From Candidatus Laterigemmans baculatus (GTDB taxonomy: Bacteria; Planctomycetota; Planctomycetia; Pirellulales; Pirellulaceae), in assembly GCF_010367455.1 (NCBI RefSeq), contig NZ_WRPR01000062.1, forward strand, positions 1 to 64,000: a stretch of DNA of 64,000 nt. The letters are read 5' to 3'. Shown here one piece after another: positions 1 to 64,000 of the stretch. Under the pieces are notes generated by a model, which saw only the letters and a list, made by a program, of their open reading frames with translations, was not told the DNA's origin and ran no database searches. How positions within the stretch are numbered: the first letter of the stretch is position 1; the number at the start of each line of letters is the position of its first letter. Position numbers and translations under genes: made by a program.

Positions 1-113
1 GCAAGCCGAAGGCGACTGTGTTTTAAAAAGCAGTCGCCTTCGGCTTGCCGTTAAACGATTTTTCCGCGAGCCGTCCTGCTCCGAACCAATCCAACGTGGC
101 GCTGTCCAGCTAG
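1..113. repeat. Family A palindromic element, copy A1 (cut by window start)
   Basis: The window opens inside a hairpin whose arms read gcaagccgaaggcgactg and its complement around a ttttaaaa loop. The right flank (gatttttccgc, then aatccaa) ends in the terminal inverted repeat near 93-113, which closes with CTAG. The TAG stop of the neighbouring antiporter gene lies inside that CTAG. The right flank matches copy A4. Confidence 0.8.
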
Positions 114-1786
114 CCTTCGACTGGATTACCGAACCACCGCATCGCCGCGACCAGCATCGCCGCCCCGGCGAGCAGACACGCCCAAACCGGAGCTCCCAAA
201 CCGCTCGGCAGCGTGCCGCAAAGAATCGCCACGCCAGCGGCTAGCAACGCATAGGGCAGCTGCGTCCGCACGTGCAGAATGTGATCACACCCACTCGCTC
301 GGCTCGACAGCACCGTCGTATCGGAGATCGGCGAGCAATGGTCACCAAAAATCGAGCCGGCCAGGACCGCTCCCACCACCGCGATCAGCCACGGCCCGCC
401 GTCTGAGAGCACCTCTGCCTCTCCCACGACCGCCCCCCCGGCAGCGACCGCCAACTGTACCGAGAGCGGCGTCAGAATCGCCATCGTCCCCCAGCTGGTG
501 CCGGTCGAGAGGGCGACGAAACCGGCGGTGACAAAGATTGCCGTCGGCAGCATCCAGCCCGGCATCCCGCTGCTCCGCAAAACCTCGGCCAGAAAACCGC
601 CGGTGTCTAGAAACGGCCCCGCCACGACTTTGCCGTCCTCGATCGTCACTCCCTCGGTCATGCTGCTCAGCGACCACGCCAACCACAGGATCCACATCGC
701 CGGCAGCAGATGCGCCGCCCCTCGCGCCGCGCCGCCTAACAGTTCCGCAAGCGACGCCCGCCGCGCAACGACGCCCGAAAGCAGCGCCACGCCGAGCCCC
801 ACACCCCCTCCCCAGACGAGCGCCGCGTACGAATCGGCGCTGCCAATCACCTCTCCCCAGTACCGCAGAACGCCGAACCGATCCGCCGCGGCATGCGGGC
901 TGCCGGTCTGGACCAACACCACTCCGACCGTCACCACGCAGGCGACGACCGGCAGGACCGCGGCCAGCCACAACCAACGGTCCGCGGGGCGAACAACCTC
1001 GGCACTTCTGTCGGCACTCTTGTCAGAACTCCCATCGGCGGCACCACCCGGCACCGCCTCGGCAGCCGTCCAAGCGTCCTGTTCCGCCCGCCACATGGGA
1101 CCAAAATCGCGACCGCTCCAGGCGACCAGCGCGACCAGGACGAGCGCGAGGATTGCATAAAACCGATAAGCGACAGAGCTCACAAAGACGCCAAACGGAG
1201 TCACGTCCGCGGCCACTCCCGCCGCAACCAGACCTTCGCCAATCAAGCTGATCTCGGTCGCCACCCACGTGCTGACCAGCGCCAACCCAGCGACCGGAGC
1301 AGCGGTCGAATCGACTAAATACGCCAGCTTCGCTCGCGAGAACCGCAACCGGTCGGCGGTCGATTGCATCGTCGTCCCAAGCAACAGCGTATTGGCGTAA
1401 TCATCGAAGAAGATGACCAGCCCCAGCGCGCCGACCAGCCCCTGTCCGCCGCGACGGTGCGAGGCTCGCCGCGACAGGCTGCGGACGAGCGCTTCCATTC
1501 CCCCGCTGGCCGCCAAGACCCCCACCATCCCGCCGAGCAACAGGCTGAAGTACAGCACCTGCAGATGGCTCTCGTCGCGGAGCGCCGGAAACAGATGATC
1601 GTTCCACGCGGAATCCAAAGTCCCGGCCAGCGACCAGCCTCCGGGGGCGCCCGCGGAGAGCAACATCGCTCCGGCCAAAATCGCCAGCCCCAACGAGAGC
1701 ACGACGCGGCGGGTGAGAATCGCCAGCACGATTGCGATCAGCGGCGGGAGCAGACTGAGCCATCCATAGTCGTCCACAGTTCGCAT
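110..1786 (-). CDS. nhaC: NhaC-family Na+/H+ antiporter
   Basis: A 558-residue polytopic inner-membrane protein of the NhaC family, expected to exchange external protons for cytoplasmic Na+. Family landmarks visible in the sequence are a FFDDYANTLLLGT segment early in the transport core, a GTSWGTMAIL segment in the C-terminal half, and IFGDHCSPISDTT near the end, with hydrophobic helices throughout. I placed the start at the ATG opening MRTVDDYGWLSLLPP. The frame stays open upstream, but that extension is Arg/Pro-rich and overlaps the kinase gene ending at 1810. The gene follows the kinase by 23 bp and may be cotranscribed with it. The TAG stop falls in the terminal CTAG of repeat A1. The ion specificity is inferred from the family. 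Confidence 0.87.
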   Translation of the reverse strand: MRTVDDYGWLSLLPPLIAIVLAILTRRVVLSLGLAILAGAMLLSAGAPGGWSLAGTLDSAWNDHLFPALRDESHLQVLYFSLLLGGMVGVLAASGGMEALVRSLSRRASHRRGGQGLVGALGLVIFFDDYANTLLLGTTMQSTADRLRFSRAKLAYLVDSTAAPVAGLALVSTWVATEISLIGEGLVAAGVAADVTPFGVFVSSVAYRFYAILALVLVALVAWSGRDFGPMWRAEQDAWTAAEAVPGGAADGSSDKSADRSAEVVRPADRWLWLAAVLPVVACVVTVGVVLVQTGSPHAAADRFGVLRYWGEVIGSADSYAALVWGGGVGLGVALLSGVVARRASLAELLGGAARGAAHLLPAMWILWLAWSLSSMTEGVTIEDGKVVAGPFLDTGGFLAEVLRSSGMPGWMLPTAIFVTAGFVALSTGTSWGTMAILTPLSVQLAVAAGGAVVGEAEVLSDGGPWLIAVVGAVLAGSIFGDHCSPISDTTVLSSRASGCDHILHVRTQLPYALLAAGVAILCGTLPSGLGAPVWACLLAGAAMLVAAMRWFGNPVEG

Positions 1787-1809
1787 CCCTGAAACGAGGC
1801 GGCCTCTTG

Positions 1810-3135
1810 TTACGAAGCGGCGATCCACATTCGCGTTCGGCAGCCCACCGCCAGGCTCAGGATCGCCGCCCCGCCGCCGTGCGTTCGGGCCACGCGGTAG
1901 ACGCGGCACAGCCCCAGGCCCAGCCCGCGCCCCGCCTCGCGACCACTGTAGTAGGGATCAAAGGCGTGCTGCCGCGCCTCGTCGCTCAGCCCCGGACCGC
2001 TGTCGGTCACGTCGATCCGCAGCCGCTTCGGGCGACGCGAGAGGCGGAGGTCGATCGCACCGGAAGTCCCCACCGCTTCGATCGAGTTGCGAACCATCGC
2101 GCGGATCGCATCGGCCAACTGGTCGCGATCGGCGTCAACCGTCAGCGCCGCCGCGTTGTGCTGGTCCAGGCAGCGAAGTCGGATCGCGATATTCAGCGCT
2201 TCGCACTGGGGGCTCACTTCCTCGACGACCATCGCGGCCAACGCGGCGACATCGACGCGGCTGCGGCGCGGTCGCGGCGGGCGAGCAAAGTACATCAAGT
2301 CGGCGATCATCTCGTGCGCCCGCAGCGCCGAGTCGGTGATCCGCTCGAGCCGCTGTCGCCGCTGCGGATCCTCTTCCCCTTCGGCCAACTGCTGAGCACG
2401 GGTGCTGATGTTGGCCAGCGGATTGTTGATCTCATGGCTCAGCCCATAAGCCAACTGCCGCAGCGACTGGAGCTTCTCCGCCTGCAGACGCGTCGCAAAC
2501 CGGTCCCGAAGCATGCGGTGCTCGCGGAGCGTGCGCGCCAAGCGGCTGAGATCGAGGCTTCCTTCGCCGTAGCCGGGACCTGCAACGCCCGCCTCCGGCA
2601 ATGCCTCCTCCGCTTCGGCATCCAGCTCCACCTCTTCCGCCGCGTCGACCAGCCGCGGCCACGAGTTTTGCCAAGTCGCAGGAACCTGCGGGCCAGCCAC
2701 TTCGAGCCACCCGGCCGCCGCATCCATCCACTGTTCGACCGGCTGGCAGAGCGTGCGAGCGTAGAGTTCACTCCACCGGCAAAAGGCCGCGGGAGTCGGC
2801 GGCTCGGCCGCGGCCAACGCGCGATCGCCATCGAGCCACAGCCGCTCGGTCGCATCGCTGAGCCACACCGCCAGCTCATCGAGCTCGATCGCCGTCGCGG
2901 CCGCCGAGGGAACCGCGCGGAGATACTCGAGCGCCGCGAAGATCGCCAGCGGCGGGTCGCTCCGCAGCCGACCGGCAAGCGTCGCCACCGTACGCTCCGG
3001 ATCCAACGGTCCGCCGCCCGCGGAAGCTTCGGAGGTGCCGTCGAGCAGCACCGCCGCGAGCGCTTCGGCCGACCGCGGTGCAAGGGGCAACCGCCAAGCG
3101 GCTCCCCCCCATCGAACCGCCGGCAAGACCGTCAT
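1810..3135 (-). CDS. Sensor histidine kinase (HisKA + HATPase)
   Basis: A 441-residue kinase. The phosphoacceptor segment is GLSHEINNPLANI, the N box is MVRNSIEAV, the G1 box is DSGPGLS, and the G2 box is GRGLGLGL. The roughly 200-residue N-terminal region has no recognised domain and no clear membrane span, so the protein is probably cytoplasmic. The open frame extends to 3363, but everything above 3135 translates the intergenic repeat at 3197-3333, so I chose the ATG at 3135 (MTVLPAVRWGG). An ATG at 3234 is possible but would make residues from that repeat. The response regulator gene lies 251 bp upstream on the same strand and is the obvious candidate partner, though pairing is inferred from position. 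Confidence 0.85.
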   Translation of the reverse strand: MTVLPAVRWGGAAWRLPLAPRSAEALAAVLLDGTSEASAGGGPLDPERTVATLAGRLRSDPPLAIFAALEYLRAVPSAAATAIELDELAVWLSDATERLWLDGDRALAAAEPPTPAAFCRWSELYARTLCQPVEQWMDAAAGWLEVAGPQVPATWQNSWPRLVDAAEEVELDAEAEEALPEAGVAGPGYGEGSLDLSRLARTLREHRMLRDRFATRLQAEKLQSLRQLAYGLSHEINNPLANISTRAQQLAEGEEDPQRRQRLERITDSALRAHEMIADLMYFARPPRPRRSRVDVAALAAMVVEEVSPQCEALNIAIRLRCLDQHNAAALTVDADRDQLADAIRAMVRNSIEAVGTSGAIDLRLSRRPKRLRIDVTDSGPGLSDEARQHAFDPYYSGREAGRGLGLGLCRVYRVARTHGGGAAILSLAVGCRTRMWIAAS

Positions 3136-3196
3136 CCCTGATGTCCCTTCACTCAAAAAGCCGCTGGTGCCCGCGAGACACCACACGATCAGCGCT

Positions 3197-3333
3197 ATCA
3201 GCCGCCACGCGCTAGCGTCCGGTTGTTGCCGCATCTTTAGCAACCGGGGGCTAGCGCCCGGCGGCTGATGAATAATCCAGGCCAGCGTCCGGCGGCTGAT
3301 GAATAATCCAGGCCAGCGTCCGGCGGCTGATGA
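3197..3333. repeat. Family C2 palindromic repeat cluster
   Basis: Starts atcagccgccacgcgctagc, runs to an inverted counterpart (gctagcgcccggcggctgat), then two more partial copies ending ccggcggctgatga. The core is GCTAGC. Similar units occur at 6370, 35990 and 52640. It fills the gap between the response regulator and kinase genes. Confidence 0.8.
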
Positions 3334-3386
3334 CGGATCCGGGCTGGCTGCCCGACGGCTCATGCCCTACCCGCGTCAACCGCCGC

Positions 3387-3974
3387 TCAGTGCGTGACGC
3401 CGCGTTCCATCTCCAGCAGATCGCAGCCACGGTTCAGCAGGTCCTCGACCGCGAACGGTTTCTGCATGAAGTCGTTCGCGCCGGCACTCCGCAGCGAATC
3501 GACCTTGTCCTGCTCGACCATCCCCGAAATGCAGATGATCTTGACCGCGTCGAGCGAGGAATCGCTGCGGACCCGCTGACACACTTCCCGACCGTTGATG
3601 TCGGGGAGCATCACATCGAGAATCACCAGGTCGGGGCGGAACTCGTTGACCTGCATCCCCGCATCGAACCCGTTGTTCGCCGTGCGGATCTCGAACCGGC
3701 CATCGCGGACGAAGCCCTCGACGATCAGCTCCACCAGATCCTCGTCGTCGTCGACGACCAGTAGCTTCTTCTTGCCGCTCTCGAGCGCATCGGTTGGGAT
3801 CCCGTTGTCCTTCATGAAGGCATACAGGTGATCCCGCGGAATCCGTCGGAAGCGACTTCCGGGGACGCGAAAGCCTTTGAGCGAACCATTGTCAAAGCAG
3901 CGAATAATCGTCTGCTGACTGACCTTGCAGATCTTGGCCGCTTCACCGGTAGTGAAGACCGTTTTCTTGGTCAT
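3387..3974 (-). CDS. Response regulator with N-terminal excisionase/MerR-type HTH
   Basis: A 195-residue protein with an unusual order. Residues 1-60 are a helix-turn-helix of the excisionase/MerR type (FTTGEAAKICKVSQQTI, then SLKGFRVPGSRFRRIPRDHL). A CheY-like receiver domain follows (KKLLVVDDDEDLVELI). Its phosphoacceptor Asp is in LVILDVMLPD, the switch Ser in ICISGMVEQ and the conserved Lys in FMQKPF. The start at 3974 has an AGGAGGA ribosome-binding site about 10 bases upstream. The 14-codon upstream extension in the same frame is rejected because it would contain that site. It probably acts as a DNA-binding regulator controlled by phosphorylation. The kinase downstream is the likely partner. 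Confidence 0.88.
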   Translation of the reverse strand: MTKKTVFTTGEAAKICKVSQQTIIRCFDNGSLKGFRVPGSRFRRIPRDHLYAFMKDNGIPTDALESGKKKLLVVDDDEDLVELIVEGFVRDGRFEIRTANNGFDAGMQVNEFRPDLVILDVMLPDINGREVCQRVRSDSSLDAVKIICISGMVEQDKVDSLRSAGANDFMQKPFAVEDLLNRGCDLLEMERGVTH

Positions 3975-4346
3975 GGCAGTAATCCTCCTCCCTGGCACGA
4001 TAAGACCGGATCCCATTCAACCCGCAGCAAGCAACGGTCGTTGCCTCTGGCCGGCGGGTACTCCGGCCACTCGCTGCCCATTCGCCCCCGGCAACCAAAC
4101 CGGAACGCGGCGACCAGCGGTGGCTTGTTTAGCAAAGTCACGCAAACTCCGCACGATCACATTTCAGCGGTAATTTGCGCGGGTGAAGCAAGCGGTGAGG
4201 AGCTCCGCCCCCTTCCCGGATTGCCGATCTTGCCAAAGCACCGGAATTATACCCAACCCTCACAACCGGTCAAGATTGATATTTTCGCGCCAAGTTGAAC
4301 AACCGCAACAGGTTACGAAGAGAGTCCGGGCAGCAGTCGCGGAATT
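3975..4346. other. Intergenic region upstream of the response regulator
   Basis: About 370 bp between the divergent 5' end of the response regulator and repeat A2. I see no credible gene. It should contain the response regulator promoter, but I could not identify -35 and -10 boxes with confidence. Confidence 0.5.
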
Positions 4347-4413
4347 CGTTTAACGGCAAGCCGAAGGCGACTGCTTTTTAAAACACCGACGCCTGTGGCT
4401 TGCCGTTAAACGA
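4347..4413. repeat. Family A hairpin, copy A2 (core only)
   Basis: Arms cgtttaacggcaagcc and ggcttgccgttaaacg around a gcttttta-type centre. The long flanks and terminal repeats of copies A4 and A5 are not recognisable. It lies 48 bp downstream of the mnmG stop and could also act as a transcription terminator. Confidence 0.85.
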
Positions 4414-4460
4414 TCAAACACCCGCGTGCAGCGTCCTGCGGTTCTAGCCCCCCACGCGGC

Positions 4461-6329
4461 TCAGCTTTTTTTCGCGGCCGTTTTGGCGTCGAGATGCGCC
4501 AGCAACAGGGCCACGTCGGCCGGCGTGATCCCGCTGACCCGCCGGGCTTGGTCGAGCGTCGCGGGACGCACCTGCGACAATTTCTGGCGAGCTTCGGTTC
4601 GCAGCGGGCGAATCGCGGCGTAATCGAAATTCAGCGGGATCTTCTTTTCGCTTAGCCGACGATGGCGATCGACTTCCGCTCGCTGGCGATCGACGTAGCC
4701 GCTGTACTTCACGTCGTACATCACTTGCCGCGCGGCCGCTGCCGAGAGCCCGGCGAGGGCCGGGACGTGGCTGACGATCTCATCCCACTCGACCTCGGGG
4801 CGCTTGAGGTACTTTTCCGCCGGCTGCTCGCCGACGCGTCCGCTCGCGAGCCACTCGAGTCCCTGGGCGATCTCCGCCAATTTCGCTCCCAGACGCCGCA
4901 CCCGCTCGCCGCCGACCAATCCCGCTTGCTCGGCCAGCGGCGTCAGCCGCCGATCGGCATTGTCCTGGCGGAGCAGCAAACGGAATTCAGCCCGGCTCGT
5001 AAACATCCGGTAGGGCTCGTCGGCCCCGCTGGTGACCAGGTCGTCGATCAGCACGCCGATGTAGGCTTGGTCGCGGGAGAGGACCAGCGGCGGTCGGCCG
5101 GCGGCGGCCAGCGCCGCGTTGGCCCCAGCGAGGAGCCCCTGCCCGGCCGCTTCCTCGTAGCCCGTCGTGCCGTTGATTTGACCGGCCAAGTACAGCCCAC
5201 CGACCCGTTTGGTCTCCAAATGCGGGAGCAGCTGGGTCGGCGGACAGTAGTCGTACTCGACCGCATAGCCGTAGCGCATGATCCGCGCCGCCTCGAGCCC
5301 CGGGATGTGCCGCAGCATCTCGTCCTGGACGTCCCGCGGAAGGCTGGTCGAGATCCCGTTGACGTAGACTTCCTGCGTCTGCCGGCCTTCGGGTTCGAGA
5401 AACAGTTGGTGGCTGGTCTTGTCGGCAAAGCGGACGATCTTGTCCTCGATCGAAGGACAATACCGCGGCCCGCGGCTTTCGATCCGCCCGCTGTACATCG
5501 GAGCTCGATGGAGATTGGCGCGGATCAGATCGTGGACCGCCTCGTTGGTGTGCGTGATGTAGCAGTCGAGTTGGGTTTGCTCGATGCGGTCGTTCAGATA
5601 CGAAAACGGCTCGGGATCGGAGTCGCCGGGCTGCGGTTCGGTGCGCGAAAAGTCGATCGTGCGAGCCGACAACCGCGGCGGCGTCCCCGTCTTGAACCGC
5701 TCGATGGCGAACCCCAGCCGATGCAGCGCGCCGCTGATCCCAGCGGTGGTTCCCTCGCCGGCTCGCCCACCACGCGACTGGGCTTCGCCGGTGTGCATGA
5801 CCGCTTTCAAAAAGGTGCCGGTGGTCAGCACCACGCACGGCGCGCGGTAGACCGCATCGCCAGCGACTGCGACGCCGACGATCTTCGCCCGCCGCAACTG
5901 GCTCTCGGCGAACGAATCGTCCGCGGGAGCTTCTTCGGTCAGCAGGTCCACGACGACTTCTTGGCGGAGGTCGAGGTTCGGTTGCTCCTCGATCAGCCGT
6001 TTGATCTCGGTCTGGTACCCCCGCTTGTCGGCCTGGGCGCGAGGGCTGTGCATCGCCGGTCCCTTGCGGCAGTTGAGCATCCGGAACTGAATTCCGGTGG
6101 CGTCGGTCGCTCGCCCCATCAAGCCGCCGAGCGCGTCGACTTCGCGGACGATCTGACCTTTGGCCACGCCCCCGATCGCCGGGTTGCAGCTCATCTGGCC
6201 GACCGTGTCGAGGTTCGTTGTCAGCAGCGCCACGCGTGCCCCGAGCCGAGCTGCAGCCGCAGCCGCTTCGGTCCCCGCGTGTCCGGCTCCCACGACGACC
6301 ACGTCGTAGTGATATTCGATCGCACTCAT
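4461..6329 (-). CDS. mnmG: tRNA uridine 5-carboxymethylaminomethyl modification enzyme MnmG
   Basis: A 622-residue FAD enzyme that, with MnmE, builds the carboxymethylaminomethyl group on wobble U34 of certain tRNAs. The FAD-binding dinucleotide motif is at the N-terminus ([15 protein letters not shown]). Other family segments are [30 protein letters not shown] and a C-terminal [14 protein letters not shown] domain. Length and order are normal for the family. The start at 6329 (MSAIEYHYD) places the Rossmann motif as in homologues. An upstream ATG at 6371 would add 14 Arg/Glu-rich residues. No mnmE is present here. Confidence 0.97.
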
Positions 6330-6369
6330 CCCGCGTCCTCGTTCCAACTCAATCATCAGCCGCTTATTC

Positions 6370-6397
6370 ATCAGCCGCCACGCGCTAGCGTCCGGTT
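6370..6397. repeat. Family C2 repeat unit
   Basis: Half-unit atcagccgccacgcgctagc plus gtccggtt, preceded by a short atcagccgctt fragment at about 6355. It lies just upstream of mnmG. Confidence 0.75.
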
Positions 6398-6428
6398 CCC
6401 ACAGACTCCGCGAAAACGTCCCCCTGAT

Positions 6429-6510
6429 CGTTTAACGGTAAGCCGCAGGCGACTGCTTTTTGTAACCCTGTCGCCTAGAAACACAGTCGCCTGCGGCTTG
6501 CCGTTAAACG
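6429..6510. repeat. Family A hairpin, copy A3 (core only, longer loop)
   Basis: Arms cgtttaacggtaagccgcag and the matching ctgcggcttgccgttaaacg, with a loop longer than in the other copies. It sits between the divergently transcribed mnmG and the secreted repeat protein, so it is not a simple 3'-end terminator. Confidence 0.85.
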
Positions 6511-6636
6511 ATTTCTCCCCACCCCCGACGATTTTTCCTCAAGTTCCGTTACTTGGCCGGCCGAATGGCTGAAAGGTGGTTCCGCGCTTGTCGCTCGCGA
6601 TCCGCACCCACCGACGCCTTTTGCGGAGCTCCGGCC

Positions 6637-8700
6637 ATGCATGCCAAACTCACAGCACTTCTGGCAGCCGTCACCGCAGTCTACGCCCCAGCAGCGACTT
6701 TCGCCCAGGGTCCGGGCGCGGCTTCACGCCTTCCCGCTGCTCATGCGAGCGGTTCGATGCCCGGCGGGTACGGGGCCGGCGGGTACGGGACGGGCGGGTA
6801 CGGGACGGGCGGGTACGGGATTGATGGGCAAGCGACCAGCGGCTCGGCGACGCCCGGCGTGGTGATGAACCTGCGGCAGTTCGAGATCCCGTTCAGCGTC
6901 GACACCAGCGGCTCGCGTCCGCTTCACGTCGAGCTGTTCGTCTCCCGCAACCAGGGCCAGCAGTGGGAACTGTTCGCTCGCCAGCCGGCCAACGGGCGGC
7001 ACTTTCAATTCTCCGCCCCGGACGACGGCCACTACTGGTTTGCTACCCGGACGATCGACGTCGCAGGCAACGCCCATCCGCCGGGAAACCGGATCGCGCC
7101 GCAGTTGCACGTGACGGTCGACACCACGCGGCCGCAGTTGACCGTTCAAGCCGACGTCGACGCCACCGGACAAGTCCGGGTCAGCTTCGTCTATGCCGAT
7201 GCCGCGCCGGCAGCGAACGTCGTCCAGCTCCAGTACATGACCGACACCCACCGCACCGAGTGGGTCCCGGTCGAGGTGCCCAGCCAAAACATCTCCGACC
7301 GCGGCGATGGCTCGCGGCAGGGGCAAGTCGAATTCGTGCCGGCGGGAAATTGGCGATACTTGAACGTGCGGGTCGTGGCTTTCGATCAAGCCGGGAACCA
7401 AGCCGACGTCGTAAAACAAGTCGAGCGGCCGCGGATCGCGGGAACCCCTGCCCACCTCGCCAGCAACGTCGCCCCAAGCCTTCCCGCAGGCAGCCCGCTG
7501 GCGAATCCTCCGGCGCGAATGCCGCAGGTGGGTTCGGCCGCCTCCGGAGCTCTCGACGGTGGTTACGCCATGGTGAGTCCTTCACGGGCGTTTCCCCCCA
7601 GCCCCGCTCCGGCTGCCGCGCCTGCAGCGGTTGCTCCAGAGGGATCCACGGCGAATCCCTACGCCGGTGGCTATAGCGACGCCGACCGCGCCGCGAGCAG
7701 CTACCGCGGACTGGACCCCGTTCCTCCGAGCAGCGCAATGCGACCGATCAGCATCGAGACGCTGCCAACCCCAGCAGGCGAACCCGACGCGGTGTACCCC
7801 ACGCGGTCCGTCCCTCAAGGCCCCTCGATGGCTCCCCCATCGAACGCTGCCCCACTGCCCGGCGACGGCGGCTACCGCACCGGCCGCCCCGACTACGAGG
7901 CCCAACCCGACTACGAGGCCCAACCCAACTATCAAGCCCAGCCCAACTATCAAGCCCAGCCCGGCTATCAAGACCAGCCCAACTATCAAGCCCAACCCAA
8001 CCTTGAAGACCAGCCCGGAACATTCCAGTCGGGGCCCGCGGCGAGCGTCCCTGGGATCTCGATCGACGAGAGTGAGATCCGCCAGAGCCGGTCGCGTCAG
8101 TTCAGTCTCGACTACGAAGTCGAATCGGTGGGGTCCAAGGGGATCGACGAAGTGGAACTGTGGGGTTCGAGCGACGGCGGCCGAACCTGGAGCAACTGGG
8201 GAGCGGATCCGGACCGCCAAAGCCCATTCGACATCGAAACGGTCAACTCAGGGCTGTACGGTTTTTGCATCGTCGTGGTCGGCGGCAACGGCTTGACCAG
8301 CCACCGTCCGCAGCCGGGTGACGAGGCCGATATCTACGTCCGCGTCGACGACACCGCTCCGGAAGTCCACTTGCTGGCGGCCCGCTACGGCGAAGGGGAT
8401 GAGGCCGGCGCGCTGGTCATCGAGTACTCCTACCGCGACGACAATCCCGCCTCCCGCCCCGTCACGCTCTCGTTCAGCGGCAATCCCGGCGGCCCTTGGA
8501 CGACGATCGCCACGGGACTCGACGCCACCGGCCGCTATGCCTGGCCGGCCGACCCGCGGCTGCCGCGCGAGATATTCTTGCGGATCGAAGGAGTCGACCG
8601 AGCCGGCAACGTGGGGGTCCAAGCCCGCGACACGCCGGTCGCCGTCCAAGGACTCGCTCCCAAAGCCCGCATCCGAGGCTTCCAGCCCATCGCCCAGTAA
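6637..8700 (+). CDS. Secreted repeat protein with Ig-like segments, function unknown
   Basis: A 687-residue protein I do not recognise. It begins with a signal peptide (LTALLAAVTAVYAPAATFAQ), then a short GGYGTGGYGT tandem tract. Related beta-sandwich-like segments follow, with the pattern VELFVSRNQGQQWELFA ... RTIDVAGN. The pattern returns near residues 500-580 (VELWGSSDGGRTWSNWG) and again near the C-terminus (SFSGNPGGPWTTIA ... GVDRAGN). Between them is a Pro/Gln/Tyr-rich linker with about six YxAQP units (about 8 bp codon-level repeats at 7885-8010). The ATG at 6637 follows GGAG at good spacing. The frame is open to 6553 but that part is not signal-like. Probably an exported surface or periplasmic protein. 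Confidence 0.8.
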   Translation: MHAKLTALLAAVTAVYAPAATFAQGPGAASRLPAAHASGSMPGGYGAGGYGTGGYGTGGYGIDGQATSGSATPGVVMNLRQFEIPFSVDTSGSRPLHVELFVSRNQGQQWELFARQPANGRHFQFSAPDDGHYWFATRTIDVAGNAHPPGNRIAPQLHVTVDTTRPQLTVQADVDATGQVRVSFVYADAAPAANVVQLQYMTDTHRTEWVPVEVPSQNISDRGDGSRQGQVEFVPAGNWRYLNVRVVAFDQAGNQADVVKQVERPRIAGTPAHLASNVAPSLPAGSPLANPPARMPQVGSAASGALDGGYAMVSPSRAFPPSPAPAAAPAAVAPEGSTANPYAGGYSDADRAASSYRGLDPVPPSSAMRPISIETLPTPAGEPDAVYPTRSVPQGPSMAPPSNAAPLPGDGGYRTGRPDYEAQPDYEAQPNYQAQPNYQAQPGYQDQPNYQAQPNLEDQPGTFQSGPAASVPGISIDESEIRQSRSRQFSLDYEVESVGSKGIDEVELWGSSDGGRTWSNWGADPDRQSPFDIETVNSGLYGFCIVVVGGNGLTSHRPQPGDEADIYVRVDDTAPEVHLLAARYGEGDEAGALVIEYSYRDDNPASRPVTLSFSGNPGGPWTTIATGLDATGRYAWPADPRLPREIFLRIEGVDRAGNVGVQARDTPVAVQGLAPKARIRGFQPIAQ

Positions 8701-8757
8701 CGTGGGCTGATGAAACGGATTTCGGAGGCCAGACGCTTCTGCGCGGTACTTCACCCT

Positions 8758-8830
8758 CAGCCCGAAGGGTTCGAACATCACAGCCCAGGGCACAGCGCCG
8801 CGGCGAAGCCGCAGAGCGCCGCCCTGGGTA
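8758..8830. repeat. Family B repeat, single copy B1
   Basis: Reads agcccgaagggtt, then cagcccagggcacagcgccg, cggcgaagccgcagagc and gccctgggt. The outer cagggc/gccctg and inner gcggc/gccgc arms can form a hairpin. It fills most of the gap between the secreted repeat protein and holA. Related composite copies are at 10024 and 40338. Confidence 0.85.
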
Positions 8831-8959
8831 CCGGAGCGCACCAGTGCGCCAAGCCCTGATGGGGCGGCACAACCTCACGAGGTGGGGTAGGTTCCGGACC
8901 TGCCATCTCTCAGAATATTGGCAGCCCCTGGTCCTCCCGCTCCCCCCTGCCCTGTTCCG

Positions 8960-10000
8960 ATGCCCGTCGAAGCTTTTGATCTCCTCGCAGCGCCTCCGGA
9001 CGAAGCGACGTTGCCGCCGGTCGTCGTTCTATTCGGCGAGGACGCGACGCTGCGCGGCTGGGTATTGCGGGAGCTGACTCGCCACGGCGACGCCGAAACG
9101 GTCGACGGAGAGTCGGCGGTCTGGCGGGATGTGCGGGACGAAGTCAGCACGGCGTCGCTGTTCGACGCGGGCGAGCGTCGGGTGTTGATCGTCCGTGGGG
9201 CTGATCCGCTGGTCAAAAAGTTTCGTCCCGAGCTGGAGGATTACGTCGCGCGGCCATCGACCGCCGGCCGGCTGTTCCTTGAAGTGCAGTCGTTTCCGTC
9301 CAACACGCGGCTCTACAAATCGGCCGACAAAGAGCATTTGGTGGTGCACTGCGCGGTGCCGACTGGCAGCGGCAAATCGAAGCGACCGGACCTCACGAAG
9401 CTGCGAAAGTTCTTGACTTCCACCGTGGCTCCGCGGCACCAGTGCCGGTTGACTGGAGCGGCGGCCGATCTGCTGGTCGACCTGGTGGGAACCGACATCG
9501 GGATGCTCGACACCGAGACCGCCAAGCTCGCCTTGTACGCCGAAGTCGGCGGCGAGATCAGCGACGTGATGGTCCGCGACATCGTCGGCGGATGGCGCGC
9601 TCACACGACCTGGGAAACGATCGACGCCGCGGCCGCGGGCAATGCCGCCGAGGCGCTGCGGCAGCTCGACCGGATGCTGGCCAGCGGCGAGCAACCGATT
9701 GCCCTCTTGCCGCAAATCGCCTGGTCGATGCGGCGACTCGGGCTGGCGACTGCGGCGATCGACCACGCCGAGCGAACCGGCCGCCGAATGCCGATGGCCA
9801 CCGCTCTGCAGGCCGCCGGTTACCGGCCGTTCGAGCTCAAGAAAGTCGAAGGTCAACTGCGGCTGCTCGGCCGCGAGCGGGGCCGCAAGATCCTCGGTTG
9901 GCTACTCGAGGCGGACCTCAAACTCAAAGGAACCCACAGCACCACCGGCCCCGATCGGCTCGTGCTCGAAGAGTTCTTTCTGAAGTTAGCGAAGGGGTGA
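8960..10000 (+). CDS. holA: DNA polymerase III subunit delta
   Basis: A 346-residue clamp-loader subunit that opens the beta sliding clamp. Visible family features are the N-terminal PPVVVLFGEDATLRGWVLREL, the ASLFDAGERRVLIVRGAD segment of the P-loop-like fold without a true Walker A, and the C-terminal collar region with AALRQLDRMLASGEQPIALLPQIAWSMRRL-type helices. Length is normal. I chose the ATG at 8960 (MPVEAFDLL). The frame is open to 8918, but those 14 residues are Pro/Ala-rich and come from the intergenic side. The gene stands alone between repeats and its promoter is not obvious. Confidence 0.9.
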   Translation: MPVEAFDLLAAPPDEATLPPVVVLFGEDATLRGWVLRELTRHGDAETVDGESAVWRDVRDEVSTASLFDAGERRVLIVRGADPLVKKFRPELEDYVARPSTAGRLFLEVQSFPSNTRLYKSADKEHLVVHCAVPTGSGKSKRPDLTKLRKFLTSTVAPRHQCRLTGAAADLLVDLVGTDIGMLDTETAKLALYAEVGGEISDVMVRDIVGGWRAHTTWETIDAAAAGNAAEALRQLDRMLASGEQPIALLPQIAWSMRRLGLATAAIDHAERTGRRMPMATALQAAGYRPFELKKVEGQLRLLGRERGRKILGWLLEADLKLKGTHSTTGPDRLVLEEFFLKLAKG

Positions 10001-10023
10001 GCGACGAGGAGCGGTCAAGCCGG

Positions 10024-10260
10024 GCCCTGAAGGGGCCTTAACAGACCAGCCCAGGGCACAGCAACGCGGCGAAGCCGCAGAGCGACGCCCTGGGTACGAA
10101 ATCGCGACACCCACCCAAAGCCCTGCAAGGGCGATACAATTCTGTAGGGCCCTTACAGGGCTGGATGCCGGTTGCTGGACCGAGACCCAGGGCGTCGCTA
10201 CGCGGCTTCGCCGCTTCGCTTTGCCCTGGGCTGTATTGTGCAAAACCCTTCGGGCTTGGG
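10024..10260. repeat. Family B composite repeat B2 (inverted pair)
   Basis: A left copy at about 10024-10096 (gccctgaaggggcc, then cagcccagggcacagc, cggcgaagccgcagagcg, acgccctgggt). The middle is agccctgcaagggcgatac with its inverse gtagggcccttacagggct. An inverted right copy at about 10183-10260 ends cccttcgggcttgg. The whole spacer between the convergent genes holA and proS is this element. Confidence 0.85.
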
Positions 10261-10261
10261 T

Positions 10262-10280
10262 CCTCAGTACTCAGTACTCA
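10262..10280 (-). repeat. Heptamer TGAGTAC tandem at the proS stop codon
   Basis: On the minus strand the stop codon begins a run of TGAGTAC units (TGA GTAC TGA GTAC TGA). The 7-bp period puts a TGA in each of the three frames. Related runs adjoin flgE, the ZIP transporter gene and gcvT. Confidence 0.7.
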
Positions 10281-11795
10281 GTACGCCTTGGCGAACACGG
10301 CTTGCTTCTCGGTGGGCTTCCCGGTCGCGAAACACTTGCCCGGCGTGCTCTCTTGGCCTAGCGGAATGCAGCGGGGCGTGACCTTCAGCTCCTTGAGCAG
10401 CGGTTCGAGGTCTTTTTCGTCAGCAAAGTGGCAAAGGGCGAAGCCGCCGTGAATCTCGGGCTCGCCATCCTTCTGCTTGGGCGTGAAGAACTCGCGGAAC
10501 TCTCCTTCGCTGGTGATCACCCGCGTGTTGTCCTCGCGGAGCTTCAGCGCTCGCTCAAACAGATTCTGCTGAATCGACTGGAGGATCTCCGGCAGCGAGG
10601 CGACCAGCTCGCCGCGGGGCATCGACTGCGACTGCGGCTGATCGCGGCGGCCGACGAACACCGAGTCGTTGGCGATGTCCTTGGGACCCACCTCCAACCG
10701 CAGCGGCACGCCCCGTTTGACGTGCTGCCATTTCTTCTCGCCCCCCCGCATGTCGCGGGTGTCGACGTCGACGCGGATCGGGCTGCCGGCAAACGTCAGC
10801 GAACCGATCTCGGCGCGGAGCCGTTCGATGTACTCCTGAACTTCGGACCGCTGCGCATCGTCGCGGAAGATCGGAATGATCATCACTTGGACCGGTGCCA
10901 GCTTCGGTGGCAGGATCAGCCCGTCGTCGTCGGCGTGGCTCATGATCAGCGCCCCGACCAGCCGCGTCGAGACGCCCCAGCTGGTCGTCCAAGCGAACTG
11001 CATGTTGCCCGCTTGGTCCTGGAACTGGATCTTTTGAGCTCGCGAAAAATTCTGGCCGAGGAAGTGGCTGGTGCCGGCCTGCAGCGCCTTGCGGTCCTGC
11101 ATCATGGCCTCGATCGAAACCGTTTCGACTGCTCCGGGGAAGCGTTCGGCGGGCGTCTTGAAACCCTTGAGGACGGGCATCGCCATCCAGTTTTCCGCGA
11201 AGTCGGCGTAAACGTCGAGCATCCGCATCGTCTCTTCCATCGCCTCTTCGCTCGTGGCGTGGACCGTGTGTCCCTCCTGCCAGAGGAATTCGGCGGTCCG
11301 CAGGAACATCCGCGTCCGCATCTCCCAGCGGACGACGTTCGCCCACTGGTTGATCAGAATCGGCAGGTCGCGGTAGCTCTGGACCCATTTGGCGTAGGTC
11401 GCCCCGATGATCGTCTCGCTCGTCGGCCGCACGATCAGCGGCTCTTCGAGCGGACCGGCCGGCCGCAGCCCCCCTTTACCGTCCGGCTCGAGCCGATGGT
11501 GGGTGACGACCGCGCATTCCTTCGCAAACCCCTCGACGTGCTGAGCCTCTTTCTCGAGGTAGCTCATCGGGATGAACAGCGGGAAATACGCGTTTTGATG
11601 CCCCGTGGCCTTGAACATGTCGTCGAGGACCCGCTGCATGTTCTCCCACAAGGCGTAGCCCCAGGGTTTGATCACCATGCAGCCTCGCACCGGTGAGACC
11701 TCGGCCATATCGGCCGCTCGGATCACCTGCTGGTACCACTCGGGGTAATCTTCACCACGCGTTGGCGAGATCGCATTTTTCGGGGCTTTCGCCAT
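10278..11795 (-). CDS. proS: Prolyl-tRNA synthetase, archaeal/eukaryotic (type 3) form
   Basis: A 505-residue class II synthetase charging tRNA-Pro. It has the short type 3 architecture, without the large editing insertion of typical bacterial ProRS. Motif 1 region MVIKPWGYALWENMQ, motif 2 region RTRMFLRTAEFLWQEGHT with the preceding LIVRPTSETII, and motif 3 region GALIMSHADDDGLILPP are present. The anticodon-binding domain runs from about residue 290. The chain ends in a C-terminal tyrosine (KAY), as is common for this form. The gene is convergent with holA. This form is frequent in planctomycetes, so it need not be a recent acquisition. Confidence 0.96.
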   Translation of the reverse strand: MAKAPKNAISPTRGEDYPEWYQQVIRAADMAEVSPVRGCMVIKPWGYALWENMQRVLDDMFKATGHQNAYFPLFIPMSYLEKEAQHVEGFAKECAVVTHHRLEPDGKGGLRPAGPLEEPLIVRPTSETIIGATYAKWVQSYRDLPILINQWANVVRWEMRTRMFLRTAEFLWQEGHTVHATSEEAMEETMRMLDVYADFAENWMAMPVLKGFKTPAERFPGAVETVSIEAMMQDRKALQAGTSHFLGQNFSRAQKIQFQDQAGNMQFAWTTSWGVSTRLVGALIMSHADDDGLILPPKLAPVQVMIIPIFRDDAQRSEVQEYIERLRAEIGSLTFAGSPIRVDVDTRDMRGGEKKWQHVKRGVPLRLEVGPKDIANDSVFVGRRDQPQSQSMPRGELVASLPEILQSIQQNLFERALKLREDNTRVITSEGEFREFFTPKQKDGEPEIHGGFALCHFADEKDLEPLLKELKVTPRCIPLGQESTPGKCFATGKPTEKQAVFAKAY

Positions 11796-11880
11796 CGACC
11801 GCTGCTCCTGGGGTTATCGCGTTTGACGGAACCGCGGATTCTAGCGATAAACCCCAGGAGAACACGAGGTGGCTGAAGTA

Positions 11881-14307
11881 CTACCCCCCTGAGCCGTTGG
11901 CGCTAGCCTCGGGTTCCCCCGCACGACCCGATCGGTCGGACCCCGCGGCGGGCGCCCTGCGGCCTAATTCCCGCAGCGCCTCGACCCTTCGGTCGAGCCC
12001 GGTGTTCCAGTAGCGAGTCGGCTGGAGATAGCGGACGGTCTCCTGGTCGTCGAACGCCTCCGCCCAGGCCTCCATCCGCTTTCGCTCCTCGGGACTTCTG
12101 GGCCTCGGCACTCCCGACTCGAGCTGCTCGAGACTGATCCGCGTCGCCAACTCCATCCAGCGGCGAACCCGCCACCGTTCCCAACCGAGGGCCTGAGTCC
12201 TCCACGACCAGCGGCTGTATCCTCCCAGGCTGAGCTGAAGAGGATTGTTGCGGTCTTCCGCGACATAGTGCCAATAGCTGGCCAGGAGCGCCGCGCGGCG
12301 ATCTTCTCTTCGCTCGTCGATCGTCCGCAACCGGCCCACGAACTCCCTCCAGCGGTCCTCGCCGAGAATCTGACGTGATTCGGGACGTTCCAGCTCTGCA
12401 ACTACGATCTGTTCGTACTGATCCGCCAAATCAGCGTCCCGCAACACATGCCGCAGCTCGGGCAGTCGCTCGACCGAAGTGAGTGCAAAGGAGAGCAAAT
12501 CCGCGTACCACTTCTCCGAACCGCCGGTCGATTCCATATGGGCGAATACTTCAGGTACAGGACCTCTGACGGTGTCCCGAGGTGCTGAACTTCGAGCCGC
12601 TTCAAGCAACCCGTCCATGACCTGAGGCAAATCGTAGCCAATCGGGAACATCTGACCGCCGTCGGCTGCTTCCGCGAATGCCTCTTGCAGTCGCTCCAAA
12701 TCTTGACGAAGCGTGGGACCTGGGTAGTACGAGCGATAATTGACGTTGATGTACCTCACGTTGCCCATCGTTGGCTGCGCATCGACCACCCTCGCCGCCG
12801 CCGCGAGCGTCCGCTCCCGCCACTCGGGCATCGCCGCCGGCGTCGTCCACCAGCGGACGGCGAGTATCGGCAGCAGCATCGCCACCACGGCAGTGCCCAA
12901 CCAGCCGACCATCCCGCCGTGATACACCGCTCCGCGGTCGCGATCCATCCAGCGGCGACACATGCTCAAGCTGGCCAAGAACAACGCGGCGATCCCCAGC
13001 CAACCGGTCCAGAGGAAAGACGGATACGCCTCGTAGAAGAAGCCGAGAAGCATCGCGATAACAAACAACATCAACCCGAGTCCGACCGCCACCGCGGGGC
13101 GGCGGATCCACATTCCCATCAGCTGACTGATGCCAAAGGCGGCCAAGCCGATCATCACCACGATGATGGTCGCATTCGACTCCCGCGGATTCTCAACCAG
13201 AAACACCGCCGCGCAAAACACCGCGATCGCCGGCACGGCAACTAGCAATGGAATCAGCAGACGCGTCCACCACACTTGCCAACGCCCCAGCCCAATCTCC
13301 GCCAAAAAGCGATGCCGCTCCCGCGCATGATCTCCTCCAAACGTGACCGTCCCCAGAACAGCGATCGCAAAAAGCACGACGCCCGAGACCATGACGGAGA
13401 AATCATGGGAAAGCGAGTAGTGGCCGATCACTACGACCGCGACCAAACTCAACAGCAACACTCCCACCACGCATAAAACCGCCAGCGACGACTGGCGAGC
13501 CGCTTGCCAAAGCAACGCGGTCGTGGGGGAGGGTTTGAAGAGCGCTAACTGCGGCGCCGGGCGATAGGCAGTCGGTGCGAAAGCCGGGGAAGTTCGCCCC
13601 CCCTCGTTCTCAGGCATTGTCCAGCGGCGGCGAGCGAGATAAGCCGCGATCGCTGCATAAACGATCGTCAGCACGATGTTGGTGTGCCCGATCAGGAGAA
13701 TCTCCAGGCGCAATTCATCCGCCGAAGAATCTCCCAACAGCAAATCTGCAACCCAACCATTTACCAGATGCGTCAGCCCCACTGAGAGAAACGCGATTGG
13801 GACGACCGCAATCAGAGCGACGATCGGCGAACGGAAATACCAAGAGCAGAGATAGCCCAGTCCGAGCAGCAGCCCCGAAAACGTGATCACGCGGTAAAGA
13901 TCCGCGGACCACATCCCTTGGTAGGCAAAAGAACTTTGAGTCGAAAAGTCACCACTTCGATAAGCCAAATAGGTTGCCAGCCCACACACGATCCAGACTG
14001 TTGCCAGACCGAGGATTGCCGTCAGCACGTTGCTCGCAAAGGCCGTTCGCCAAGGAATCGGCAGCGAACGAGTCCAATAAAAAGTCCGGCTCTCCTCCTC
14101 TTGCCCCACTTGCAGTTGTGGAGCCCCCAGGGCGAACAAATTGGGAAACAGAAGCAACCACGCGGAATAAATCGGTGAATGGTTTCCCGGGAGCAGTGGC
14201 ACGAGCAAATAAAGCAAGACCGCGATCCCACACAACGCCAGCGCAAGCGGCCAGATCACCCAGCCGTCTTTCCACAACAATCGAGCCAAGATGGGTGATC
14301 GGGACAT
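11881..14307 (-). CDS. ABC transporter permease, large two-part form
   Basis: An 808-residue membrane protein. The N-terminal 230 residues and a second block around residues 275-490 each contain several hydrophobic helices (for example GIAVLLYLLVPLLPG and LAVLCVVGVLLLSLVAVVVIG). The last 300 residues are soluble and unlike known domains. It carries no ATPase motifs and lies in the same operon as the ATPase at 14572 and the GntR regulator at 15515, so it is the probable permease. The start at 14307 (MSRSPILARLLWKDG) gives the normal cytoplasmic N-terminus of this family; the upstream extension to 14376 runs toward the repeat. The last residues (EASANGSGG) are encoded by a family C1 repeat. The substrate is unknown. 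Confidence 0.8.
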   Translation of the reverse strand: MSRSPILARLLWKDGWVIWPLALALCGIAVLLYLLVPLLPGNHSPIYSAWLLLFPNLFALGAPQLQVGQEEESRTFYWTRSLPIPWRTAFASNVLTAILGLATVWIVCGLATYLAYRSGDFSTQSSFAYQGMWSADLYRVITFSGLLLGLGYLCSWYFRSPIVALIAVVPIAFLSVGLTHLVNGWVADLLLGDSSADELRLEILLIGHTNIVLTIVYAAIAAYLARRRWTMPENEGGRTSPAFAPTAYRPAPQLALFKPSPTTALLWQAARQSSLAVLCVVGVLLLSLVAVVVIGHYSLSHDFSVMVSGVVLFAIAVLGTVTFGGDHARERHRFLAEIGLGRWQVWWTRLLIPLLVAVPAIAVFCAAVFLVENPRESNATIIVVMIGLAAFGISQLMGMWIRRPAVAVGLGLMLFVIAMLLGFFYEAYPSFLWTGWLGIAALFLASLSMCRRWMDRDRGAVYHGGMVGWLGTAVVAMLLPILAVRWWTTPAAMPEWRERTLAAAARVVDAQPTMGNVRYINVNYRSYYPGPTLRQDLERLQEAFAEAADGGQMFPIGYDLPQVMDGLLEAARSSAPRDTVRGPVPEVFAHMESTGGSEKWYADLLSFALTSVERLPELRHVLRDADLADQYEQIVVAELERPESRQILGEDRWREFVGRLRTIDERREDRRAALLASYWHYVAEDRNNPLQLSLGGYSRWSWRTQALGWERWRVRRWMELATRISLEQLESGVPRPRSPEERKRMEAWAEAFDDQETVRYLQPTRYWNTGLDRRVEALRELGRRAPAAGSDRSGRAGEPEASANGSGG
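11890..11913. repeat. Family C1 repeat unit inside the 3' end of the permease gene
   Basis: A single tgagccgttggcgctagcct unit followed by cggg. It is in frame and encodes the last residues of the permease, and the stop follows a few codons later. The same unit occurs in tandem at 42404. Confidence 0.75.
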
Positions 14308-14352
14308 GGGAGGATTTGGGGAAGAGGGCTGGGGTGAGGGATCTGTAAGATC

Positions 14353-14550
14353 CAGCCGCGTAGCGGCGACATACAATAGCCTGGGGCGTCAGCCCCAGGA
14401 AACGCAACGAATCACGCGCACCAGCCCCAGCGGGGCGACATAATTCCGACACTCATCGCTATGCCGCCCCGCTGGGGATTCCAACTACGCATTGACTCTG
14501 GCTCCAGGGGCTCACGCCCCTGGCTATTCTCTTTCGCCGCTACGCGGCTG
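14353..14550. repeat. Family E composite inverted repeat
   Basis: Outer arms of about 47 bp at 14353-14400 (cagccgcgtagcggcga ... atagcctggggcg) and 14503-14550 in inverse. An inner inverted pair is built from agccccagcggggcgaca at about 14423 and its inverse around 14460-14477. The layout, outer arms plus an inner pair, parallels family B. It fills the spacer between the ABC ATPase and permease genes. Confidence 0.8.
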
Positions 14551-14571
14551 GGCTAACGCCCGCGCGACGAC

Positions 14572-15501
14572 TTAAACCACTTGCCGTGCATGATTCACGG
14601 ACGGTTCCGCCGCGGGCGGTGTGCCGTGGGTGCAGGCGACGAAAATGTCTTCCAGGCTCGGATGCCGGCGGTCGATTGACACCACGCCCGCGGCCGCTCG
14701 GATCGCCGCGGCATCCTCGTCGGTGAAATCTCGAACCATCATGTGCAACTGCCTGCCGCTGCGGGATTGACTCAGAACTTCTCCGCTCGGCAAAGGAATC
14801 TCGACCATCGCGTCGGCGAGCGTCACCGTGACATCCGCCACCGACTCTTTGAGTTCCGAGAGTGGTTGTAAGATTCGCAGTTTCCCTTCATGCAAGATCG
14901 CGATCCAATCGGCGACCCGCTCGACTTCGCTGATTTGATGGCTGCTCAAGAGCACCGTGCGGCCGGTCGCCGCGCGGTCGACCATGCTTTCTAAAAACTG
15001 GCGGCGGACCACGGGGTCGAGCCCCGAGGTGGGCTCGTCGAGAATTAGCAACTCGGGCTCATGGGCGATTGCCAGCGCAAGAGCCACCTTGGCTCGCTGC
15101 CCTTTGCTGAGCTGGCGAATCTTACGGCCGCCAGGAACTTCGAAGTGCGCAATCAATTCATGATAGCGCTGCAAAAATCCTTCGGGATAGAACGCCGCGG
15201 TGAACCAGCCGATCTCGTCGGGACGCATCCAGTCATAAAGCGCCGGCGCGTCGGAGACGTAACCGATCTTGCGACGAATCTCGAGCGAGTATTTGCTCGA
15301 GTCCTTGCCGAGCACCGTCGCCGAGCCACCATCGGGACGAACGAACCCGGTCAGCGTTTTGATCAGAGTCGTCTTGCCAGCGCCATTCTCCCCAAGCAGG
15401 GCAAACACGACTCCCGGAGGCACATCGAAACTGACGCCGTCGAGCGCCTTGCAATCGCGGTAGTGCTTCTTGAGATCGCGGATCGAAATCACCGGTTGCA
15501 T
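14572..15501 (-). CDS. ABC transporter ATP-binding protein
   Basis: A 309-residue ATPase with Walker A GENGAGKTT, signature LSKGQRAKVALA, Walker B LLILDEPTSGLDP and H-loop LLSSHQISEVE. The C-terminal 90 residues form a regulatory domain that ends at AEPSVNHARQVV. Start at the ATG 15501 (MQPVISIRDLKKHY), with GGAGGTG nine bases upstream. The in-frame ORF extends to 15675 but overlaps the GntR gene and is not ABC-like. It sits between gntR (14-bp gap) and the permease, the usual YtrA-type regulator-ATPase-permease arrangement. Export is more likely than import because no binding protein is present. Confidence 0.93.
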   Translation of the reverse strand: MQPVISIRDLKKHYRDCKALDGVSFDVPPGVVFALLGENGAGKTTLIKTLTGFVRPDGGSATVLGKDSSKYSLEIRRKIGYVSDAPALYDWMRPDEIGWFTAAFYPEGFLQRYHELIAHFEVPGGRKIRQLSKGQRAKVALALAIAHEPELLILDEPTSGLDPVVRRQFLESMVDRAATGRTVLLSSHQISEVERVADWIAILHEGKLRILQPLSELKESVADVTVTLADAMVEIPLPSGEVLSQSRSGRQLHMMVRDFTDEDAAAIRAAAGVVSIDRRHPSLEDIFVACTHGTPPAAEPSVNHARQVV

Positions 15502-15514
15502 TGAAAGCACCTCC

Positions 15515-15889
15515 TCACAGGTTTTGTATCTGCTGTTCGAACATCTCACGGAGCTGCTCAGTGCTGAGACCCGCGTGCAGGGCCTCGGAGAGAACGCTGC
15601 GAAGTCGGTCGGCGAGAATCGCCTGACGAGCTGCGTCGCAGCGAGGCGCCGCGTCGGCGCGGACGACCAACCCACGGCCGCGGAGCGACTCGAGCACTTG
15701 GTCGCTTTGCAGCTGCTGATACGCGCGAGCGATCGTGTTGGGATTGATCGCCAGCGTCGTGCTCAGCTGCCGCACGCTGGGAACCATCTGGCCCGAAACC
15801 AAAACCCCTTCGGCGACCGCAAACGTCACCTGCCGGACGATCTGCTCGTAGATCGGGACGCCGTTGCTGGTATCGATCGAGAATCGCAT
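15515..15889 (-). CDS. GntR-family regulator, YtrA subfamily
   Basis: A 124-residue protein with a winged HTH (PIYEQIVRQVTFAVAEGVLVSGQ, then VPSVRQLSTTLAINPNTIARAYQQL) and only a short helical C-terminal dimerisation tail, as in the YtrA subfamily that controls ABC transporters. It is the first gene of the gntR-ATPase-permease operon. A perfect GTACTA-N6-TAGTAC palindrome lies 20 bp upstream of its start and is the likely operator, giving autoregulation of the whole operon. The ligand is unknown. Confidence 0.92.
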   Translation of the reverse strand: MRFSIDTSNGVPIYEQIVRQVTFAVAEGVLVSGQMVPSVRQLSTTLAINPNTIARAYQQLQSDQVLESLRGRGLVVRADAAPRCDAARQAILADRLRSVLSEALHAGLSTEQLREMFEQQIQNL

Positions 15890-15908
15890 CGCACTCGCTC
15901 ACTCTGGT

Positions 15909-15926
15909 GTACTAGAACGATAGTAC
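15909..15926. promoter_or_regulatory. Candidate GntR/YtrA operator
   Basis: An 18-bp perfect palindrome with 6-bp arms, GTACTA-N6-TAGTAC, 20 bp upstream of the gntR start codon. The position and symmetry fit the YtrA-subfamily operator type. It is the best regulatory site in the window. Confidence 0.75.
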
Positions 15927-15952
15927 GGACAGGGCGTGCGGAAGTCAAGCGA

Positions 15953-15999
15953 GTAAAAAAGAGAAAACCCCGAGCGCCGGCAAGCCAGCCCCCGGGGTT
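15953..15999 (-). terminator. Rho-independent terminator of the flagellar operon
   Basis: On the minus strand, AACCCCG and CGGGGTT arms are followed by a T-rich run (TTTTCTCTTTTTTAC). It starts 54 bp beyond the flgE stop codon. It would also separate the flagellar operon from the gntR operon. Confidence 0.8.
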
Positions 16000-16009
16000 C
16001 AGTGCCCGT

Positions 16010-16045
16010 TCAGTACTCACTACTCACTACTCACTACTCAGTACT
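16010..16045 (-). repeat. Heptamer TGAGTAG/TGAGTAC tandem downstream of flgE
   Basis: On the minus strand, beginning about 8 bases after the TAG stop, five units of period 7 (TGAGTAC, TGAGTAG three times, TGAGTAC). Each unit carries a TGA and several also a TAG, so all three frames contain stops. Confidence 0.75.
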
Positions 16046-16052
16046 CCGCCCT

Positions 16053-18491
16053 CTACCGCCGCAGGTTGAGCAGCTCGTCGAACAATTGCTGCGTGGCGGT
16101 GATGACTCGGCTGTTACTTCGGTACTGGGTGCTGGCCAGGACGAGGTCGACCAAGTCCTTACCGACGTCGGTGTTGCTCAGTTCGAGCGCTCCACCGACG
16201 ACCGTCCCGATCCCGTTTTCACCCGGGGCGCCTTCGACCGGCAGGCCGGTGTTGACGCCTTGGGCGAAGAGGTTGTTGCCGCGTTGCTCGAGACCGACCG
16301 GGTTGGCGAATCGAGCGAGCACCAATTGGCCGAGGTCGCGGGTCACACCGTTGCTGAACATCCCGCGGATCTTTCCATCGTCACCCACGGCAAAGCTGGT
16401 CAAGATACCGGGAGCCGAACCGTCCTGGCGGGTCGCGGCGAGCGAAGCTTTGGAAGCGGCCAAGCCGGAGACGCTGGAGAAATCGAGGTCGAACTGCAGC
16501 GGCGAGGCGCTCGGGTAATCGTTGCGGGCGATATTGATCGTGCTGTTGGTCGCCGAGACGAAGTTGCCGTTGCCATCGAAGCGGACCAGTCCGGTGCCGA
16601 CCGAAATGTCGGTGCCCGAGAGGGGCTGGTTACCAGGGCTGTCGGCGTACCAGCGGTAGACGGTCGACGAGTCGGTTCGCTGTTCGAGCACGGTCGTGAC
16701 GCGGACGTTGATCGGCACACCGAGCGTGTCGTAGGCGAGGAAGTCGGTCGTGGCGCTGGTCCCGACGGCTTCCTGAACCGACCCGAACGCCAAGTTGGGG
16801 ACCGTCACATTGCCGAACTTGTCTTCCATCCGGAACGCCGTCAGGTCGATCTCGAGCGCATTGTCTTCGCCGTTGTTGCTGACGATGCGGATCGATCCGT
16901 TATGGATATAACCGCCGGGAACCAGGTTTCCGGTTTCGCCCTGAATGTTATTTTCTGAGACGGGAATCGGATTCGCCGAGTCGCCTTGAACGATTTGGAT
17001 TCCGGAGGCTTCTTCGATGAAGTCGATGTAATCCTGGATCGTCGAGGTGGAGGTCACTTCGAACGTGGTCTTGCCGAGCGAGCGGCCCCCCTTGCTCCCT
17101 TCGTAGCTGAGGGTTCCTTCGGTGAAGACCTTTTCGTATCGCAACCCGTCTCGTTTGAGCACATCGACCAACAGCGTGTTGTTGCTGATCGTCGGCCCAT
17201 CCATGTCGAGCCGCTGGTTGCCGCTGACCTCGAGGTCCGAGATTTCCGCGTCGGTCTTGCTGTCGATGAACGTCTCATCAGGGCTGACCGTGTCGACCAA
17301 GTAGAAGTTGTTCTGGTCGTTCGCTAAGTTGCGATAGATGCGGATTTCGTCGTAGGCTGGAAAACCACCGAGCGGCGGCGGAACCGGAGGGGTGGGAAAG
17401 TCGCTCAACTGGACACGGCTATTGACCACGTTCCGCGGACCGATCATCACGCTCGGTCGGCTCTCGGGCTCCCCCGCTTTGTGGTAGGTCACCATGTAGG
17501 TGTAGTTACCACTGAGGGTGTCCATGTTGAGCTCGGTGGCCGTGGGGGCCACCGAGCCGTCGTCGACGAAGGTGCCGCCCGGGGCGACCGTACCGATTCG
17601 GTTAAATTCGGTGCCGTCGGCGTCGGTCCGGTAGACGTTAATTGCTGGATAAGAACCGCTACCTGGAGCGGCCGGCATGTTCGCCAGCTCGATTCGGCCT
17701 CCGGCCCCGACGGTGGCCGAGATCGCACCGCTGGGAACCGCTTCGTTTCCGGAGGAGTCGACGTAGGCGATCCGGTACTGGTACGTCCCCGCGGCCAGGG
17801 TGCCCGCACCGGCGGTGTTGACGGTGACCGCAGTCGCCTGCGTGATCGGCGAGGTGGCGATCGAGACGTTCTCGCCTTCGGGCCGCGGCACCGCTTCGGT
17901 GCCAAGTTTGACGCTTTGGATGACCTCGGCGACCGTGCCGACCTCCCCTTCGGGCGTCAGCGTGCCTTCGAGCGTGACGACGCTCGTTTCCTTCGCGACG
18001 CTTTCCGAGCCCATCGGGGCGGTCAGCGAGGTCAGCGACGTCTCTTGGATGCGGAACATTTCGTCGACGCCATAGCCGAGCAACCGCTGGCCCGTGGAGT
18101 TGACGAACTCCATGTCGCTATTGAGCTTGAAGATCCCGTTCCGCGTGTAGAGGCGCTCGCCGTTGGAGCCTTGAACCTGAAAGAATCCGTCTCCCTGAAT
18201 CGCGAGATCCGAGTCGCTGCTGCTGATCTCGATCGTGCCCTGTTTGAAATTCAGAGCGGTTTCGGCGACTTGCACCCCGAGGCCGGTTTGCCGAGGGTTG
18301 GTCCCGCCGGTGGTCTCGGTCGGGGACGAGCCGAGCGACATCGTTTGCAGCAGCTGCGAGGCGAACACCGCCCGTGACGATTTGAAACCGGCGGTCTGAG
18401 CGTTTGCCAAGTTGTTGCCGATGACGTCGATCTGCGTTTCCGCAGCGGTCAAACCGGTCAACGAAGTTGAAAGCGCTGAAGCGAGACCCAT
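16053..18491 (-). CDS. flgE: Flagellar hook protein FlgE, enlarged form
   Basis: An 812-residue protein, about twice the usual FlgE length. Residues 1-45 hold the basal-body rod motif (LTGLTAAETQIDVIGNNLANAQTAGFKSS). Residues 90-135 hold SDLAIQGDGFFQVQ. The C-terminus is YRSNSRVITATQQLFDELL. The extra length is central: two related segments at about residues 215-315 and 325-420, with the patterns TYQYRIAYVDSSGNEA ... INVYRTD and TYMVTYHKAGEPES ... IRIYRN, resembling fibronectin type III-like modules. FlgE polymerises into the hook joining filament to rod. It is the last gene before the terminator at 15953. The inserts may decorate the hook surface (inference). Confidence 0.92.
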   Translation of the reverse strand: MGLASALSTSLTGLTAAETQIDVIGNNLANAQTAGFKSSRAVFASQLLQTMSLGSSPTETTGGTNPRQTGLGVQVAETALNFKQGTIEISSSDSDLAIQGDGFFQVQGSNGERLYTRNGIFKLNSDMEFVNSTGQRLLGYGVDEMFRIQETSLTSLTAPMGSESVAKETSVVTLEGTLTPEGEVGTVAEVIQSVKLGTEAVPRPEGENVSIATSPITQATAVTVNTAGAGTLAAGTYQYRIAYVDSSGNEAVPSGAISATVGAGGRIELANMPAAPGSGSYPAINVYRTDADGTEFNRIGTVAPGGTFVDDGSVAPTATELNMDTLSGNYTYMVTYHKAGEPESRPSVMIGPRNVVNSRVQLSDFPTPPVPPPLGGFPAYDEIRIYRNLANDQNNFYLVDTVSPDETFIDSKTDAEISDLEVSGNQRLDMDGPTISNNTLLVDVLKRDGLRYEKVFTEGTLSYEGSKGGRSLGKTTFEVTSTSTIQDYIDFIEEASGIQIVQGDSANPIPVSENNIQGETGNLVPGGYIHNGSIRIVSNNGEDNALEIDLTAFRMEDKFGNVTVPNLAFGSVQEAVGTSATTDFLAYDTLGVPINVRVTTVLEQRTDSSTVYRWYADSPGNQPLSGTDISVGTGLVRFDGNGNFVSATNSTINIARNDYPSASPLQFDLDFSSVSGLAASKASLAATRQDGSAPGILTSFAVGDDGKIRGMFSNGVTRDLGQLVLARFANPVGLEQRGNNLFAQGVNTGLPVEGAPGENGIGTVVGGALELSNTDVGKDLVDLVLASTQYRSNSRVITATQQLFDELLNLRR

Positions 18492-18562
18492 CGATTTGTG
18501 CTCCCGTGCGGTGATCGATCACCGCACGCAAGCAAGCGACGCTCTGCGGCCGGTGATCAGCA

Positions 18563-18997
18563 TCATGCCGAATTGATCTGACGAATGTTCTTCATATCAA
18601 TCGTCTGTTGACCCACGTGAACTTTGACGGTTCGTAAATTCTTGTCATCTTCGTCGACTTCGACTGTCACTCGGTCGACGACGCCTGTAACGTCGCCGGC
18701 ACTGCCAAGCCCGGTGATCTCGCGGCCGATCAGGCTGCTGGCCGTCACCATCTGCTGGTTCGAAGTCAGATTCGACAAGCTGTCGGTCAGCTGATTCGTC
18801 GCTCCGATCTCGCGGATCTGGCTGATCTGCTGAATCATCTGCGCGTTGTCCATCGGATTCATCGGGTCCTGGTTCTGCATCTCACTGATCAGCAGCTTCA
18901 GGAACGAATCCATGTCGATGTCGCTGAGCCCGTTGCCGCCGGGACTCGACGAACCGGAACTCGCCGCAGCGCCAGTGCTACCATCAATCCGTGACAC
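18563..18997 (-). CDS. flgD: Flagellar hook cap protein FlgD
   Basis: A 144-residue hook-scaffolding protein. The diagnostic N-terminal segment is intact: DSFLKLLISEMQNQDPMNPMDNAQMIQQISQ. It lacks the Ig/tudor-like C-terminal half of longer FlgD proteins, leaving a short beta region (VVDRVTVEVDEDDKNLRTV). I placed the start at the GTG at 18997, because an AGGAG site lies 8 bases upstream. An in-frame GTG at 19006 lies on that site. It lies directly upstream of flgE, which fits its role in guiding hook assembly. Confidence 0.9.
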   Translation of the reverse strand: MSRIDGSTGAAASSGSSSPGGNGLSDIDMDSFLKLLISEMQNQDPMNPMDNAQMIQQISQIREIGATNQLTDSLSNLTSNQQMVTASSLIGREITGLGSAGDVTGVVDRVTVEVDEDDKNLRTVKVHVGQQTIDMKNIRQINSA

Positions 18998-19086
18998 TCG
19001 AACCACTCCTATAAGAATCGCAGGGACCGGCCGAGCTTAGCGTCTCCAGCTCCTCGGCCGCCAGTTCAGCCGCGGGCTGCCCCATC

Positions 19087-19182
19087 GTCGCCTTTCGCTC
19101 CGCGAAAGTAGCGCAGCCCAGAGTCGCCTTTCGCTCCAACCAAGGAGCACAGCAGCGCTACTTTCGCGGTGCGAAAGGCGAC
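19087..19182. repeat. Family D inverted repeat
   Basis: Arms gtcgcctttcgctccgcgaa plus agtagcgc (19087-19114) and their inverse (19155-19182), with a third partial unit in between. It fills the flgD-fliK gap. The right arm overlaps the fliK stop codon. A single copy adjoins the Fur gene at 51996-52020. Confidence 0.8.
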
Positions 19183-21068
19183 TAAGCCACAAAATCGAGG
19201 CTGGTCCGGGGCGCGAAGGGGCTGGGCGACGCTGCTGAGGCGGTTGCCGGAGCCGCGGCAGCGGGTCGACCAAGCGGGACGGAGCTCTGCCGGCCGCGCT
19301 GCCAGGACAAACGCTCGCCACTCCCCTGCCCTTGCCGCTCTCCTTGCCCAAAAGCCGCTTCGCCTCCTCTCCGCCCCTCCCCCTCGGCTCGGCCATCGAC
19401 TTCGATCTCGAACCGCTCGATGAGCAGCCCGGAGTCGGCGAGACGTTGCCGCAGCTCAGGGAGATGTTCTCGCAACACACTCCGAGCGGCTTCGCTCTCG
19501 GCTGTCATCCGGCCCTCCATCCGCTGGCCATCGATCCGCAGATCGAGCCGAACGCTGCCGAGTTCCGCCGGGTGCAGCATCACCTGCACGCGTCCGCCCT
19601 CGGGACCGAGTCGCTGAAAGGCTCGGGCGACGCGTTGCACGAGCCGCACGCGGTCGGCGTTCGAACCGCCCTGGACGCGTCCCTCGCCCGCTTCTCCCTT
19701 GACGCTGCCGACGCTCCGGCGGGCTTCGCCCCCGTCGAGACTCAACCGATCTCCGCTCGTGGCGGTCGATTCGACTCCCTCGGCCTTGGCCGCGGCGGAT
19801 GTTGCCGCGGGCGGAGCGGCGGCGGCCGCCGCACCGGCGAGTGGCTGTGGCGAGGCTCCGCTCGACGGCGTCCCGACAGAGGGAGGCGGCGGCACTTCAG
19901 CGGTGCTCTCGAGTGGCTTCATCTGGGAGACCAGTTGATCGATCGCCCGATCTCGCGAGGCCGAGTCGGCGTTCCGCTGGCCACCCGCTGGGCGCTGGTC
20001 GTCGCCGCTCCGCTCGTGCCGCCGGTTCTCGTCACGGTTGCCCGAGTCGCGGCCGCCGTGAGAGCTTCCGTCTGCCGCGCTGTTCTCCGGACTCGCCTCC
20101 ACCACCGGCTGCGATGCTTCGCTGCGGGGCCGTTCACCCTCGGCACTGGCCGGATCGCTGGCCTCGACCGCGGCGGCACTCGGCTCCCCTGTGGGGCTGA
20201 CGGCAGCCGGCAGCGGTTGCTCGGTCGCGGGACGGACCCGCTCGCCTTCCTGGCCCTCGGGCGAATCACCCGCCTGGCCTGTTGCCTCGAGCGCCGCGGA
20301 TGGCTGGTCGACCGCCGGCTCCTGCGGCGGAGCATCTCCAGTGGGAGTCGGCGGTGGGGTAGCGCCGGCAAGCGGCGAGGTCTGCGCGGCGGCGACGACC
20401 TCCTCCTCCGCGGCGTCGGGGTCCTGTGGCGAGTGGGCGGACGGTTCCGAGCCATCCCCAGCCGATTCCGCCGCCTCAGCCTCAAGTGGAGCGACCGAAC
20501 CCTTCGCCAGCTCCGGCTCGTCGTTCGATTCCGGCTCGCCCTTCAGCTCCGGCTCGCCCTTCGATCCCAGCGCGCCCTTCCGTTCTAGCTCCCCCTGCTT
20601 CGCCGGTTCTGACTTGGCCGCGGCGGGGTCCACGTCAGCGGCTTCGAGTTGCTCGTCGTCGTCGGCGGCGGCGTGTTCCGCGGCTTCGCTGGGCGGCAGT
20701 GCCTGAGGATCGAGCGTCGCGGCCGAAGGTTCGGCTCGCCGGTCGTCGTCCTGCTCCTCATCGTCGCTCGCCGCAGCGGTGGGCGATGACGAGGCGGCCG
20801 ATGGACCGGAAGGCTTGGGAGCGGCGTAGTCGGCAGGTGCCGCAGGGACGCTCGACGGGGCGGGAGTCGCGGCGTCGAGCGACGCGGGCTCAGGGCCAAG
20901 GGTCTGGCGGAAGATCGCGTCGAACGTGGCCAGCAGGCCGCCCTCGGACGCTCCACCGACCAGCGAAGACGAAGCCGTCGCGAAGCCTGCTCCCGGAGAA
21001 GCACTCAGCCGCGGCCGAGCGGACTGGGCCGTCCAACCGGCTGCGTCTCGATTGCGTTGAACGTCCAC
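19182..21068 (-). CDS. fliK: Flagellar hook-length control protein FliK
   Basis: A 628-residue protein with the recognisable FliK C-terminal domain near residues 500-590 (RVQVMLHPAELGSVRLDLRI, then MTAESEAARSVLREHLPELRQRLADSGL). The first 450 residues are low complexity, very rich in Ala, Glu, Ser and Pro, with tandem GEPELKGEPES-like units, consistent with the extended secreted ruler part of FliK. It measures hook length and switches export specificity. The start is a GTG at 21068. Its stop overlaps repeat family D. Codon-level repeats near 20500-20580 suggest slippage could change its length. Confidence 0.87.
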   Translation of the reverse strand: MDVQRNRDAAGWTAQSARPRLSASPGAGFATASSSLVGGASEGGLLATFDAIFRQTLGPEPASLDAATPAPSSVPAAPADYAAPKPSGPSAASSSPTAAASDDEEQDDDRRAEPSAATLDPQALPPSEAAEHAAADDDEQLEAADVDPAAAKSEPAKQGELERKGALGSKGEPELKGEPESNDEPELAKGSVAPLEAEAAESAGDGSEPSAHSPQDPDAAEEEVVAAAQTSPLAGATPPPTPTGDAPPQEPAVDQPSAALEATGQAGDSPEGQEGERVRPATEQPLPAAVSPTGEPSAAAVEASDPASAEGERPRSEASQPVVEASPENSAADGSSHGGRDSGNRDENRRHERSGDDQRPAGGQRNADSASRDRAIDQLVSQMKPLESTAEVPPPPSVGTPSSGASPQPLAGAAAAAAPPAATSAAAKAEGVESTATSGDRLSLDGGEARRSVGSVKGEAGEGRVQGGSNADRVRLVQRVARAFQRLGPEGGRVQVMLHPAELGSVRLDLRIDGQRMEGRMTAESEAARSVLREHLPELRQRLADSGLLIERFEIEVDGRAEGEGRRGGEAAFGQGERQGQGSGERLSWQRGRQSSVPLGRPAAAAPATASAASPSPFAPRTSLDFVA

Positions 21069-21149
21069 CCACGCCCCCCTTAGGAATCGCCCCGCCCCAA
21101 CGTCGTTGGGCCCCCAGCACTGTCGACCGGTGGGGCGCCGCGGGAGGAT

Positions 21150-21815
21150 TTAGCCGGTGGGCTGTCCCTCCGGATCCTGGCGTGCTTGCTCGATCAACGA
21201 TTGCTTGGGGTCGCCTTCGCCCAAACGGCGAAGCACTTCGTAGAGTTTCTCGGTTTCGTCCGGACCGGCAAACTCGCCCAGTATCTTCTTTCGTTTATCG
21301 GCTGGCATGGCTTGAACGATATTGACGACTGTATCGATTTCTCCGTCGTCGTACATCATCACGAGTTGAGCTTTGGCCTGGGCCGGGTCGAGGACCTCGA
21401 GCGTCCGCTGGACTTCCTGCATGCCCTCGTCGCGGGCCCCTTGCTCGAGTTCCGCGAGCTTTTTGTTGAAAGCCTCGCGGCGGATATCGAACCGCTGCTC
21501 CTTCTCCTGCAGTTCACGCAGCATCCGCTGCAGCTCCTGATGAAAGCTCATTTGCGACTGCAAGCGAACGTCGCTATCGAAACTCAGCTGAGCCCGTTTT
21601 TCGAGCACTTCTTCGAAGCTCGGCGTCTCGACCGTTTGCGATTCTTCGAGCAGGGTCCGCAACTGGTCGCCGCTGATATCGATCCCATTGGCCAAGGCGA
21701 CGATCTTCAAGCCGGATTCGGAATTCAGGGCACCGCGGGCGGCGAGCACTCCGAGCACGAGCATCTGGGTCAGCACGGTTGCCACGCAGAAGCCGGTCAA
21801 AACTCTCCAAATCAT
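21150..21815 (-). CDS. MotE-like flagellar chaperone (MgtE-N domain)
   Basis: A 221-residue protein with one N-terminal membrane helix (VLTGFCVATVLTQMLVLGVLAA). A coiled-coil stretch runs over residues 55-130. A C-terminal MgtE-N/FliG-like right-handed helical domain follows (LDPAQAKAQLVMMYDDGEIDTVVNIVQAMPADKRKKILGEF). This matches the MotE family, a flagellar chaperone for the stator protein MotC in other bacteria. Its start overlaps the fliJ stop by 4 bases (ATGA), indicating translational coupling. No stator genes are in the window. Confidence 0.8.
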   Translation of the reverse strand: MIWRVLTGFCVATVLTQMLVLGVLAARGALNSESGLKIVALANGIDISGDQLRTLLEESQTVETPSFEEVLEKRAQLSFDSDVRLQSQMSFHQELQRMLRELQEKEQRFDIRREAFNKKLAELEQGARDEGMQEVQRTLEVLDPAQAKAQLVMMYDDGEIDTVVNIVQAMPADKRKKILGEFAGPDETEKLYEVLRRLGEGDPKQSLIEQARQDPEGQPTG

Positions 21816-22291
21816 GATTCTTTCTCCCAGGTGGAGCCTGAGCCGGCCGTGCCGCGGCGAGCCGCGCGAAGGGTTGCGAGCTCGTCGAGCGCGTCTTGTT
21901 GAACGCGAAGTTGTTCGGCCTCAAAACGTTCGGCCGTGATCTCGCGGAGCCGTTCCAGCTTGCGACATTCCTGTTCGGCGACCGTCAGCCGCTGCCGGCG
22001 GCGTTCGACCTCGACCTCGATCTGTCGCCGCTGCATCACCAGATCGCGCTGCTCGGCGTCGAGCTGCAGATCGTAGCGCCCGCGGCTGAGCAGTTGCTCG
22101 ACCGTCACGTGGCCGACCATCGCTCGGCCCGCTTCCTCCCGAGTCCGTTGACGGTCCTGCTGCAGCTCGGCGATGCGCTCATCCAGGATGTCCAGCGCCC
22201 GCTGCGCCTCGGCGACGTACAGCCGGGCCGCATCCCGCTCGTTGTGCCGGAGCTTCAAGATCGCTTCGAAGCGGAAGGCAAAGCGAGCCAT
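21812..22291 (-). CDS. fliJ: Flagellar export chaperone FliJ
   Basis: A 159-residue protein predicted to be almost entirely coiled coil (MARFAFRFEAILKLRHNERDAARLYVAEAQ through the rest), as FliJ is. It follows the fliI stop by 2 bases, and its own stop is coupled to the motE-like gene. FliJ is the central stalk of the flagellar export ATPase. There is little primary conservation, so the call rests on the N-terminal FRFEAILKLR pattern, length and position. Confidence 0.85.
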   Translation of the reverse strand: MARFAFRFEAILKLRHNERDAARLYVAEAQRALDILDERIAELQQDRQRTREEAGRAMVGHVTVEQLLSRGRYDLQLDAEQRDLVMQRRQIEVEVERRRQRLTVAEQECRKLERLREITAERFEAEQLRVQQDALDELATLRAARRGTAGSGSTWEKES

Positions 22292-22293
22292 GT

Positions 22294-23652
22294 TCAGGCG
22301 ATCCCGTCGGTGTTGCCGGCAGCCAAGCGGAGCAGCAGCTGACCGGTCAACTTCGCCGGATGCCGCTGCTCGGCCTGCTGGGTCAGGAACTCGCGGATCG
22401 CTCCCCGCATCGCAATCGCCTTATCGAGCTCGGCGTTGGAGCCCGAGCGGTAGGCACCGATGGCGATCAGATCGGCGTGCTTCTCGTACTCGGCGATCCA
22501 GCGGCGGATGGTTGTCGCCGCCTGCCGATGCTCGGGCGAGACGAGCTGCGGCTGCAGTCGGCTGAGGCTCTCGAGCAGATCGATTGCCGGCCAGTGGGAT
22601 TGGCCCGCGAGCCGTCGAGAGAGCACGATGTGGCCGTCGAGCAATCCGCGGAGCGTGTCGGCGATCGGCTCATTGGTGTCGTCCCCTTCGACCAGCACCG
22701 AATAGAAAGCGGTGATCGCGCCGCGCTCGGTGCGGCCGGCCCGTTCGACCAAGCGGGGCATCATCGCAAACACGCTCGGTGGGTAGCCACGCGTCGTCGG
22801 AGGCTCGCCCGCCGCCAACCCCAACTCCCGCTGGGCCATCGCGAACCGCGTCACCGAGTCGATCAACAGCATCACGTGTTTGCCTTGGTCCCGGAGCGAT
22901 TCAGCCACGGCCGTCGCGGTCCACGCCGCCTGCAGTCGCATCGTCGCCGGCTGGTCGCTGGTCGCGACGACCAACACGCTCCGCCGCAAACCTTCTTCCC
23001 CGAGCGCTTCCTCCATGAATTCGCGGACCTCGCGTCCCCGTTCGCCGACCAGCGCGATCACGATCGCGTCGGCCGAAGAACCCCGGGCCAGCATCCCCAG
23101 CAGCGAACTTTTGCCGACCCCCGAGCCGGCAAAGATCCCCAGCCGCTGGCCGATGCCACAGGTCAGCATCGAATCGATCACGCGGACGCCCGTCTCGAGC
23201 GGTTCGCGAATCGTCGGCCGGTCCAGGGACGAAGGCGCGTCGCCATCGACCTGCGTCCGCGTCAGCCCGCTCGGCAGCGGCAGGCGATCGAGCGGCCGTC
23301 CCAGGGCATCGATCACCCGTCCACAGAGGCTCGGCCCGACCGCGACGGTGACTCCATCGGTGACCACTTCGACGCCGTCGCCAGCGGCCAACCCACGAGC
23401 TTCGTCGAGCATCGCCAGCACCGGACGGTCGCCGCGAAAGCCGATCACCTTGGCCAGATACCGCTCGCCACCGGAAGCCTCGACGCGGCACAGCGCGCCG
23501 ACCGCCGCGCTCAGTCCCTCGACTTCGATCGAGCCCCCCGCCACACCAGCAACCCGGCCGCGGATCCGCGCCAGCGGTCCGGCAGCCATCGAGCGGGCAA
23601 GCGCCGCGGCCGTGGGCAAGCGATGCGACGAAACCGAAGCGGAGGTGGTCAT
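22294..23652 (-). CDS. fliI: Flagellum-specific ATP synthase FliI
   Basis: A 452-residue type III export ATPase of the F1-beta family. Walker A is GSGVGKSSLLG at about residue 175. The segment ALVGERGREVREF and the Walker B region (HVMLLIDSVTRFAMAQRELGLAAGEPP) follow. Then come the family-typical RGYPPSVFAMMPRLVERAGR and a complete C-terminal helical region. It energises unfolding and delivery of flagellar substrates. It is coupled to fliH upstream (4-base overlap) and fliJ downstream. Confidence 0.96.
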   Translation of the reverse strand: MTTSASVSSHRLPTAAALARSMAAGPLARIRGRVAGVAGGSIEVEGLSAAVGALCRVEASGGERYLAKVIGFRGDRPVLAMLDEARGLAAGDGVEVVTDGVTVAVGPSLCGRVIDALGRPLDRLPLPSGLTRTQVDGDAPSSLDRPTIREPLETGVRVIDSMLTCGIGQRLGIFAGSGVGKSSLLGMLARGSSADAIVIALVGERGREVREFMEEALGEEGLRRSVLVVATSDQPATMRLQAAWTATAVAESLRDQGKHVMLLIDSVTRFAMAQRELGLAAGEPPTTRGYPPSVFAMMPRLVERAGRTERGAITAFYSVLVEGDDTNEPIADTLRGLLDGHIVLSRRLAGQSHWPAIDLLESLSRLQPQLVSPEHRQAATTIRRWIAEYEKHADLIAIGAYRSGSNAELDKAIAMRGAIREFLTQQAEQRHPAKLTGQLLLRLAAGNTDGIA

Positions 23653-24335
23653 GCGAGGAGTTCCGCGAGTCGAGTGAGTTGTTCGTTCAGTTGCAGATCG
23701 ACCGTTCCCCCGTCGCGGCGGACGACGACTCCGGCCGGCTCAACCGACTCATCGGGCTCGATCCGTGAATCCTCCGGCAACCCCGGGGAGGAGAGAAGTT
23801 GCTCGAGCGCTTCGCCGTGGGCGGCCAGCGTCTCGGGGTGGACGGCAATCACCAGCCGCCGGGCTGTCTTCGCGGCCTGGACGGCTTCGGCGGCCCAGCG
23901 GACGACCACGGCCGGTTCGGACTCAAGCCGAGCTCGGACGACCCGCTCGGCGGCCGCCAGCGCGGTGGCGACGAGCGTCGCGCGAAACTCCTCCAAGAAC
24001 GATTCTTCGAGCGTGCCGATCTGCTGAGCGGTCTGTTCGAGCACCGGCATCCGCGTTGCGACTTCGCGTTTGACCGCGGCAGCGACTTTCGCGTCAGCTT
24101 CCTTGGCCCCGGCGGCCAATCCGGCGGCCCGACCTTCGGCATGCGCCCGCTTCTTGATCGCTTCGGCTTCCGTCCGAGCGACCTCCAACAGCCGAGCCGC
24201 TTCGGCTTCGGCCGCGCGCAGATGGCGGGCACCGGCAGCGGCAAAATCATCCAGGTTGAAATTGGCCACCCCCGAACATTCCCGCGTCGAGCGGGCTGCG
24301 TCCTGAGGGTCCGATGATTTTAAAACGCTCGCCAC
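23649..24335 (-). CDS. fliH: Flagellar assembly protein FliH
   Basis: A 228-residue protein. An Ala/Glu-rich helical N-terminal half (AAEAEAARLLEVARTEAEAIKKRAHAEGRAAG) is followed by a C-terminal domain homologous to the V/F-ATPase peripheral stalk (ATALAAAERVVRARLESEP, and GVVVRRDGGTVDLQLNEQLTRL). FliH regulates FliI. The start is a GTG at 24335, with no strong ribosome-binding site visible, so it could begin slightly later. Its stop overlaps the fliI start. Confidence 0.87.
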   Translation of the reverse strand: MASVLKSSDPQDAARSTRECSGVANFNLDDFAAAGARHLRAAEAEAARLLEVARTEAEAIKKRAHAEGRAAGLAAGAKEADAKVAAAVKREVATRMPVLEQTAQQIGTLEESFLEEFRATLVATALAAAERVVRARLESEPAVVVRWAAEAVQAAKTARRLVIAVHPETLAAHGEALEQLLSSPGLPEDSRIEPDESVEPAGVVVRRDGGTVDLQLNEQLTRLAELLA

Positions 24336-24386
24336 AGCCGTTTCCGAAAAAGGAAGGTCCGAGGAAAGGAGGTCAGGACACCTTTG

Positions 24387-25685
24387 CTAGGCAGCCTTTG
24401 CGGGGGTGGGGTAAGCCGAGCCAGCGGCGACCGCAGCCGCTTTCCGCTTCGCTTGGTCGATCTCGCTCAGCTCCAACGGGCCGATCGCGCGGAGCCGCTG
24501 GCGGACTTCCTTGGCCGAACGGCGGGGCATCGTGCGGAGCAGCCGACGCACGCTCCGGGGGGGCAAGCCGCAGAGCGTCAGCAGCGCTTCGCGGGCCGTC
24601 AGTTCGGCCAGCGTTTGCCGCAGCTGCTCCGGAGGAAGACGTTCCAGCAGCGCGTTGGCCTCGGCGATCTCGGGCCACTCAGCGGAGCCGTCCCGCAACT
24701 GGCGTGAGTCGGGCAACTGGCGTGAGTCGGGGGGGCGGTGGTTGGCGAGCGGCAGGATCCGCGGTGCCGAGTCGTCGCCCTCCCCTGCCCCACGGTCAGC
24801 AGCCCCACGCTCAGCATCAACGGCCCGTTCCGAGTCGGCCGCCGGACTTTCCGGTTGCGGGCTCTCCGGTTGCGGGCTCTCCGGTTGCAGTCTGGCCGCG
24901 GCGGTTCGGTTCAGCGAGTCCGAAGCGGGTGGCCTCGCCGCCGGGTTCCGCTTGGCGGCTTCGGCCAAGGCGGCGGCGACGGTCGGATCGGCGTCGCCCA
25001 AGCCCGCGCCAAGGGCTTGGCGGTCCTCGGCGTCGAGGGCGCTGAAGATCGAGGTTAGCAAGCGGTGCCCTTCGCCACGGCCCACCTGGTCGACCGTGCC
25101 GATCAAACCGCGCAAGTGTCGGCCGATGTCGTCGATCACATCTTGAGGGACTTCTTCCAAGCGACTCAGCCGGCGAATCGCTTCGCCCCTCGGCTCCGGA
25201 GCGAGCTGTCGCAGCAAGCGAGCCGCCTGGCGGGGATCGAGCGAAGCGAGCACGACGGCGATCGTCTGCGGATGTTCGGCCCCGATCGCGCGGAGCAGCG
25301 TCGCGTCGGAGACATCGTTGAGAAACTTCAAACCTCCACCCGAGTCCGCGGTGGGCGATCCTGCGGAGGCGGATCCGGCGGAGCTTTCCGAAGCAGCTTC
25401 GGATGGTTCTCGGGAAGCGTTCTCGGAGTGCGGTGGCGCGGCCGCTTGAGCGGGCTGCGCTGGGGGCGACTGGGTGGCGGAGACGCGGCCGACGAACGCG
25501 GAGACGGTGCGACGGACTTCCAGCGGATCGACATCCGCGAGTGCGGCAGCCGCAGCGCGGATTCGGGCCGCCTCTTGCGGGGGCAGATGGGCCAGCAATC
25601 GTCGCCGATTTTCAGCGTCCAAATTGCTCAGCAAAATCGCCGCTCGACGGAGCGAGGTTTCGGAAGTTCGTTGCGTAGCGACCAT
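24387..25685 (-). CDS. fliG: Flagellar motor switch protein FliG, divergent
   Basis: A 432-residue protein with FliG order. The N-terminal domain is at residues 1-65. The middle domain is at about 118-225 and contains the hallmark EHPQTIAVVLASLDPRQAARLL. The C-terminal domain is at about 338-425 (ALLTLCGLPPRSVRRLLRTMPRRSAKEV, then GPLELSEIDQ). Two low-complexity linkers (residues 70-117 and 245-335, the latter with three QPES units) make it longer than the usual 330 residues. In the C-terminal torque region the conserved acidic pair expected after the arginine is replaced by Gln-Arg, and other conserved charges differ (by-eye alignment). It links MS ring to C ring and generates torque. Confidence 0.85.
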   Translation of the reverse strand: MVATQRTSETSLRRAAILLSNLDAENRRRLLAHLPPQEAARIRAAAAALADVDPLEVRRTVSAFVGRVSATQSPPAQPAQAAAPPHSENASREPSEAASESSAGSASAGSPTADSGGGLKFLNDVSDATLLRAIGAEHPQTIAVVLASLDPRQAARLLRQLAPEPRGEAIRRLSRLEEVPQDVIDDIGRHLRGLIGTVDQVGRGEGHRLLTSIFSALDAEDRQALGAGLGDADPTVAAALAEAAKRNPAARPPASDSLNRTAAARLQPESPQPESPQPESPAADSERAVDAERGAADRGAGEGDDSAPRILPLANHRPPDSRQLPDSRQLRDGSAEWPEIAEANALLERLPPEQLRQTLAELTAREALLTLCGLPPRSVRRLLRTMPRRSAKEVRQRLRAIGPLELSEIDQAKRKAAAVAAGSAYPTPAKAA

Positions 25686-25789
25686 CGCGACACAGCACGG
25701 AGCGGTGGAACCGGGGGCGTTGCCATCCTCCGTGATGGCGACAGGCCCGCCTCCTTATACGCCGGGGGAGCCCGCGGCGCGAAGATGAA

Positions 25790-27442
25790 TCAGGCGGCCG
25801 ACGCATCCAACCAGGAGCGGAGCACGCTCGCGGCCGCCTCGGGGTTAGCCCCCACCACTTGGCTCAATTCGTCCTTGAGGTGCTGGCCGGTGACGGTCAG
25901 CCGTGGACTCGGCGGCATGTCGACCGGGAGCGGATTCTCTTCGGCCGGAGCCGGCTTGGGAATCTCCAGTCCAAACCCTTCCTCGAAGTCGGGACGCGGC
26001 AGCCCCGGACCGGCTTTGGCCACCCCGCGGGCCACCAACAACGCCAGCACGCCCAGCCCGAACAGGGCCAGCGTCTGCCACGAATTGGCCAGCCAGGTGA
26101 GCGTCTGGGCAGCCGTCGTGGGAGCCTCCACCGCCGGCTCGGGAAGATCGCGGTGGTCCCAGACTTCGATCAGCGGAAAGGGATCTTCGCCCGCCGAGAC
26201 CGAAAGCAGCATCGGCGAGAGCGCGGTCTTGATCTCCTCGACCGTGGCCAGCTTCAAGCGGCCGCGGTCCTCGGGCGTCATCGGTTTGAGGTCTGCGGCC
26301 GAAGCCTCGGGATTGGAGCGGAAGAAATCGTCGCGCCAAATCTTCTCGTAGTAGCTCTCCGGAACACCGACCGAGAACGAAAGGCGCTTGGGCTGCAGCG
26401 ACGCGGTGCGGGAGATCTCGTACTGTTCACCGGCAACTTTTTTGAGCGCCTCGTTGCGCTGCGTCGTTTTGCTCGTCTGCGGCGGTGCGGGATCGATCGC
26501 CGCCGGTCGGTTGCCGTAGGCGTTGCTGGCCACCCCCGGAACGCCTCCGGGGAGCGGACGCGAGCTCTCGATGCTCAGCTGGGCCGATTGCTCCTGCAGC
26601 GTCGTGGGCTGGGCGTCGTACTGCAGCGAAGCGGTTTCGGAATCCATCGTCGGATCGATCTCGACGGTCGCATCGATGCTCAGCGGACCAAAACCGGCCA
26701 GCACCTGATGGGCTTTGCGAAAGTAAAACTGCTCCCAACGAACGCGGGCCTGAAAGAGCGGGCTGTCGGAGTCCTCCTCGCCCACGCCATGGGCATTGAC
26801 GTCGGTCACGACGACGTCGTCGGCCTCCATCCCGGCATAGCTGGCGCGGACCATCTCCTTGATCTTGCGAATCATGTGCGGGGGCAAGGGATCGCTCCCG
26901 ACCGGATTGACCACGACGCTGGCCGATTGCCGGTGGTTGCCCGCGAACCCCTTGTCGAGCACGCTGTGTTCGACCGACGCCCGCAGGACCGAGGGAAATT
27001 CCGCGATGCGGCGACCGAGATCGCGTTCCTTGGCGTGCGCTTGGCGGTCCAAGCGGTGGGAGTTCAGCTCCCAAGGGCCCGTTGATTTCTGAACATCATC
27101 GACGAACGTGCGGGTGTGCAGCGGCAGTGCGTCGGCTTCGCTGATCGCCCGAATGTAGCGGTCTTTGTACTGGCTTGGGACGGAGATTCGGTTGTGTTCG
27201 ACCTGCCAATCGCGAAGCTCCGCCGCACTCAGCGCCGCCTGAATCTTGGTGATCTCGTCGTCGGTCAGGACTTCACCCCCGAACAGCCGCTCCAAGGAGT
27301 CTTCGCTCCCGATGCTGGCCGAGAGCATCCACAGGCCGATCGCGATCACCGCCACCATGGCGACGCCGATGACCCGCGTCGGCAGCGGCATTTGCAGGAA
27401 GGAGTCGCGGAGTTTGTTGACGGTTTCTTGCCACTGATTCAT
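25790..27442 (-). CDS. fliF: Flagellar MS-ring protein FliF
   Basis: A 550-residue inner-membrane protein that forms the MS ring. The first membrane helix is at about residues 24-44 (VIGVAMVAVIAIGLWMLSAS). Ring-building motif regions follow (LERLFGGEVLTDDEITKI, ISVPSQYKDRYIRAISEADALP, and VVNPVGSDPLPPHMIRKIKEMV). The second membrane helix is at about 455-475 (LALFGLGVLALLVARGVA), then a cytoplasmic tail ending in a FliG-binding-like segment (LKDELSQVVGANPEAAASVLRSWL). Length is typical. It starts 5 bp after the fliE stop. Confidence 0.95.
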   Translation of the reverse strand: MNQWQETVNKLRDSFLQMPLPTRVIGVAMVAVIAIGLWMLSASIGSEDSLERLFGGEVLTDDEITKIQAALSAAELRDWQVEHNRISVPSQYKDRYIRAISEADALPLHTRTFVDDVQKSTGPWELNSHRLDRQAHAKERDLGRRIAEFPSVLRASVEHSVLDKGFAGNHRQSASVVVNPVGSDPLPPHMIRKIKEMVRASYAGMEADDVVVTDVNAHGVGEEDSDSPLFQARVRWEQFYFRKAHQVLAGFGPLSIDATVEIDPTMDSETASLQYDAQPTTLQEQSAQLSIESSRPLPGGVPGVASNAYGNRPAAIDPAPPQTSKTTQRNEALKKVAGEQYEISRTASLQPKRLSFSVGVPESYYEKIWRDDFFRSNPEASAADLKPMTPEDRGRLKLATVEEIKTALSPMLLSVSAGEDPFPLIEVWDHRDLPEPAVEAPTTAAQTLTWLANSWQTLALFGLGVLALLVARGVAKAGPGLPRPDFEEGFGLEIPKPAPAEENPLPVDMPPSPRLTVTGQHLKDELSQVVGANPEAAASVLRSWLDASAA

Positions 27443-27447
27443 CGGGA

Positions 27448-27825
27448 TCAGACCTGCATCTGCATGATTTCACGGTACGCTTCAAGCAACTTGTTGCGGA
27501 CCTGGAGCATGGTTCGAAACGCCATGTCGGCCTTCTGAACGGCGGTCAGCACCTCGGCCGATTGCACGTTCCCGCCGGTCAACATCTCGTGGACCATGCT
27601 GTCGGCGTCGTGCTGCATCTCGTTGACTTGGCTCGCCTGATCGACCAGCAAGTCCAGCATCGAAGGGGCAGTCGGCGCACCCGACTTGCCCGTCGCTTCC
27701 GCTCCGCCAACGCGAGCGGTCGGACCGAGTTCCAGCCCCAACTGGCTGCGGAGCCCCCCCTCGCCGCGAAAACCGGGCGGCTGCGGTGGGCGGAGCGTCG
27801 AAGGGAACTGGATCGGTCGGAGCAT
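27448..27825 (-). CDS. fliE: Flagellar hook-basal body protein FliE
   Basis: A 125-residue rod adaptor that joins the MS ring to the rod. The last 70 residues carry the family pattern (LLVDQASQVNEMQHDADSMVHEMLTGGNVQSAEVLTAVQKADMAFRTMLQVRNKLLEAYREIMQMQV). The N-terminal 50 residues are Gly/Pro-rich. Short spacing to flgC (5 bp) and fliF (5 bp) places it within one transcript. Confidence 0.93.
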   Translation of the reverse strand: MLRPIQFPSTLRPPQPPGFRGEGGLRSQLGLELGPTARVGGAEATGKSGAPTAPSMLDLLVDQASQVNEMQHDADSMVHEMLTGGNVQSAEVLTAVQKADMAFRTMLQVRNKLLEAYREIMQMQV

Positions 27826-27830
27826 GCGGC

Positions 27831-28256
27831 TTAGGCAATGATGCTGAGGGTTTCACGGCCCAAGTTCTTCGTGATCTCCATCACGCCCACATTCGCCTCG
27901 TAGGCCCGCGTCGCCTCAAGCGCGTCGACCATCTGCGTGCTGAGATCGATGTTGGGATACGCCACATACCCCTTCCACTGGCCCTCCTTGATCGCCAGCG
28001 GATGCTCCGGCTGATAGCGATAGAGCGGATCGGACTGATCGGTCACGATCTCGTCGACGCGGACGCCCGCAGCCCCCGAAGCGGTGCGGTTGACGTCGTC
28101 GGTGCGGAGCACGACTTGGCGAGCCTGATACGGCTTGGCCTCGCCCGCTTCGTTGACGAGCGACGACATGTTGGCGATGTTTCCCGAGAGCGTGTTGAGC
28201 CGCGTGCGTTGGGCGATCAGCGCCGACGTGCTGATATCGATCGCTCGAATCGTCAT
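27831..28256 (-). CDS. flgC: Flagellar basal-body rod protein FlgC
   Basis: A 141-residue rod protein. The N-terminal rod motif is present (IDISTSALIAQRTRLNTLSGNIANMSSL). The C-terminus is typical (YPNIDLSTQMVDALEATRAYEANVGVMEITKNLGRETLSII). It is a proximal rod subunit. The order flgB-flgC-fliE matches many bacteria. Confidence 0.95.
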   Translation of the reverse strand: MTIRAIDISTSALIAQRTRLNTLSGNIANMSSLVNEAGEAKPYQARQVVLRTDDVNRTASGAAGVRVDEIVTDQSDPLYRYQPEHPLAIKEGQWKGYVAYPNIDLSTQMVDALEATRAYEANVGVMEITKNLGRETLSIIA

Positions 28257-28314
28257 CGCAGAAATCCCTTACGAGAAACGGAACGGACACGAGAAACGAA
28301 GCTGAAAAGGGGCG

Positions 28315-28728
28315 TCACACGCGCTCGCTGATCGCCGCGCGGAGGACGCTGAACTGGTGGCGCATCAGCGAGATCGCCATGTTGTGCAGCGACTGGTTCT
28401 TGGACATCTCGGTCACTTGCCGCTCAAGGTTGACGTCGCTGCCATCGTGGTAGACCAGCGTCTCCATCGCCGCGCGAGGGCCTGCCATCGGATCGTCCGC
28501 GGCCCCGCCGGGCGACGCGAGCGGTGGCAGCTCCCCCGGATTCCGCTGGGCATCGATGGCGGCGGCCAGCGACTGTTCGAAGTTCGAGACCGAGAGATCG
28601 CGGGCCCGATAGTCGGGAGTGTCGACGTTGGCGATGTTCCCGGCGAGCAACTCGTGCCGCCGCGCCGCAAATGCGGTCGTCTGCTCGAGCGCCGGAAGCG
28701 TCGTCGATTGAAACAGTCCCTGGATCAT
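28315..28728 (-). CDS. flgB: Flagellar basal-body rod protein FlgB
   Basis: A 137-residue proximal rod subunit. Its N-terminus reads LEQTTAFAARRHELLAGNIANVDTPDYRARDLSVSNFEQSL and its C-terminus NLERQVTEMSKNQSLHNMAISLMRHQFSVLRAAISERV, both characteristic. It lies 7 bp after the stop of the HATPase-like gene, so that gene is probably translated in the same operon. Confidence 0.95.
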   Translation of the reverse strand: MIQGLFQSTTLPALEQTTAFAARRHELLAGNIANVDTPDYRARDLSVSNFEQSLAAAIDAQRNPGELPPLASPGGAADDPMAGPRAAMETLVYHDGSDVNLERQVTEMSKNQSLHNMAISLMRHQFSVLRAAISERV

Positions 28729-28735
28729 CTCGCCT

Positions 28736-29191
28736 CTACGCCGCTTCGCGGAGGGCTTGCGGGCGGCGGAGGGTGGCCGTGACGGCGGCGCCTCCCTGGG
28801 GGCAGTTTTGCCAGAGCAATTCGGCGCCGAGCGAGGCGGCGACCATCGGCAACCGCCGCGGGCGCGACTCGATCGGCGGGCCGTTGTCGGCGACTTCGAT
28901 CTCGCAGCTCCCGGCGGTCTGCCAGAGCGTCAGCGTGATTTCGCCGCCAGCCGGAAGACAGGCGAGCGAGCCGCGGACCATCGCGGTGACCAGCTCGGTC
29001 AGCCGCCCCGCGTCGACCGAAAACTGAGCGCCGGCCGGAACGTCGACCTCCAGCTGGACTGGAGCGTCGAGGATCGCCGTCCGGGCCGCTTGACTCAGCA
29101 GCTCGCGAAGCGGGACGGGCTTGCCCAGCGGGGCAGGCTTACCCAGCGGGACGGGACGGGACGATTTCGAATTCTTCGAATTTTGGTTCAT
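28736..29191 (-). CDS. HATPase-like protein, degenerate kinase ATP-binding domain
   Basis: A 151-residue protein consisting mostly of one histidine-kinase-type ATP-binding fold, with no dimerisation or phosphoacceptor domain. The N box is degenerate (TELVTAMVRGSLACLPAGGEI lacks the Asn), the G1 box is EVADNGPPIE in place of DxGxG, and no glycine-rich G2 box is visible, so ATP binding is doubtful. Residues 1-30 are a Ser/Pro/Gly-Lys linker with a PLGKPAPLGKPVPL repeat. The start at 29191 (MNQNSKNSK) excludes six upstream residues. It lies between a flgN-like gene and flgB, a position suggesting a flagellar regulatory or anti-sigma-like role. I cannot name it further. Confidence 0.6.
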   Translation of the reverse strand: MNQNSKNSKSSRPVPLGKPAPLGKPVPLRELLSQAARTAILDAPVQLEVDVPAGAQFSVDAGRLTELVTAMVRGSLACLPAGGEITLTLWQTAGSCEIEVADNGPPIESRPRRLPMVAASLGAELLWQNCPQGGAAVTATLRRPQALREAA

Positions 29192-29271
29192 GCCGAGGCG
29201 GCTCCACAACCGAGTAAGACCATCAGGGATGGCTGTACTCGCTCCGGGCCGCTGGTGGCAAGAGGAATCCG

Positions 29272-29814
29272 TCAGCCGCTGGCCAAGTCGAGCGAGCCAC
29301 CGCTGCTCCCGGAGCGGTGCGCAGCGGCCGATCTCCCGCCTGCGGCGTAGGCCCGGGCCGCGGTCGCCGCCCCGGTGGTCCGACCGATCGCCGCGAACAA
29401 TTCATCCCGCCGCTGGAGCATCGCTTGCTCGCAGCGTTGGTCGATCGCCAGGATTTCCGCTTGCAGCCGTTCGGAATCGGCGATCGCGTCTCGGGTCCGC
29501 TGGCGAGCCTCCGGGTTGGACCACTGGCGGCACTCGGCGGGGACTTCGGCCATCGGCTTGAGTTGCTCTTGGAGCACGCGCAGCCGGTCGACCAGGGTTT
29601 GCTTTTCGTTGAGCGTCCCCATCAGACTCTCGACCAACCCCGATTCGATCGCTGCTTCCTGGCGGCCGGTGACCGCAAGGATCTCAGCCAGCAAGTCGCG
29701 TCGCTCGCCGACGAGCCTGGCCATCCGCTCGGTTTCGGCCGCCGTCATCGACCGCTCCGATTGGCCGCCCGCCGTGGGGGCTGAAGCGGGGGCTGGGTGT
29801 TCAAACGTGGACAT
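29272..29814 (-). CDS. FlgN-like flagellar chaperone
   Basis: A 180-residue protein. The central 110 residues are a long helical hairpin (RMARLVGERRDLLAEILAVTGRQEAAIESGLVESLMGTLNEKQTLVDRLRVLQEQL ... IADSERLQAEILAIDQRCEQAMLQRRDELFAAIG) with the FlgN pattern, a chaperone for hook-associated proteins. The N- and C-terminal tails are Ala/Ser/Gly-rich. No FlgK or FlgL is in the window, so the call rests on this pattern and the position next to flgB. Confidence 0.6.
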   Translation of the reverse strand: MSTFEHPAPASAPTAGGQSERSMTAAETERMARLVGERRDLLAEILAVTGRQEAAIESGLVESLMGTLNEKQTLVDRLRVLQEQLKPMAEVPAECRQWSNPEARQRTRDAIADSERLQAEILAIDQRCEQAMLQRRDELFAAIGRTTGAATAARAYAAGGRSAAAHRSGSSGGSLDLASG

Positions 29815-29847
29815 CGTGCATCCTCTCGAGTTTGTGCAGCGGCTGGA

Positions 29848-32499
29848 CTATTGCAGCCACTGGAGCAAGGCTTGCCAATCGTCGCGGTCGTACCGCGTCG
29901 TTTCGGCCAACTGTTGGTCTTCTTCCGGCGGGATTCGCTGGAGCAATCGGGTCGCTTGCTGCAGCACGCGCGCGGCATCGGCACCGCGTCCGAGCTCCTC
30001 ATAACACTGCCGCTGCCGCAGCAGCGCCTCGAGGGCGACCGGCTCGTTCATGAACTGCTGGGAGATGTTTTGGTAGGCCTCGGCCGCTTCGCTGAACTTC
30101 CCCAGCTCGTACCACATGTCGGCTTCGGCGAGGAAGCAATTGCGAAGCATCGATCGCTCCCACGGTTCCAGCTCCTCCCGCTGGTCGAGGATGCTCAGTT
30201 GCTGGCGGAGCTCCCGGTACCGCTGCTGCGCTTCGCTCAAATGCGCCGCCCGCTGTTGGTTCAGGATCCGGCGGGCCGATTCGAGCGTCTCGGGATCCCC
30301 GGCGACGATGCTCGGCCAAAACGCCGCCATCCGCCGCGCCTCGGCGGCCAGATAGGTCGCCCGTCGACTCCGCTTGAGATTTTCATAACTGTGATCGCGA
30401 TAGGCAGCCTGATCGAGCCGCAGAATCGCATCCTCAAGCAACTGTTGGTTGGCGGTGAACCGAGCGATGGTGTCCGGATTCGGCTGGTCGCCGGGCCTCA
30501 AACGGCTGCCGACCAGCGTCGGTGTGGTCAACTCGAGGTACTCGCGATGGGCCTGCCGATACAGCGACTCGCCAAGAATGAAGAGCGCGTCGCGGTAGAC
30601 GGGGCTGCTCGGCGCGAGCTGGCCGTCGAACAGGTTCTGTTCGAGCGATTGGCGAGCCGCGGCGGTTGCGCCGTTGGCCAACTGGGCGACGGCGGCGAGC
30701 AAGCGGGCTTCGTAACGAAGCGGATCGCGGGGATACTCGCCGATGCAAGCCTCCAGCGGACGGAGTGCCTCCTGCGGTTGATCGAGCGCCAGCAGTGCCC
30801 GCCCCTGAGCGATCAGCCCCCGAGCTTTCCGAGTTCGCTGTTCGTACCGCAAGTAGTCTTCGAGCAACTCCAGCGAACGCTTGAACTCGCGGCCAGCCTG
30901 ATACGATTCGATCGCCTCCCAGAGAAGATCGACGTAGGACCGATCGAGAAAGTGCAGCTCGGCCGCTTTGGCGTACGCCTCGCCGGCCAGCCGCAAATGC
31001 TCGCGGGCCTCGCGGCCCTCCGAGCGTTCCTGCTCGTCGTCGGCGGCGCGCGCGGTCGACCGGGCCAGAGCCGCTTCGCCCCATTCGCGATAGGCATCTC
31101 CCTGGATCCGAAGCGATTCCGATTCCTCGAACACCGGAGGAAGCTCGCGCGCGATCTCGATGGCTTCGGCATAGGCACCGGCCGCCCGCATCTGATCCAC
31201 GACGACGGTGATCCGATTTTTGAGCACCGGCAGGGTCAGCCATTTGGTGTCGTAGGTCAGCGGGTCGCCGATCTCGCGGACGATGTTCTCCGCGACCTCG
31301 ACCGCCTCGGCGAACCGGCCTGCTTCGGCCAACATCTCCAGTTCCTCGACTCCCGAGCTGACCGCTTCGGCCGTCTGGTGGCGATTCAAGCGGAGACTGT
31401 TGAACAGCTCCAGCGCCTCGGCGGCCCGCCCAGCACTGCGGAGCGCGCAGCCGGCCAGATAGCGGGCTTCGGCTCCTCGCTCGTCATCCCCCCGGCGGTC
31501 CATCTCCTCGAGGATCGCGATCGCCCGGTTCCACAATTCGACCGCCGCTGGAGGAGGACCCCCGCCGCCCGATATTCCGCCGCCCGATATTCCGCCGCCC
31601 AGTGTTCCGCCGCCCGATATTCCGCCGCCCGCTAGCGAGGCGGCTTCGGCCATCAGCCGCTCGGCCTTCGCCTGCTCGACCGCGTCGGCGAATTCTCGAT
31701 CGCCCGCGGCCCCTTGATTCTGGCTTTCCCCCTCCGCAGTTCCTTCGCCCAGAGCCCGCTCGCTCGCGATTCGCTCGGCCAGAGCCTCGAGTGTCGCATC
31801 GGCGTCTTTCCAGCGGCCCATGGCGGTGAGGACTCGAGCTCGCAGGAGCTGAGCCTGCGCTTCGGGATCGCCTTCGAGGTTGGGCAGCGCGAGCAAGCGA
31901 TCGATGTCGGGCAGGGCGTCGCTGGCGTCGATTGCGGGACTGCGGAGCTTGGCTTCGGCCAGCGGCAACAACAGCTCGCGGGCCAGCGTTGGGTCTGCCG
32001 CGATCGCTTCGCTCAGCGGCGAAACCGCTTCGGCAAAGCGGCCGAGGGTGCTCAGCCCGAGGCCGAGCAGACGCTGGCCCTCGGCCTTCCGCCCCGGCGG
32101 AAAGCCATGTTCGACATTCCACTCGAGATGAGGCACTGCGAGGGCCGTTTCGCGTCGCACGAGGTCGGGCTCGGGGGCTTCGCTCGCCAGCCGCACGCCG
32201 GTAGCACCCACCAAGAACCGCCACATTTGGGCAACTTCTGGGGCTTCCTCCGGAGAGACCTCGAGCGACTCGACCAGCCGCCGCGCCACGTCGTAGTGGC
32301 CGGCAACGTATTCGGCAAATCCGAGTCGAACCCGATCGGCAGCATCGACCGGCCCGCTTTGCAACCAGCGGTAGAGCACTCCGACCGTTCCGACCGCAGC
32401 GGCAATCCCAATCGCTCCCAAGCAGGCCATGGTGAGTGCCCGCGCGAGCCGAGAGCCGCCCCGCGACTCTGTCGCTATCTTCGGGGACTGTTTATCCAT
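29848..32499 (-). CDS. Large membrane-anchored TPR-repeat protein
   Basis: An 883-residue protein. One N-terminal membrane helix (LTMACLGAIGIAAAVGTVGVLY) is followed by many TPR-like helix pairs, for example RLGFAEYVAGHYDVARRLVES and RSAGRAAEALELFNSLRLN. A glycine-rich tract with four or five GGGISGGG-type units near residue 310 comes from 15-bp tandem repeats at about 31570-31630. I chose the ATG at 32499 (MDKQSPKIATE) because the extension to 32550 reads into a family C1 repeat. It precedes the flgN-like gene by 33 bp and may be part of the flagellar transcript. A scaffolding role is possible, but the function is unknown. Confidence 0.75.
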   Translation of the reverse strand: MDKQSPKIATESRGGSRLARALTMACLGAIGIAAAVGTVGVLYRWLQSGPVDAADRVRLGFAEYVAGHYDVARRLVESLEVSPEEAPEVAQMWRFLVGATGVRLASEAPEPDLVRRETALAVPHLEWNVEHGFPPGRKAEGQRLLGLGLSTLGRFAEAVSPLSEAIAADPTLARELLLPLAEAKLRSPAIDASDALPDIDRLLALPNLEGDPEAQAQLLRARVLTAMGRWKDADATLEALAERIASERALGEGTAEGESQNQGAAGDREFADAVEQAKAERLMAEAASLAGGGISGGGTLGGGISGGGISGGGGPPPAAVELWNRAIAILEEMDRRGDDERGAEARYLAGCALRSAGRAAEALELFNSLRLNRHQTAEAVSSGVEELEMLAEAGRFAEAVEVAENIVREIGDPLTYDTKWLTLPVLKNRITVVVDQMRAAGAYAEAIEIARELPPVFEESESLRIQGDAYREWGEAALARSTARAADDEQERSEGREAREHLRLAGEAYAKAAELHFLDRSYVDLLWEAIESYQAGREFKRSLELLEDYLRYEQRTRKARGLIAQGRALLALDQPQEALRPLEACIGEYPRDPLRYEARLLAAVAQLANGATAAARQSLEQNLFDGQLAPSSPVYRDALFILGESLYRQAHREYLELTTPTLVGSRLRPGDQPNPDTIARFTANQQLLEDAILRLDQAAYRDHSYENLKRSRRATYLAAEARRMAAFWPSIVAGDPETLESARRILNQQRAAHLSEAQQRYRELRQQLSILDQREELEPWERSMLRNCFLAEADMWYELGKFSEAAEAYQNISQQFMNEPVALEALLRQRQCYEELGRGADAARVLQQATRLLQRIPPEEDQQLAETTRYDRDDWQALLQWLQ

Positions 32500-32522
32500 C
32501 GCCCATATTTCTCGTGTCCCTT

Positions 32523-32687
32523 GAGCCGTAGGCGCTAGCCTCGGGCTCATTCCGGTGCGTACCGCGGGATGACGCTGTGCCGCAGGGGCGTCCCGCCAGG
32601 CTCGATCCGTTCAACAGCGTGACGGAATTAGCGGAGTAGCGCCGTCGGCTAAACCGCTCAAAGGCCCGAGGCTAGCGCCTACGGCTC
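32523..32687. repeat. Family C1 23-bp perfect inverted repeat
   Basis: gagccgtaggcgctagcctcggg at 32523-32545 and its exact inverse at 32665-32687, with a 119-bp spacer containing a short degenerate copy. It lies between the CDF gene and the TPR gene. Confidence 0.85.
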
Positions 32688-32745
32688 AGAAGCAGAACCA
32701 CCCAGTCAAACCAGCTAGCACAAAAGGCGCTTCGGCGTAAAGAGC

Positions 32746-33699
32746 TCAGGGGTGAAACGGTTCGATGTGGACGTGGACATCGCGGACCCGGGGGAACTGG
32801 CGGAGCACGGCGTCTTTGACTTCGTGCCCCACGCGATGCCCTTCGTCGACCGTCAGATGCCCGTCGACCTCGACATGAATCTCGACGAAGAACTCCAATC
32901 CGCTCTTTCGCACCCGCAGCTTCTCGACGCCACAGACCTCGCGAGGTCCCTTCGCCGCGGTCTCGATCGCTGCAACGGTCGTGGCGTCGGCCTGCTGATC
33001 CATCAATTCAGCAGCGGTCCGCGAATAGATCTTCAGCCCCACGTAGACCAGCAGCAGGCACATCACGAGCGCCGCCAGCGGATCGACCGCCCAGCCCTGC
33101 GGCCCGAGGCGATAGCCGACGAACAGGGCGAGCGCGATCGCGGCGGAGGAGAGGGCGTCGCTGCGATGATCCCAGGCGGCGGCGGCGAGGGCTGAGGAGC
33201 CAAGCCGTGCGGCGGCGCGGCGAGTGTAGTGGTAGAGCGATTCCTTGGTCACCGCGCAAGCCGCGGCGATCCAGATCGCCGAAGATCGCGGCGGGGCGAC
33301 GTGCAAGGTGAACTGCCGCAGCGTCTCGACCGCCAGCACGACGGCCGAAAAGGTGACCAGCAGTGCGACGCTCAACCCGGCAATCGATTCCGCTTTGGTG
33401 TGACCATAGGGATGGTCCTCGTCCTCCTCGCGCTGCGCCACCCACAGCCCCCCGCGAACGACGAGCGAACTGGCGACGTCGCCGAGCGAGTTGACCGCAT
33501 CGGCCAGCAGCGCCGCCGATCCGGTGAACAGGCCTCCGGCGAGCTTGGCGACCAGCAGCAGGACGTTGGCGGCCAGCCCGACCCCGGCCGCGCGGGTCGC
33601 ATCGCGATACACCCGCCGCCGGTTGGCGAGCGAGACCTCGCAGCGGCCCCCACCTCCTGGGTCACCAGCTGCGGGGTCGCCGGCTGGTGGCGAGCTCAC
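32746..33699 (-). CDS. Cation diffusion facilitator family metal exporter
   Basis: A 317-residue CDF protein. Six hydrophobic helices start at GVGLAANVLLLVAKLAGGLFTG. The metal-site motif in helix 2 is DAVNSLGD and in helix 5 HRSDALSS. The C-terminal cytoplasmic domain (GVEKLRVRKSGLEFFVEIHVEVDGHLTVDEGH) ends with a His-rich VHVHIEPFHP. It probably exports Zn2+ or a similar divalent ion in exchange for protons. The start is uncertain. The GTG at 33699 overlaps the stop of the radical SAM gene (GTGA), implying coupling, while a GTG at 33612 (VYRDATRAAG) is an alternative. The longer ORF to 33927 overlaps the upstream gene and is rejected. Confidence 0.88.
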   Translation of the reverse strand: MSSPPAGDPAAGDPGGGGRCEVSLANRRRVYRDATRAAGVGLAANVLLLVAKLAGGLFTGSAALLADAVNSLGDVASSLVVRGGLWVAQREEDEDHPYGHTKAESIAGLSVALLVTFSAVVLAVETLRQFTLHVAPPRSSAIWIAAACAVTKESLYHYTRRAAARLGSSALAAAAWDHRSDALSSAAIALALFVGYRLGPQGWAVDPLAALVMCLLLVYVGLKIYSRTAAELMDQQADATTVAAIETAAKGPREVCGVEKLRVRKSGLEFFVEIHVEVDGHLTVDEGHRVGHEVKDAVLRQFPRVRDVHVHIEPFHP

Positions 33700-35531
33700 T
33701 TGGCTGACGCGAGGTCGGCCAACTGGACGGTCGCCCGCTCCTGCTCCTTCTCCAGGTATCCCCGGCCGTATTTGACGTTCACGTGGTCCCAGGGGAGCTT
33801 GTCCATCAACTGGTACGGTTCGTGGACTTGCCGCTCGACGTCGATCCCCGCGTCGGCGACCGCTTGCCACCACCGCTGCGGATCGAGGTGTTCGGTCCAG
33901 CCATCCATCCGTGCTCCCCGCTGCCAAGCCAACTCGATGGCCCGTCCGGTCCGCCGGTCGCCGCGGCTGAGCACGCCTTCGAGCAGGCTGGTCTCGACGT
34001 CATGGCATTTGACCGAGACGCTGCGGATCCGGCGTCGGTCCCGCATGAACTGGTGCGCCCAGCGAAAATACTCGCGGCGCTGCATCGCGTTCCACTGATA
34101 CGGCGTATGCGCCTTGGGGACGAAGTTCGAGACGCTGGCCGTGACGCGGGCGTAGCGGCCGGTGGTTTCCTTACCGACCGTCGCGATCGCTTCGGCCAGA
34201 TCGACGATCCCCTCGAGGTCGACTTGCCGTTCGCCCGGCAGCCCGCACATGAAGTACAGCTTGACCGAGTCGAATCCGTTCGCGAACGCCGACCGGCAGC
34301 CCTCGATCAAGTCTTCGTTCTTGATCTTCTTGCGGATCTGTTCCCGCATGTCGTCGCGGGCGACCTCCGGAGCGAGCGTCAGGGAGCGGCGACGCTCGCT
34401 GCCGAGCAACTGGGGCAACGAGCGGAGTTGATCGTTGACCCGCAGGCTGGGGACGCTGATGTTCACGCCGAGCGGCTTGAAGACCTCGTGCAACCGGCGG
34501 ACGAGCGGCTCGAAGTGCGGGTAATCGCTGCTCGAGAGCGAGAGGATGCTGATCTCGTTGAACCCGCTGTTCTCGTAGCTCTCCAGCGCCGCATCGACGA
34601 TCGTGTCGACTTCCCGGATTCGCAGCGGCCGCTTGATTGCCGTGCTCTGGCAGAAGCGGCAGAGGTGGGGGCAGCCCCGCATGATCTCGATCGCGATCCG
34701 GTCGTGGACGCATTCGACGTAGGGAACGATCGGACGGGTCGGCAGCCGCATGCCGTCGAGGTCGCGGATCACGCTCGGGGCGATCGTGGCCGGGACGCCG
34801 CTGCGGGTCCGGTTGAGCGCCACCACGCGATCGTTCTGGTACTCGGGCGAATAAAACCGCGGCACGTAAGCGTACTCGAGCCGCTGGGCGACTTCGAAGA
34901 CCGCTTCTTCACGCTGCCGCCGCCCCGCCTCGCCTTCCAAATAGCCGCCGTCGGCCGCTCGCCGCCGCTCCCGCACGTCGAGCCACAGATCGCACAGCTC
35001 GGGCAGCGCCGGCTCGCCGTCGCCAAAGACCATCACATCAAAGAAGTCGGCCATCGGCTCGGGGTTCTGACAGCAAGGACCACCGGCGACGACCAACGGA
35101 TCGCGGAGCGTGCGGTCGGTGCTGTGCAGCGGAATCCCTCCGAGGTCGAGCATCGTCAGCACATTGGGGCTGCTGATCTCGTACTGCAAAGAGAGTCCGA
35201 GGAGGTCGAACTCCGAGAGGGCGGTAAAGGTCTCGAGGCTGTAGAGCGGAATCTGGTGCTCGCGGAGCTGAGCCTCCATGTCCGGCCACGGGCAGAAGAC
35301 GCGCTCGGCGGCCCAGTCCGAACGGCGGTTCATCAGCGAGTAGAGGACCTGCAATCCATGGTGGCTCATCCCGATCGTGTAGGCGTCGGGAAAGCCCAAA
35401 CAGAGCTTGCCGCGGACCTCGCGGTGATCCTTGACAACGATGTTCCGTTCGCCACCGACGTACTGGGCGGGCGTTTGCACCTTGGCCAAGACTTTACGCT
35501 GCAGCAGCTCGAGTCGTTGGTGATTGATCAT
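33696..35531 (-). CDS. Radical SAM protein (TIGR03960-like)
   Basis: A 611-residue protein with a B12-binding-like N-terminal region (LCLGFPDAYTIGMSHHGLQVLYSLMNRR, then LVVAGGPCCQNPEPMADFFDVMVFGDGE). The radical SAM core contains a CPHLCRFC cluster motif at about residue 286. The C-terminal half is helical and basic. The pattern matches the family of unknown function often called TIGR03960. It is coupled to the downstream CDF gene by a 4-base overlap, an odd pairing. Divergent from the Rieske ferredoxin 90 bp away. The substrate is unknown. Confidence 0.85.
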   Translation of the reverse strand: MINHQRLELLQRKVLAKVQTPAQYVGGERNIVVKDHREVRGKLCLGFPDAYTIGMSHHGLQVLYSLMNRRSDWAAERVFCPWPDMEAQLREHQIPLYSLETFTALSEFDLLGLSLQYEISSPNVLTMLDLGGIPLHSTDRTLRDPLVVAGGPCCQNPEPMADFFDVMVFGDGEPALPELCDLWLDVRERRRAADGGYLEGEAGRRQREEAVFEVAQRLEYAYVPRFYSPEYQNDRVVALNRTRSGVPATIAPSVIRDLDGMRLPTRPIVPYVECVHDRIAIEIMRGCPHLCRFCQSTAIKRPLRIREVDTIVDAALESYENSGFNEISILSLSSSDYPHFEPLVRRLHEVFKPLGVNISVPSLRVNDQLRSLPQLLGSERRRSLTLAPEVARDDMREQIRKKIKNEDLIEGCRSAFANGFDSVKLYFMCGLPGERQVDLEGIVDLAEAIATVGKETTGRYARVTASVSNFVPKAHTPYQWNAMQRREYFRWAHQFMRDRRRIRSVSVKCHDVETSLLEGVLSRGDRRTGRAIELAWQRGARMDGWTEHLDPQRWWQAVADAGIDVERQVHEPYQLMDKLPWDHVNVKYGRGYLEKEQERATVQLADLASAK

Positions 35532-35621
35532 CCTGCTTCTCCGGGTCGCTGGGGCTTCTCGCCTCTCCTCTTACCGGTACGCTATCCTCGCGGAATAGAC
35601 CGATCCTACCAAGAGGCAAGT

Positions 35622-35933
35622 ATGAGTGATTTCGAAACCGTCGGCAAAGTCAGCGACTTCGTCGAAGGTCGCGGGCAGGCGTTCGCCGTGGACGGGCGAA
35701 TGGTCGCCGTCTTTCGTCGCGGCGAGGAGTTTTTTGCGATCGACGACCTCTGTCCCCACATGGGAGCGTCGCTGGCCGAGGGGCACGTTGACGACGACAC
35801 GGTCACCTGTCCCTGGCATGCCTGGCGGTTCTGCATCAAAGACGGCACCTGGGAAGACAACCCGCGGACCAAGGTCGACGTCTTCGAAGTCCGCGTCGTC
35901 GGCGACGAAGTGCAAGTCCGCGCGAAAGATTGA
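35622..35933 (+). CDS. Rieske-type [2Fe-2S] ferredoxin
   Basis: A 103-residue single-domain Rieske protein. Both cluster motifs are intact: CPHMGA (Cys-x-His) at about residue 44 and CPWHAWRF (Cys-x2-His) at about residue 63. A soluble electron-transfer partner of a dioxygenase-type system, or an assimilatory nitrite reductase small subunit-like protein, is possible. No such enzyme is adjacent. ATG at 35622 with AAGAGG upstream. The longer in-frame ORF to 33783 is antisense to the radical SAM gene and is not coding. Confidence 0.93.
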   Translation: MSDFETVGKVSDFVEGRGQAFAVDGRMVAVFRRGEEFFAIDDLCPHMGASLAEGHVDDDTVTCPWHAWRFCIKDGTWEDNPRTKVDVFEVRVVGDEVQVRAKD

Positions 35934-35989
35934 AAGAGGGGGGCGTCTCTGGGCGGGTCAACCAGCGATTCTCGCCGACCGTTGTTTCA

Positions 35990-36063
35990 ATCAGCCGCCA
36001 CGCGCTAGCGTCCGGTTTCTGCCGCGTCTGTGGAAACCGGGGGCTAGCGTCCGGCGGCTGATT
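35990..36063. repeat. Family C2 inverted repeat
   Basis: atcagccgccacgcgctagc followed after about 45 bp by ggctagcgtccggcggctga in inverse, between the Rieske gene and the UPF0173 gene. Directly after it, acctcccggggggagggtg at 36066 matches one arm of family F at 49970. Confidence 0.8.
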
Positions 36064-36099
36064 TGACCTCCCGGGGGGGAGGGTGACGCAGCAGGGGCC

Positions 36100-36792
36100 C
36101 TAACTCCCTGCGATTGTGATCGACTCGCCGACCGCCAAAACCACCGGTTCGGCTTCGGTCGACTCCCGCACGCGCTCGGCCCAGTGCTCGGCATCCTGTT
36201 CGATCGGGGGCCAGGTGTTGTAGTGCGCCGGAATCACTTGTTTGGGCTCGATCATCTGGATCGCCTCGATGCTCTCGACCGGGCCCATCGTGAACAGGTC
36301 CCCGATCGGGAGCACCGCGACGTCGATCTCGCCCCGCGTGATCAGCCGCATGTCGCTGAACAGCGCCGTGTCGCAGGCGAAGTATGCCCGCACCTCAGGG
36401 GTCTCGATCAAGAACCCGCCGGCGGTGCCGCCATACGATCCGTCGGGCAAACCGCTGCTGTGCAGGGCCGGCGTCAGCTGCACGCGGCCAAAGGGGAGCG
36501 CCACTGAGCCGCCGAGATTCATCGGCTGCGTTCTTTCGACCTTGTGGTGCTTGGCGAACCAGTTGGCGATTTCAAAATTGGCCACGACCGTCGCATCGCA
36601 GCGCCGAGCGATCGACGCGACGTCGGCCACATGGTCGAGGTGTCCGTGCGAGACCAGGATGTGGCTGATGTTCTCGATCTCGTCGGCCGCGATCTCCGCA
36701 GCCGGATTGTCGGTCAGAAACGGATCGAGGAGCACGCGGTGGTGATTGATCTCGATCAGCCAACTGCCGTGGGAGAGCCAAGTCAATTTCAT
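36100..36792 (-). CDS. UPF0173-type metal-dependent hydrolase
   Basis: A 230-residue metallo-beta-lactamase fold protein. The metal ligands are visible as HGHLDHV at about residue 49, CDTALFSD at about 138 and a final PAHYNTWP at about 190. It belongs to the UPF0173 (YtkL-like) group, and the substrate is unknown. Length is typical. It starts within the stop of the TPR gene (4-base ATGA overlap), so the two are cotranslated. Confidence 0.92.
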   Translation of the reverse strand: MKLTWLSHGSWLIEINHHRVLLDPFLTDNPAAEIAADEIENISHILVSHGHLDHVADVASIARRCDATVVANFEIANWFAKHHKVERTQPMNLGGSVALPFGRVQLTPALHSSGLPDGSYGGTAGGFLIETPEVRAYFACDTALFSDMRLITRGEIDVAVLPIGDLFTMGPVESIEAIQMIEPKQVIPAHYNTWPPIEQDAEHWAERVRESTEAEPVVLAVGESITIAGS

Positions 36793-37460
36793 TTTGAGTC
36801 CTTTTCGACCAATCGCTGGTAGGTGACGCGAGCGACATCGGCCATCACGTGTTGTTCGGGGACCGCCGCTGCCGCCTTGAGATGCTTTGCCGCTGCGTCA
36901 GCGTTCCCTTCGGCGTGCTCCAACAATCCGAGATACAGGTCGGCGTAGAAGCGGGCCGAGCGACGCCCCGCCGAGCCAGCCGGAAGCGCATCGACGGCTG
37001 CCTCGACCGCCGCTCGGTCTCCCGTGCCGGCGTAGAGGGCGTGGATCTCGCGCATCGGCACCCGGCGGTCTCCCGGTGCCGGCAAGATCCCCTTCCGCGC
37101 CGCCTCGAATCCGTCCACCGCGGCGACGCAGATAAAGTGCCAGGTGGCGTTCTCGACATCCCGCGGATTCACTCGGCGGTGCGCTTCGAACTGCGCGCGG
37201 CCTTCGCGATACTGCCCCGCCAGATACTGGGCGATCCCACGTTGCCAGAGGTACGGCATCGAGGGCGGATCGAGCTCGGCGACGCGGTCGAGCGCCGCGA
37301 CTGCTGCTTCGACCCGCCCTGCTCTGAGCTCGGCCACACCCTGATCGAGCAACGCGTCGACCGAGGGAGGCTCGGCGGCCTGCACGCCGCCTGCTCCTGG
37401 TCCAGCAACGAGGAGTGGGGCCAGTCCGCAGAACAGAACGAATGCTGCTTGCCGCCGCAT
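36789..37460 (-). CDS. Secreted TPR-repeat protein
   Basis: A 223-residue protein with a signal peptide (AAFVLFCGLAPLLVAGPGAGGVQAAE). At least two TPR units follow (ALLDQGVAELRAGRVEAAVAALDRVAELDP and LWQRGIAQYLAGQYREGRAQFEAHRRVNP), then a helical C-terminus. It is translationally coupled to the UPF0173 hydrolase and lies 4 bp after the pgi stop in the other direction's neighbour order. No catalytic residues are visible. Probably a periplasmic interaction module. Confidence 0.8.
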   Translation of the reverse strand: MRRQAAFVLFCGLAPLLVAGPGAGGVQAAEPPSVDALLDQGVAELRAGRVEAAVAALDRVAELDPPSMPYLWQRGIAQYLAGQYREGRAQFEAHRRVNPRDVENATWHFICVAAVDGFEAARKGILPAPGDRRVPMREIHALYAGTGDRAAVEAAVDALPAGSAGRRSARFYADLYLGLLEHAEGNADAAAKHLKAAAAVPEQHVMADVARVTYQRLVEKDSK

Positions 37461-37464
37461 GGAA

Positions 37465-38883
37465 TTAGCTCCGGCCGAGGTTCTTGTTCATATTTTTCTT
37501 GTACTGCTCGACGCCCGGTTGTCCGTAGGGATTGATCCCCAGCAGACGACCTTCGACGACCGTGGCCAGCATCAGCATTTGCAGCAGTTGGCCGATCGTG
37601 TGGGGATTGATCGACGGCAGGACCAGATTGGTCGTCGGCCGCTGATCTTCGTGGAGCGCATCGTTGGTGCCCTGGATCGCCGCCGACATGATATCTGGCA
37701 GCGATTTGTCGGCGATGTCGTTGAGCGTGTCCTGATTCCGCTCGCTCTTGCCGACGGCGAGCGGGTCGCTGCGATAATCGCGGGTGATCAAGTTGTTGAA
37801 GACCTTGTCGCTGCGACCCTGCTGGTGCTGCTGGTGACGGGAGTGCAGATCGCGAGTGTTGACGGTCGTCAGCGGCGTTGCCCCGAGCCCTTCCTTGCCG
37901 AGCGATTCGGCGAGCAACTGATCGTACCAAAGCCCGATCGACTCGAGCGATTTGCTCCACGTGCTGAGCACACGGATCGTCGCCCCGCGGTTCTTCTCGA
38001 GCAGATGGTTGACCGCGACGTACTGCAGAACCACGTTCTCTTCGGGAGCCGCCGAGGCGAAGTGCTCGTTCATCGCGATCGCTCCCTCAAGCAGCTGCAC
38101 GCAGTCGACTCCGAGCATCGCGGCTGGCAGCAGTCCCACGGCCGAGAGCACGCTGAACCGCCCCCCGACGCCATCGGGAACCGAGAAGATCTCTTCACAG
38201 CCAATCGCCGTGGCCAGATCGTGCAGCTTGCCGCTCTCGCCGGTCACCGGAACGACCAGCTGGGGCAGCAGCTCGGCAGCCGCACCGCCCAGCTCCGACT
38301 CCAGCGCCGCCAGGTACTGGCGGAATGCGACGGCCGTCTCCATCGTTCCGCCGCTCTTGCTGATCACGCAGATCGCCCACCGCTGCTCGGCCGGATCGTC
38401 GCCGTAGCCGCCGGCGGCCAGCCGCTCGAGCAGGGCTCGCGATGCGTCGTTGTCGACGTTGTTGCCCTCAAAGTACATCCGCGGTTTGCTGCCCCGGCTG
38501 CCTCGCGAGAGTTCGTTGTGGTAGGGATGGCAGAGCGCATCCATCAACGCTCGGGCGCCCATGTACGAGCCACCGATCCCGAGCACTGCCACCGCGTCGA
38601 CGCGGTCGTGCAACCCGTTGGCGACTTTGAAGATGCGTGCCAGCTCACTCCCCTGCGGGTCTTCCCGGTACTGCCGCAGGATCTCGCTCGGCAACCAGCT
38701 GAAACGGGCGTCGAGCGGTTGCTTGTCGAGCGGGATATTGCCGGAGACGTATTGCTCGGGATCCAACTCGACCACGTCGTCGCGGATTTCCGCCAAGCGG
38801 GGATGGAGTTCCCCGAGTTCCGCTTCGCTCACGCCGTAGTCCGCGTTGATTGCTCCAGAAGGATCAAACCTCAGCAATTCCAT
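37465..38883 (-). CDS. pgi: Glucose-6-phosphate isomerase
   Basis: A 472-residue enzyme interconverting glucose 6-phosphate and fructose 6-phosphate in glycolysis and gluconeogenesis. Visible family features are AVLGIGGSYMGARAL, VISKSGGTMETA, the signature GGRFSVLSAVGLLP, the active-site region PEENVVLQYVAVNHLLEK, and the C-terminal signature NPYGQPGVEQYKKN. Start at the ATG 38883 (MELLRFDPSG); the frame extends 27 codons further but that part is Pro/Arg-rich. It is divergent from apgM, with about 245 bp between them. Confidence 0.96.
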   Translation of the reverse strand: MELLRFDPSGAINADYGVSEAELGELHPRLAEIRDDVVELDPEQYVSGNIPLDKQPLDARFSWLPSEILRQYREDPQGSELARIFKVANGLHDRVDAVAVLGIGGSYMGARALMDALCHPYHNELSRGSRGSKPRMYFEGNNVDNDASRALLERLAAGGYGDDPAEQRWAICVISKSGGTMETAVAFRQYLAALESELGGAAAELLPQLVVPVTGESGKLHDLATAIGCEEIFSVPDGVGGRFSVLSAVGLLPAAMLGVDCVQLLEGAIAMNEHFASAAPEENVVLQYVAVNHLLEKNRGATIRVLSTWSKSLESIGLWYDQLLAESLGKEGLGATPLTTVNTRDLHSRHQQHQQGRSDKVFNNLITRDYRSDPLAVGKSERNQDTLNDIADKSLPDIMSAAIQGTNDALHEDQRPTTNLVLPSINPHTIGQLLQMLMLATVVEGRLLGINPYGQPGVEQYKKNMNKNLGRS

Positions 38884-39128
38884 CGTTTCGCCGCTTCTAT
38901 CAGGAGGGAAGGTGTGTGGAGTCGCGGGAATTCTGCCCCAAGAGATGCACCGCCTCGGGGTCAAGGGCCGCCGGGTGAAGGATAGCGAACCTTCCCCCGG
39001 CTGAACACGTTCGCTCCCTTAGACCCTGTTGAGAGAGTCGCCAATTTGCTAAACCGAGCGCTACCTATCATTCAGCGCTGCCAACTCTCTCCCCAATCGA
39101 ACCCTCCAATCCACCGAGTGTCATTCTG

Positions 39129-40334
39129 ATGGACATGCACGATCTGACTCGCCAGCTGATGATCAAGAACGATTCGAAAATCGTGATGCTGGTCGCCGAT
39201 GGCCTGGGCGGTTTGCCGATGACGCCCGGCGGCAAGACCGAACTGGAAACCGCCAAGACGCCGAATCTCGATGCCTTGGCCACTCGCGGCGTCCAAGGAG
39301 CCAGCATTCCGGTCAAACCGGGCATCGCGCCGGGTAGCGGACCAGGCCACCTCGGCTTGTTCGGCTATGACCCGATCCAGTACCAGATCGGCCGCGGAGC
39401 GCTCGAAGCGACCGGGATCGGTTTTGAGCTGCAGCAAGGGGACGTCGCCGTCCGCTGCAATTTCTGTACGCTCGACAGCGAAGGCAAAATCTCCGATCGC
39501 CGCGCCGGACGGATCCCCACCGAAGAGAGCGCGCCGGTGGCGATCAGCCTCCGCCAAATCCAGATCCCCGGCGTCGAAATTTTTGTCGAGCCGGTCAAGG
39601 AACACCGCTTCGTGGTCGTCTTCCGCGGCGAAGGACTCGGCGGCGACGTCGAAGATACCGATCCGCAAGCGACTGGCGTCGCTCCGCTGACCCCGGTGGC
39701 CCGCAACAAGGAAAGCGAAAAGACCGCCAAGGTCGCCAAAGAATTCCTCCGCCAGGCCCGCGAGATCCTCAAGGACCAGCCCAAAGCCAACTTCCACACC
39801 ATGCGGGGCTTTGCGGCCAAACCGCACCTGCCGAGCTACGAAGTCGTCTACGGTTTGCGGGCCGCGGCGATCGCCGTCTACCCGATGTACAAAGGCCTCG
39901 CCCGACTCGTCGGGATGGAGATCGTCGGCCAGGCCCAGACCCTGCAAGACCAGATCGATGTGCTCAAGCAGAACTGGGACGACTACGACTTCTTCTTCAT
40001 CCACTTCAAGTATGTCGACAGCACCGGCGAAGACGGCAACTTCGACGAGAAAGTCAAGCGGATCGAACAGCTCGACGAAGTCATCCCGCAGATCGAAGCG
40101 CTCGGCCCCCAAGTGCTGATCGTCACCGGTGACCACAGCACGCCGGCGTTCCTCAAGAGCCACTCCTGGCACCCGGTGCCGACCCTTCTGGTCAGCGATT
40201 GCTGCCGGCCCGATCCCCACACCACGTTCGGCGAAGCGACCTGCATCACCGGCGGGCTGGGGCATTTCGAAGCCAAATACCTGATGCCGCTGGCCCTCGC
40301 CAACGCCGACCGGTTGGGAAAGTACGGGGCGTAG
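39129..40334 (+). CDS. apgM: Cofactor-independent phosphoglycerate mutase, archaeal type
   Basis: A 401-residue alkaline-phosphatase-superfamily enzyme interconverting 2- and 3-phosphoglycerate without 2,3-bisphosphoglycerate. The nucleophile region is KIVMLVADGLGGLP. The family motif GIAPGSGPGHLGLFGYDP follows. A metal-binding cluster (VTGDHSTPAFLKSHSWHP, then GGLGHFEAKYLMPLAL) closes the chain. Start at 39129 or at the ATG two codons later. It replaces the usual GpmI or GpmA, as is common in planctomycetes. The gene is divergent from pgi, so this short region carries two glycolytic genes. Confidence 0.95.
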   Translation: MDMHDLTRQLMIKNDSKIVMLVADGLGGLPMTPGGKTELETAKTPNLDALATRGVQGASIPVKPGIAPGSGPGHLGLFGYDPIQYQIGRGALEATGIGFELQQGDVAVRCNFCTLDSEGKISDRRAGRIPTEESAPVAISLRQIQIPGVEIFVEPVKEHRFVVVFRGEGLGGDVEDTDPQATGVAPLTPVARNKESEKTAKVAKEFLRQAREILKDQPKANFHTMRGFAAKPHLPSYEVVYGLRAAAIAVYPMYKGLARLVGMEIVGQAQTLQDQIDVLKQNWDDYDFFFIHFKYVDSTGEDGNFDEKVKRIEQLDEVIPQIEALGPQVLIVTGDHSTPAFLKSHSWHPVPTLLVSDCCRPDPHTTFGEATCITGGLGHFEAKYLMPLALANADRLGKYGA

Positions 40335-40337
40335 AAT

Positions 40338-40592
40338 TGCCCCGAAGGGGCCTCGACAATCCAGCCCAGGGCACAGCGCCGCGGCGGAGCCGCAGAGCGA
40401 CGCCCTGGGTCCAGGATTCCCCACCCCCGTCGTCTGCCCCAACGGGGCGCCACAAGCCTCCGCGCACCGACAAACCCTGTTTCGCCCTTGCAGGGCTTTG
40501 CGTTGGATACGCGTCTTAAAACCCAGGGCGGCGCGATGCGGCTTCGCCGCGTTGCTCTGCCCTGGGCTGGTTTGTTTCAGCCCCTCGGGCTG
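40338..40592. repeat. Family B composite repeat B3 (inverted pair)
   Basis: A left copy (ccccgaaggggcctcgac, cagcccagggcacagcgc, cgcggcggagccgcagagcg, acgccctgggt) at about 40338-40411. The middle contains ccttgcagggct. An inverted right copy at about 40521-40592 ends ccctgggctggtttg, cagcccctcgggct. The last residues and stop codon of the HTTM gene lie in the right copy. Confidence 0.85.
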
Positions 40593-41599
40593 TGTGCGAC
40601 GCGTCGTTCCTCCGGCGACGCTTCCTCGCTCCCCCCTCCCCGGCGGCGGAGCAGGCGGCGGGTCCACTCCGGCTCGAGGAACATCCCGTTGGCGACGATC
40701 ATGATCAGTCCAAACGTGATCATGCCCAAAAACAGAGCGATCCCGCCGTGGATGGCGACCGCCGTGGCCAACACGAACGGACGGGTCAGCCGCGGCCAGA
40801 CCAGGGCGCAGTAAAAAGTCTCCCAGAAAATCGTCAGGTGCGTCGCTGCGGCGAAGAGCACCGGATAGTGCGCGACCCAGGTCAGGTCGAGCGACTGGTA
40901 CTCGTAATTCGCCGCCGAAAACCACAGCGCCGTGCCATCCCACCACATCTCGCCGCGAGCTTTCCAAAGCCCGCCGAACAGATAGATCACGCACAGGTGC
41001 AGCTGCCCCAGCCGCGTGGCGACGCAGACCGCCACCGTGGGACGCGGCTCGGGAAACCACCACCCGAGACGCGGTGAAAGCGTGCCCCGCCGCTTTAGCA
41101 TCCGGCGGCGAATCACGGCATCGAGCGAATACACCGCGCCGCACGGTGCCAGCATCAAGTACATCGCCAGCATCGTCGTGAGCTGGTCGAGCCCAAACAG
41201 CGCACCGGTCAGCCGGTGCACGATCATCAACTGGATGAACCACGCCAGGGGCGCGGTGAGGCGAGTCGCCAACCCGAGCATCAGGCAGGCCGAGACGAGA
41301 ATCGCGAGCAGCTGGTGCAGCCAAAGCCCAGCGGCCGAATCGATCGACCACAGATAGCTCCAACCGGCATCGTCCGGACCAAACGTTCCGTCATGCAGAC
41401 TGCGGGCGGTCGCGTTGTCGATCCACGCCTCAGGGCCCAAAAACGACAGCAGATCGCTGGCCAACACCAGATGGGTGTAGAGCAACATCGCGCCGGTGGC
41501 GATGCGAATCACCGCCAGCGTGTGGGGCAACCGCGGCGTGAACCAAAACCGGTCCCAGCTCGCAATGCTGTCGCGAAACCATTGAGCGACGGCGTTCAT
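40577..41599 (-). CDS. HTTM-domain integral membrane protein
   Basis: A 340-residue membrane protein of the HTTM family, related to the vitamin-K-dependent gamma-carboxylase membrane domain. Hydrophobic helices include LAVIRIATGAMLLYTHLVLASDLLSFLGPEAW, LLAILVSACLMLGLATRL, LGQLHLCVIYLFGGLWKARGEMWWDGTALW and FVLATAVAIHGGIALFLGM. No carboxylase active site can be inferred. It is coupled to the preceding gene by a 4-base overlap. The last four residues and the stop lie in repeat B3. Confidence 0.8.
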   Translation of the reverse strand: MNAVAQWFRDSIASWDRFWFTPRLPHTLAVIRIATGAMLLYTHLVLASDLLSFLGPEAWIDNATARSLHDGTFGPDDAGWSYLWSIDSAAGLWLHQLLAILVSACLMLGLATRLTAPLAWFIQLMIVHRLTGALFGLDQLTTMLAMYLMLAPCGAVYSLDAVIRRRMLKRRGTLSPRLGWWFPEPRPTVAVCVATRLGQLHLCVIYLFGGLWKARGEMWWDGTALWFSAANYEYQSLDLTWVAHYPVLFAAATHLTIFWETFYCALVWPRLTRPFVLATAVAIHGGIALFLGMITFGLIMIVANGMFLEPEWTRRLLRRRGGGSEEASPEERRVAHSPRG

Positions 41600-42348
41600 C
41601 GACCACTCCCTGGAAAATTGCCGCGCATCGGGCGGGCCTCGTCACCTTGGGGCGGAGCTCCAAAACGAGGCAGCGATCCAGCCTGGGGCTCTGTCGGCTC
41701 GTCCCTCCGCAGCCGGAGGCGGAACTCCGGCTCGTCATCGGGAAGATCGATGTACAGCTGCGGGTCGTCCAGCCGCAATTGCTGGGACAGAAATTCGGGC
41801 AGGCCCGCCAATTGGTGTTCGACGCGGTGGAACGTCAGCTCGTTGCTCTCGTGAGCGCGTTGCAGATGCCGGCGGATCGAACCTCGAATCGCCTCGTGCC
41901 GCTGGCGGTCGAGCGCCCACCGCTCGACCACGATTGGGTCCTCGGCCAACTCGGGCGGGATCTGAGCCGGCTGATAGGTATTGTGAAAGAATTCCGTCAG
42001 CATGAAATGACGGTGGTACAGCAGCCGCGGCCACTGGCGACTCAGATCGGGATACAGGTAGCTCCGCGGCTCCCCTTCCTCGCTTGGAACTTCGACGCGG
42101 ATCAGATGACTCGGCCCGGGGTTCGGTGCGAAGAAGGCGTAGCCGTGATTGAGAAACGCCGCCTCGCTGTACCCGCGGACCGGAGCATAAAACAGCGACC
42201 CAGCCGGACTCGGACCGGTCGGGCCTTGCGTGGCGAATTCGATCGGTCGTCCGATCACCGCCCATAGATGGCCGATGATCAAGACGCTGAGGGCGAGCCG
42301 CCACCACCGCGTGGGGTGCGTACCATCGGAACGTTTCTCGAGAGGCAT
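41596..42348 (-). CDS. Membrane-anchored protein paired with HTTM, unknown function
   Basis: A 250-residue protein I do not recognise. One membrane helix (WWRLALSVLIIGHLWAVIGRPIEF) follows a short basic N-terminus. The rest is soluble, with the segment NHGYAFFAPNPGPSHLIRVEVP and a basic, Pro-rich C-terminus. Its stop overlaps the HTTM start (ATGA), so the pair is cotranslated and probably acts together. Start at the ATG 42348 (MPLEKRSDG). The open frame reaches 42567 but there it translates the 24-bp tandem repeats. Confidence 0.7.
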   Translation of the reverse strand: MPLEKRSDGTHPTRWWRLALSVLIIGHLWAVIGRPIEFATQGPTGPSPAGSLFYAPVRGYSEAAFLNHGYAFFAPNPGPSHLIRVEVPSEEGEPRSYLYPDLSRQWPRLLYHRHFMLTEFFHNTYQPAQIPPELAEDPIVVERWALDRQRHEAIRGSIRRHLQRAHESNELTFHRVEHQLAGLPEFLSQQLRLDDPQLYIDLPDDEPEFRLRLRRDEPTEPQAGSLPRFGAPPQGDEARPMRGNFPGSGR

Positions 42349-42403
42349 CGGTCTTTCCACACCCCACAACCTCCCCCCTGGGAGGGCCGTGATTTCAATC
42401 GTT

Positions 42404-42562
42404 TGAGCCGTAGGCGCTAGCCTCGGGTGAGCCGTAGGCGCTAGCCTCGGGTGAGCCGCAGGCGCTAGCCTCGGGTGAGCCGTAGGCGCTAGCCTCGGGC
42501 CTCGCAGCCCCAGGATTTCCGCTGCAGCCCCCGCGGCTAGCGCCGTCGGCTCAGGGTTTTCT
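42404..42562. repeat. Family C1: four 24-bp tandem units plus an inverted half
   Basis: Four direct copies of a 24-bp unit (starting tgagccgtaggcgctagcct) at 42404, 42428, 42452 and 42476, then a cctcgcagcccc spacer and an inverted half ending gctagcgccgtcggctcag. The second half matches 52525-52615 closely. Because 24 is a multiple of three, the frame stays open and gives a false HPRLAPTA octapeptide repeat. Confidence 0.9.
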
Positions 42563-42570
42563 GACAAAGC

Positions 42571-42755
42571 CTAGCTGGTCAGCGTCACTTTCTCACGCTG
42601 AATTGCCATCAAGTCAGCAGTGCCCAGCAGTTGGCTACCAAGTCGTTTAACGGCAAGCCGAAGGCGACTGTGTTTTAAAAAGCAGTCGCCTGCGGCTTGC
42701 CGTTAAACGATTTTTCCGCAAGCCGTACCAATCCAAAGTGGCGCTGTCCAGCAAG
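42571..42755. repeat. Family A element, full copy A4 (MITE-like)
   Basis: The most complete copy. The left terminal repeat begins CTAGCTGGTCAGCGTCAC at 42571. The right terminal repeat is its near-inverse at about 42735-42752 (aaagtggcgctgtccagc). Between them is the hairpin at 42644-42709, with arms cgtttaacggcaagccgaag and a tgttttaaaaa loop, and conserved spacers on both sides (tcagcagtgccc on the left, gatttttccgc on the right). Total about 180 bp, with no coding capacity. Confidence 0.8.
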
Positions 42756-42810
42756 CCCAATCGGTCCCGGACCACTCAAAGGGACTCGGCGGCGAGGGGG
42801 GTTCCGAACC

Positions 42811-42851
42811 ATAAAAAATCCCCGCGAAGGAAGATTCCATCGCGGGGATTT
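42811..42851 (-). terminator. Rho-independent terminator of the TIGR03000 gene
   Basis: Perfect 12-bp arms AAATCCCCGCGA and TCGCGGGGATTT followed on the minus strand by TTTTTTAT. It begins 64 bp downstream of the TIGR03000 gene's stop codon. Confidence 0.88.
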
Positions 42852-42914
42852 GGGTCGTAACCAGCATGGTTCCGCTGCGGGGATGTCCCCAAGAGCGGAG
42901 TGACGGGAGCGGAG

Positions 42915-44198
42915 TTAGCGGCTGGCCAACTCGGCTTCGCTGAATTCGAACGTTAGGTTCTCGCGGCTGCCGCCACGCAGGGCGATCGTCTGTTCTTTGC
43001 TCAGCTCGCGACCGTTGCGGCGAACCGAGACGCGGACGGTGTAGTTATCCCAGACTTGGCCGGGAGCCAACTGGGCAGTCCGGTAGGTGCGGACAGCGCC
43101 ATCGATGTTGGTCTTGTTCCCCGCCAAAGTGACTTCAGCGTCTTCGGGAACGTTCACCGTCAGGATCGTTTCATCGGTCGAGGCCGCGATTTTCTCCTCG
43201 GCGGCGGGAAGATCGAACGCGATCCGCTCTTCCGAGCCGGCCCGCATCCGCACGCTCTTGACGTCCGAGATCGTTTCGCCATCGACGGTCTGCTCGACCC
43301 GCACGACGTAGGTGTAGGAGTACCCTTCCCGCAGTCCGCGGGAGAGGAACTGGCGAACTTCACCGGTGCTCTCGGTCGCTTCGCCATTGACGAAAACGCG
43401 AGCTTCGGCGGGAACCGAAACGGTCAGGATCGCCGCGTCGCCATGAACGCGCGCTTCGATCTGGCCGTCCGCAGCCGCTTCACCCTCGGCCGGCTCATCG
43501 GCCGGGACCGGAGCCAGATCGGAATCGCGCTGGCCACCCGGAGCCGCTTCGTAGCCCGGAGCCGCTTCGTAAACCGGCGCCGAGTCGTAGACCGGAGCCG
43601 AGTCGTAGACCGGCATGCCGCTGCCGTAGTAGACGCCGCCACCGGAGCTACCGCCCGAGCTGCCGTGCGAGTAGCTCATGTAGCCGCCCGAGGAGCCGTA
43701 ACCGCCCGAGGAGCCGTAACCGCCCGAGGAGCCATAGCTAACCGAGTAGCTGCTGTAACCGCTGCTGCCGTAGGACCCGCCGCTGCTCGCGTAGGAGCTG
43801 TACCCGCTGCTGCCGTAGGACCCGCCGCTGCTGGCGTAAGCTCGCGCTGCCCGGCGAGCCGCCTTGCGAGCGTGCAGCCGGGCGAACAGCCCGTGGTGCC
43901 GCCGACCCTGCGTGTAGCCGCTGCTGCCATGCGAACCGCCGCTGCTGCCGTAGTAGGAGCTGTAGCCGCTCGAGGCATACCCACCGCTGCTGCCATAGGA
44001 GCTGTAGGCGCTGTACTTCGAGCTGTGCCACCCCCCCGAAGAACCATATCCTGAAGATCCGTACCCTCCCCCAGAGGAACCGTGACTTCCCCCGAAGGAG
44101 CCGTAACTGCCGAGGGAGCCCCAGCCTGCTTCAGACGTTCCGGCCGTGGCCCCGAGGACCAGCGCCATGCCGAACGCGACCACCTGTTGTCGAACCAT
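42915..44198 (-). CDS. Secreted Gly/Ser/Tyr-rich protein with two TIGR03000 domains
   Basis: A 427-residue exported protein with a signal peptide (VVAFGMALVLGATAGTSEA). A long low-complexity region (about residues 25-200) is built of GSSGYGSSG and YGSSGG units, interrupted by a basic island (GRRHHGLFARLHARKAARRAARA). An Ala/Glu-rich spacer follows. Two C-terminal TIGR03000 domains come last (AILTVSVPAEARVFVNGEATESTGEV and TILTVNVPEDAEVTLAGNKTNIDGAV). TIGR03000 is a domain known from planctomycetes and of unknown function. Two ATGs are possible: 44207, with AGGAG only 2 bases away, and 44198, with AGGAG 11 bases away; I prefer 44198. A terminator follows at 42811. Confidence 0.85.
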   Translation of the reverse strand: MVRQQVVAFGMALVLGATAGTSEAGWGSLGSYGSFGGSHGSSGGGYGSSGYGSSGGWHSSKYSAYSSYGSSGGYASSGYSSYYGSSGGSHGSSGYTQGRRHHGLFARLHARKAARRAARAYASSGGSYGSSGYSSYASSGGSYGSSGYSSYSVSYGSSGGYGSSGGYGSSGGYMSYSHGSSGGSSGGGVYYGSGMPVYDSAPVYDSAPVYEAAPGYEAAPGGQRDSDLAPVPADEPAEGEAAADGQIEARVHGDAAILTVSVPAEARVFVNGEATESTGEVRQFLSRGLREGYSYTYVVRVEQTVDGETISDVKSVRMRAGSEERIAFDLPAAEEKIAASTDETILTVNVPEDAEVTLAGNKTNIDGAVRTYRTAQLAPGQVWDNYTVRVSVRRNGRELSKEQTIALRGGSRENLTFEFSEAELASR

Positions 44199-44405
44199 TG
44201 TTGCCATCTCTCCTTGCTTGCATTGAAAGCGACTGTGCTGAACCGAAATTAAAGATAGCGGACGGCAGCGGCCGATCAACTAGCCTGGGCAATTTCTGTC
44301 GATCAGGCAAGCTGCGAAGTTCCGGTAATACGGGGCGGGGAATGGGATTGTAGTACTGCAAAGAGCGTTCCCCCCACTAGGACCCGCCGCCGGGCGGCCA
44401 TGCTG

Positions 44406-45656
44406 CTAGCGGAGTGGGGTCAGCCGAACGTCGTCGAAATCCGCTTTTCCGGTGGCTCCAAACAGCCCGATGCGGACGATCGCCTCGCGGGTTTGCGGAG
44501 GAATGCGGAACACCCGGTCCTGGGTGCGCCAGTCACGTGTGCCGCGAAATGTGCCAATCCAGTACATCCCGAGCTCACGTCGCTGCGCGTCATAGAGGCT
44601 GATCGCGAGCGTGGGGAGTTGGTCCGTTGTGTCGCCGGCGGCCACCTCGTGGGTCCGCACCCGCGCTTCGAGCCGCACGCGGGAGACCGCTCGCCCGTCG
44701 AGGGCCAGCCCTTGGAGGAGGTGCGCGTTGCGGCCCGGAGTCTCGTTCTCGAACCGCACGAACTGATTCGCTTCCCGCGCGTTCGCTTTGCCGGCGGCCG
44801 CCCGCTCCCCGGCCGCCCGCTCCGATTCAGCGACCAGGGTGAACTGCCGCCCGTAGTACCAGCCGGGGATCGCGTCGCTCGAGCCGCCGCGGGACTCGAA
44901 GTCGCCGTTGACGATTTCGGGATTGGCCGGATCGGGCAGCTTGGTGCGAGCCGCCTCGGCCGAACCGGTCATCGGCACGAACAGCGTGGGGCGGAGGGCG
45001 GTCCGCACCATTTCGCCATTCTGTTTGGTCAGCAGATACAGCGTCTGCTGGTACCGCTCGCCGACCGGGATCACCATTTGGCCTCCTTCGCGGAGCTGGT
45101 CGACCAGGGGCTGGGGAACCGCCTCGGGGCTGCAGGTGACGATGATCGCGTCGAACGGTGCCGCTTCGGGCCAGCCCTGAAATCCATCGCCGATGCGGAC
45201 GTGGACGTTCGCGTAGCCGAGCCGCTCCAGATCGCGTTCCGCTTGCCGCCCGAGCGCTTCGACGATCTCGATCGTGTAGACCTCGGCGACGAGCGGGCTG
45301 AGAACCGCCGCCTGATATCCGCTGCCGGTACCGATCTCGAGCACCTTGTCGGTCGGCTGCGGGTCGATCGCCTCGGTCATCGAGGCGACTGTAAAAGGGC
45401 TGCTGATCGTCTGCGCGTCACCGATCGGCAAGGCCATGTCGTAGTACGCTCGGTCCCAGAACCGGCGGGGAATGAACTCGTGGCGGGGCGTGGTTCGGAT
45501 CGCCTCGAGGACCCGCGAATCACGGACTCCGGCCGGCTCAATCTGCTCGCGGACCAACCGCTCACGAGCCGCGGCGAACTCGTCCCCTGCCGCCGAACCC
45601 CAAGGCAAAATCAATCCCGCCATTCCGATCGCCCACAAAATGCGACTCACTGCCAT
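44406..45656 (-). CDS. pcm: Secreted protein-L-isoaspartate O-methyltransferase fusion
   Basis: A 416-residue protein. A signal peptide (ILWAIGMAGLILPWGSAAGDE) leads into a Pcm methyltransferase domain, residues 25-225, with VLEIGTGSGYQAAVLSPL (SAM-binding motif I) and DAIIVTCSPEAVPQPLVDQLREGGQMVIPVG. A C-terminal region of about 170 residues (NGDFESRGGSSDAIPGWYYGRQ ... VRIGLFGATGKADFDDVRL) looks like a jelly-roll carbohydrate-binding module. Pcm normally repairs isoaspartyl residues in the cytosol. Export plus a fused binding domain is unusual. Confidence 0.88.
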   Translation of the reverse strand: MAVSRILWAIGMAGLILPWGSAAGDEFAAARERLVREQIEPAGVRDSRVLEAIRTTPRHEFIPRRFWDRAYYDMALPIGDAQTISSPFTVASMTEAIDPQPTDKVLEIGTGSGYQAAVLSPLVAEVYTIEIVEALGRQAERDLERLGYANVHVRIGDGFQGWPEAAPFDAIIVTCSPEAVPQPLVDQLREGGQMVIPVGERYQQTLYLLTKQNGEMVRTALRPTLFVPMTGSAEAARTKLPDPANPEIVNGDFESRGGSSDAIPGWYYGRQFTLVAESERAAGERAAAGKANAREANQFVRFENETPGRNAHLLQGLALDGRAVSRVRLEARVRTHEVAAGDTTDQLPTLAISLYDAQRRELGMYWIGTFRGTRDWRTQDRVFRIPPQTREAIVRIGLFGATGKADFDDVRLTPLR

Positions 45657-45794
45657 CGTCGTTACCCTCGCTCTGCCAGGCAGACTTCCGCCGACCGCGC
45701 AGCTCGCGGTTCACCGGCAACCTTTCGCTAAGCCTACCACCCGCGCAAGCGACCGGAGCGGGAAAAGTTTGGGGAGCGGCGAGAAGCGAGAGGC

Positions 45795-45960
45795 GGAAGC
45801 CGGGAGCCGGAAGCCGGAAGCCGGGAGCCGGAAGCCGGGAGCCGGGAGCCGGGAGCCGGGAGCCGGGAGCCGGAAGCCGGAAGCCGGGAGCCGGGAGCCG
45901 GGAGCCGGAAGCCGGGAGCCGGAAGCCGGAAGCCGGGAGCCGGGAGCCGGGAGCCGGGGA
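45795..45960. repeat. Heptanucleotide tandem repeat GGRAGCC
   Basis: About 23 consecutive 7-bp units alternating GGAAGCC and GGGAGCC, ending in gccgggga. It lies in the gap between the Pcm and Ppx/GppA genes and looks like a variable-number tandem repeat. The rest of the gap (45657-46079) shows only further accgg/ccggaaa fragments near 46035-46078, and no gene. Confidence 0.9.
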
Positions 45961-46079
45961 GATTAAACCGCCGATGGCGCAGAGAGCGCGGATGCCTGGG
46001 TTCAGAATCTCAAATCTCAGATCTCAATTACCGGCGCCCGGACACCGGACACCGGAAACCGGAAACCGGCTCCCGGCTC

Positions 46080-47672
46080 TCATTTCCCGGAGCGGAGGAG
46101 GATGGCGACGCCGAAGACTTCTTCGAACAGGCCGGCGTTTTGCCGCATCGCCAGCTGTTCGAGCGAGACGTCGTCGACCGCGGGGATCTGGATCACCATC
46201 CGCTCGCGTTCGCGGCGGCAGCGGACTTCTTTGACGCGGCCGCTTCGCGATTCATCGAGCGCGATGGCCAGCCGCAGGATGGCGGCCAATTTGGCCACGA
46301 CCACCCGCTGGTCGCGGTCGAGCGTGCCGTACCCTTCGTGACTCGGCTGGGGAAACGCGCGGCGATGGTAGCGGGCCAGGAGGGCGACGATCAGCAGATC
46401 CTGGCGGCTGAGCCCAAAGATTTCGCTGTTGCGAATCAGATACATCGCGTGCTTGTGATTGCTCCGCACGTTGACGAACAATCCGACTTCGTGCAGCAGC
46501 GCGGCGACGAACAGGATGACCTCGTAGCGGTGGTCGAGTTGGTGTTCGTCGCTGAGTTCGAAGAACAGCTTGCTGGCCAGATGGGCGACGTGCCGGGCGT
46601 GCGTCTCGTCGAATTCGAACTTGCGGCCGAGGCTGATCGCGCTCCGCACGATCTGGTTGCGGAACTCGGCCGTCCAGCCCTCGCGGGCCGCCATATCGTG
46701 CAGCAGTCCGTCGCGGAGATTGGTCCCCGAGACGAGAATCTGGTCCAGCTCGAAGCCGCGGGCCAGCATCAAGTACGTCAGCAGCGCCGGGCCGAGCGTC
46801 TCGGCTTCGGCGAAGCTGATCCCGTACCGCTGGACCAGCTCGTCGACGCTCCGCCGCAGCACCTGCGGAACCAGCGTTTGCAGTCCGGCCACGTCGAGCC
46901 GCGCGAGCGTGTCGGGATCCCAGTCGCCGAGCAATTGGCGGGCGGCGAAGCGGATGTCGCCGCCGATCGCAATCAGTTCGATCCGCGTGTCGACGCGGAC
47001 TTCCTCGCGGATCCGGGCGACGGTCCGGCGGATTTGACTCTCCATCAACGCCCGCCGCTTGCTCGCCGGAGCGCCGAGCGAGCGGAGGGTCTGAGCCAAC
47101 CGCAGCGAGCCCAGGCGGTAGGTATCGGAGAACAGCACGTTGCCGCCGCGGATGACCAGCATCTCGGTGCTCCCCCCGCCGACCTCGACGACCACTCCCT
47201 TGGCCGAAGCCAGGGCCGGATCGCGGTCCAGATGGGGCTGGATCCCCATGTAGGTGATCCGGTGGACTTCGGCTTCGTCGATCGCTTCGACTTGGATCCC
47301 GGTGGCGATGTACATCCGGTCGAGGAACGACAGCCGGTTGGTGGCTTCGCGGACCGCGCTGGTCGCCACGACGCGGAGCTGATCGGCGGCGATCCCATAC
47401 TCGCGGAGCACGCGTTGGTAGGACTGCAGGACGCGCGCGCACTCCTCGATCGAACTGCGGCGAAAGCGGCGGGTCGTGAAGGCGTCTTTGCCGAGGCTGA
47501 CCGGCTGCACGAGGGCGTCGAGCGGATGGACGCTCCCGTCGCCGCGGATCTCGGCGATCGCCATTCGCATGCTGGTCGCCCCGATATCGATCACGCCCAC
47601 GGTCCGCGGGGGCAGTTCGGGGGACGCGTCGCGGTTGGCGGCGCCAGCGGCGGGGGGAGACAGTTCAGCCAT
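46080..47672 (-). CDS. Ppx/GppA-family exopolyphosphatase-like phosphatase
   Basis: A 530-residue protein. The ASKHA-fold phosphatase region carries VIDIGATSMRMAIAEI (phosphate-1 motif) and GVVVEVGGGSTEMLVIRGG (phosphate-2 motif). A C-terminal HD-like helical domain follows (HARHVAHLASKLFFEL ... EVILFVAALLHEVGLFVNVRSNHKHAMYLI). The family hydrolyses polyphosphate or pppGpp, affecting the stringent response. Which substrate is used here cannot be told. Length is typical for the longer group with the HD extension. Confidence 0.92.
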   Translation of the reverse strand: MAELSPPAAGAANRDASPELPPRTVGVIDIGATSMRMAIAEIRGDGSVHPLDALVQPVSLGKDAFTTRRFRRSSIEECARVLQSYQRVLREYGIAADQLRVVATSAVREATNRLSFLDRMYIATGIQVEAIDEAEVHRITYMGIQPHLDRDPALASAKGVVVEVGGGSTEMLVIRGGNVLFSDTYRLGSLRLAQTLRSLGAPASKRRALMESQIRRTVARIREEVRVDTRIELIAIGGDIRFAARQLLGDWDPDTLARLDVAGLQTLVPQVLRRSVDELVQRYGISFAEAETLGPALLTYLMLARGFELDQILVSGTNLRDGLLHDMAAREGWTAEFRNQIVRSAISLGRKFEFDETHARHVAHLASKLFFELSDEHQLDHRYEVILFVAALLHEVGLFVNVRSNHKHAMYLIRNSEIFGLSRQDLLIVALLARYHRRAFPQPSHEGYGTLDRDQRVVVAKLAAILRLAIALDESRSGRVKEVRCRRERERMVIQIPAVDDVSLEQLAMRQNAGLFEEVFGVAILLRSGK

Positions 47673-47702
47673 GATTCACGGAGCGTCGAAGGAAAGGGAC
47701 CA

Positions 47703-48332
47703 TCAGACGAAGAGCGATAGCCCCGCTTCGGCAAGCGACCGGGTCAAGCGAGGGACGTCGACGAAGAGCTCCGCCCGCCACCCTGCCCGGCGTGCTCCAG
47801 CGACATTCTCGGGACGGTCGTCGGTGAAGAAGATCGACTCCGGCGGAACCCCAGCCACCTCGGCGGCCGCTCGATAGATCTCCGGCTCGGGCTTCATGTG
47901 CATGATCTCATAGCTCAGCACCGCATCGCGAAACCAGCTCTGGGCAACCGGCCAACGCCGGCTGAGGATCCACTGCCAATGGGCGGCGCACGTATTGGAG
48001 AGGATCCCGGCCGGGACGTCGGCCGCTTCGAGGCTCGCGATCACCGGCTCGATCGCCGTGTTGGGCGTGAACATATCGCTCATCGCCCGCAGCAGATCGG
48101 CCGTCTCGCAGCGGACGCCGAGCGACCGCCGAAACGCTTCGGCCAGCCCTTCGTCGTCCAGCTCCCCCCGCTCATAGCCGAGCTCCAGACCCGAGCCGTA
48201 GAGCGCCTCGAAAACTTGCCGTTCGTCGCGCTCGACCAGGGCCGCAATATTCCGACACGCAATGGCCGCATCGAAATGCACCAGCACATTGCCGAGGTCG
48301 AAAAAAACGTACTCGATCGCCGGACCGCTCAT
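47703..48332 (-). CDS. HAD-superfamily hydrolase, YihX-like
   Basis: A 209-residue HAD hydrolase, subfamily IA type. The nucleophile motif is YVFFDLGNVLVHF. The second acid position is Gly, as in the YihX/epoxide-hydrolase-N group. Motif III is in MKPEPEIYRAA and motif IV in FFTDDRPENVAGARRAGW. The cap domain is the four-helix type. Substrate unknown, probably a small phosphate ester. Start at 48332 (MSGPAIEYV), with GGAG a few bases upstream; an ATG at 48350 would overlap that site. Confidence 0.9.
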   Translation of the reverse strand: MSGPAIEYVFFDLGNVLVHFDAAIACRNIAALVERDERQVFEALYGSGLELGYERGELDDEGLAEAFRRSLGVRCETADLLRAMSDMFTPNTAIEPVIASLEAADVPAGILSNTCAAHWQWILSRRWPVAQSWFRDAVLSYEIMHMKPEPEIYRAAAEVAGVPPESIFFTDDRPENVAGARRAGWRAELFVDVPRLTRSLAEAGLSLFV

Positions 48333-48468
48333 GCAACTCTCCATCGTCATTCCGAACTGGTTCCTGCAGGGGCCCCCACGGGCGGCGACGCGCCGGGCCG
48401 AGCGGTGTTATACCGCACCCCGCCACTTCTCCCCAGCCACGGCGCGCTCTCCCCCAGCCGCGACCGCT

Positions 48469-49308
48469 TCACCGCAGCCGGCTGCGGACTTGGTAATTTC
48501 CCCGACTGGCGTCGTAGTCGATGTCGATCAGACCGTCGGCGGCCATGTCCTCGAGCAACTCGGAAAAATTGGCGTAGTCGTAATAACCTTCGTTGAACCC
48601 CGGAAAGACACGGCGAACCGCCTGCTTCAGCGCTGACCCCCAGACGATGTCGTAATCCTGTTCGACCGATTGCAGGACTTCGAGCAATTGGTCGACCGCC
48701 TGCTGCTTCTTGGGTCGCTTGGGAGGCTCCTTTTTGGCAGGCCGCTCGGTGGCCCCGCGCTCGGACGCTGCCGAAGTCGCCGGAGCGGAGGGCGTTTGGC
48801 TTTGGGCCGCCCGACTCTGGGCGGCTCGACTCTTCGACGCCACGCGGACCAAGTCGTCGTAGTAAATGAACTCGTCGCAGTTGGCGATCAGCAGGTTCGA
48901 CGTCGAGCTTTTGATCCCGCAGCCGAGGACCCGCTTGTTGTTCTCCTTGAGCTTGGAAACGAGCGGCGAAAAATCGCTGTCACCCGAGACCAAGGCGAAG
49001 ACGTCGATGTGCTGCTTCGAGTAGCAGAGGTCGAGGGCGTCGACGACCATCCGAATGTCGGCGCTGTTCTTGCCGCTCATTTTTGTCTGCGGGATATCGA
49101 TCAGCTCGATCCCCTGGGAATGAAAATCGCGCACCGCGTCGGCGTAGTTCCGCCAATCGCAGTAGGCCCGCTTGAAGACGATGCGCCCTTTTTCGAGTAG
49201 GCGTTTGAGAACCAAGCGGATCTGAAAATCGCCGCCCCGCATCTCGCGAGCTCCGATCGCGAGATTCTCAAAGTCGACGAAAACGGCGATCAGCGGCTCG
49301 GATGACAT
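48469..49308 (-). CDS. NYN-LOTUS domain protein, probable RNase
   Basis: A 279-residue protein. The NYN (PIN-like) domain covers residues 1-150. It has the first acidic motif VFVDFENLAIG, further acidic residues in IRMVVDALDL and FALVSGDSDFSPLVSKL, and the cysteine-rich GCGIKSSTSNLLIANCDEF segment. A Ser/Ala/Gln-rich linker follows. The C-terminal LOTUS/OST-HTH domain (AVDQLLEVLQSVEQDYDIVWGSALKQAVRRVFPGFNEGYYDYANFSELLEDM) is an RNA-binding helical fold. The expected activity is RNA cleavage or processing. Start at 49308 (MSSEPLIAVF). The open frame to 50055 is Gly/Pro-rich filler and is not included. Confidence 0.9.
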   Translation of the reverse strand: MSSEPLIAVFVDFENLAIGAREMRGGDFQIRLVLKRLLEKGRIVFKRAYCDWRNYADAVRDFHSQGIELIDIPQTKMSGKNSADIRMVVDALDLCYSKQHIDVFALVSGDSDFSPLVSKLKENNKRVLGCGIKSSTSNLLIANCDEFIYYDDLVRVASKSRAAQSRAAQSQTPSAPATSAASERGATERPAKKEPPKRPKKQQAVDQLLEVLQSVEQDYDIVWGSALKQAVRRVFPGFNEGYYDYANFSELLEDMAADGLIDIDYDASRGNYQVRSRLR

Positions 49309-49404
49309 CTTGGAAAATTTCCTGTGCGTGAAGGGTGTCCTAGAGTTTCTCGACCGCAGTCGCTTCGCCCATGTTCCAGAAATGCCTTGATCGGGTAAAG
49401 AACC

Positions 49405-49944
49405 GTGAGACGCAACGGCCCCCTCGCCACAACTCGCCCCCTCTCGATCACCGCTTGCCTCGTGGGCCTCGTCGCCTGGGGGCTGGCCACGCCGGCACGC
49501 GCGGAGCTGGATGCCCAGGAGCAAGCCCCCGGGATCTACACCGGCACCGCACCGACCGCGGCCGAAGATTTCGAGCAACTGCGGTGTCTCGGGGTTCAGA
49601 CGATCGTCGACATGCGGAAATTCCGCCCCCGCGACAGCCGCCGCGAGCAGGCGCTCGCCGCCCAGTACGGGATCGCTTACCACGCAATCCCGCTCGGCTT
49701 CTATCCGACCCACGACGATGCCCCGCAGCGCGTCCTCCAGCTGCTGGCTGCCTGCGCCGACCGTCCGGTCTACCTCCACTGCCAACTGGGACGCGACCGC
49801 ACCGGATTGATCATCGCCCTCTACCGCGTCCGCCATCTGGGCTGGAGTCCCGAGGCCGCCTATGCCGCGATGGAACAGCAAGAATTCAATCCCCTGCTCC
49901 GCGACCTCGACCGCTACTTCTGGCGGAGCGTCCGCTGCTTCTAG
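49405..49944 (+). CDS. Secreted dual-specificity/tyrosine phosphatase-like protein
   Basis: A 179-residue protein. A signal peptide (LSITACLVGLVAWGLATPARAE) precedes a cysteine phosphatase fold. The catalytic P-loop is HCQLGRDRTGL (Cys-x5-Arg) at about residue 137. An upstream ADLSEEF-like general-acid loop is not evident; the nearest Asp is in the HDDAPQRV segment. It belongs to the small dual-specificity phosphatase group and would act outside the cytoplasm. Start is a GTG at 49405. It is divergent from the NYN-LOTUS gene. Confidence 0.88.
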   Translation: MRRNGPLATTRPLSITACLVGLVAWGLATPARAELDAQEQAPGIYTGTAPTAAEDFEQLRCLGVQTIVDMRKFRPRDSRREQALAAQYGIAYHAIPLGFYPTHDDAPQRVLQLLAACADRPVYLHCQLGRDRTGLIIALYRVRHLGWSPEAAYAAMEQQEFNPLLRDLDRYFWRSVRCF

Positions 49945-49969
49945 AGCCGTCAGAGTAGGTCTCCACCCG

Positions 49970-50096
49970 CACCCTCCCCCCGGGAGGGTCGGGCTCTCAG
50001 GCCCGGGGAGGGCTCGCTGAATCTCGCCACGTGGAGGCCCCCAGTCTCGCATCACCCTCCCCGCTCGTTCCTCGCGACCCTCCCGGGGGGAGGGTG
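49970..50096. repeat. Family F inverted repeat (cacc-ctccc ... gggagggtg)
   Basis: Exact 20-bp inverse pair at 49970-49989 (caccctccccccgggagggt) and 50077-50096. The left arm is itself nearly palindromic. A single arm occurs at about 36066. It occupies the gap between the phosphatase and the phospholipase D gene, which are convergent. Confidence 0.82.
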
Positions 50097-50133
50097 ACGT
50101 TCAAGTTTTCTGACCGACCTGACGCCCCCCGCC

Positions 50134-51669
50134 CTACAGCATCCAGCGGAACGCGGGGACGAACAGCCGCGTCAGTTCCATCTTCGCTCGCTCGGCAGCC
50201 AGCTGCAGCGAGTCGTACGGATCGGTGGGCTGCCGAGTGGTTTGCGGCAACGCGCGAGCCTTCTCGACCGGCGTCGCCTGAAGCAGCTCTTCGCGGATCG
50301 TCGCCTTGAGCGCCGCAGCGGCAGCCGGGTCGTAGGCCGCGATCGAGACTTCGAGGTTGAGGTACTCCGAGCGGGGGTCAAAGTTGTAGCTGCCGATGAC
50401 CGCGATGCAGTCGTCGATGACCATCGATTTGCTATGCAGGTGGTCGGTCCCCAAATACTCCCAAATCTCGACGCCGGCCCGCAGCAACGTGCCCTTCAGA
50501 TTTTGGTAGGCCGCATAGGTCGCCGGGCGATCGGTGCTCGACAGCGATCCGGTCAGCAACACCACCTGCACGCCCCGCTCTCGGGCCGCCAGCAGCGCTT
50601 CGAGGATCGGCGGGGTGAAGACCGGATAAGGGGTCTCGATCCAGATCGAGCGCTGCGCCTGCGCGATTAGCTCCAGCATCGCTTGCTGAATCCCGAATCC
50701 GCACTTTTGCGTGTCGGTGTCGTGCAGCACGGCGATCGCCACGCCGTGGACCGCCCCGCCCATCCCCCACCCTTCGGAACGCGACCAGTCATAACCGGTG
50801 TGCAGACCGACGCCGTGGCAGACGACGAGCGTTTCCACCGCGAGGTCGAGCAGGCGGCGAAAATCGTCCGGGGTGCGGGCGGCTCGCCACCGCGCCGACC
50901 ACGCGTCATGTTCTCCCCTTCGACCCACAAGTGTCGCTCGATCCTCCTGTGGCGACCGCCCATTGAGGATCGGCAAATCGTCGACGGTCGAAAGCCCCCA
51001 TCTATCGCGGGGGCTCGCCGGGAGCACGTCAGGTGTTTGCCAGAGCCACTCAAAGTAACGCTGGGCATGGGCGGCCGCCGACCCGCGGACATAGGCGTCG
51101 CAGTCGACGTAGTTCACTTCGTTCAGCCCAAAGTGCTCGTCCTTCAAGTTGCGGCTACCAATGATCATCTGCTCGCCGTCGACGATCAGCAGCTTGTCGT
51201 GCAGCCGTCGGTTCAGCCAGAGTGGCCGCAGCACGCGAGGGGGATGGTAGCGACGAATCTCCACGCCGGTGGAGATCAAATAGGTTTCGAGCTCATACGG
51301 GACGCGCGAGATCAGCCCGTCGACGAGCAGCCGCACGCGGACGCCCCGCTGGGCGGCGTCGCGGAGCAGCGCCAAAATCGCTGCCGGAACGCGGCCAGTG
51401 TCGACGGCGTAGTAGACGCAGACGATCTCCCGCTCGGCCTGCTGGATCAGATCGATGCGGCTCTGCAGCGCCTGGCGGTTTTCGGGCAACACGCGAAAGG
51501 CGTCGGCGCGGGCGGAGCCGGGAACCGCGGCCAGCCACACCCCGGCCAGCCAGAGTCCGGCAAACAGCAGGGACCGAGCGACTTGCAGCAGGCAACCCGC
51601 GGCCGAGCGGCACCGGAGTGTCACTTCTCCGCTTTGCCCTGCCGCGCCGATTCTCGCCGCTCGCCCCAT
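50134..51669 (-). CDS. Exported phospholipase D-like protein
   Basis: A 511-residue PLD superfamily protein with both HKD motifs: HDKLLIVDGEQMIIGSRN at about residue 180 and HSKSMVIDDCIAVIGSYNFDPRS at about 430. A hydrophobic segment near the N-terminus (SLLFAGLWLAGVWLAAVPGSARADA) is a probable signal peptide. PLD-type enzymes hydrolyse or transfer phosphodiester bonds; this one could act on lipids, cardiolipin synthesis or nucleic acids. The start at 51669 has GGAG six bases upstream. Longer (51780) or shorter (51624) starts cannot be excluded. Confidence 0.85.
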   Translation of the reverse strand: MGRAARIGAAGQSGEVTLRCRSAAGCLLQVARSLLFAGLWLAGVWLAAVPGSARADAFRVLPENRQALQSRIDLIQQAEREIVCVYYAVDTGRVPAAILALLRDAAQRGVRVRLLVDGLISRVPYELETYLISTGVEIRRYHPPRVLRPLWLNRRLHDKLLIVDGEQMIIGSRNLKDEHFGLNEVNYVDCDAYVRGSAAAHAQRYFEWLWQTPDVLPASPRDRWGLSTVDDLPILNGRSPQEDRATLVGRRGEHDAWSARWRAARTPDDFRRLLDLAVETLVVCHGVGLHTGYDWSRSEGWGMGGAVHGVAIAVLHDTDTQKCGFGIQQAMLELIAQAQRSIWIETPYPVFTPPILEALLAARERGVQVVLLTGSLSSTDRPATYAAYQNLKGTLLRAGVEIWEYLGTDHLHSKSMVIDDCIAVIGSYNFDPRSEYLNLEVSIAAYDPAAAAALKATIREELLQATPVEKARALPQTTRQPTDPYDSLQLAAERAKMELTRLFVPAFRWML

Positions 51670-51813
51670 CCGTGTCTCCGGGCTTCGTTCATGCTGAGGA
51701 GCCAGCAGGGGAGATCGGCCACGGCCACCACGCGAATCGTGCAAAGCCGCAGGCGGCCGAGCCATTTTCGCCACTTCCACCCGGGTCGTGCGGCTTCCGC
51801 CGATTGCGCCGCC

Positions 51814-51995
51814 CTAGTTGGATAGCGCCACGCTCTCATACGGAATCGTCATAACCTCAGCAGTGCCGAGCAGTTGATCCCAAAGTCGTTTAACGGCAAG
51901 CCGAAGGCGACTGCTTTTTAAACACAGTCGCCTTCGGCTTGCCGTTAAACGATTTTTCCGCGACCCGGTTTGCTGCAAACGAATCCAAAGTGGCG
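51814..51995. repeat. Family A element, copy A5 (right end lost)
   Basis: The left end CTAGTTGGATAGCGCCAC at 51814 matches the A4 end. It is followed by the conserved tcagcagtgccgagcagttg spacer and the hairpin at 51887-51951. On the right, gatttttccgc and aatccaaagtggcg are kept, but the terminal repeat stops at about 51995, where a family D copy begins (agcgaaaggcgactgcgctac). Confidence 0.8.
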
Positions 51996-52016
51996 TCAGA
52001 GCGAAAGGCGACTGCG

Positions 52017-52493
52017 CTACCCGGCGGCTGGGCCGCAGTCGTGGCAGTATCCCCGCAGCAGGATCTCGGTGATCGTCCCCACCGCTGCGCTCCGTCGGCG
52101 GCTGCCAGCGGTCAATTGCACGTCGCCCAGACAGGTGACGCTGCCGCAATCGACGCACAGGAAATGCGGATGCCCCTCCCCTTCTTCCTGCTGCGGATCG
52201 GTCGCCTCGAACCGCCACAGGTGATCCCCCAGCTCGGAGCGGCGGAGCAACCCGGCTCCGGCCAGGTCGTTGAGATTGCGAAACGCGGTGGCTTTATCGA
52301 CGCCGCTCGCCGCCAGCCGCTCGGCCAGCTCGGCGTGAGTCAGCGGCGCGGCCGCTCGGCGGATTTCGACCAGGGCGGCGATCCGAGCCGGGGTCGCCCG
52401 GAGCCCACGGGCCCGGATGTCTTCGCGGGCAGCGGAGCGGGCTTCGGAGGGACTGGCTGGCTGTCGGCCGCCGGCGGCGTTGGCGTCATTCAT
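52017..52493 (-). CDS. Fur-family metalloregulator
   Basis: A 158-residue protein with the Fur fold. The winged HTH (residues 20-85) includes GLRATPARIAALVEIRRAAAPLTHAELAERLAASGVDKATAFRNLNDLAGAGLL. The dimerisation part has HPHFLCVDCGSVTC and a final CHDC, two Cys-x2-Cys pairs for the structural zinc. The His-rich signature HHHDH of iron-sensing Fur is reduced, so a Zur-, PerR- or Mur-like role is possible. It is divergent from the ZIP transporter gene 316 bp away. Start at 52493 with GAGGAT upstream. The last codons and stop lie in a family D repeat copy. Confidence 0.9.
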   Translation of the reverse strand: MNDANAAGGRQPASPSEARSAAREDIRARGLRATPARIAALVEIRRAAAPLTHAELAERLAASGVDKATAFRNLNDLAGAGLLRRSELGDHLWRFEATDPQQEEGEGHPHFLCVDCGSVTCLGDVQLTAGSRRRSAAVGTITEILLRGYCHDCGPAAG

Positions 52494-52524
52494 GGAATCG
52501 ATCCTCACGGCAGGAACCCGCTTT

Positions 52525-52678
52525 TGAGCCGTAGGCGCTAGCCTCCGGCCTCGCAGCCCCGGACGTTCCGCTGCAGGAACCCGCGGCTAGCGCCGTCGGC
52601 TCAGGGTTTTCTAACAGAGCCTGGCCCCCGGTTTTCAATTACGCGGCAAGAACCAGACGCTAGCGCGTGGCGGCTGAT
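52525..52678. repeat. Family C composite repeat (C1 plus inverted C2)
   Basis: A C1 unit (tgagccgtaggcgctagcct) with an inverted half ending gccgtcggctcag (52525-52615), near-identical to 42476-42562, then an inverted C2 unit ending tagcgcgtggcggctgat at 52678. It leaves only about 130 bp for the ZIP promoter region. Confidence 0.85.
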
Positions 52679-52738
52679 AACAGTCAACGATGCGGAGCGA
52701 AAGGCGCCTGGCTCCACTCTAATCGCCGCTGCGCCTTC

Positions 52739-52771
52739 TTGCAATCGTTCTGCAAATACGTACGCTTTGCA
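52739..52771. promoter_or_regulatory. Candidate Fur-family operator upstream of the ZIP gene
   Basis: Two overlapping inverted repeats: TTGCA-N7-TGCAA (52739-52755) and TGCAAA-N9-TTTGCA (52751-52771). They lie 38-70 bp upstream of the ZIP start codon, next to a Fur-family regulator gene, so they are candidate regulator sites. The exact recognition sequence is not known. Confidence 0.5.
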
Positions 52772-52808
52772 TCTTCACTTCCCGCTCCTCCGAATTTCGA
52801 CCAGACCC

Positions 52809-53807
52809 ATGTGGATTGTCGCGCTGCTGATTGGATACTGCCTGCTCGTGGCTGCCGCTTCGATGGCGGGAGGCTGGTTGCCGGCCCTGGTGCGGATGAC
52901 CCACCTCCGCACGCAGCTGCTGATGAGTTTCGTAGCCGGGTTGATGCTGGGCATCTCGATGCTGCACTTGATGCCGCACGCCTTTGAGACTCTCGGCTCG
53001 GCGGCCTGGTCGGGCGGCTCGGTGCTCTCGGGGATGATCTTCATGTTCTTGCTGCTCCGCGCGTTCCATGTGCACCACCATGGCGACGCGCCGCTGGCGG
53101 TCGACCCGGCGGCGACGATTGCCGAGGCCCCGGAGGATCCGGCGCTGGCAGCCGAAGAGCAGCACCGGCACCTCTGCGAACTCGAAGGGCACGGGCACGG
53201 GCACGACGATCACCACGGGCACGAACACGGGCACGAACACGGGCACGGACACGGACACGGGCATGCGGGCCGGCCGCTCGGCTGGATGGGGCTCGTGTTC
53301 GGGCTCAGCCTCCACACGTTGATGGATGGCGTGGCGCTGGGGGCCAGCGTGACGGCCGACGCCGAGCATGGCGACTGGCTGGGGCTGGCCGGGCTGGGCA
53401 CGTTCCTGGCGGTCGCGCTCCACAAGCCGCTCGACGCCTTTGCGATCACCTCGGTGATGCAGACGCACGGCTGGTCGCCGCGGCAGCGGGGCGTGGTCAA
53501 TGCCATCTTCGCTTTGGCCTGCCCGGCCGGCGCGCTGCTGTTTTGGTTCGGGGCGACGCAGTTCCACCTCGACGGGATCGTGCTCGGATTGGGACTGGGC
53601 GTCTCGGCCGGGTTCTTCATCTGCATCGCCCTGGCCGACCTCCTCCCGGAAGTCCACTTCCACGATCACGACCGCGGCAAGCTGACCGCCGCGTTGCTGC
53701 TCGGCGTGGCCCTGGCCGTGGGGATCGAGAATCTCCCGGGTCATCAGCACTCCCATGGCCCCCACTCGCACGAAGCCCACGACCATGCGGGGCACGAGCA
53801 TCACTGA
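52809..53807 (+). CDS. ZIP-family divalent metal transporter
   Basis: A 332-residue ZIP transporter, probably importing Zn2+ or a related ion. Family helices carry HLMPHAFETL (helix 2), FGLSLHTLMDGVALGASV (helix 4) and AVALHKPLDAFAITSV (helix 5). The usual HEIPE of helix 5 reads HKPLD here, a variant also seen in related proteins. Two His-rich stretches are present: the cytoplasmic loop (GHGHGHDDHHGHEHGHEHG) and the C-terminus. I chose the ATG at 52809; an upstream TTG at 52767 is weak. The neighbouring Fur-family gene and palindromes suggest metal-dependent control. Confidence 0.9.
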   Translation: MWIVALLIGYCLLVAAASMAGGWLPALVRMTHLRTQLLMSFVAGLMLGISMLHLMPHAFETLGSAAWSGGSVLSGMIFMFLLLRAFHVHHHGDAPLAVDPAATIAEAPEDPALAAEEQHRHLCELEGHGHGHDDHHGHEHGHEHGHGHGHGHAGRPLGWMGLVFGLSLHTLMDGVALGASVTADAEHGDWLGLAGLGTFLAVALHKPLDAFAITSVMQTHGWSPRQRGVVNAIFALACPAGALLFWFGATQFHLDGIVLGLGLGVSAGFFICIALADLLPEVHFHDHDRGKLTAALLLGVALAVGIENLPGHQHSHGPHSHEAHDHAGHEHH

Positions 53808-53817
53808 GTACTGACTG
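53805..53817 (+). repeat. TGAGTAC heptamer at the ZIP stop codon
   Basis: The stop codon begins TGA GTAC TGA CTG, two TGA codons seven bases apart and so in different frames. It is a short member of the heptamer stop-run set. Confidence 0.6.
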
Positions 53818-54123
53818 CACGAACGAGTGGAATCGGCATCTTCACGCAATCTTCATTGAGTCGTGTGGCGTGAAAGCCGATGGTCGCAGGAGGCCCGGTG
53901 GCACAATCGTCAGGACCGCTCCAGAGCGACTCCAACCGGCACCGCGACTCGTCCTCTGGCAAATCCTCCGCCACTGACTCTGGCGGCTCGCCGATAGACT
54001 TTTTCGATCGCGAGGCCTCCGGAGAAATTTGTCGCGGTCGGAATCTCCGCCAGTCAATGTTCACGCGCACTCGCAAGGATGCGGGCGCGGCGACGTCAAC
54101 TCGGATCGCATTGGAAGACAAGG
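53818..54123. other. Intergenic region upstream of the porin gene
   Basis: About 306 bp with no credible gene on either strand; the open frames there are antisense or GC-driven. It should contain the porin promoter. I found no copy of the TGCAAA-type palindrome here. Confidence 0.5.
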
Positions 54124-55746
54124 ATGTCGTATATGTTCGGGCGCACCCGCGTGCGTCGAATGGCGCTCGCGCTACTGTGCGTGGCCAGCGGCTCGGCGGC
54201 CTTCGCCGACCAACCGTCGCCGTGGACCGACGGGCTGATCGAGTCGGATCGCTCGGTGCCGGTCGTCCGCGCCGCAGCGCGGCTGCAATCCCCCGCACCC
54301 GTGCAAACGCCTCCGACCGAAGAAGCCCTTGAGGAGGAAGGGGGTGCGGGCTTGGGTGAGCGGCCCGAACTGGAACTCGGTGGCCAGCCGGGCGAGGATG
54401 ACGACGCCGAGACGCTCGAGTCGCTAAGCGAGCGGCTCCGCGAGATGGAAGAGCGGTGGAGCGAACTGGACGAAGCCGAGGAAGAGGCGGCGGCCGCGGC
54501 GGCGAAGAAATCGTCGTGGGGGATGACCGGTCGCATCCACCTCGATTACTGGAACTTTGCCGACGACAGCCAGGGAGTGAACTACCTGGAGAACCGCGAT
54601 CCAGCGGCGGACGATTTTGGGACCGATCCAGAAGACCGCTGGGCGTTCCGCCGAGTCCGGCTGGAGTTCTACGGCGAAGTCCCCGCCAATATGTTGTTCC
54701 GGCTTCAAATCGACTTCAACGAGCCTTCCGAGCCCGAATACAAAGACGTCTACATCGGCTGGCAAGATCTGCCCAACAACCACATGTTGCTGCTGGGCAA
54801 TCAAAAGCGTCCGATCGGCCTCGACCACCTCAATAGCAGCCGCTTCAACGTCTTTGCCGAGCGGCCGATGGCTGTCGAAGCATTCAACGAAGACGCCCGC
54901 CGCATCGGGCTCTGCATGTATGGGTACAACGATGCGGAGACGGTGAACTGGCAGTACGGGATCTTTAGCCTCGAGAACACCGCAGTCACCGGCCGGCTGA
55001 TCGGCGATTCGATGCAGATGGGCGGCTATGGGCGGCTGGTGCTCGTTCCCTGGTACGACGAGATCAGCGGCGGCCGGGGATACCAGCACCTGGGGTTCGC
55101 CGGCTCCGTCGCGCGTCCCGATGGCGATGCCACCGATGCCGACAGCAATGAGAACGAAGCCCGTTTTCGGACGCGTCCCGAGGCGCGGTCCGACGCCCGC
55201 TGGCTCGACACCGGCCGGATCGCCGGGGCCGAGTGGTTCGAGCAAGTCGGCTTTGAATCGATCACCAACATCGGCAGCTTGCAGGTCACCGGCGAGTACC
55301 TGGCGACGTTCCTGCAGCGCGACCCGGTTGCCGGCCCGGCGGATGATCTCGCGTTCCATGGCGGCTACATCTATGCCTCCTACTTCCTGACCGGCGAGTT
55401 CATCCCCTACGACCGCCAGAGCGGCACGATCGAGCGGGTCGTCCCGCACGAGAACTTCTTCCTCGTCGACCGTTGCCGCGGGGGCACCGGGAAGGGCTGG
55501 GGAGCGTGGCAAGTGGCCGCCCGGTACAGCTATCTCGATTTGACCGACAGCAACATCGAAGGCGGGATCGGCCACAACGTCACGTTCGGCTTGAACTGGC
55601 ACTGGACGCCGTACTCGAAAGTCCAGACGAACCTGGTCCTCGGCACGATCGACAGCCGCGAACCGGTCTTCGATCCGGTGCTGGGCGAGACCTTCAGCGG
55701 TGGCGATTACGCGATCTTCGGCTCGCGGTTCATGCTCGACTGGTGA
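54124..55746 (+). CDS. Outer-membrane porin, phosphate-selective (OprO/OprP) type
   Basis: A 540-residue protein. A signal peptide (RRMALALLCVASGSAAFA) is followed by a Glu/Asp-rich, coiled-coil region (about residues 70-125: LESLSERLREMEERWSELDEAEEEAAA). A beta-barrel domain follows (GRIHLDYWNFADDSQGVNYLENRD, then RRVRLEFYGEVPANMLFRLQIDFNEPSEPEYKDVYIGWQDLPN), ending in aromatic-rich strands and a terminal tryptophan (RFMLDW). The pattern matches the phosphate-selective porin O/P family, and the coiled coil may anchor to peptidoglycan. Two ATGs fit ribosome-binding sites (54124 and 54133). Its metal or phosphate specificity is not shown by sequence. Confidence 0.85.
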   Translation: MSYMFGRTRVRRMALALLCVASGSAAFADQPSPWTDGLIESDRSVPVVRAAARLQSPAPVQTPPTEEALEEEGGAGLGERPELELGGQPGEDDDAETLESLSERLREMEERWSELDEAEEEAAAAAAKKSSWGMTGRIHLDYWNFADDSQGVNYLENRDPAADDFGTDPEDRWAFRRVRLEFYGEVPANMLFRLQIDFNEPSEPEYKDVYIGWQDLPNNHMLLLGNQKRPIGLDHLNSSRFNVFAERPMAVEAFNEDARRIGLCMYGYNDAETVNWQYGIFSLENTAVTGRLIGDSMQMGGYGRLVLVPWYDEISGGRGYQHLGFAGSVARPDGDATDADSNENEARFRTRPEARSDARWLDTGRIAGAEWFEQVGFESITNIGSLQVTGEYLATFLQRDPVAGPADDLAFHGGYIYASYFLTGEFIPYDRQSGTIERVVPHENFFLVDRCRGGTGKGWGAWQVAARYSYLDLTDSNIEGGIGHNVTFGLNWHWTPYSKVQTNLVLGTIDSREPVFDPVLGETFSGGDYAIFGSRFMLDW

Positions 55747-55829
55747 GCCGCCGGTGCCACGACCGCGGTCCTTCGCTTCATCCTTCCCCCCACGACTCGA
55801 CGCCTCTCCTTCGACGGGAGTCCACGACC

Positions 55830-56342
55830 ATGACGCTTCGCATCCTCGCTTCGGGCATGCTCCTTCTGTGCGGATTTGTATTCGCCCAGCAAACGCTGGC
55901 GGGCAGTCCCCACGCCCTAGCCCATCACGGATTCGCCCATCACGGATTCGCCCATCACGGATTCGCCCATCACGGATTGGCCCATCACGGATTGACCCAC
56001 CGCCCCGCCAAACCCTCCTGTGCCTGCTGTGCACCGAAGCGCTGCCAGTTGACCGTCAGCACCGAGACCGAGGAGACGGAATGTTTTGACGTGGAGTGCA
56101 AGGACATCTGCATTCCGCCAGTGACGTTTCCCTGGCAGTGCCGCCCCAAGAAGTGTGGCCGGATCCGGACCGTCAACGTCCTGACCACCGAGACGCGGGA
56201 GCGGCAGGTCTGCGAGTACAAATGGGACGTGGTGGTGATCTGTCCCCGCTGTCGCGATGCGCTGCGGGAGGCGGGGTGCGAATTGGCGCCGGGGATGCAA
56301 GTCCTGGAAGAAGCGGAACCGACCGCCGCTAACGGGCGATGA
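55830..56342 (+). CDS. Secreted His-rich and Cys-rich small protein
   Basis: A 170-residue protein I cannot name. A signal peptide (ILASGMLLLCGFVFAQQTLAGS) is followed by six AHHGF/AHHGL units, from 15-bp tandem repeats at about 55918-55995. A cysteine-rich domain with the pairs SCACCAPKRC, CFDVECKDIC, CRPKKC and ICPRC follows. The His repeats and cysteine pairs suggest metal binding or a structural disulphide-rich fold. It follows the porin by 83 bp on the same strand and may be cotranscribed. Its end overlaps the convergent dehydrogenase gene by 14 bp. Confidence 0.75.
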   Translation: MTLRILASGMLLLCGFVFAQQTLAGSPHALAHHGFAHHGFAHHGFAHHGLAHHGLTHRPAKPSCACCAPKRCQLTVSTETEETECFDVECKDICIPPVTFPWQCRPKKCGRIRTVNVLTTETRERQVCEYKWDVVVICPRCRDALREAGCELAPGMQVLEEAEPTAANGR

Positions 56343-57357
56343 CGATTTTGCCGAAATGGGAGCCGCTCTTGAGGTACTGATACGCTGCGCGGACGTCGTC
56401 GACCGATTCGCATCCGAAGGTCTTGTCGATCACCGGATGCAGGTCGCCCGCTTCGATCGCCCGGCAGAGGGCCTCAAACATCACTCGGCTGCCGACATAG
56501 ATGCCTTGGATCGTCAGCCTTTTGAAGAGGGCCAGCATCGGCGAGGGGTTCTGCTCGGGCGAGGTCAGGATCCCGATCAGGCTGACCGCTCCACTGACGC
56601 GAGCCGCTCGCAGGGACCGCTCGAGCGTCCCGGCCCCGCCGACTTCAATCACGTTGTCGACTCCGACCCCCCCGGTCCACTCTCGCGCCGGCACGTCCCA
56701 GTCGGGATGGGTGGCGTAGTTGATGCAGGCGTCGGCGCCGAGCTCGCGGGCCCGCTCGAGCTTCTCGTCGCTGCTGCTGGTGATGATCACGCGGGCTCCG
56801 GCCAGCTTGGCGATCTGGAGGGCGAAGATCGAAACGCCCCCGGTGCCGAGGGTCAGGATGGTTTGCCCCGGAGTTAGGCGAGCCAGCATCAAGGCCTGCC
56901 AGGCAGTCACCGCGGCACAGGGAAGGCAAGCGGCTTCTTCGAAGGAGAGGTTCGCGGGCATCCGCACCAGTCCATGCTCGGGCAGACGCACGGTTTCCGC
57001 CAACACGCCGTCGGCCGCGCCACCGAGTGCCGAAGCGAGCTGCGATTCCTCCAACTCCCCGTCGACCCAGTCGGGAAAGAAGCAGGGACAGACGCGATCG
57101 CCGACCGCGAACCGCCGAACCGCAGCGCCGACTTCGACCACTTCGCCCGCTGCATCGGAGAGCGGGACCAGCGGTGGATCGGTTTGAATTTTTCGGTTTC
57201 CCGGATAGCCGCCGCGGGGCATCGCCAAGTCGCGGAAGTTCAGCGACCACGCCCGCGGTGCGATTCGCACCTCGGTCGGCCCCAGGGGAGCGGGCTCGAA
57301 GTCGACTTTGCGGAGTCCGTCGAGTCCGGTCGCCGAGGCGAGTTCGTAGCGAAACAT
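56329..57357 (-). CDS. Zinc-type alcohol dehydrogenase/quinone oxidoreductase family
   Basis: A 342-residue MDR-superfamily oxidoreductase. The N-terminal GroES-like domain runs to about residue 120 (NFRDLAMPRGGYPG ... PLVPLSDAAGEVVEVGAAVRRFAVGDRV). The NAD(P)-binding Rossmann domain has TLGTGGVSIFALQIAKLAGARVI and SSSDEKLERARELGADACINY. The catalytic zinc Cys position lacks a clear Cys-His pair (NFRDLAM), so it may be a zinc-independent quinone oxidoreductase-like member. Substrate unknown. Its 3' end overlaps the His/Cys-rich gene by 14 bp. Confidence 0.9.
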   Translation of the reverse strand: MFRYELASATGLDGLRKVDFEPAPLGPTEVRIAPRAWSLNFRDLAMPRGGYPGNRKIQTDPPLVPLSDAAGEVVEVGAAVRRFAVGDRVCPCFFPDWVDGELEESQLASALGGAADGVLAETVRLPEHGLVRMPANLSFEEAACLPCAAVTAWQALMLARLTPGQTILTLGTGGVSIFALQIAKLAGARVIITSSSDEKLERARELGADACINYATHPDWDVPAREWTGGVGVDNVIEVGGAGTLERSLRAARVSGAVSLIGILTSPEQNPSPMLALFKRLTIQGIYVGSRVMFEALCRAIEAGDLHPVIDKTFGCESVDDVRAAYQYLKSGSHFGKIVIAR

Positions 57358-57457
57358 GGGGCGGCCCTGGGGGTGTGAGGAAGGTTGAGCGAGAGGGGAG
57401 ACGCCTCTGGAGGGGCTCCGGAGGGCGGGGCTGCTGACGCCTTTCAGCGGATCGCAC

Positions 57458-57641
57458 GATTGTTAAGATGGGGGCGCCGCGGGCATTTCCTGAAGCGGCC
57501 CCGATCGGGGACCGGCCCGACGAGCACCGATCGTTGACAAGTCAGCATCTCTCCTGGGCCGTGCAGGGGCCCTCCGGGTGGATCCCTCCGAGTGGCCTCC
57601 CGGAGCAATCTGCGCGCCCCACTCATGCAATTTGGCCGGTT
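57458..57641 (+). other. Leader region of the glycine-cleavage operon
   Basis: About 184 bp upstream of gcvT. Several GC-rich hairpins are possible, for example around ggccctccgggtgg and tccctccgagtggcctcc. The conserved GGAGAG and ACCGAAGG parts of the glycine riboswitch are absent. An in-frame ORF runs from 57468 into gcvT but has no ribosome-binding site and is Pro/Arg-rich, so I take it as leader. Confidence 0.4.
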
Positions 57642-58775
57642 ATGACCGAGACTCTCTCCGAGACGCCGCTCACCCGTTGGCACAAGACCGCGGGGGCGAC
57701 GCTGGCGCCCTTCGCCGGCTACGAGATGCCGATCCACTACGGCTCGATTGTCGACGAGCACCAGGCATGTCGCCAGCGGGGCGTGTTGTTCGACGTTTCG
57801 CACATGGGCCGGTTGCGGTTCGACGGTGACGGTTCGGCCGCCCTGCTCGATCGCCTGCTGACCCGCCGCGTGACCGATCTGCCGGTCGGAGGCGTCCGCT
57901 ACGGGCTGGTCTGCAACGACGACGGCGGCGTGCTGGACGACGTGCTGGTCTCGCATCTCGAGACCCCGTCGGGGACGCGGTACCACCTGATGGTCGTCAA
58001 CGCCTCGAACCGCGAGAAGATGATCCGCTGGATCACGCCGCAGCTGGCCGATTTCCCGCAGGTAACGATGAGCGATCGCACGGAGCTGACGGCGATGATC
58101 GCCGTGCAGGGGCCAGCCGTGATGGAAGCGGTCGGGCGGCTCTTTCGCAGCGATCCGCGGCAGCTGAAGTATTACCGCGCGGTGATCACCGAACAGCTCG
58201 GCAAGCCGGTGATCGTCAGCCGCACCGGGTACACCGGCGAGGACGGCGTGGAGCTGATCGTGCGGGCCGAGGAAGCGAGCCGCGTGTGGGAGAACCTGCT
58301 GCTGGCTGGCCGCGACGCGGGATTTGTTCCCGCTGGCCTCGGAGCCCGCGATACGCTGCGGCTCGAAGCCGGGATGCCGCTTTACGGCCACGAGCTGGAC
58401 GAGCAGATCGATCCCCTCTCGGCTGGCTTGGCGTTCGCATGCAACCTGGACGGGCGGGAGTTCAATGGCGACGCGGCTCTCCGCTCGATCCGCGACTCGG
58501 GGCCGAAGACGGTCCGCGTGGGCTTGCGTCCCGAGGGCCGCCGCCCGGCCCGCGAGGGATGCCCGATCCTGGCCGCCGATGCCGAGCCAATTGGGCGGGT
58601 GACCAGCGGGACCGCCTCGCCGACCCTCGGCTATCCGATCGCGATGGGATATGTTGCCGCCGAGCACGCCGCGGCCGGGACTCGCGTGGCAATCGATATC
58701 CGCGGCAAATCGCAACCGGCGGTCGTCACCCCCCTGCCCTTCTACCGCCGCGAAAAAGCCGCAGCGAAGGCGTGA
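57642..58775 (+). CDS. gcvT: Aminomethyltransferase (glycine cleavage T protein)
   Basis: A 377-residue folate-dependent T protein that releases ammonia from the lipoyl-bound aminomethyl group and makes methylene-tetrahydrofolate. It has the family-typical HYGSIVDEHQACRQRGVLFDVSHMGRLRFDG, the core SRTGYTGEDGVELIV, GLGARDTLRLEAGMPLYGHELDEQIDPLSAGL and the C-terminal barrel part GRVTSGTASPTLGYPIAMGYV. Start at 57642 (MTETLSETP). It leads the operon gcvT-gcvH-gcvPA-gcvPB-lplA, with about 84 bp to gcvH. Confidence 0.95.
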   Translation: MTETLSETPLTRWHKTAGATLAPFAGYEMPIHYGSIVDEHQACRQRGVLFDVSHMGRLRFDGDGSAALLDRLLTRRVTDLPVGGVRYGLVCNDDGGVLDDVLVSHLETPSGTRYHLMVVNASNREKMIRWITPQLADFPQVTMSDRTELTAMIAVQGPAVMEAVGRLFRSDPRQLKYYRAVITEQLGKPVIVSRTGYTGEDGVELIVRAEEASRVWENLLLAGRDAGFVPAGLGARDTLRLEAGMPLYGHELDEQIDPLSAGLAFACNLDGREFNGDAALRSIRDSGPKTVRVGLRPEGRRPAREGCPILAADAEPIGRVTSGTASPTLGYPIAMGYVAAEHAAAGTRVAIDIRGKSQPAVVTPLPFYRREKAAAKA

Positions 58776-58777
58776 AA

Positions 58778-58794
58778 CAGTACTCAGTACTCAG
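58778..58794 (+). repeat. Heptamer run after the gcvT stop, inverse orientation
   Basis: cagtactcagtactcag, the complement of the TGAGTAC run. It starts 2 bases after the gcvT stop codon, so it does not add stops in the gcvT direction. Member of the heptamer set. Confidence 0.6.
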
Positions 58795-58859
58795 AAATCG
58801 AGTACGAAAATCCCCTGCTTCCTGAAACCTGCTACCTCTCTTTCCCGGAGAACCGACCG

Positions 58860-59255
58860 ATGAAACCTGAAGAGCTGCTGTATGCGGAGTCGCACGAGTG
58901 GGTGCACGTCGCCGAGGAAGAGGGCCAGAAGGTCGCCACGGTGGGGATCAGCGCGTTCGCGGTCGAGCAGCTGAACGACCTGGTCTACATGGACCTTCCG
59001 GAGGCGGGAAAAAAAGTCTCCTCCGGTGAGGAGTTCGGTGAAGTCGAGTCGGTCAAAGCGGTCAGTCCTTTGTACAGTCCGGTCGATGGCGAGATCGTGG
59101 CGGTCAACAGCGAGCTGCCCGATCACCTCGAGCGGCTCGGCGAAGATCCGTACGGCAGCGGCTGGGTCATCAAAGTTCGCCTCGACGACGACGCGGCGCT
59201 CGGCAAGCTGATGGACCACGCGGCTTATCAAAAACAGTGCGCCGCCGAGGGCTAA
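58860..59255 (+). CDS. gcvH: Glycine cleavage system H protein
   Basis: A 131-residue lipoyl carrier. The lipoylation site is the Lys in GEVESVKAVSPLYSP (about residue 66), with the beta-sandwich around it. The N-terminus is YAESHEWVHVAEE and the C-terminus GWVIKVRLDD. It shuttles the aminomethyl group between the P and T proteins. Directly downstream of gcvT and upstream of gcvPA, with a lipoate ligase at the operon end that could modify this Lys. Confidence 0.96.
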   Translation: MKPEELLYAESHEWVHVAEEEGQKVATVGISAFAVEQLNDLVYMDLPEAGKKVSSGEEFGEVESVKAVSPLYSPVDGEIVAVNSELPDHLERLGEDPYGSGWVIKVRLDDDAALGKLMDHAAYQKQCAAEG

Positions 59256-59329
59256 GCGACAGCGGGCTAAGCGACAGCGGCGCACGGTCTCGTGGGCGAA
59301 TCGATTCACGTCTCTGCATATTGGAACCC

Positions 59330-60715
59330 ATGGCTTATTTTTTTCACACCGACGAAGACCGCCGGCAGATGCTCGCGGCGATCGGTGCCGATTCGGTCGA
59401 GGCGATCATCGACGCTCAGGTTCCCGCCGAGGTGCGGATGAACCGCCCGCTCGAACTCGGCCCGGCCGCGAGCGAGATCGAGCTCGAGCGGGAAGTCCGG
59501 CGGTTGGCGGCGGCGAATCTCTCGCCCGCCTCGCACGTCTGTTTTCTCGGCGGCGGCGCCTACGACCACTTCGTCCCGGCGGCGGTCGACGCGATCGCCT
59601 CGCGGGGTGAGTTCTACACCTCCTACACGCCCTACCAGGCCGAAGTCAGCCAAGGCAATCTGCAGGTGATGTTCGAGTACGAGACGCTGGTCGCCCAGCT
59701 GACCGGGCTCGACGTCTCCAATGCCAGCCTCTACGACGGCGGATCGGCGGCGGTCGAAGCAGTCCTGATGGCGCTGGCGATCACCTCCGACCGCTCGCGG
59801 GTGGTGACCGCCGGCACGGTCCACCCCGAGTACCGCCAGGCGCTGGCGACCTACCTCGAGGAGATCGACGCCGAAGTGGTCACGGCCGAGGTCGGCCCCG
59901 ACGGCACCGCGGCGGATCTGATTTCGCGGATCGACGAGCAGACGTCGTGCGTCTTGATCCAGCACCCGAACTTCTTTGGGCGGCTCGAGCAAGTCGAGCA
60001 GATCGCCGAGGCGGCTCACGCTGCCGGAGCGCTGCTGATCCAGGTCTTCGACCCGGTCAGCCTCGGGGTCCTGCGGCGGCCGGGCGAACTCGGTGCCGAC
60101 ATCGCCGTCGCCGAAGGGCAAGGGATCGGCAATCCGCTCGCTTTCGGCGGTCCGTACTTGGGAATCATGGCCTGTCGCCAAGAACTGGTCCGCCGGCTCC
60201 CCGGGCGGATCGCCGGACAGACCACCGACCGCCGCGGCAAGCGGTGTTGGGTGCTCACGCTGCAGACGCGCGAGCAGCACATTCGCCGCGAGAAGGCGAC
60301 CAGCAACATCTGTTCAAACCAAACGCTGCTCGCCCTGCGGTCGACGATCCACCTCGCCTTGCTCGGGCCCGAGGGACTCCGCGAGACGGCCGAGCAGTGC
60401 CTGCAGAAAGCGGCTTACGCCCGCCGCCAATTCGCCGCCAGCGAGCGGTTTGAAGTCCTGCACGAGTCGGCGACGTTCAAGGAGTTCGTCGTCCGCGACA
60501 CCTCCGGAGACGTGGCTGGAGCGCTGCGGCATGCGACCGAAGCAGGATTTTTGGCTGGCGTCCCGCTGGAGCGTTGGTATCCGGAGCTGGCCGATTGTTT
60601 TCTTGTCGCCGTGACCGAGCGGCGGACGCGGAGCGAAATCGATTCGCTCGTCTCGACCCTCTCCTCGGCCCCCCGTTCCCTGGCCTCAGCTTCCGGAGTC
60701 GCCGCCGGTGCGTAA
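59330..60715 (+). CDS. gcvPA: Glycine dehydrogenase (decarboxylating) subunit 1
   Basis: A 461-residue subunit of the two-chain P protein. It opens with FFHTDEDRRQMLAAIGADSVEAIIDAQVPAEVRM and has the PLP-fold region ITSDRSRVVTAGTVHPEYRQAL, ISRIDEQTSCVLIQHPNFFGRLE and a C-terminal ITVTERRTRSEID-like helix. It pairs with gcvPB to decarboxylate glycine. Start at ATG 59330; upstream codons to 59237 are repetitive and not coding. gcvPB overlaps its end by 8 bases. Confidence 0.95.
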   Translation: MAYFFHTDEDRRQMLAAIGADSVEAIIDAQVPAEVRMNRPLELGPAASEIELEREVRRLAAANLSPASHVCFLGGGAYDHFVPAAVDAIASRGEFYTSYTPYQAEVSQGNLQVMFEYETLVAQLTGLDVSNASLYDGGSAAVEAVLMALAITSDRSRVVTAGTVHPEYRQALATYLEEIDAEVVTAEVGPDGTAADLISRIDEQTSCVLIQHPNFFGRLEQVEQIAEAAHAAGALLIQVFDPVSLGVLRRPGELGADIAVAEGQGIGNPLAFGGPYLGIMACRQELVRRLPGRIAGQTTDRRGKRCWVLTLQTREQHIRREKATSNICSNQTLLALRSTIHLALLGPEGLRETAEQCLQKAAYARRQFAASERFEVLHESATFKEFVVRDTSGDVAGALRHATEAGFLAGVPLERWYPELADCFLVAVTERRTRSEIDSLVSTLSSAPRSLASASGVAAGA

Positions 60716-62165
60716 TCAACAACACACCAAGCTGCTGTTCGAACTCTCGCGTCCCGGGCGTCGCGCCCATCGCTTGCCGCCGCTCGACGTTCCCGCCGAA
60801 CCGCTCGAGAGCCTGCTGCCGAGCGAGGCCCTGGCCGACGCCCCGCCGCCCCTCCCGGAGCTGGCCGAAGGGGACGTGGTCCGGCACTTTACCAACCTGT
60901 CCACGCTGAACATGAGCGTCGACACGCATTTCTATCCGCTCGGTTCGTGCACGATGAAGTACAACCCGAAGCGGAACGAGCGGCTGGCGTCGCTCTCCGG
61001 GTTGGTCGACGTGCATCCGCTGCAGGAGGACGCGAGCATCCAGGGTCTGCTGCAGATGCTGTTCGAGCTGCAGCAGATGTTGGCCGAGATCAGCGGGCTG
61101 CCGGGCGTCTCGTTGCAGCCTGCCGCCGGGGCTCACGGCGAGTTGGCGGCGCTGATGGTCGCAGCCGCCTACTTCCGCCGCCAAGGGGAAGACCGCCCGG
61201 TGGTCCTGACCGCCGACTCGGCCCACGGGACCAACCCGGCCAGCGCCCGGATGGCGGGGATGCAAACGAACACGGTCAAGAGCAACCGGCAGGGACTGGT
61301 CGATCTGGAGGACCTCAAACGGCAGCTCGACCGCCGCACCGGCGTGTTCATGCTGACCAACCCCAACACGCTCGGCCTATTCGACTCGCAGATCCTCGAG
61401 ATCACCCGCGCGGTCCACGACCAGGGCGGATTGATCTATCTCGACGGAGCGAACATGAACGCGATCCTGGGGATCGCTCGGCCAGGCGATTTCGGCGCCG
61501 ACTTGATGCACTTCAATCCCCACAAGACGTTCAGCGGTCCACACGGCGGGGGCGGCCCCGGCGCAGGCCCGATCTGCGTTCGCGATTTTCTGACCGAGTT
61601 CCTCCCCGCACCGGTCGTGGTCAAAGAAGACGACGCCTACCGCCTCGATTACGACCGGCCGCTCTCGATCGGCCGGGTGCGGAGCTTCTTTGGCAACGTG
61701 GGCGTGCTGCTGCGGGCTTACTTCTACATCCGCTCGCACGGCGGCGAAGGGCTGCGGCGGGTCAGCGAGGACGCGATCCTCGGAGCAAACTACCTGCGGA
61801 GCCGCGTCCAGCACATCCTCGATGTCCCATTCGGCGAATTCTGCATGCACGAGTTCGTCGCCTCGGCCTCGCGGCTGAAGAAGGAGCGGGGACTGACGGC
61901 GATGGACCTTGCGAAACGGCTGCTCGATTACGGCTTCCACGCGCCCACGGTATACTTCCCGATGATCGTGCCCGAGTCGGTGATGGTCGAGCCGACCGAG
62001 ACCGAGAGCAAGGAGACGCTCGACGCATTCGCGGAAGCTCTGTTCCGGATCACCGACGAAGCCCAGGATCTGGTCCACGAGGCGCCGCACTCGACTCGCA
62101 TCAGCCGCCCCGACGAAGTCCAGGCGGCGCGGAAGCCGATCATGCGGTGGACCCCCGAGTCATGA
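60708..62165 (+). CDS. gcvPB: Glycine dehydrogenase (decarboxylating) subunit 2
   Basis: A 485-residue catalytic subunit. The PLP-binding Lys lies in the family segment DLMHFNPHKTFSGPHGGGGPGAGPI (about residue 278). The segments NLSTLNMSVDTHFYPLGSCTMKYNPKRNERLA and SLQPAAGAHGELAALMVAAAYF are intact, and the C-terminus carries TVYFPMIVPESVMVEPTETESKETLDAF. The start is a GTG at 60708, overlapping the gcvPA stop. It is coupled to the lipoate ligase by a 4-base overlap. Two-chain P protein is the form found in many bacteria and archaea. Confidence 0.96.
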   Translation: MRNQQHTKLLFELSRPGRRAHRLPPLDVPAEPLESLLPSEALADAPPPLPELAEGDVVRHFTNLSTLNMSVDTHFYPLGSCTMKYNPKRNERLASLSGLVDVHPLQEDASIQGLLQMLFELQQMLAEISGLPGVSLQPAAGAHGELAALMVAAAYFRRQGEDRPVVLTADSAHGTNPASARMAGMQTNTVKSNRQGLVDLEDLKRQLDRRTGVFMLTNPNTLGLFDSQILEITRAVHDQGGLIYLDGANMNAILGIARPGDFGADLMHFNPHKTFSGPHGGGGPGAGPICVRDFLTEFLPAPVVVKEDDAYRLDYDRPLSIGRVRSFFGNVGVLLRAYFYIRSHGGEGLRRVSEDAILGANYLRSRVQHILDVPFGEFCMHEFVASASRLKKERGLTAMDLAKRLLDYGFHAPTVYFPMIVPESVMVEPTETESKETLDAFAEALFRITDEAQDLVHEAPHSTRISRPDEVQAARKPIMRWTPES

Positions 62166-62935
62166 CGCAGGGGGGCAGGATCGAGGGGCGCCTGATCGTC
62201 GATTCCCCCGCCCCGGGCGACTGGAACATGGCGGTCGACCAGGCATTGCTCGAAGAGGTCGACGGCGGAGGCCCGGCGACGCTCCGCTTCTACGCTTGGG
62301 ACGAGCCGACGCTCTCGCTCGGCTATTTCCAGCGGGCCGAGGCGCGGAGCGAGCACCGGGAAAGCGGTTCGGCGGCACTCGTTCGCCGCGCGACCGGCGG
62401 CGGAGCGATCCTGCATGACGTCGAACTCACCTACAGCCTCTGCGTGCCGATCCGCGACCGGGCCAGCGCCGAGGTCCGCACGGTCTACGACTCGATGCAC
62501 CGCTCGATCACCGCGGCGCTAGCCGATTTTGGCGTGCGGGTCCAGCGGTTTGCCGATTCGGCCGCCCCGCTGCCAGAGGGGCCGCCAGGTGGGGCCGAGC
62601 CGTTCCTCTGCTTTCAGCGCCGCACCGACGAGGACCTGATCCTGGCCGGCTACAAGATCGCCGGCAGCGCCCAGCGGCGGGCTGCCGCCGCGGTCCTCCA
62701 GCACGGCAGCGTGCTGCTCTCGGCCAGCCGACTCGCTCCCCAACTGCCGGGAATCCGCCAACTGAGCTCCGCCAACCTCGCGTTCGATGCCCTGGCCTCG
62801 CGGATCGCCCACCACGCCGGGCAGGAGCTCTCGGCAGTTTGGAATGCACTTCCTCTTTCCGCCCGAGCCCGCGACCGGGCAGCCGAAATCGTCGCCGAAC
62901 GATTCGCTGCCGACAGCTGGAACCTGCGGCGCTGA
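62162..62935 (+). CDS. Lipoate-protein ligase family protein (LplA/LipM-like)
   Basis: A 257-residue protein of the biotin/lipoate transferase fold. The key motif RRATGGGAILHDVELTYSL lies at about residue 78 and the conserved Lys loop is in ILAGYKIAGSAQRR at about residue 165. It attaches lipoate or octanoate to lipoyl domains. Cotranslation with gcvPB (ATGA overlap) points to the H protein as its target. Whether it is a ligase or an octanoyltransferase cannot be told. Confidence 0.9.
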   Translation: MTQGGRIEGRLIVDSPAPGDWNMAVDQALLEEVDGGGPATLRFYAWDEPTLSLGYFQRAEARSEHRESGSAALVRRATGGGAILHDVELTYSLCVPIRDRASAEVRTVYDSMHRSITAALADFGVRVQRFADSAAPLPEGPPGGAEPFLCFQRRTDEDLILAGYKIAGSAQRRAAAAVLQHGSVLLSASRLAPQLPGIRQLSSANLAFDALASRIAHHAGQELSAVWNALPLSARARDRAAEIVAERFAADSWNLRR

Positions 62936-63208
62936 CACCTTGGCGAGCCCGGTTGATTCGCCGGGCGCAAGAAGCGTGGCGGCGGATTGAACTCACCAAT
63001 CTAGGCAAATCGGGAAAATATTCGCACCCCCGAGTAACACCCTGCGGCTTCCCTGCGGTTAGAATAGATACGGCGAAAAAAATCGCTCCTTATTCATTCG
63101 ATGCTTTTCAGTCATTCCTTGCGGTAGGTCTGCGGGGGGCGAAATTTGCGTAAGCCCCCGGCGGGCGGAGTTGTAACGGCCCGGCGTTTTTATTTTTTCC
63201 CGCCGGGA
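62936..63208. other. Gap after the gcv operon
   Basis: About 270 bp with no gene-like ORF. A weak hairpin around cccggcg and cgccggg near 63180-63207 with T-rich spacer could end the operon, but the loop is long and I do not call it a terminator. Confidence 0.4.
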
Positions 63209-63293
63209 GCCTGAACTCGGGTATCGCCTGAACTCGGGTATCGCCTGAACTCGGGTATCGCCTGAACTCGGGTATCGCCTGAACTCGGGCATG
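63209..63293. repeat. Five 17-bp tandem repeats
   Basis: Five copies of gcctgaactcgggtatc at 63209, 63226, 63243, 63260 and 63277 (last ends catg). It lies about 100 bp upstream of the FHA gene. Because 17 is not a multiple of three, it is unlikely to be coding, and it may be a regulatory or structural array. Confidence 0.88.
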
Positions 63294-63390
63294 TGGACGA
63301 ACGGTGCTCAGCCCTCGCTCGAGAGCCCCGGCCCTCGACGACTGCGGCGCGGTTCCTGGTAGGTACGCAAAACAAGGAACTAGGTGTGGC

Positions 63391-64000
63391 ATGCAGGTTT
63401 TTCTGAAAGTGGTGACGGGAAGTCATGCAGGAAAAGAGATCGCGATCGCCTCGGAAAAGTTTCTGATCGGTCGTGGCGACGATTGCCAACTCCGCCCCAA
63501 GAGCGATTCCATCAGCCGACGACACTGCGTCCTGGCCGTCCGCGACGGTCGGGTTCTGGTGCAGGATTTGAAAAGCCGCAACGGGACGATCGTCAACGAC
63601 AAACGCTTGCCTCCGGATCGAGCCAAAGTGCTCAAGCCGGGGGACATCCTGAAAGTCGGGAAGCTGGAATTCGAGATCGTCATCAAGGTCCCCATCGGAG
63701 GCCCCAAGAAGCCGCAGGTGCGGGACGTCAAGGACGCCGCGACGCGGACGGTGGAAGGGGCGACCGACAGCCGCTTTGAGGATGTCGACATCAGCTCGTG
63801 GCTGGACGAGGCGGATCAGATCGACCGCGTCCGCAAGACCAGCGACCCCGACACGCGGCAGCTGAAATTGGACGAGACGCACGGCGGCCAAGCCACCAGC
63901 GACCAGCCTTCGAGCGACAGCCAGGAAATAGCGCTCGACGAAGACTCGAAGGACGAACCGAGCAGTGGCGGTTTCAAACGCCCCGAGAAACGCCCGGTGG
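63391..64000 (+). CDS. FHA-domain protein, 3' end beyond the window
   Basis: At least 203 residues, cut by the window end. An FHA phosphothreonine-binding domain (residues 5-90) has FLIGRGDDCQLRPKSDSISRRHCVLAV and LKSRNGTIVNDKRL, keeping the GR, SxxH and NGT residues. It is followed by an acidic, Asp/Ser-rich linker (ATRTVEGATDSRFEDVDISSW and RKTSDPDTRQL). The rest is not visible. Likely a phosphorylation-dependent scaffold. It begins at ATG 63391, with AGG a few bases upstream. Confidence 0.85.
   Translation, partial: MQVFLKVVTGSHAGKEIAIASEKFLIGRGDDCQLRPKSDSISRRHCVLAVRDGRVLVQDLKSRNGTIVNDKRLPPDRAKVLKPGDILKVGKLEFEIVIKVPIGGPKKPQVRDVKDAATRTVEGATDSRFEDVDISSWLDEADQIDRVRKTSDPDTRQLKLDETHGGQATSDQPSSDSQEIALDEDSKDEPSSGGFKRPEKRPV

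Follow-up and report, generated by a model that had tools for sequence, protein, structure and literature searches.

The window analysed here, the initial 64 kb of contig C122 in a genome of 5.76 Mb in 153 contigs, contains a complete copy (A4; 42575-42751, + strand, 177 bp) of a miniature inverted-repeat element (MITE) whose usual size is about 187 bp; the right spacer of A4 is 10 bp shorter than in most copies, owing to a deletion. A4 has a 17-bp left terminal inverted repeat (42575-42591, + strand; CTGGTCAGCGTCACTTT, with 2 mismatches to the consensus CTGGACAGCGCCACTTT) and a perfect 17-bp CTGGACAGCGCCACTTT as its right repeat (42735-42751, - strand), and between them lies a REPIN-like hairpin (42643-42710) of two 28-base arms with a short loop. 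The ends and the hairpin were recovered where a preliminary description of this DNA had placed them, but the CTAG with which it began the inverted repeats lies outside the repeat CTGGACAGCGCCACTTT and belongs to a 4-bp target duplication (YTAR). The left target copy of A4 is CTAG (42571-42574, + strand) and the right copy (42752-42755, + strand) has changed to CAAG, so that the two are no longer identical. The left CTAG is common to A4 and to the tip of an IS5-type MITE of a second family, E2 (42557-42574, + strand). Tandem GAGCCGYAGGCGCTAGCCTCGGGT units at positions 42400-42500, beside A4, are another palindromic repeat.

Folded as a DNA strand, A4 has a z score of -11.2, with none of 200 shuffled sequences equally stable, and its hairpin folded as RNA has a z score of -10.7 against shuffles. 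Such a very stable stem, followed by TTTTT, could be taken as a sign that selection maintains the element chiefly for a role as a transcription terminator or some other RNA structure. A terminator scan found none here (with a loop limit of 8, the loop of this hairpin being 10), and the target duplications and near-identical copies described below are explicable without such selection, which leaves this reading very unlikely. The only Rfam matches in the window were two Acido-Lenti-1 RNAs, at 14354-14399 (- strand) and 14504-14549 (+ strand), which face each other with about 100 bp between them.

Four other places in the window resemble A4. A5 (51818-51995, + strand; target CTAG at 51814-51817, hairpin at 51886-51952) is an older copy with 79% identity to A4, and its right repeat stops after AAAGTGGCG, in agreement with the right-end loss reported for it previously. 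A1 (1-109, + strand; target copy CTAG at 110-113) is the right half of a copy, 88% identical to A4 along its length. It does consist of a hairpin and a right end, as had been noted, but the lack of a left half is an assembly break rather than biology, because contig C122 starts at window base 1, within the hairpin. A2 (4346-4413) and A3 (6428-6513, with extra sequence in the loop region) are REPIN-like hairpins without MITE ends: they align to A4 over the hairpin and a few more bases only, and no inverted repeat was found within 200 bp of either (the best candidates having 5 and 7 mismatches in 15). Their description as hairpins alone was therefore borne out, but their membership of the A family was not upheld; A2 and A3 are probably free REPINs and not members of the MITE family, since the hairpin repeat family occurs independently, outside the MITE. 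Genome-wide searches for the transposase families DDE_3, DDE_Tnp_1, DDE_5 and Y1_Tnp gave no match on contig C122, consistent for these four families with the earlier observation that the window holds no transposase.

The genome was found to contain many further copies. The 20-base end TAGCTGGACAGCGCCACTTT matched at 114 places with up to 3 mismatches (reversed control, 0), and was perfect in 61 of 100 matches listed from this total. The 108 ends that were scored, from loci covering these 100 listed matches and from earlier hits, comprise 50 left ends, 52 right ends and 6 unclassified ends, the last including A4's own right end, with its 10-bp deletion, and an interrupted end on contig C4. Median identity to the consensus is 98% for left ends and 96% for right ends, and at least 95% identity to their own consensus was reached by 43 of 50 left ends and 37 of 52 right ends. 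Terminal inverted repeats are present in many copies, with no transposase inside. No more than 200 bp separates 78 of the 108 ends from a contig terminus. From these figures we infer a family that is largely young and at which the assembly breaks; A4 and A5 belong to its older copies. In one of the searches for copies, 40 of 220 candidates were scored. Two copies (on C139 and C61) have both ends and no intact hairpin, and among 42 aligned copies the loop lies one way in 31, the opposite way in 8, and is cut or otherwise arranged in 3. The interrupted end (C4:8140), the interior of which differs, was considered as the end of an autonomous element. That reading was rejected in favour of a MITE end disrupted by a different element, since the same 94 bp recurs at C72:1-94 with other surroundings; a 38-aa reading of C4:8140 had no Pfam match. 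The segments G000:C4:8136-8253 and C72:1-94 are an end of that other element, which in C4 lies within an A copy and in C72 has different neighbours.

The four bases flanking the ends read YTAR, mostly CTAG. Where both ends could be read in this genome, the target bases are identical in 4 of 9 copies (C103, C120 with TTAG, C123 and C139) and not identical in the other 5 (C61, C88, C89, C140 and A4). From other genomes, with loci grouped by genome by hand and the genome under study (G000) excluded, 70 end pairs were collected, and 19 that did not have YTAR at both ends were set aside; one pair in the set (L177) includes a chance right end inside the insertion sequence of Blastopirellula marina. 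The flanking bases were identical in 46 of the 51 pairs tested (20 CTAG, 12 TTAG, 11 CTAA and 3 TTAA), compared to a mean of 16.1 identical pairs when right sides were shuffled, and 46 was reached in none of 20,000 shuffles. Because YTAR pairs match at this rate, the duplication, as judged from the sequences, is one of four bases and not of TA. Target duplications, which the preliminary description had suggested looking for, are thus present as 4-bp YTAR.

A duplication of TA alone was the first considered and was dropped, as the four bases co-vary between the two ends. A related proposal, that the family is a MITE of an IS5- or IS630-type element duplicating TA only, draws on TA being the most constant part of the target and on the presence in this genome of the IS5-type MITE E2; it is extremely unlikely, since four bases rather than two are duplicated and the elements found with these ends encode transposases of the IS701 type (see below). 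Among the DDE_Tnp_1 and DDE_3 loci of this genome, which were the loci inspected for this purpose, no IS5 or IS630 element with CTGGACAGCGCCAC ends was seen, and these loci were rejected as partners of the MITE, all having at least 5 mismatches in 17 to its ends.

Of 396 genomes from the order, 38, this one among them, contain YTAR followed by the end (with at most 1 mismatch), with one match in total for the reversed control; figures given from that search for places in the 38 genomes refer to the matches listed. Pairs of ends 1.6-1.8 kb apart enclose a transposase gene in six relatives: CA13 (four copies), Aporhodopirellula aestuarii, G310, G171, G388 and B. marina DSM 3645. Identical YTAR sequences flank 8 of these 9 full-length copies, the exception being that of G388. 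The two halves of the transposase protein score 52.8 and 112.2 bits against Pfam DDE_5 (cut-off 27), and each matches NCBIfam NF033540 (transpos_IS701) at about 1e-41 with 143 bits, below the whole-protein cut-off of 150; with DDE_5 exceeded, the partner transposase belongs to the IS701/DDE_5 group. With the CA13 protein as query, 7 of 26 genomes were matched, one of them (G118) by a fragment only. Some MITE and insertion sequence ends share more sequence than the repeat itself: a subterminal motif of the B. marina element was found again in 4 of 145 other ends (from G160, G044, G171 and G388; 2-4 mismatches), compared to about 0.1 predicted by shuffling. The gene is split across two frames in every IS701-type copy that was read. 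Among the IS701-type elements (L196, L197, L217, L220 and L221) the split falls at the same codon, with a -1 shift at the A run CGNCGAAAAAAAC, in 5 of 6 genomes, and G310 has the split without the A run. The pattern suggests that expression of the transposase may involve programmed frameshifting.

In the assembly under study no DDE_5 match and no IS701 gene was found. The shortest contig seen has 3103 bases and short contigs may be missing, so absence of the gene from the genome is not proven, and the IS701 source in this strain was presumably either lost or left unassembled. A transposase gene with the same terminal repeats, another of the suggested lines of search, was therefore located in relatives, as an IS701-type gene. 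Together with the further copies and the target duplications, it points to a mobile non-autonomous element, as had been proposed; neither of the findings named beforehand as fatal to that proposal (no copies with the same ends, or conservation of the hairpin alone) was made.

The hairpin has a distribution of its own. When up to 3 mismatches are allowed, the genome contains 268 matches to the 28-base arm of the hairpin (control, 0). Of the 100 arms listed from these, 57 lie no more than 170 bp from a MITE end and 43 have none at that distance; all 100 are perfect to the pattern, and the share near MITE ends may differ in the remaining arms. Two inverted REP arms that form a hairpin and are dispersed on their own are what defines a REPIN, and the central hairpin shows both features. 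A Y1-type gene (C30:41497-42243; L259:1171-1917) has three tandem arms upstream and one inverted arm downstream; it matches the REP-associated tyrosine transposase model NF047646 at 8e-13 with 48.5 bits, below the cut-off of 80, and Y1_Tnp with 21 bits, below the cut-off of 23. When 60 genomes were searched with the whole element, 8 matched, including this one; in 5 the match was to the hairpin only, in G047 to the ends only, and in G016 to both. G047 has the same MITE ends around a different hairpin, and further hairpins are present in other relatives, as identified by a crude finder that returned short stems for some groups. Away from MITE ends, the respective hairpin is also located at 12 places in G047, 7 in G016, 2 in JC639 and 1 in Aporhodopirellula; in none of the six remaining groups of relatives, each with few loci, was it seen away from them. 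Taken at the level of sequence, the hairpin is a repeat family independent of the MITE, and exchange of hairpins between MITEs is suggested.

These observations bear on two other readings. One is that the family is no more than REP hairpins that a tyrosine transposase has scattered independently, with the ends and spacers as chance flanks. In its favour, the hairpin does occur alone and its arms flank a gene resembling a tyrosine transposase; but the roughly 100 ends that match and have conserved spacers beside them (none in the control), the matching target duplications, and relatives with the same ends around other hairpins make this scarcely tenable as a general account. It is already refuted for A4, A5 and A1, and may hold for A2 and A3. 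Alternatively, the hairpin could be nothing more than the central part of the MITE, with the free hairpins, A2 and A3 among them, being decayed MITEs rather than independent REPINs. Decayed copies of the MITE do exist, and the failure to see the hairpin away from MITE ends in 6 of 10 groups of relatives, on few loci, is in keeping with this; against it stand the hairpin matches without MITE ends in relatives, the tandem arms beside the gene resembling a tyrosine transposase, and the 43 of 100 listed arms (of 268) that have no MITE end nearby. An origin of the free hairpins by decay is on balance unlikely.

The position of A4 beside the E2 tip is not isolated. Ends that adjoin TTTTCTGACAGAGC, with a match at no fewer than 10 of 14 positions, account for 31 of the 101 testable ends in this genome (one of 102 was dropped because its flank was too short), and of 204 YTAR flanks in the window only one reaches this score, which by its position is A4 itself. 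In other genomes the score is reached by 13 of 153 ends, compared to about 0.5% of 6464 YTAR flanks from the same loci. Two readings of the flank TTTTCTGACAGAGCC, as a target of palindromic form and as a simple target motif, were rejected, as the flank is where a distinct IS5-type MITE has its tip. The sequence TTTTCTGACAGAGC is the E2 tip, which has 155 matches with up to 2 mismatches (control, 1), the E2 family has the terminal inverted repeat GGCTCTGTCAGAAAA at TA, and a full-length IS5-family copy of E2, its gene split in two frames, is located at G000:C100:175305-176266.

A4 is thus very probably a MITE with IS701-type ends, inserted at YTAR and centred on a separately repeated REPIN-like hairpin. 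An IS701-family DDE transposase from full-length elements would bind the shared 17-bp ends, insert the MITE at a 4-bp YTAR, mostly CTAG, and duplicate the target. The interior consists of short spacers around the hairpin, for whose movement a REP-associated tyrosine transposase of its own is probably responsible. We infer transposition of the MITE, its movement by the IS701 enzyme, movement of the hairpin by the tyrosine transposase, and entry of the hairpin into the MITE as a unit from sequence. Counting against this explanation are the IS701 gene missing from the strain's own assembly, the limited range of the CA13 protein among the genomes queried, the IS701 halves that score under the NF033540 cut-off and the genes split between frames, as well as the few complete copies in this genome with identical target bases and a tyrosine transposase that scores under both cut-offs. 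A bolder reading is offered tentatively and may well prove wrong: that the element is a modular chimera, in which order-wide IS701-type ends act as a vehicle that repeatedly takes up, at its centre, whichever REPIN is abundant in the host, so that DDE and REP-transposase activities feed each other, and that the vehicle prefers the tips of E2-type IS5 MITEs, building nested islands of repeats.

IS701 transposases prefer YTAR targets. No paper naming both IS701 and YTAR was found in the literature search; target duplications of 4 or 5 bp are reported for the family (PMC8024623). Compared with IS701-family insertion sequences (NF033540; DDE_5), the MITE has the same 17-bp ends and YTAR duplication as the full-length elements of relatives, but it has no transposase gene and an interior largely unrelated to theirs. 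Bacterial MITEs, as outlined in PMC3733652 and PMC3116915, are defined by size, inverted repeats, lack of coding capacity and dependence on another element, all of which apply to the A family, but the latter adds a REPIN-like hairpin that is repeated separately and varies from one relative to another. REPINs, defined in PMC3116915 as two inverted REP arms forming a hairpin, have their likeness here in such arms, and the REPIN/RAYT system in arms on both sides of the gene resembling a tyrosine transposase; the differences are that many copies here lie inside a DDE-type MITE and that the gene scores below the RAYT model cut-off. A MITE of Porphyromonas gingivalis (PMC4596501) also has another class of repeat inside it, a tandem minisatellite there as opposed to a REPIN-like palindrome here. 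Among the titles and abstract openings searched, no description of the A-family element was found. MITEs and REPINs are each of known kinds; what is new is the combination and the apparent swapping of centres.

A repeat found at dozens of the contig breaks of this genome now has a likely partner enzyme, precisely defined ends and a rule for its target, and the results link MITEs and REPINs, two classes of small mobile DNA that are usually handled separately. The full-length element is present in cultured strains such as B. marina, which makes the proposal testable. Should hairpins indeed be exchanged, REP families would have in MITEs a second means of spreading, with a bearing on how such families originate.
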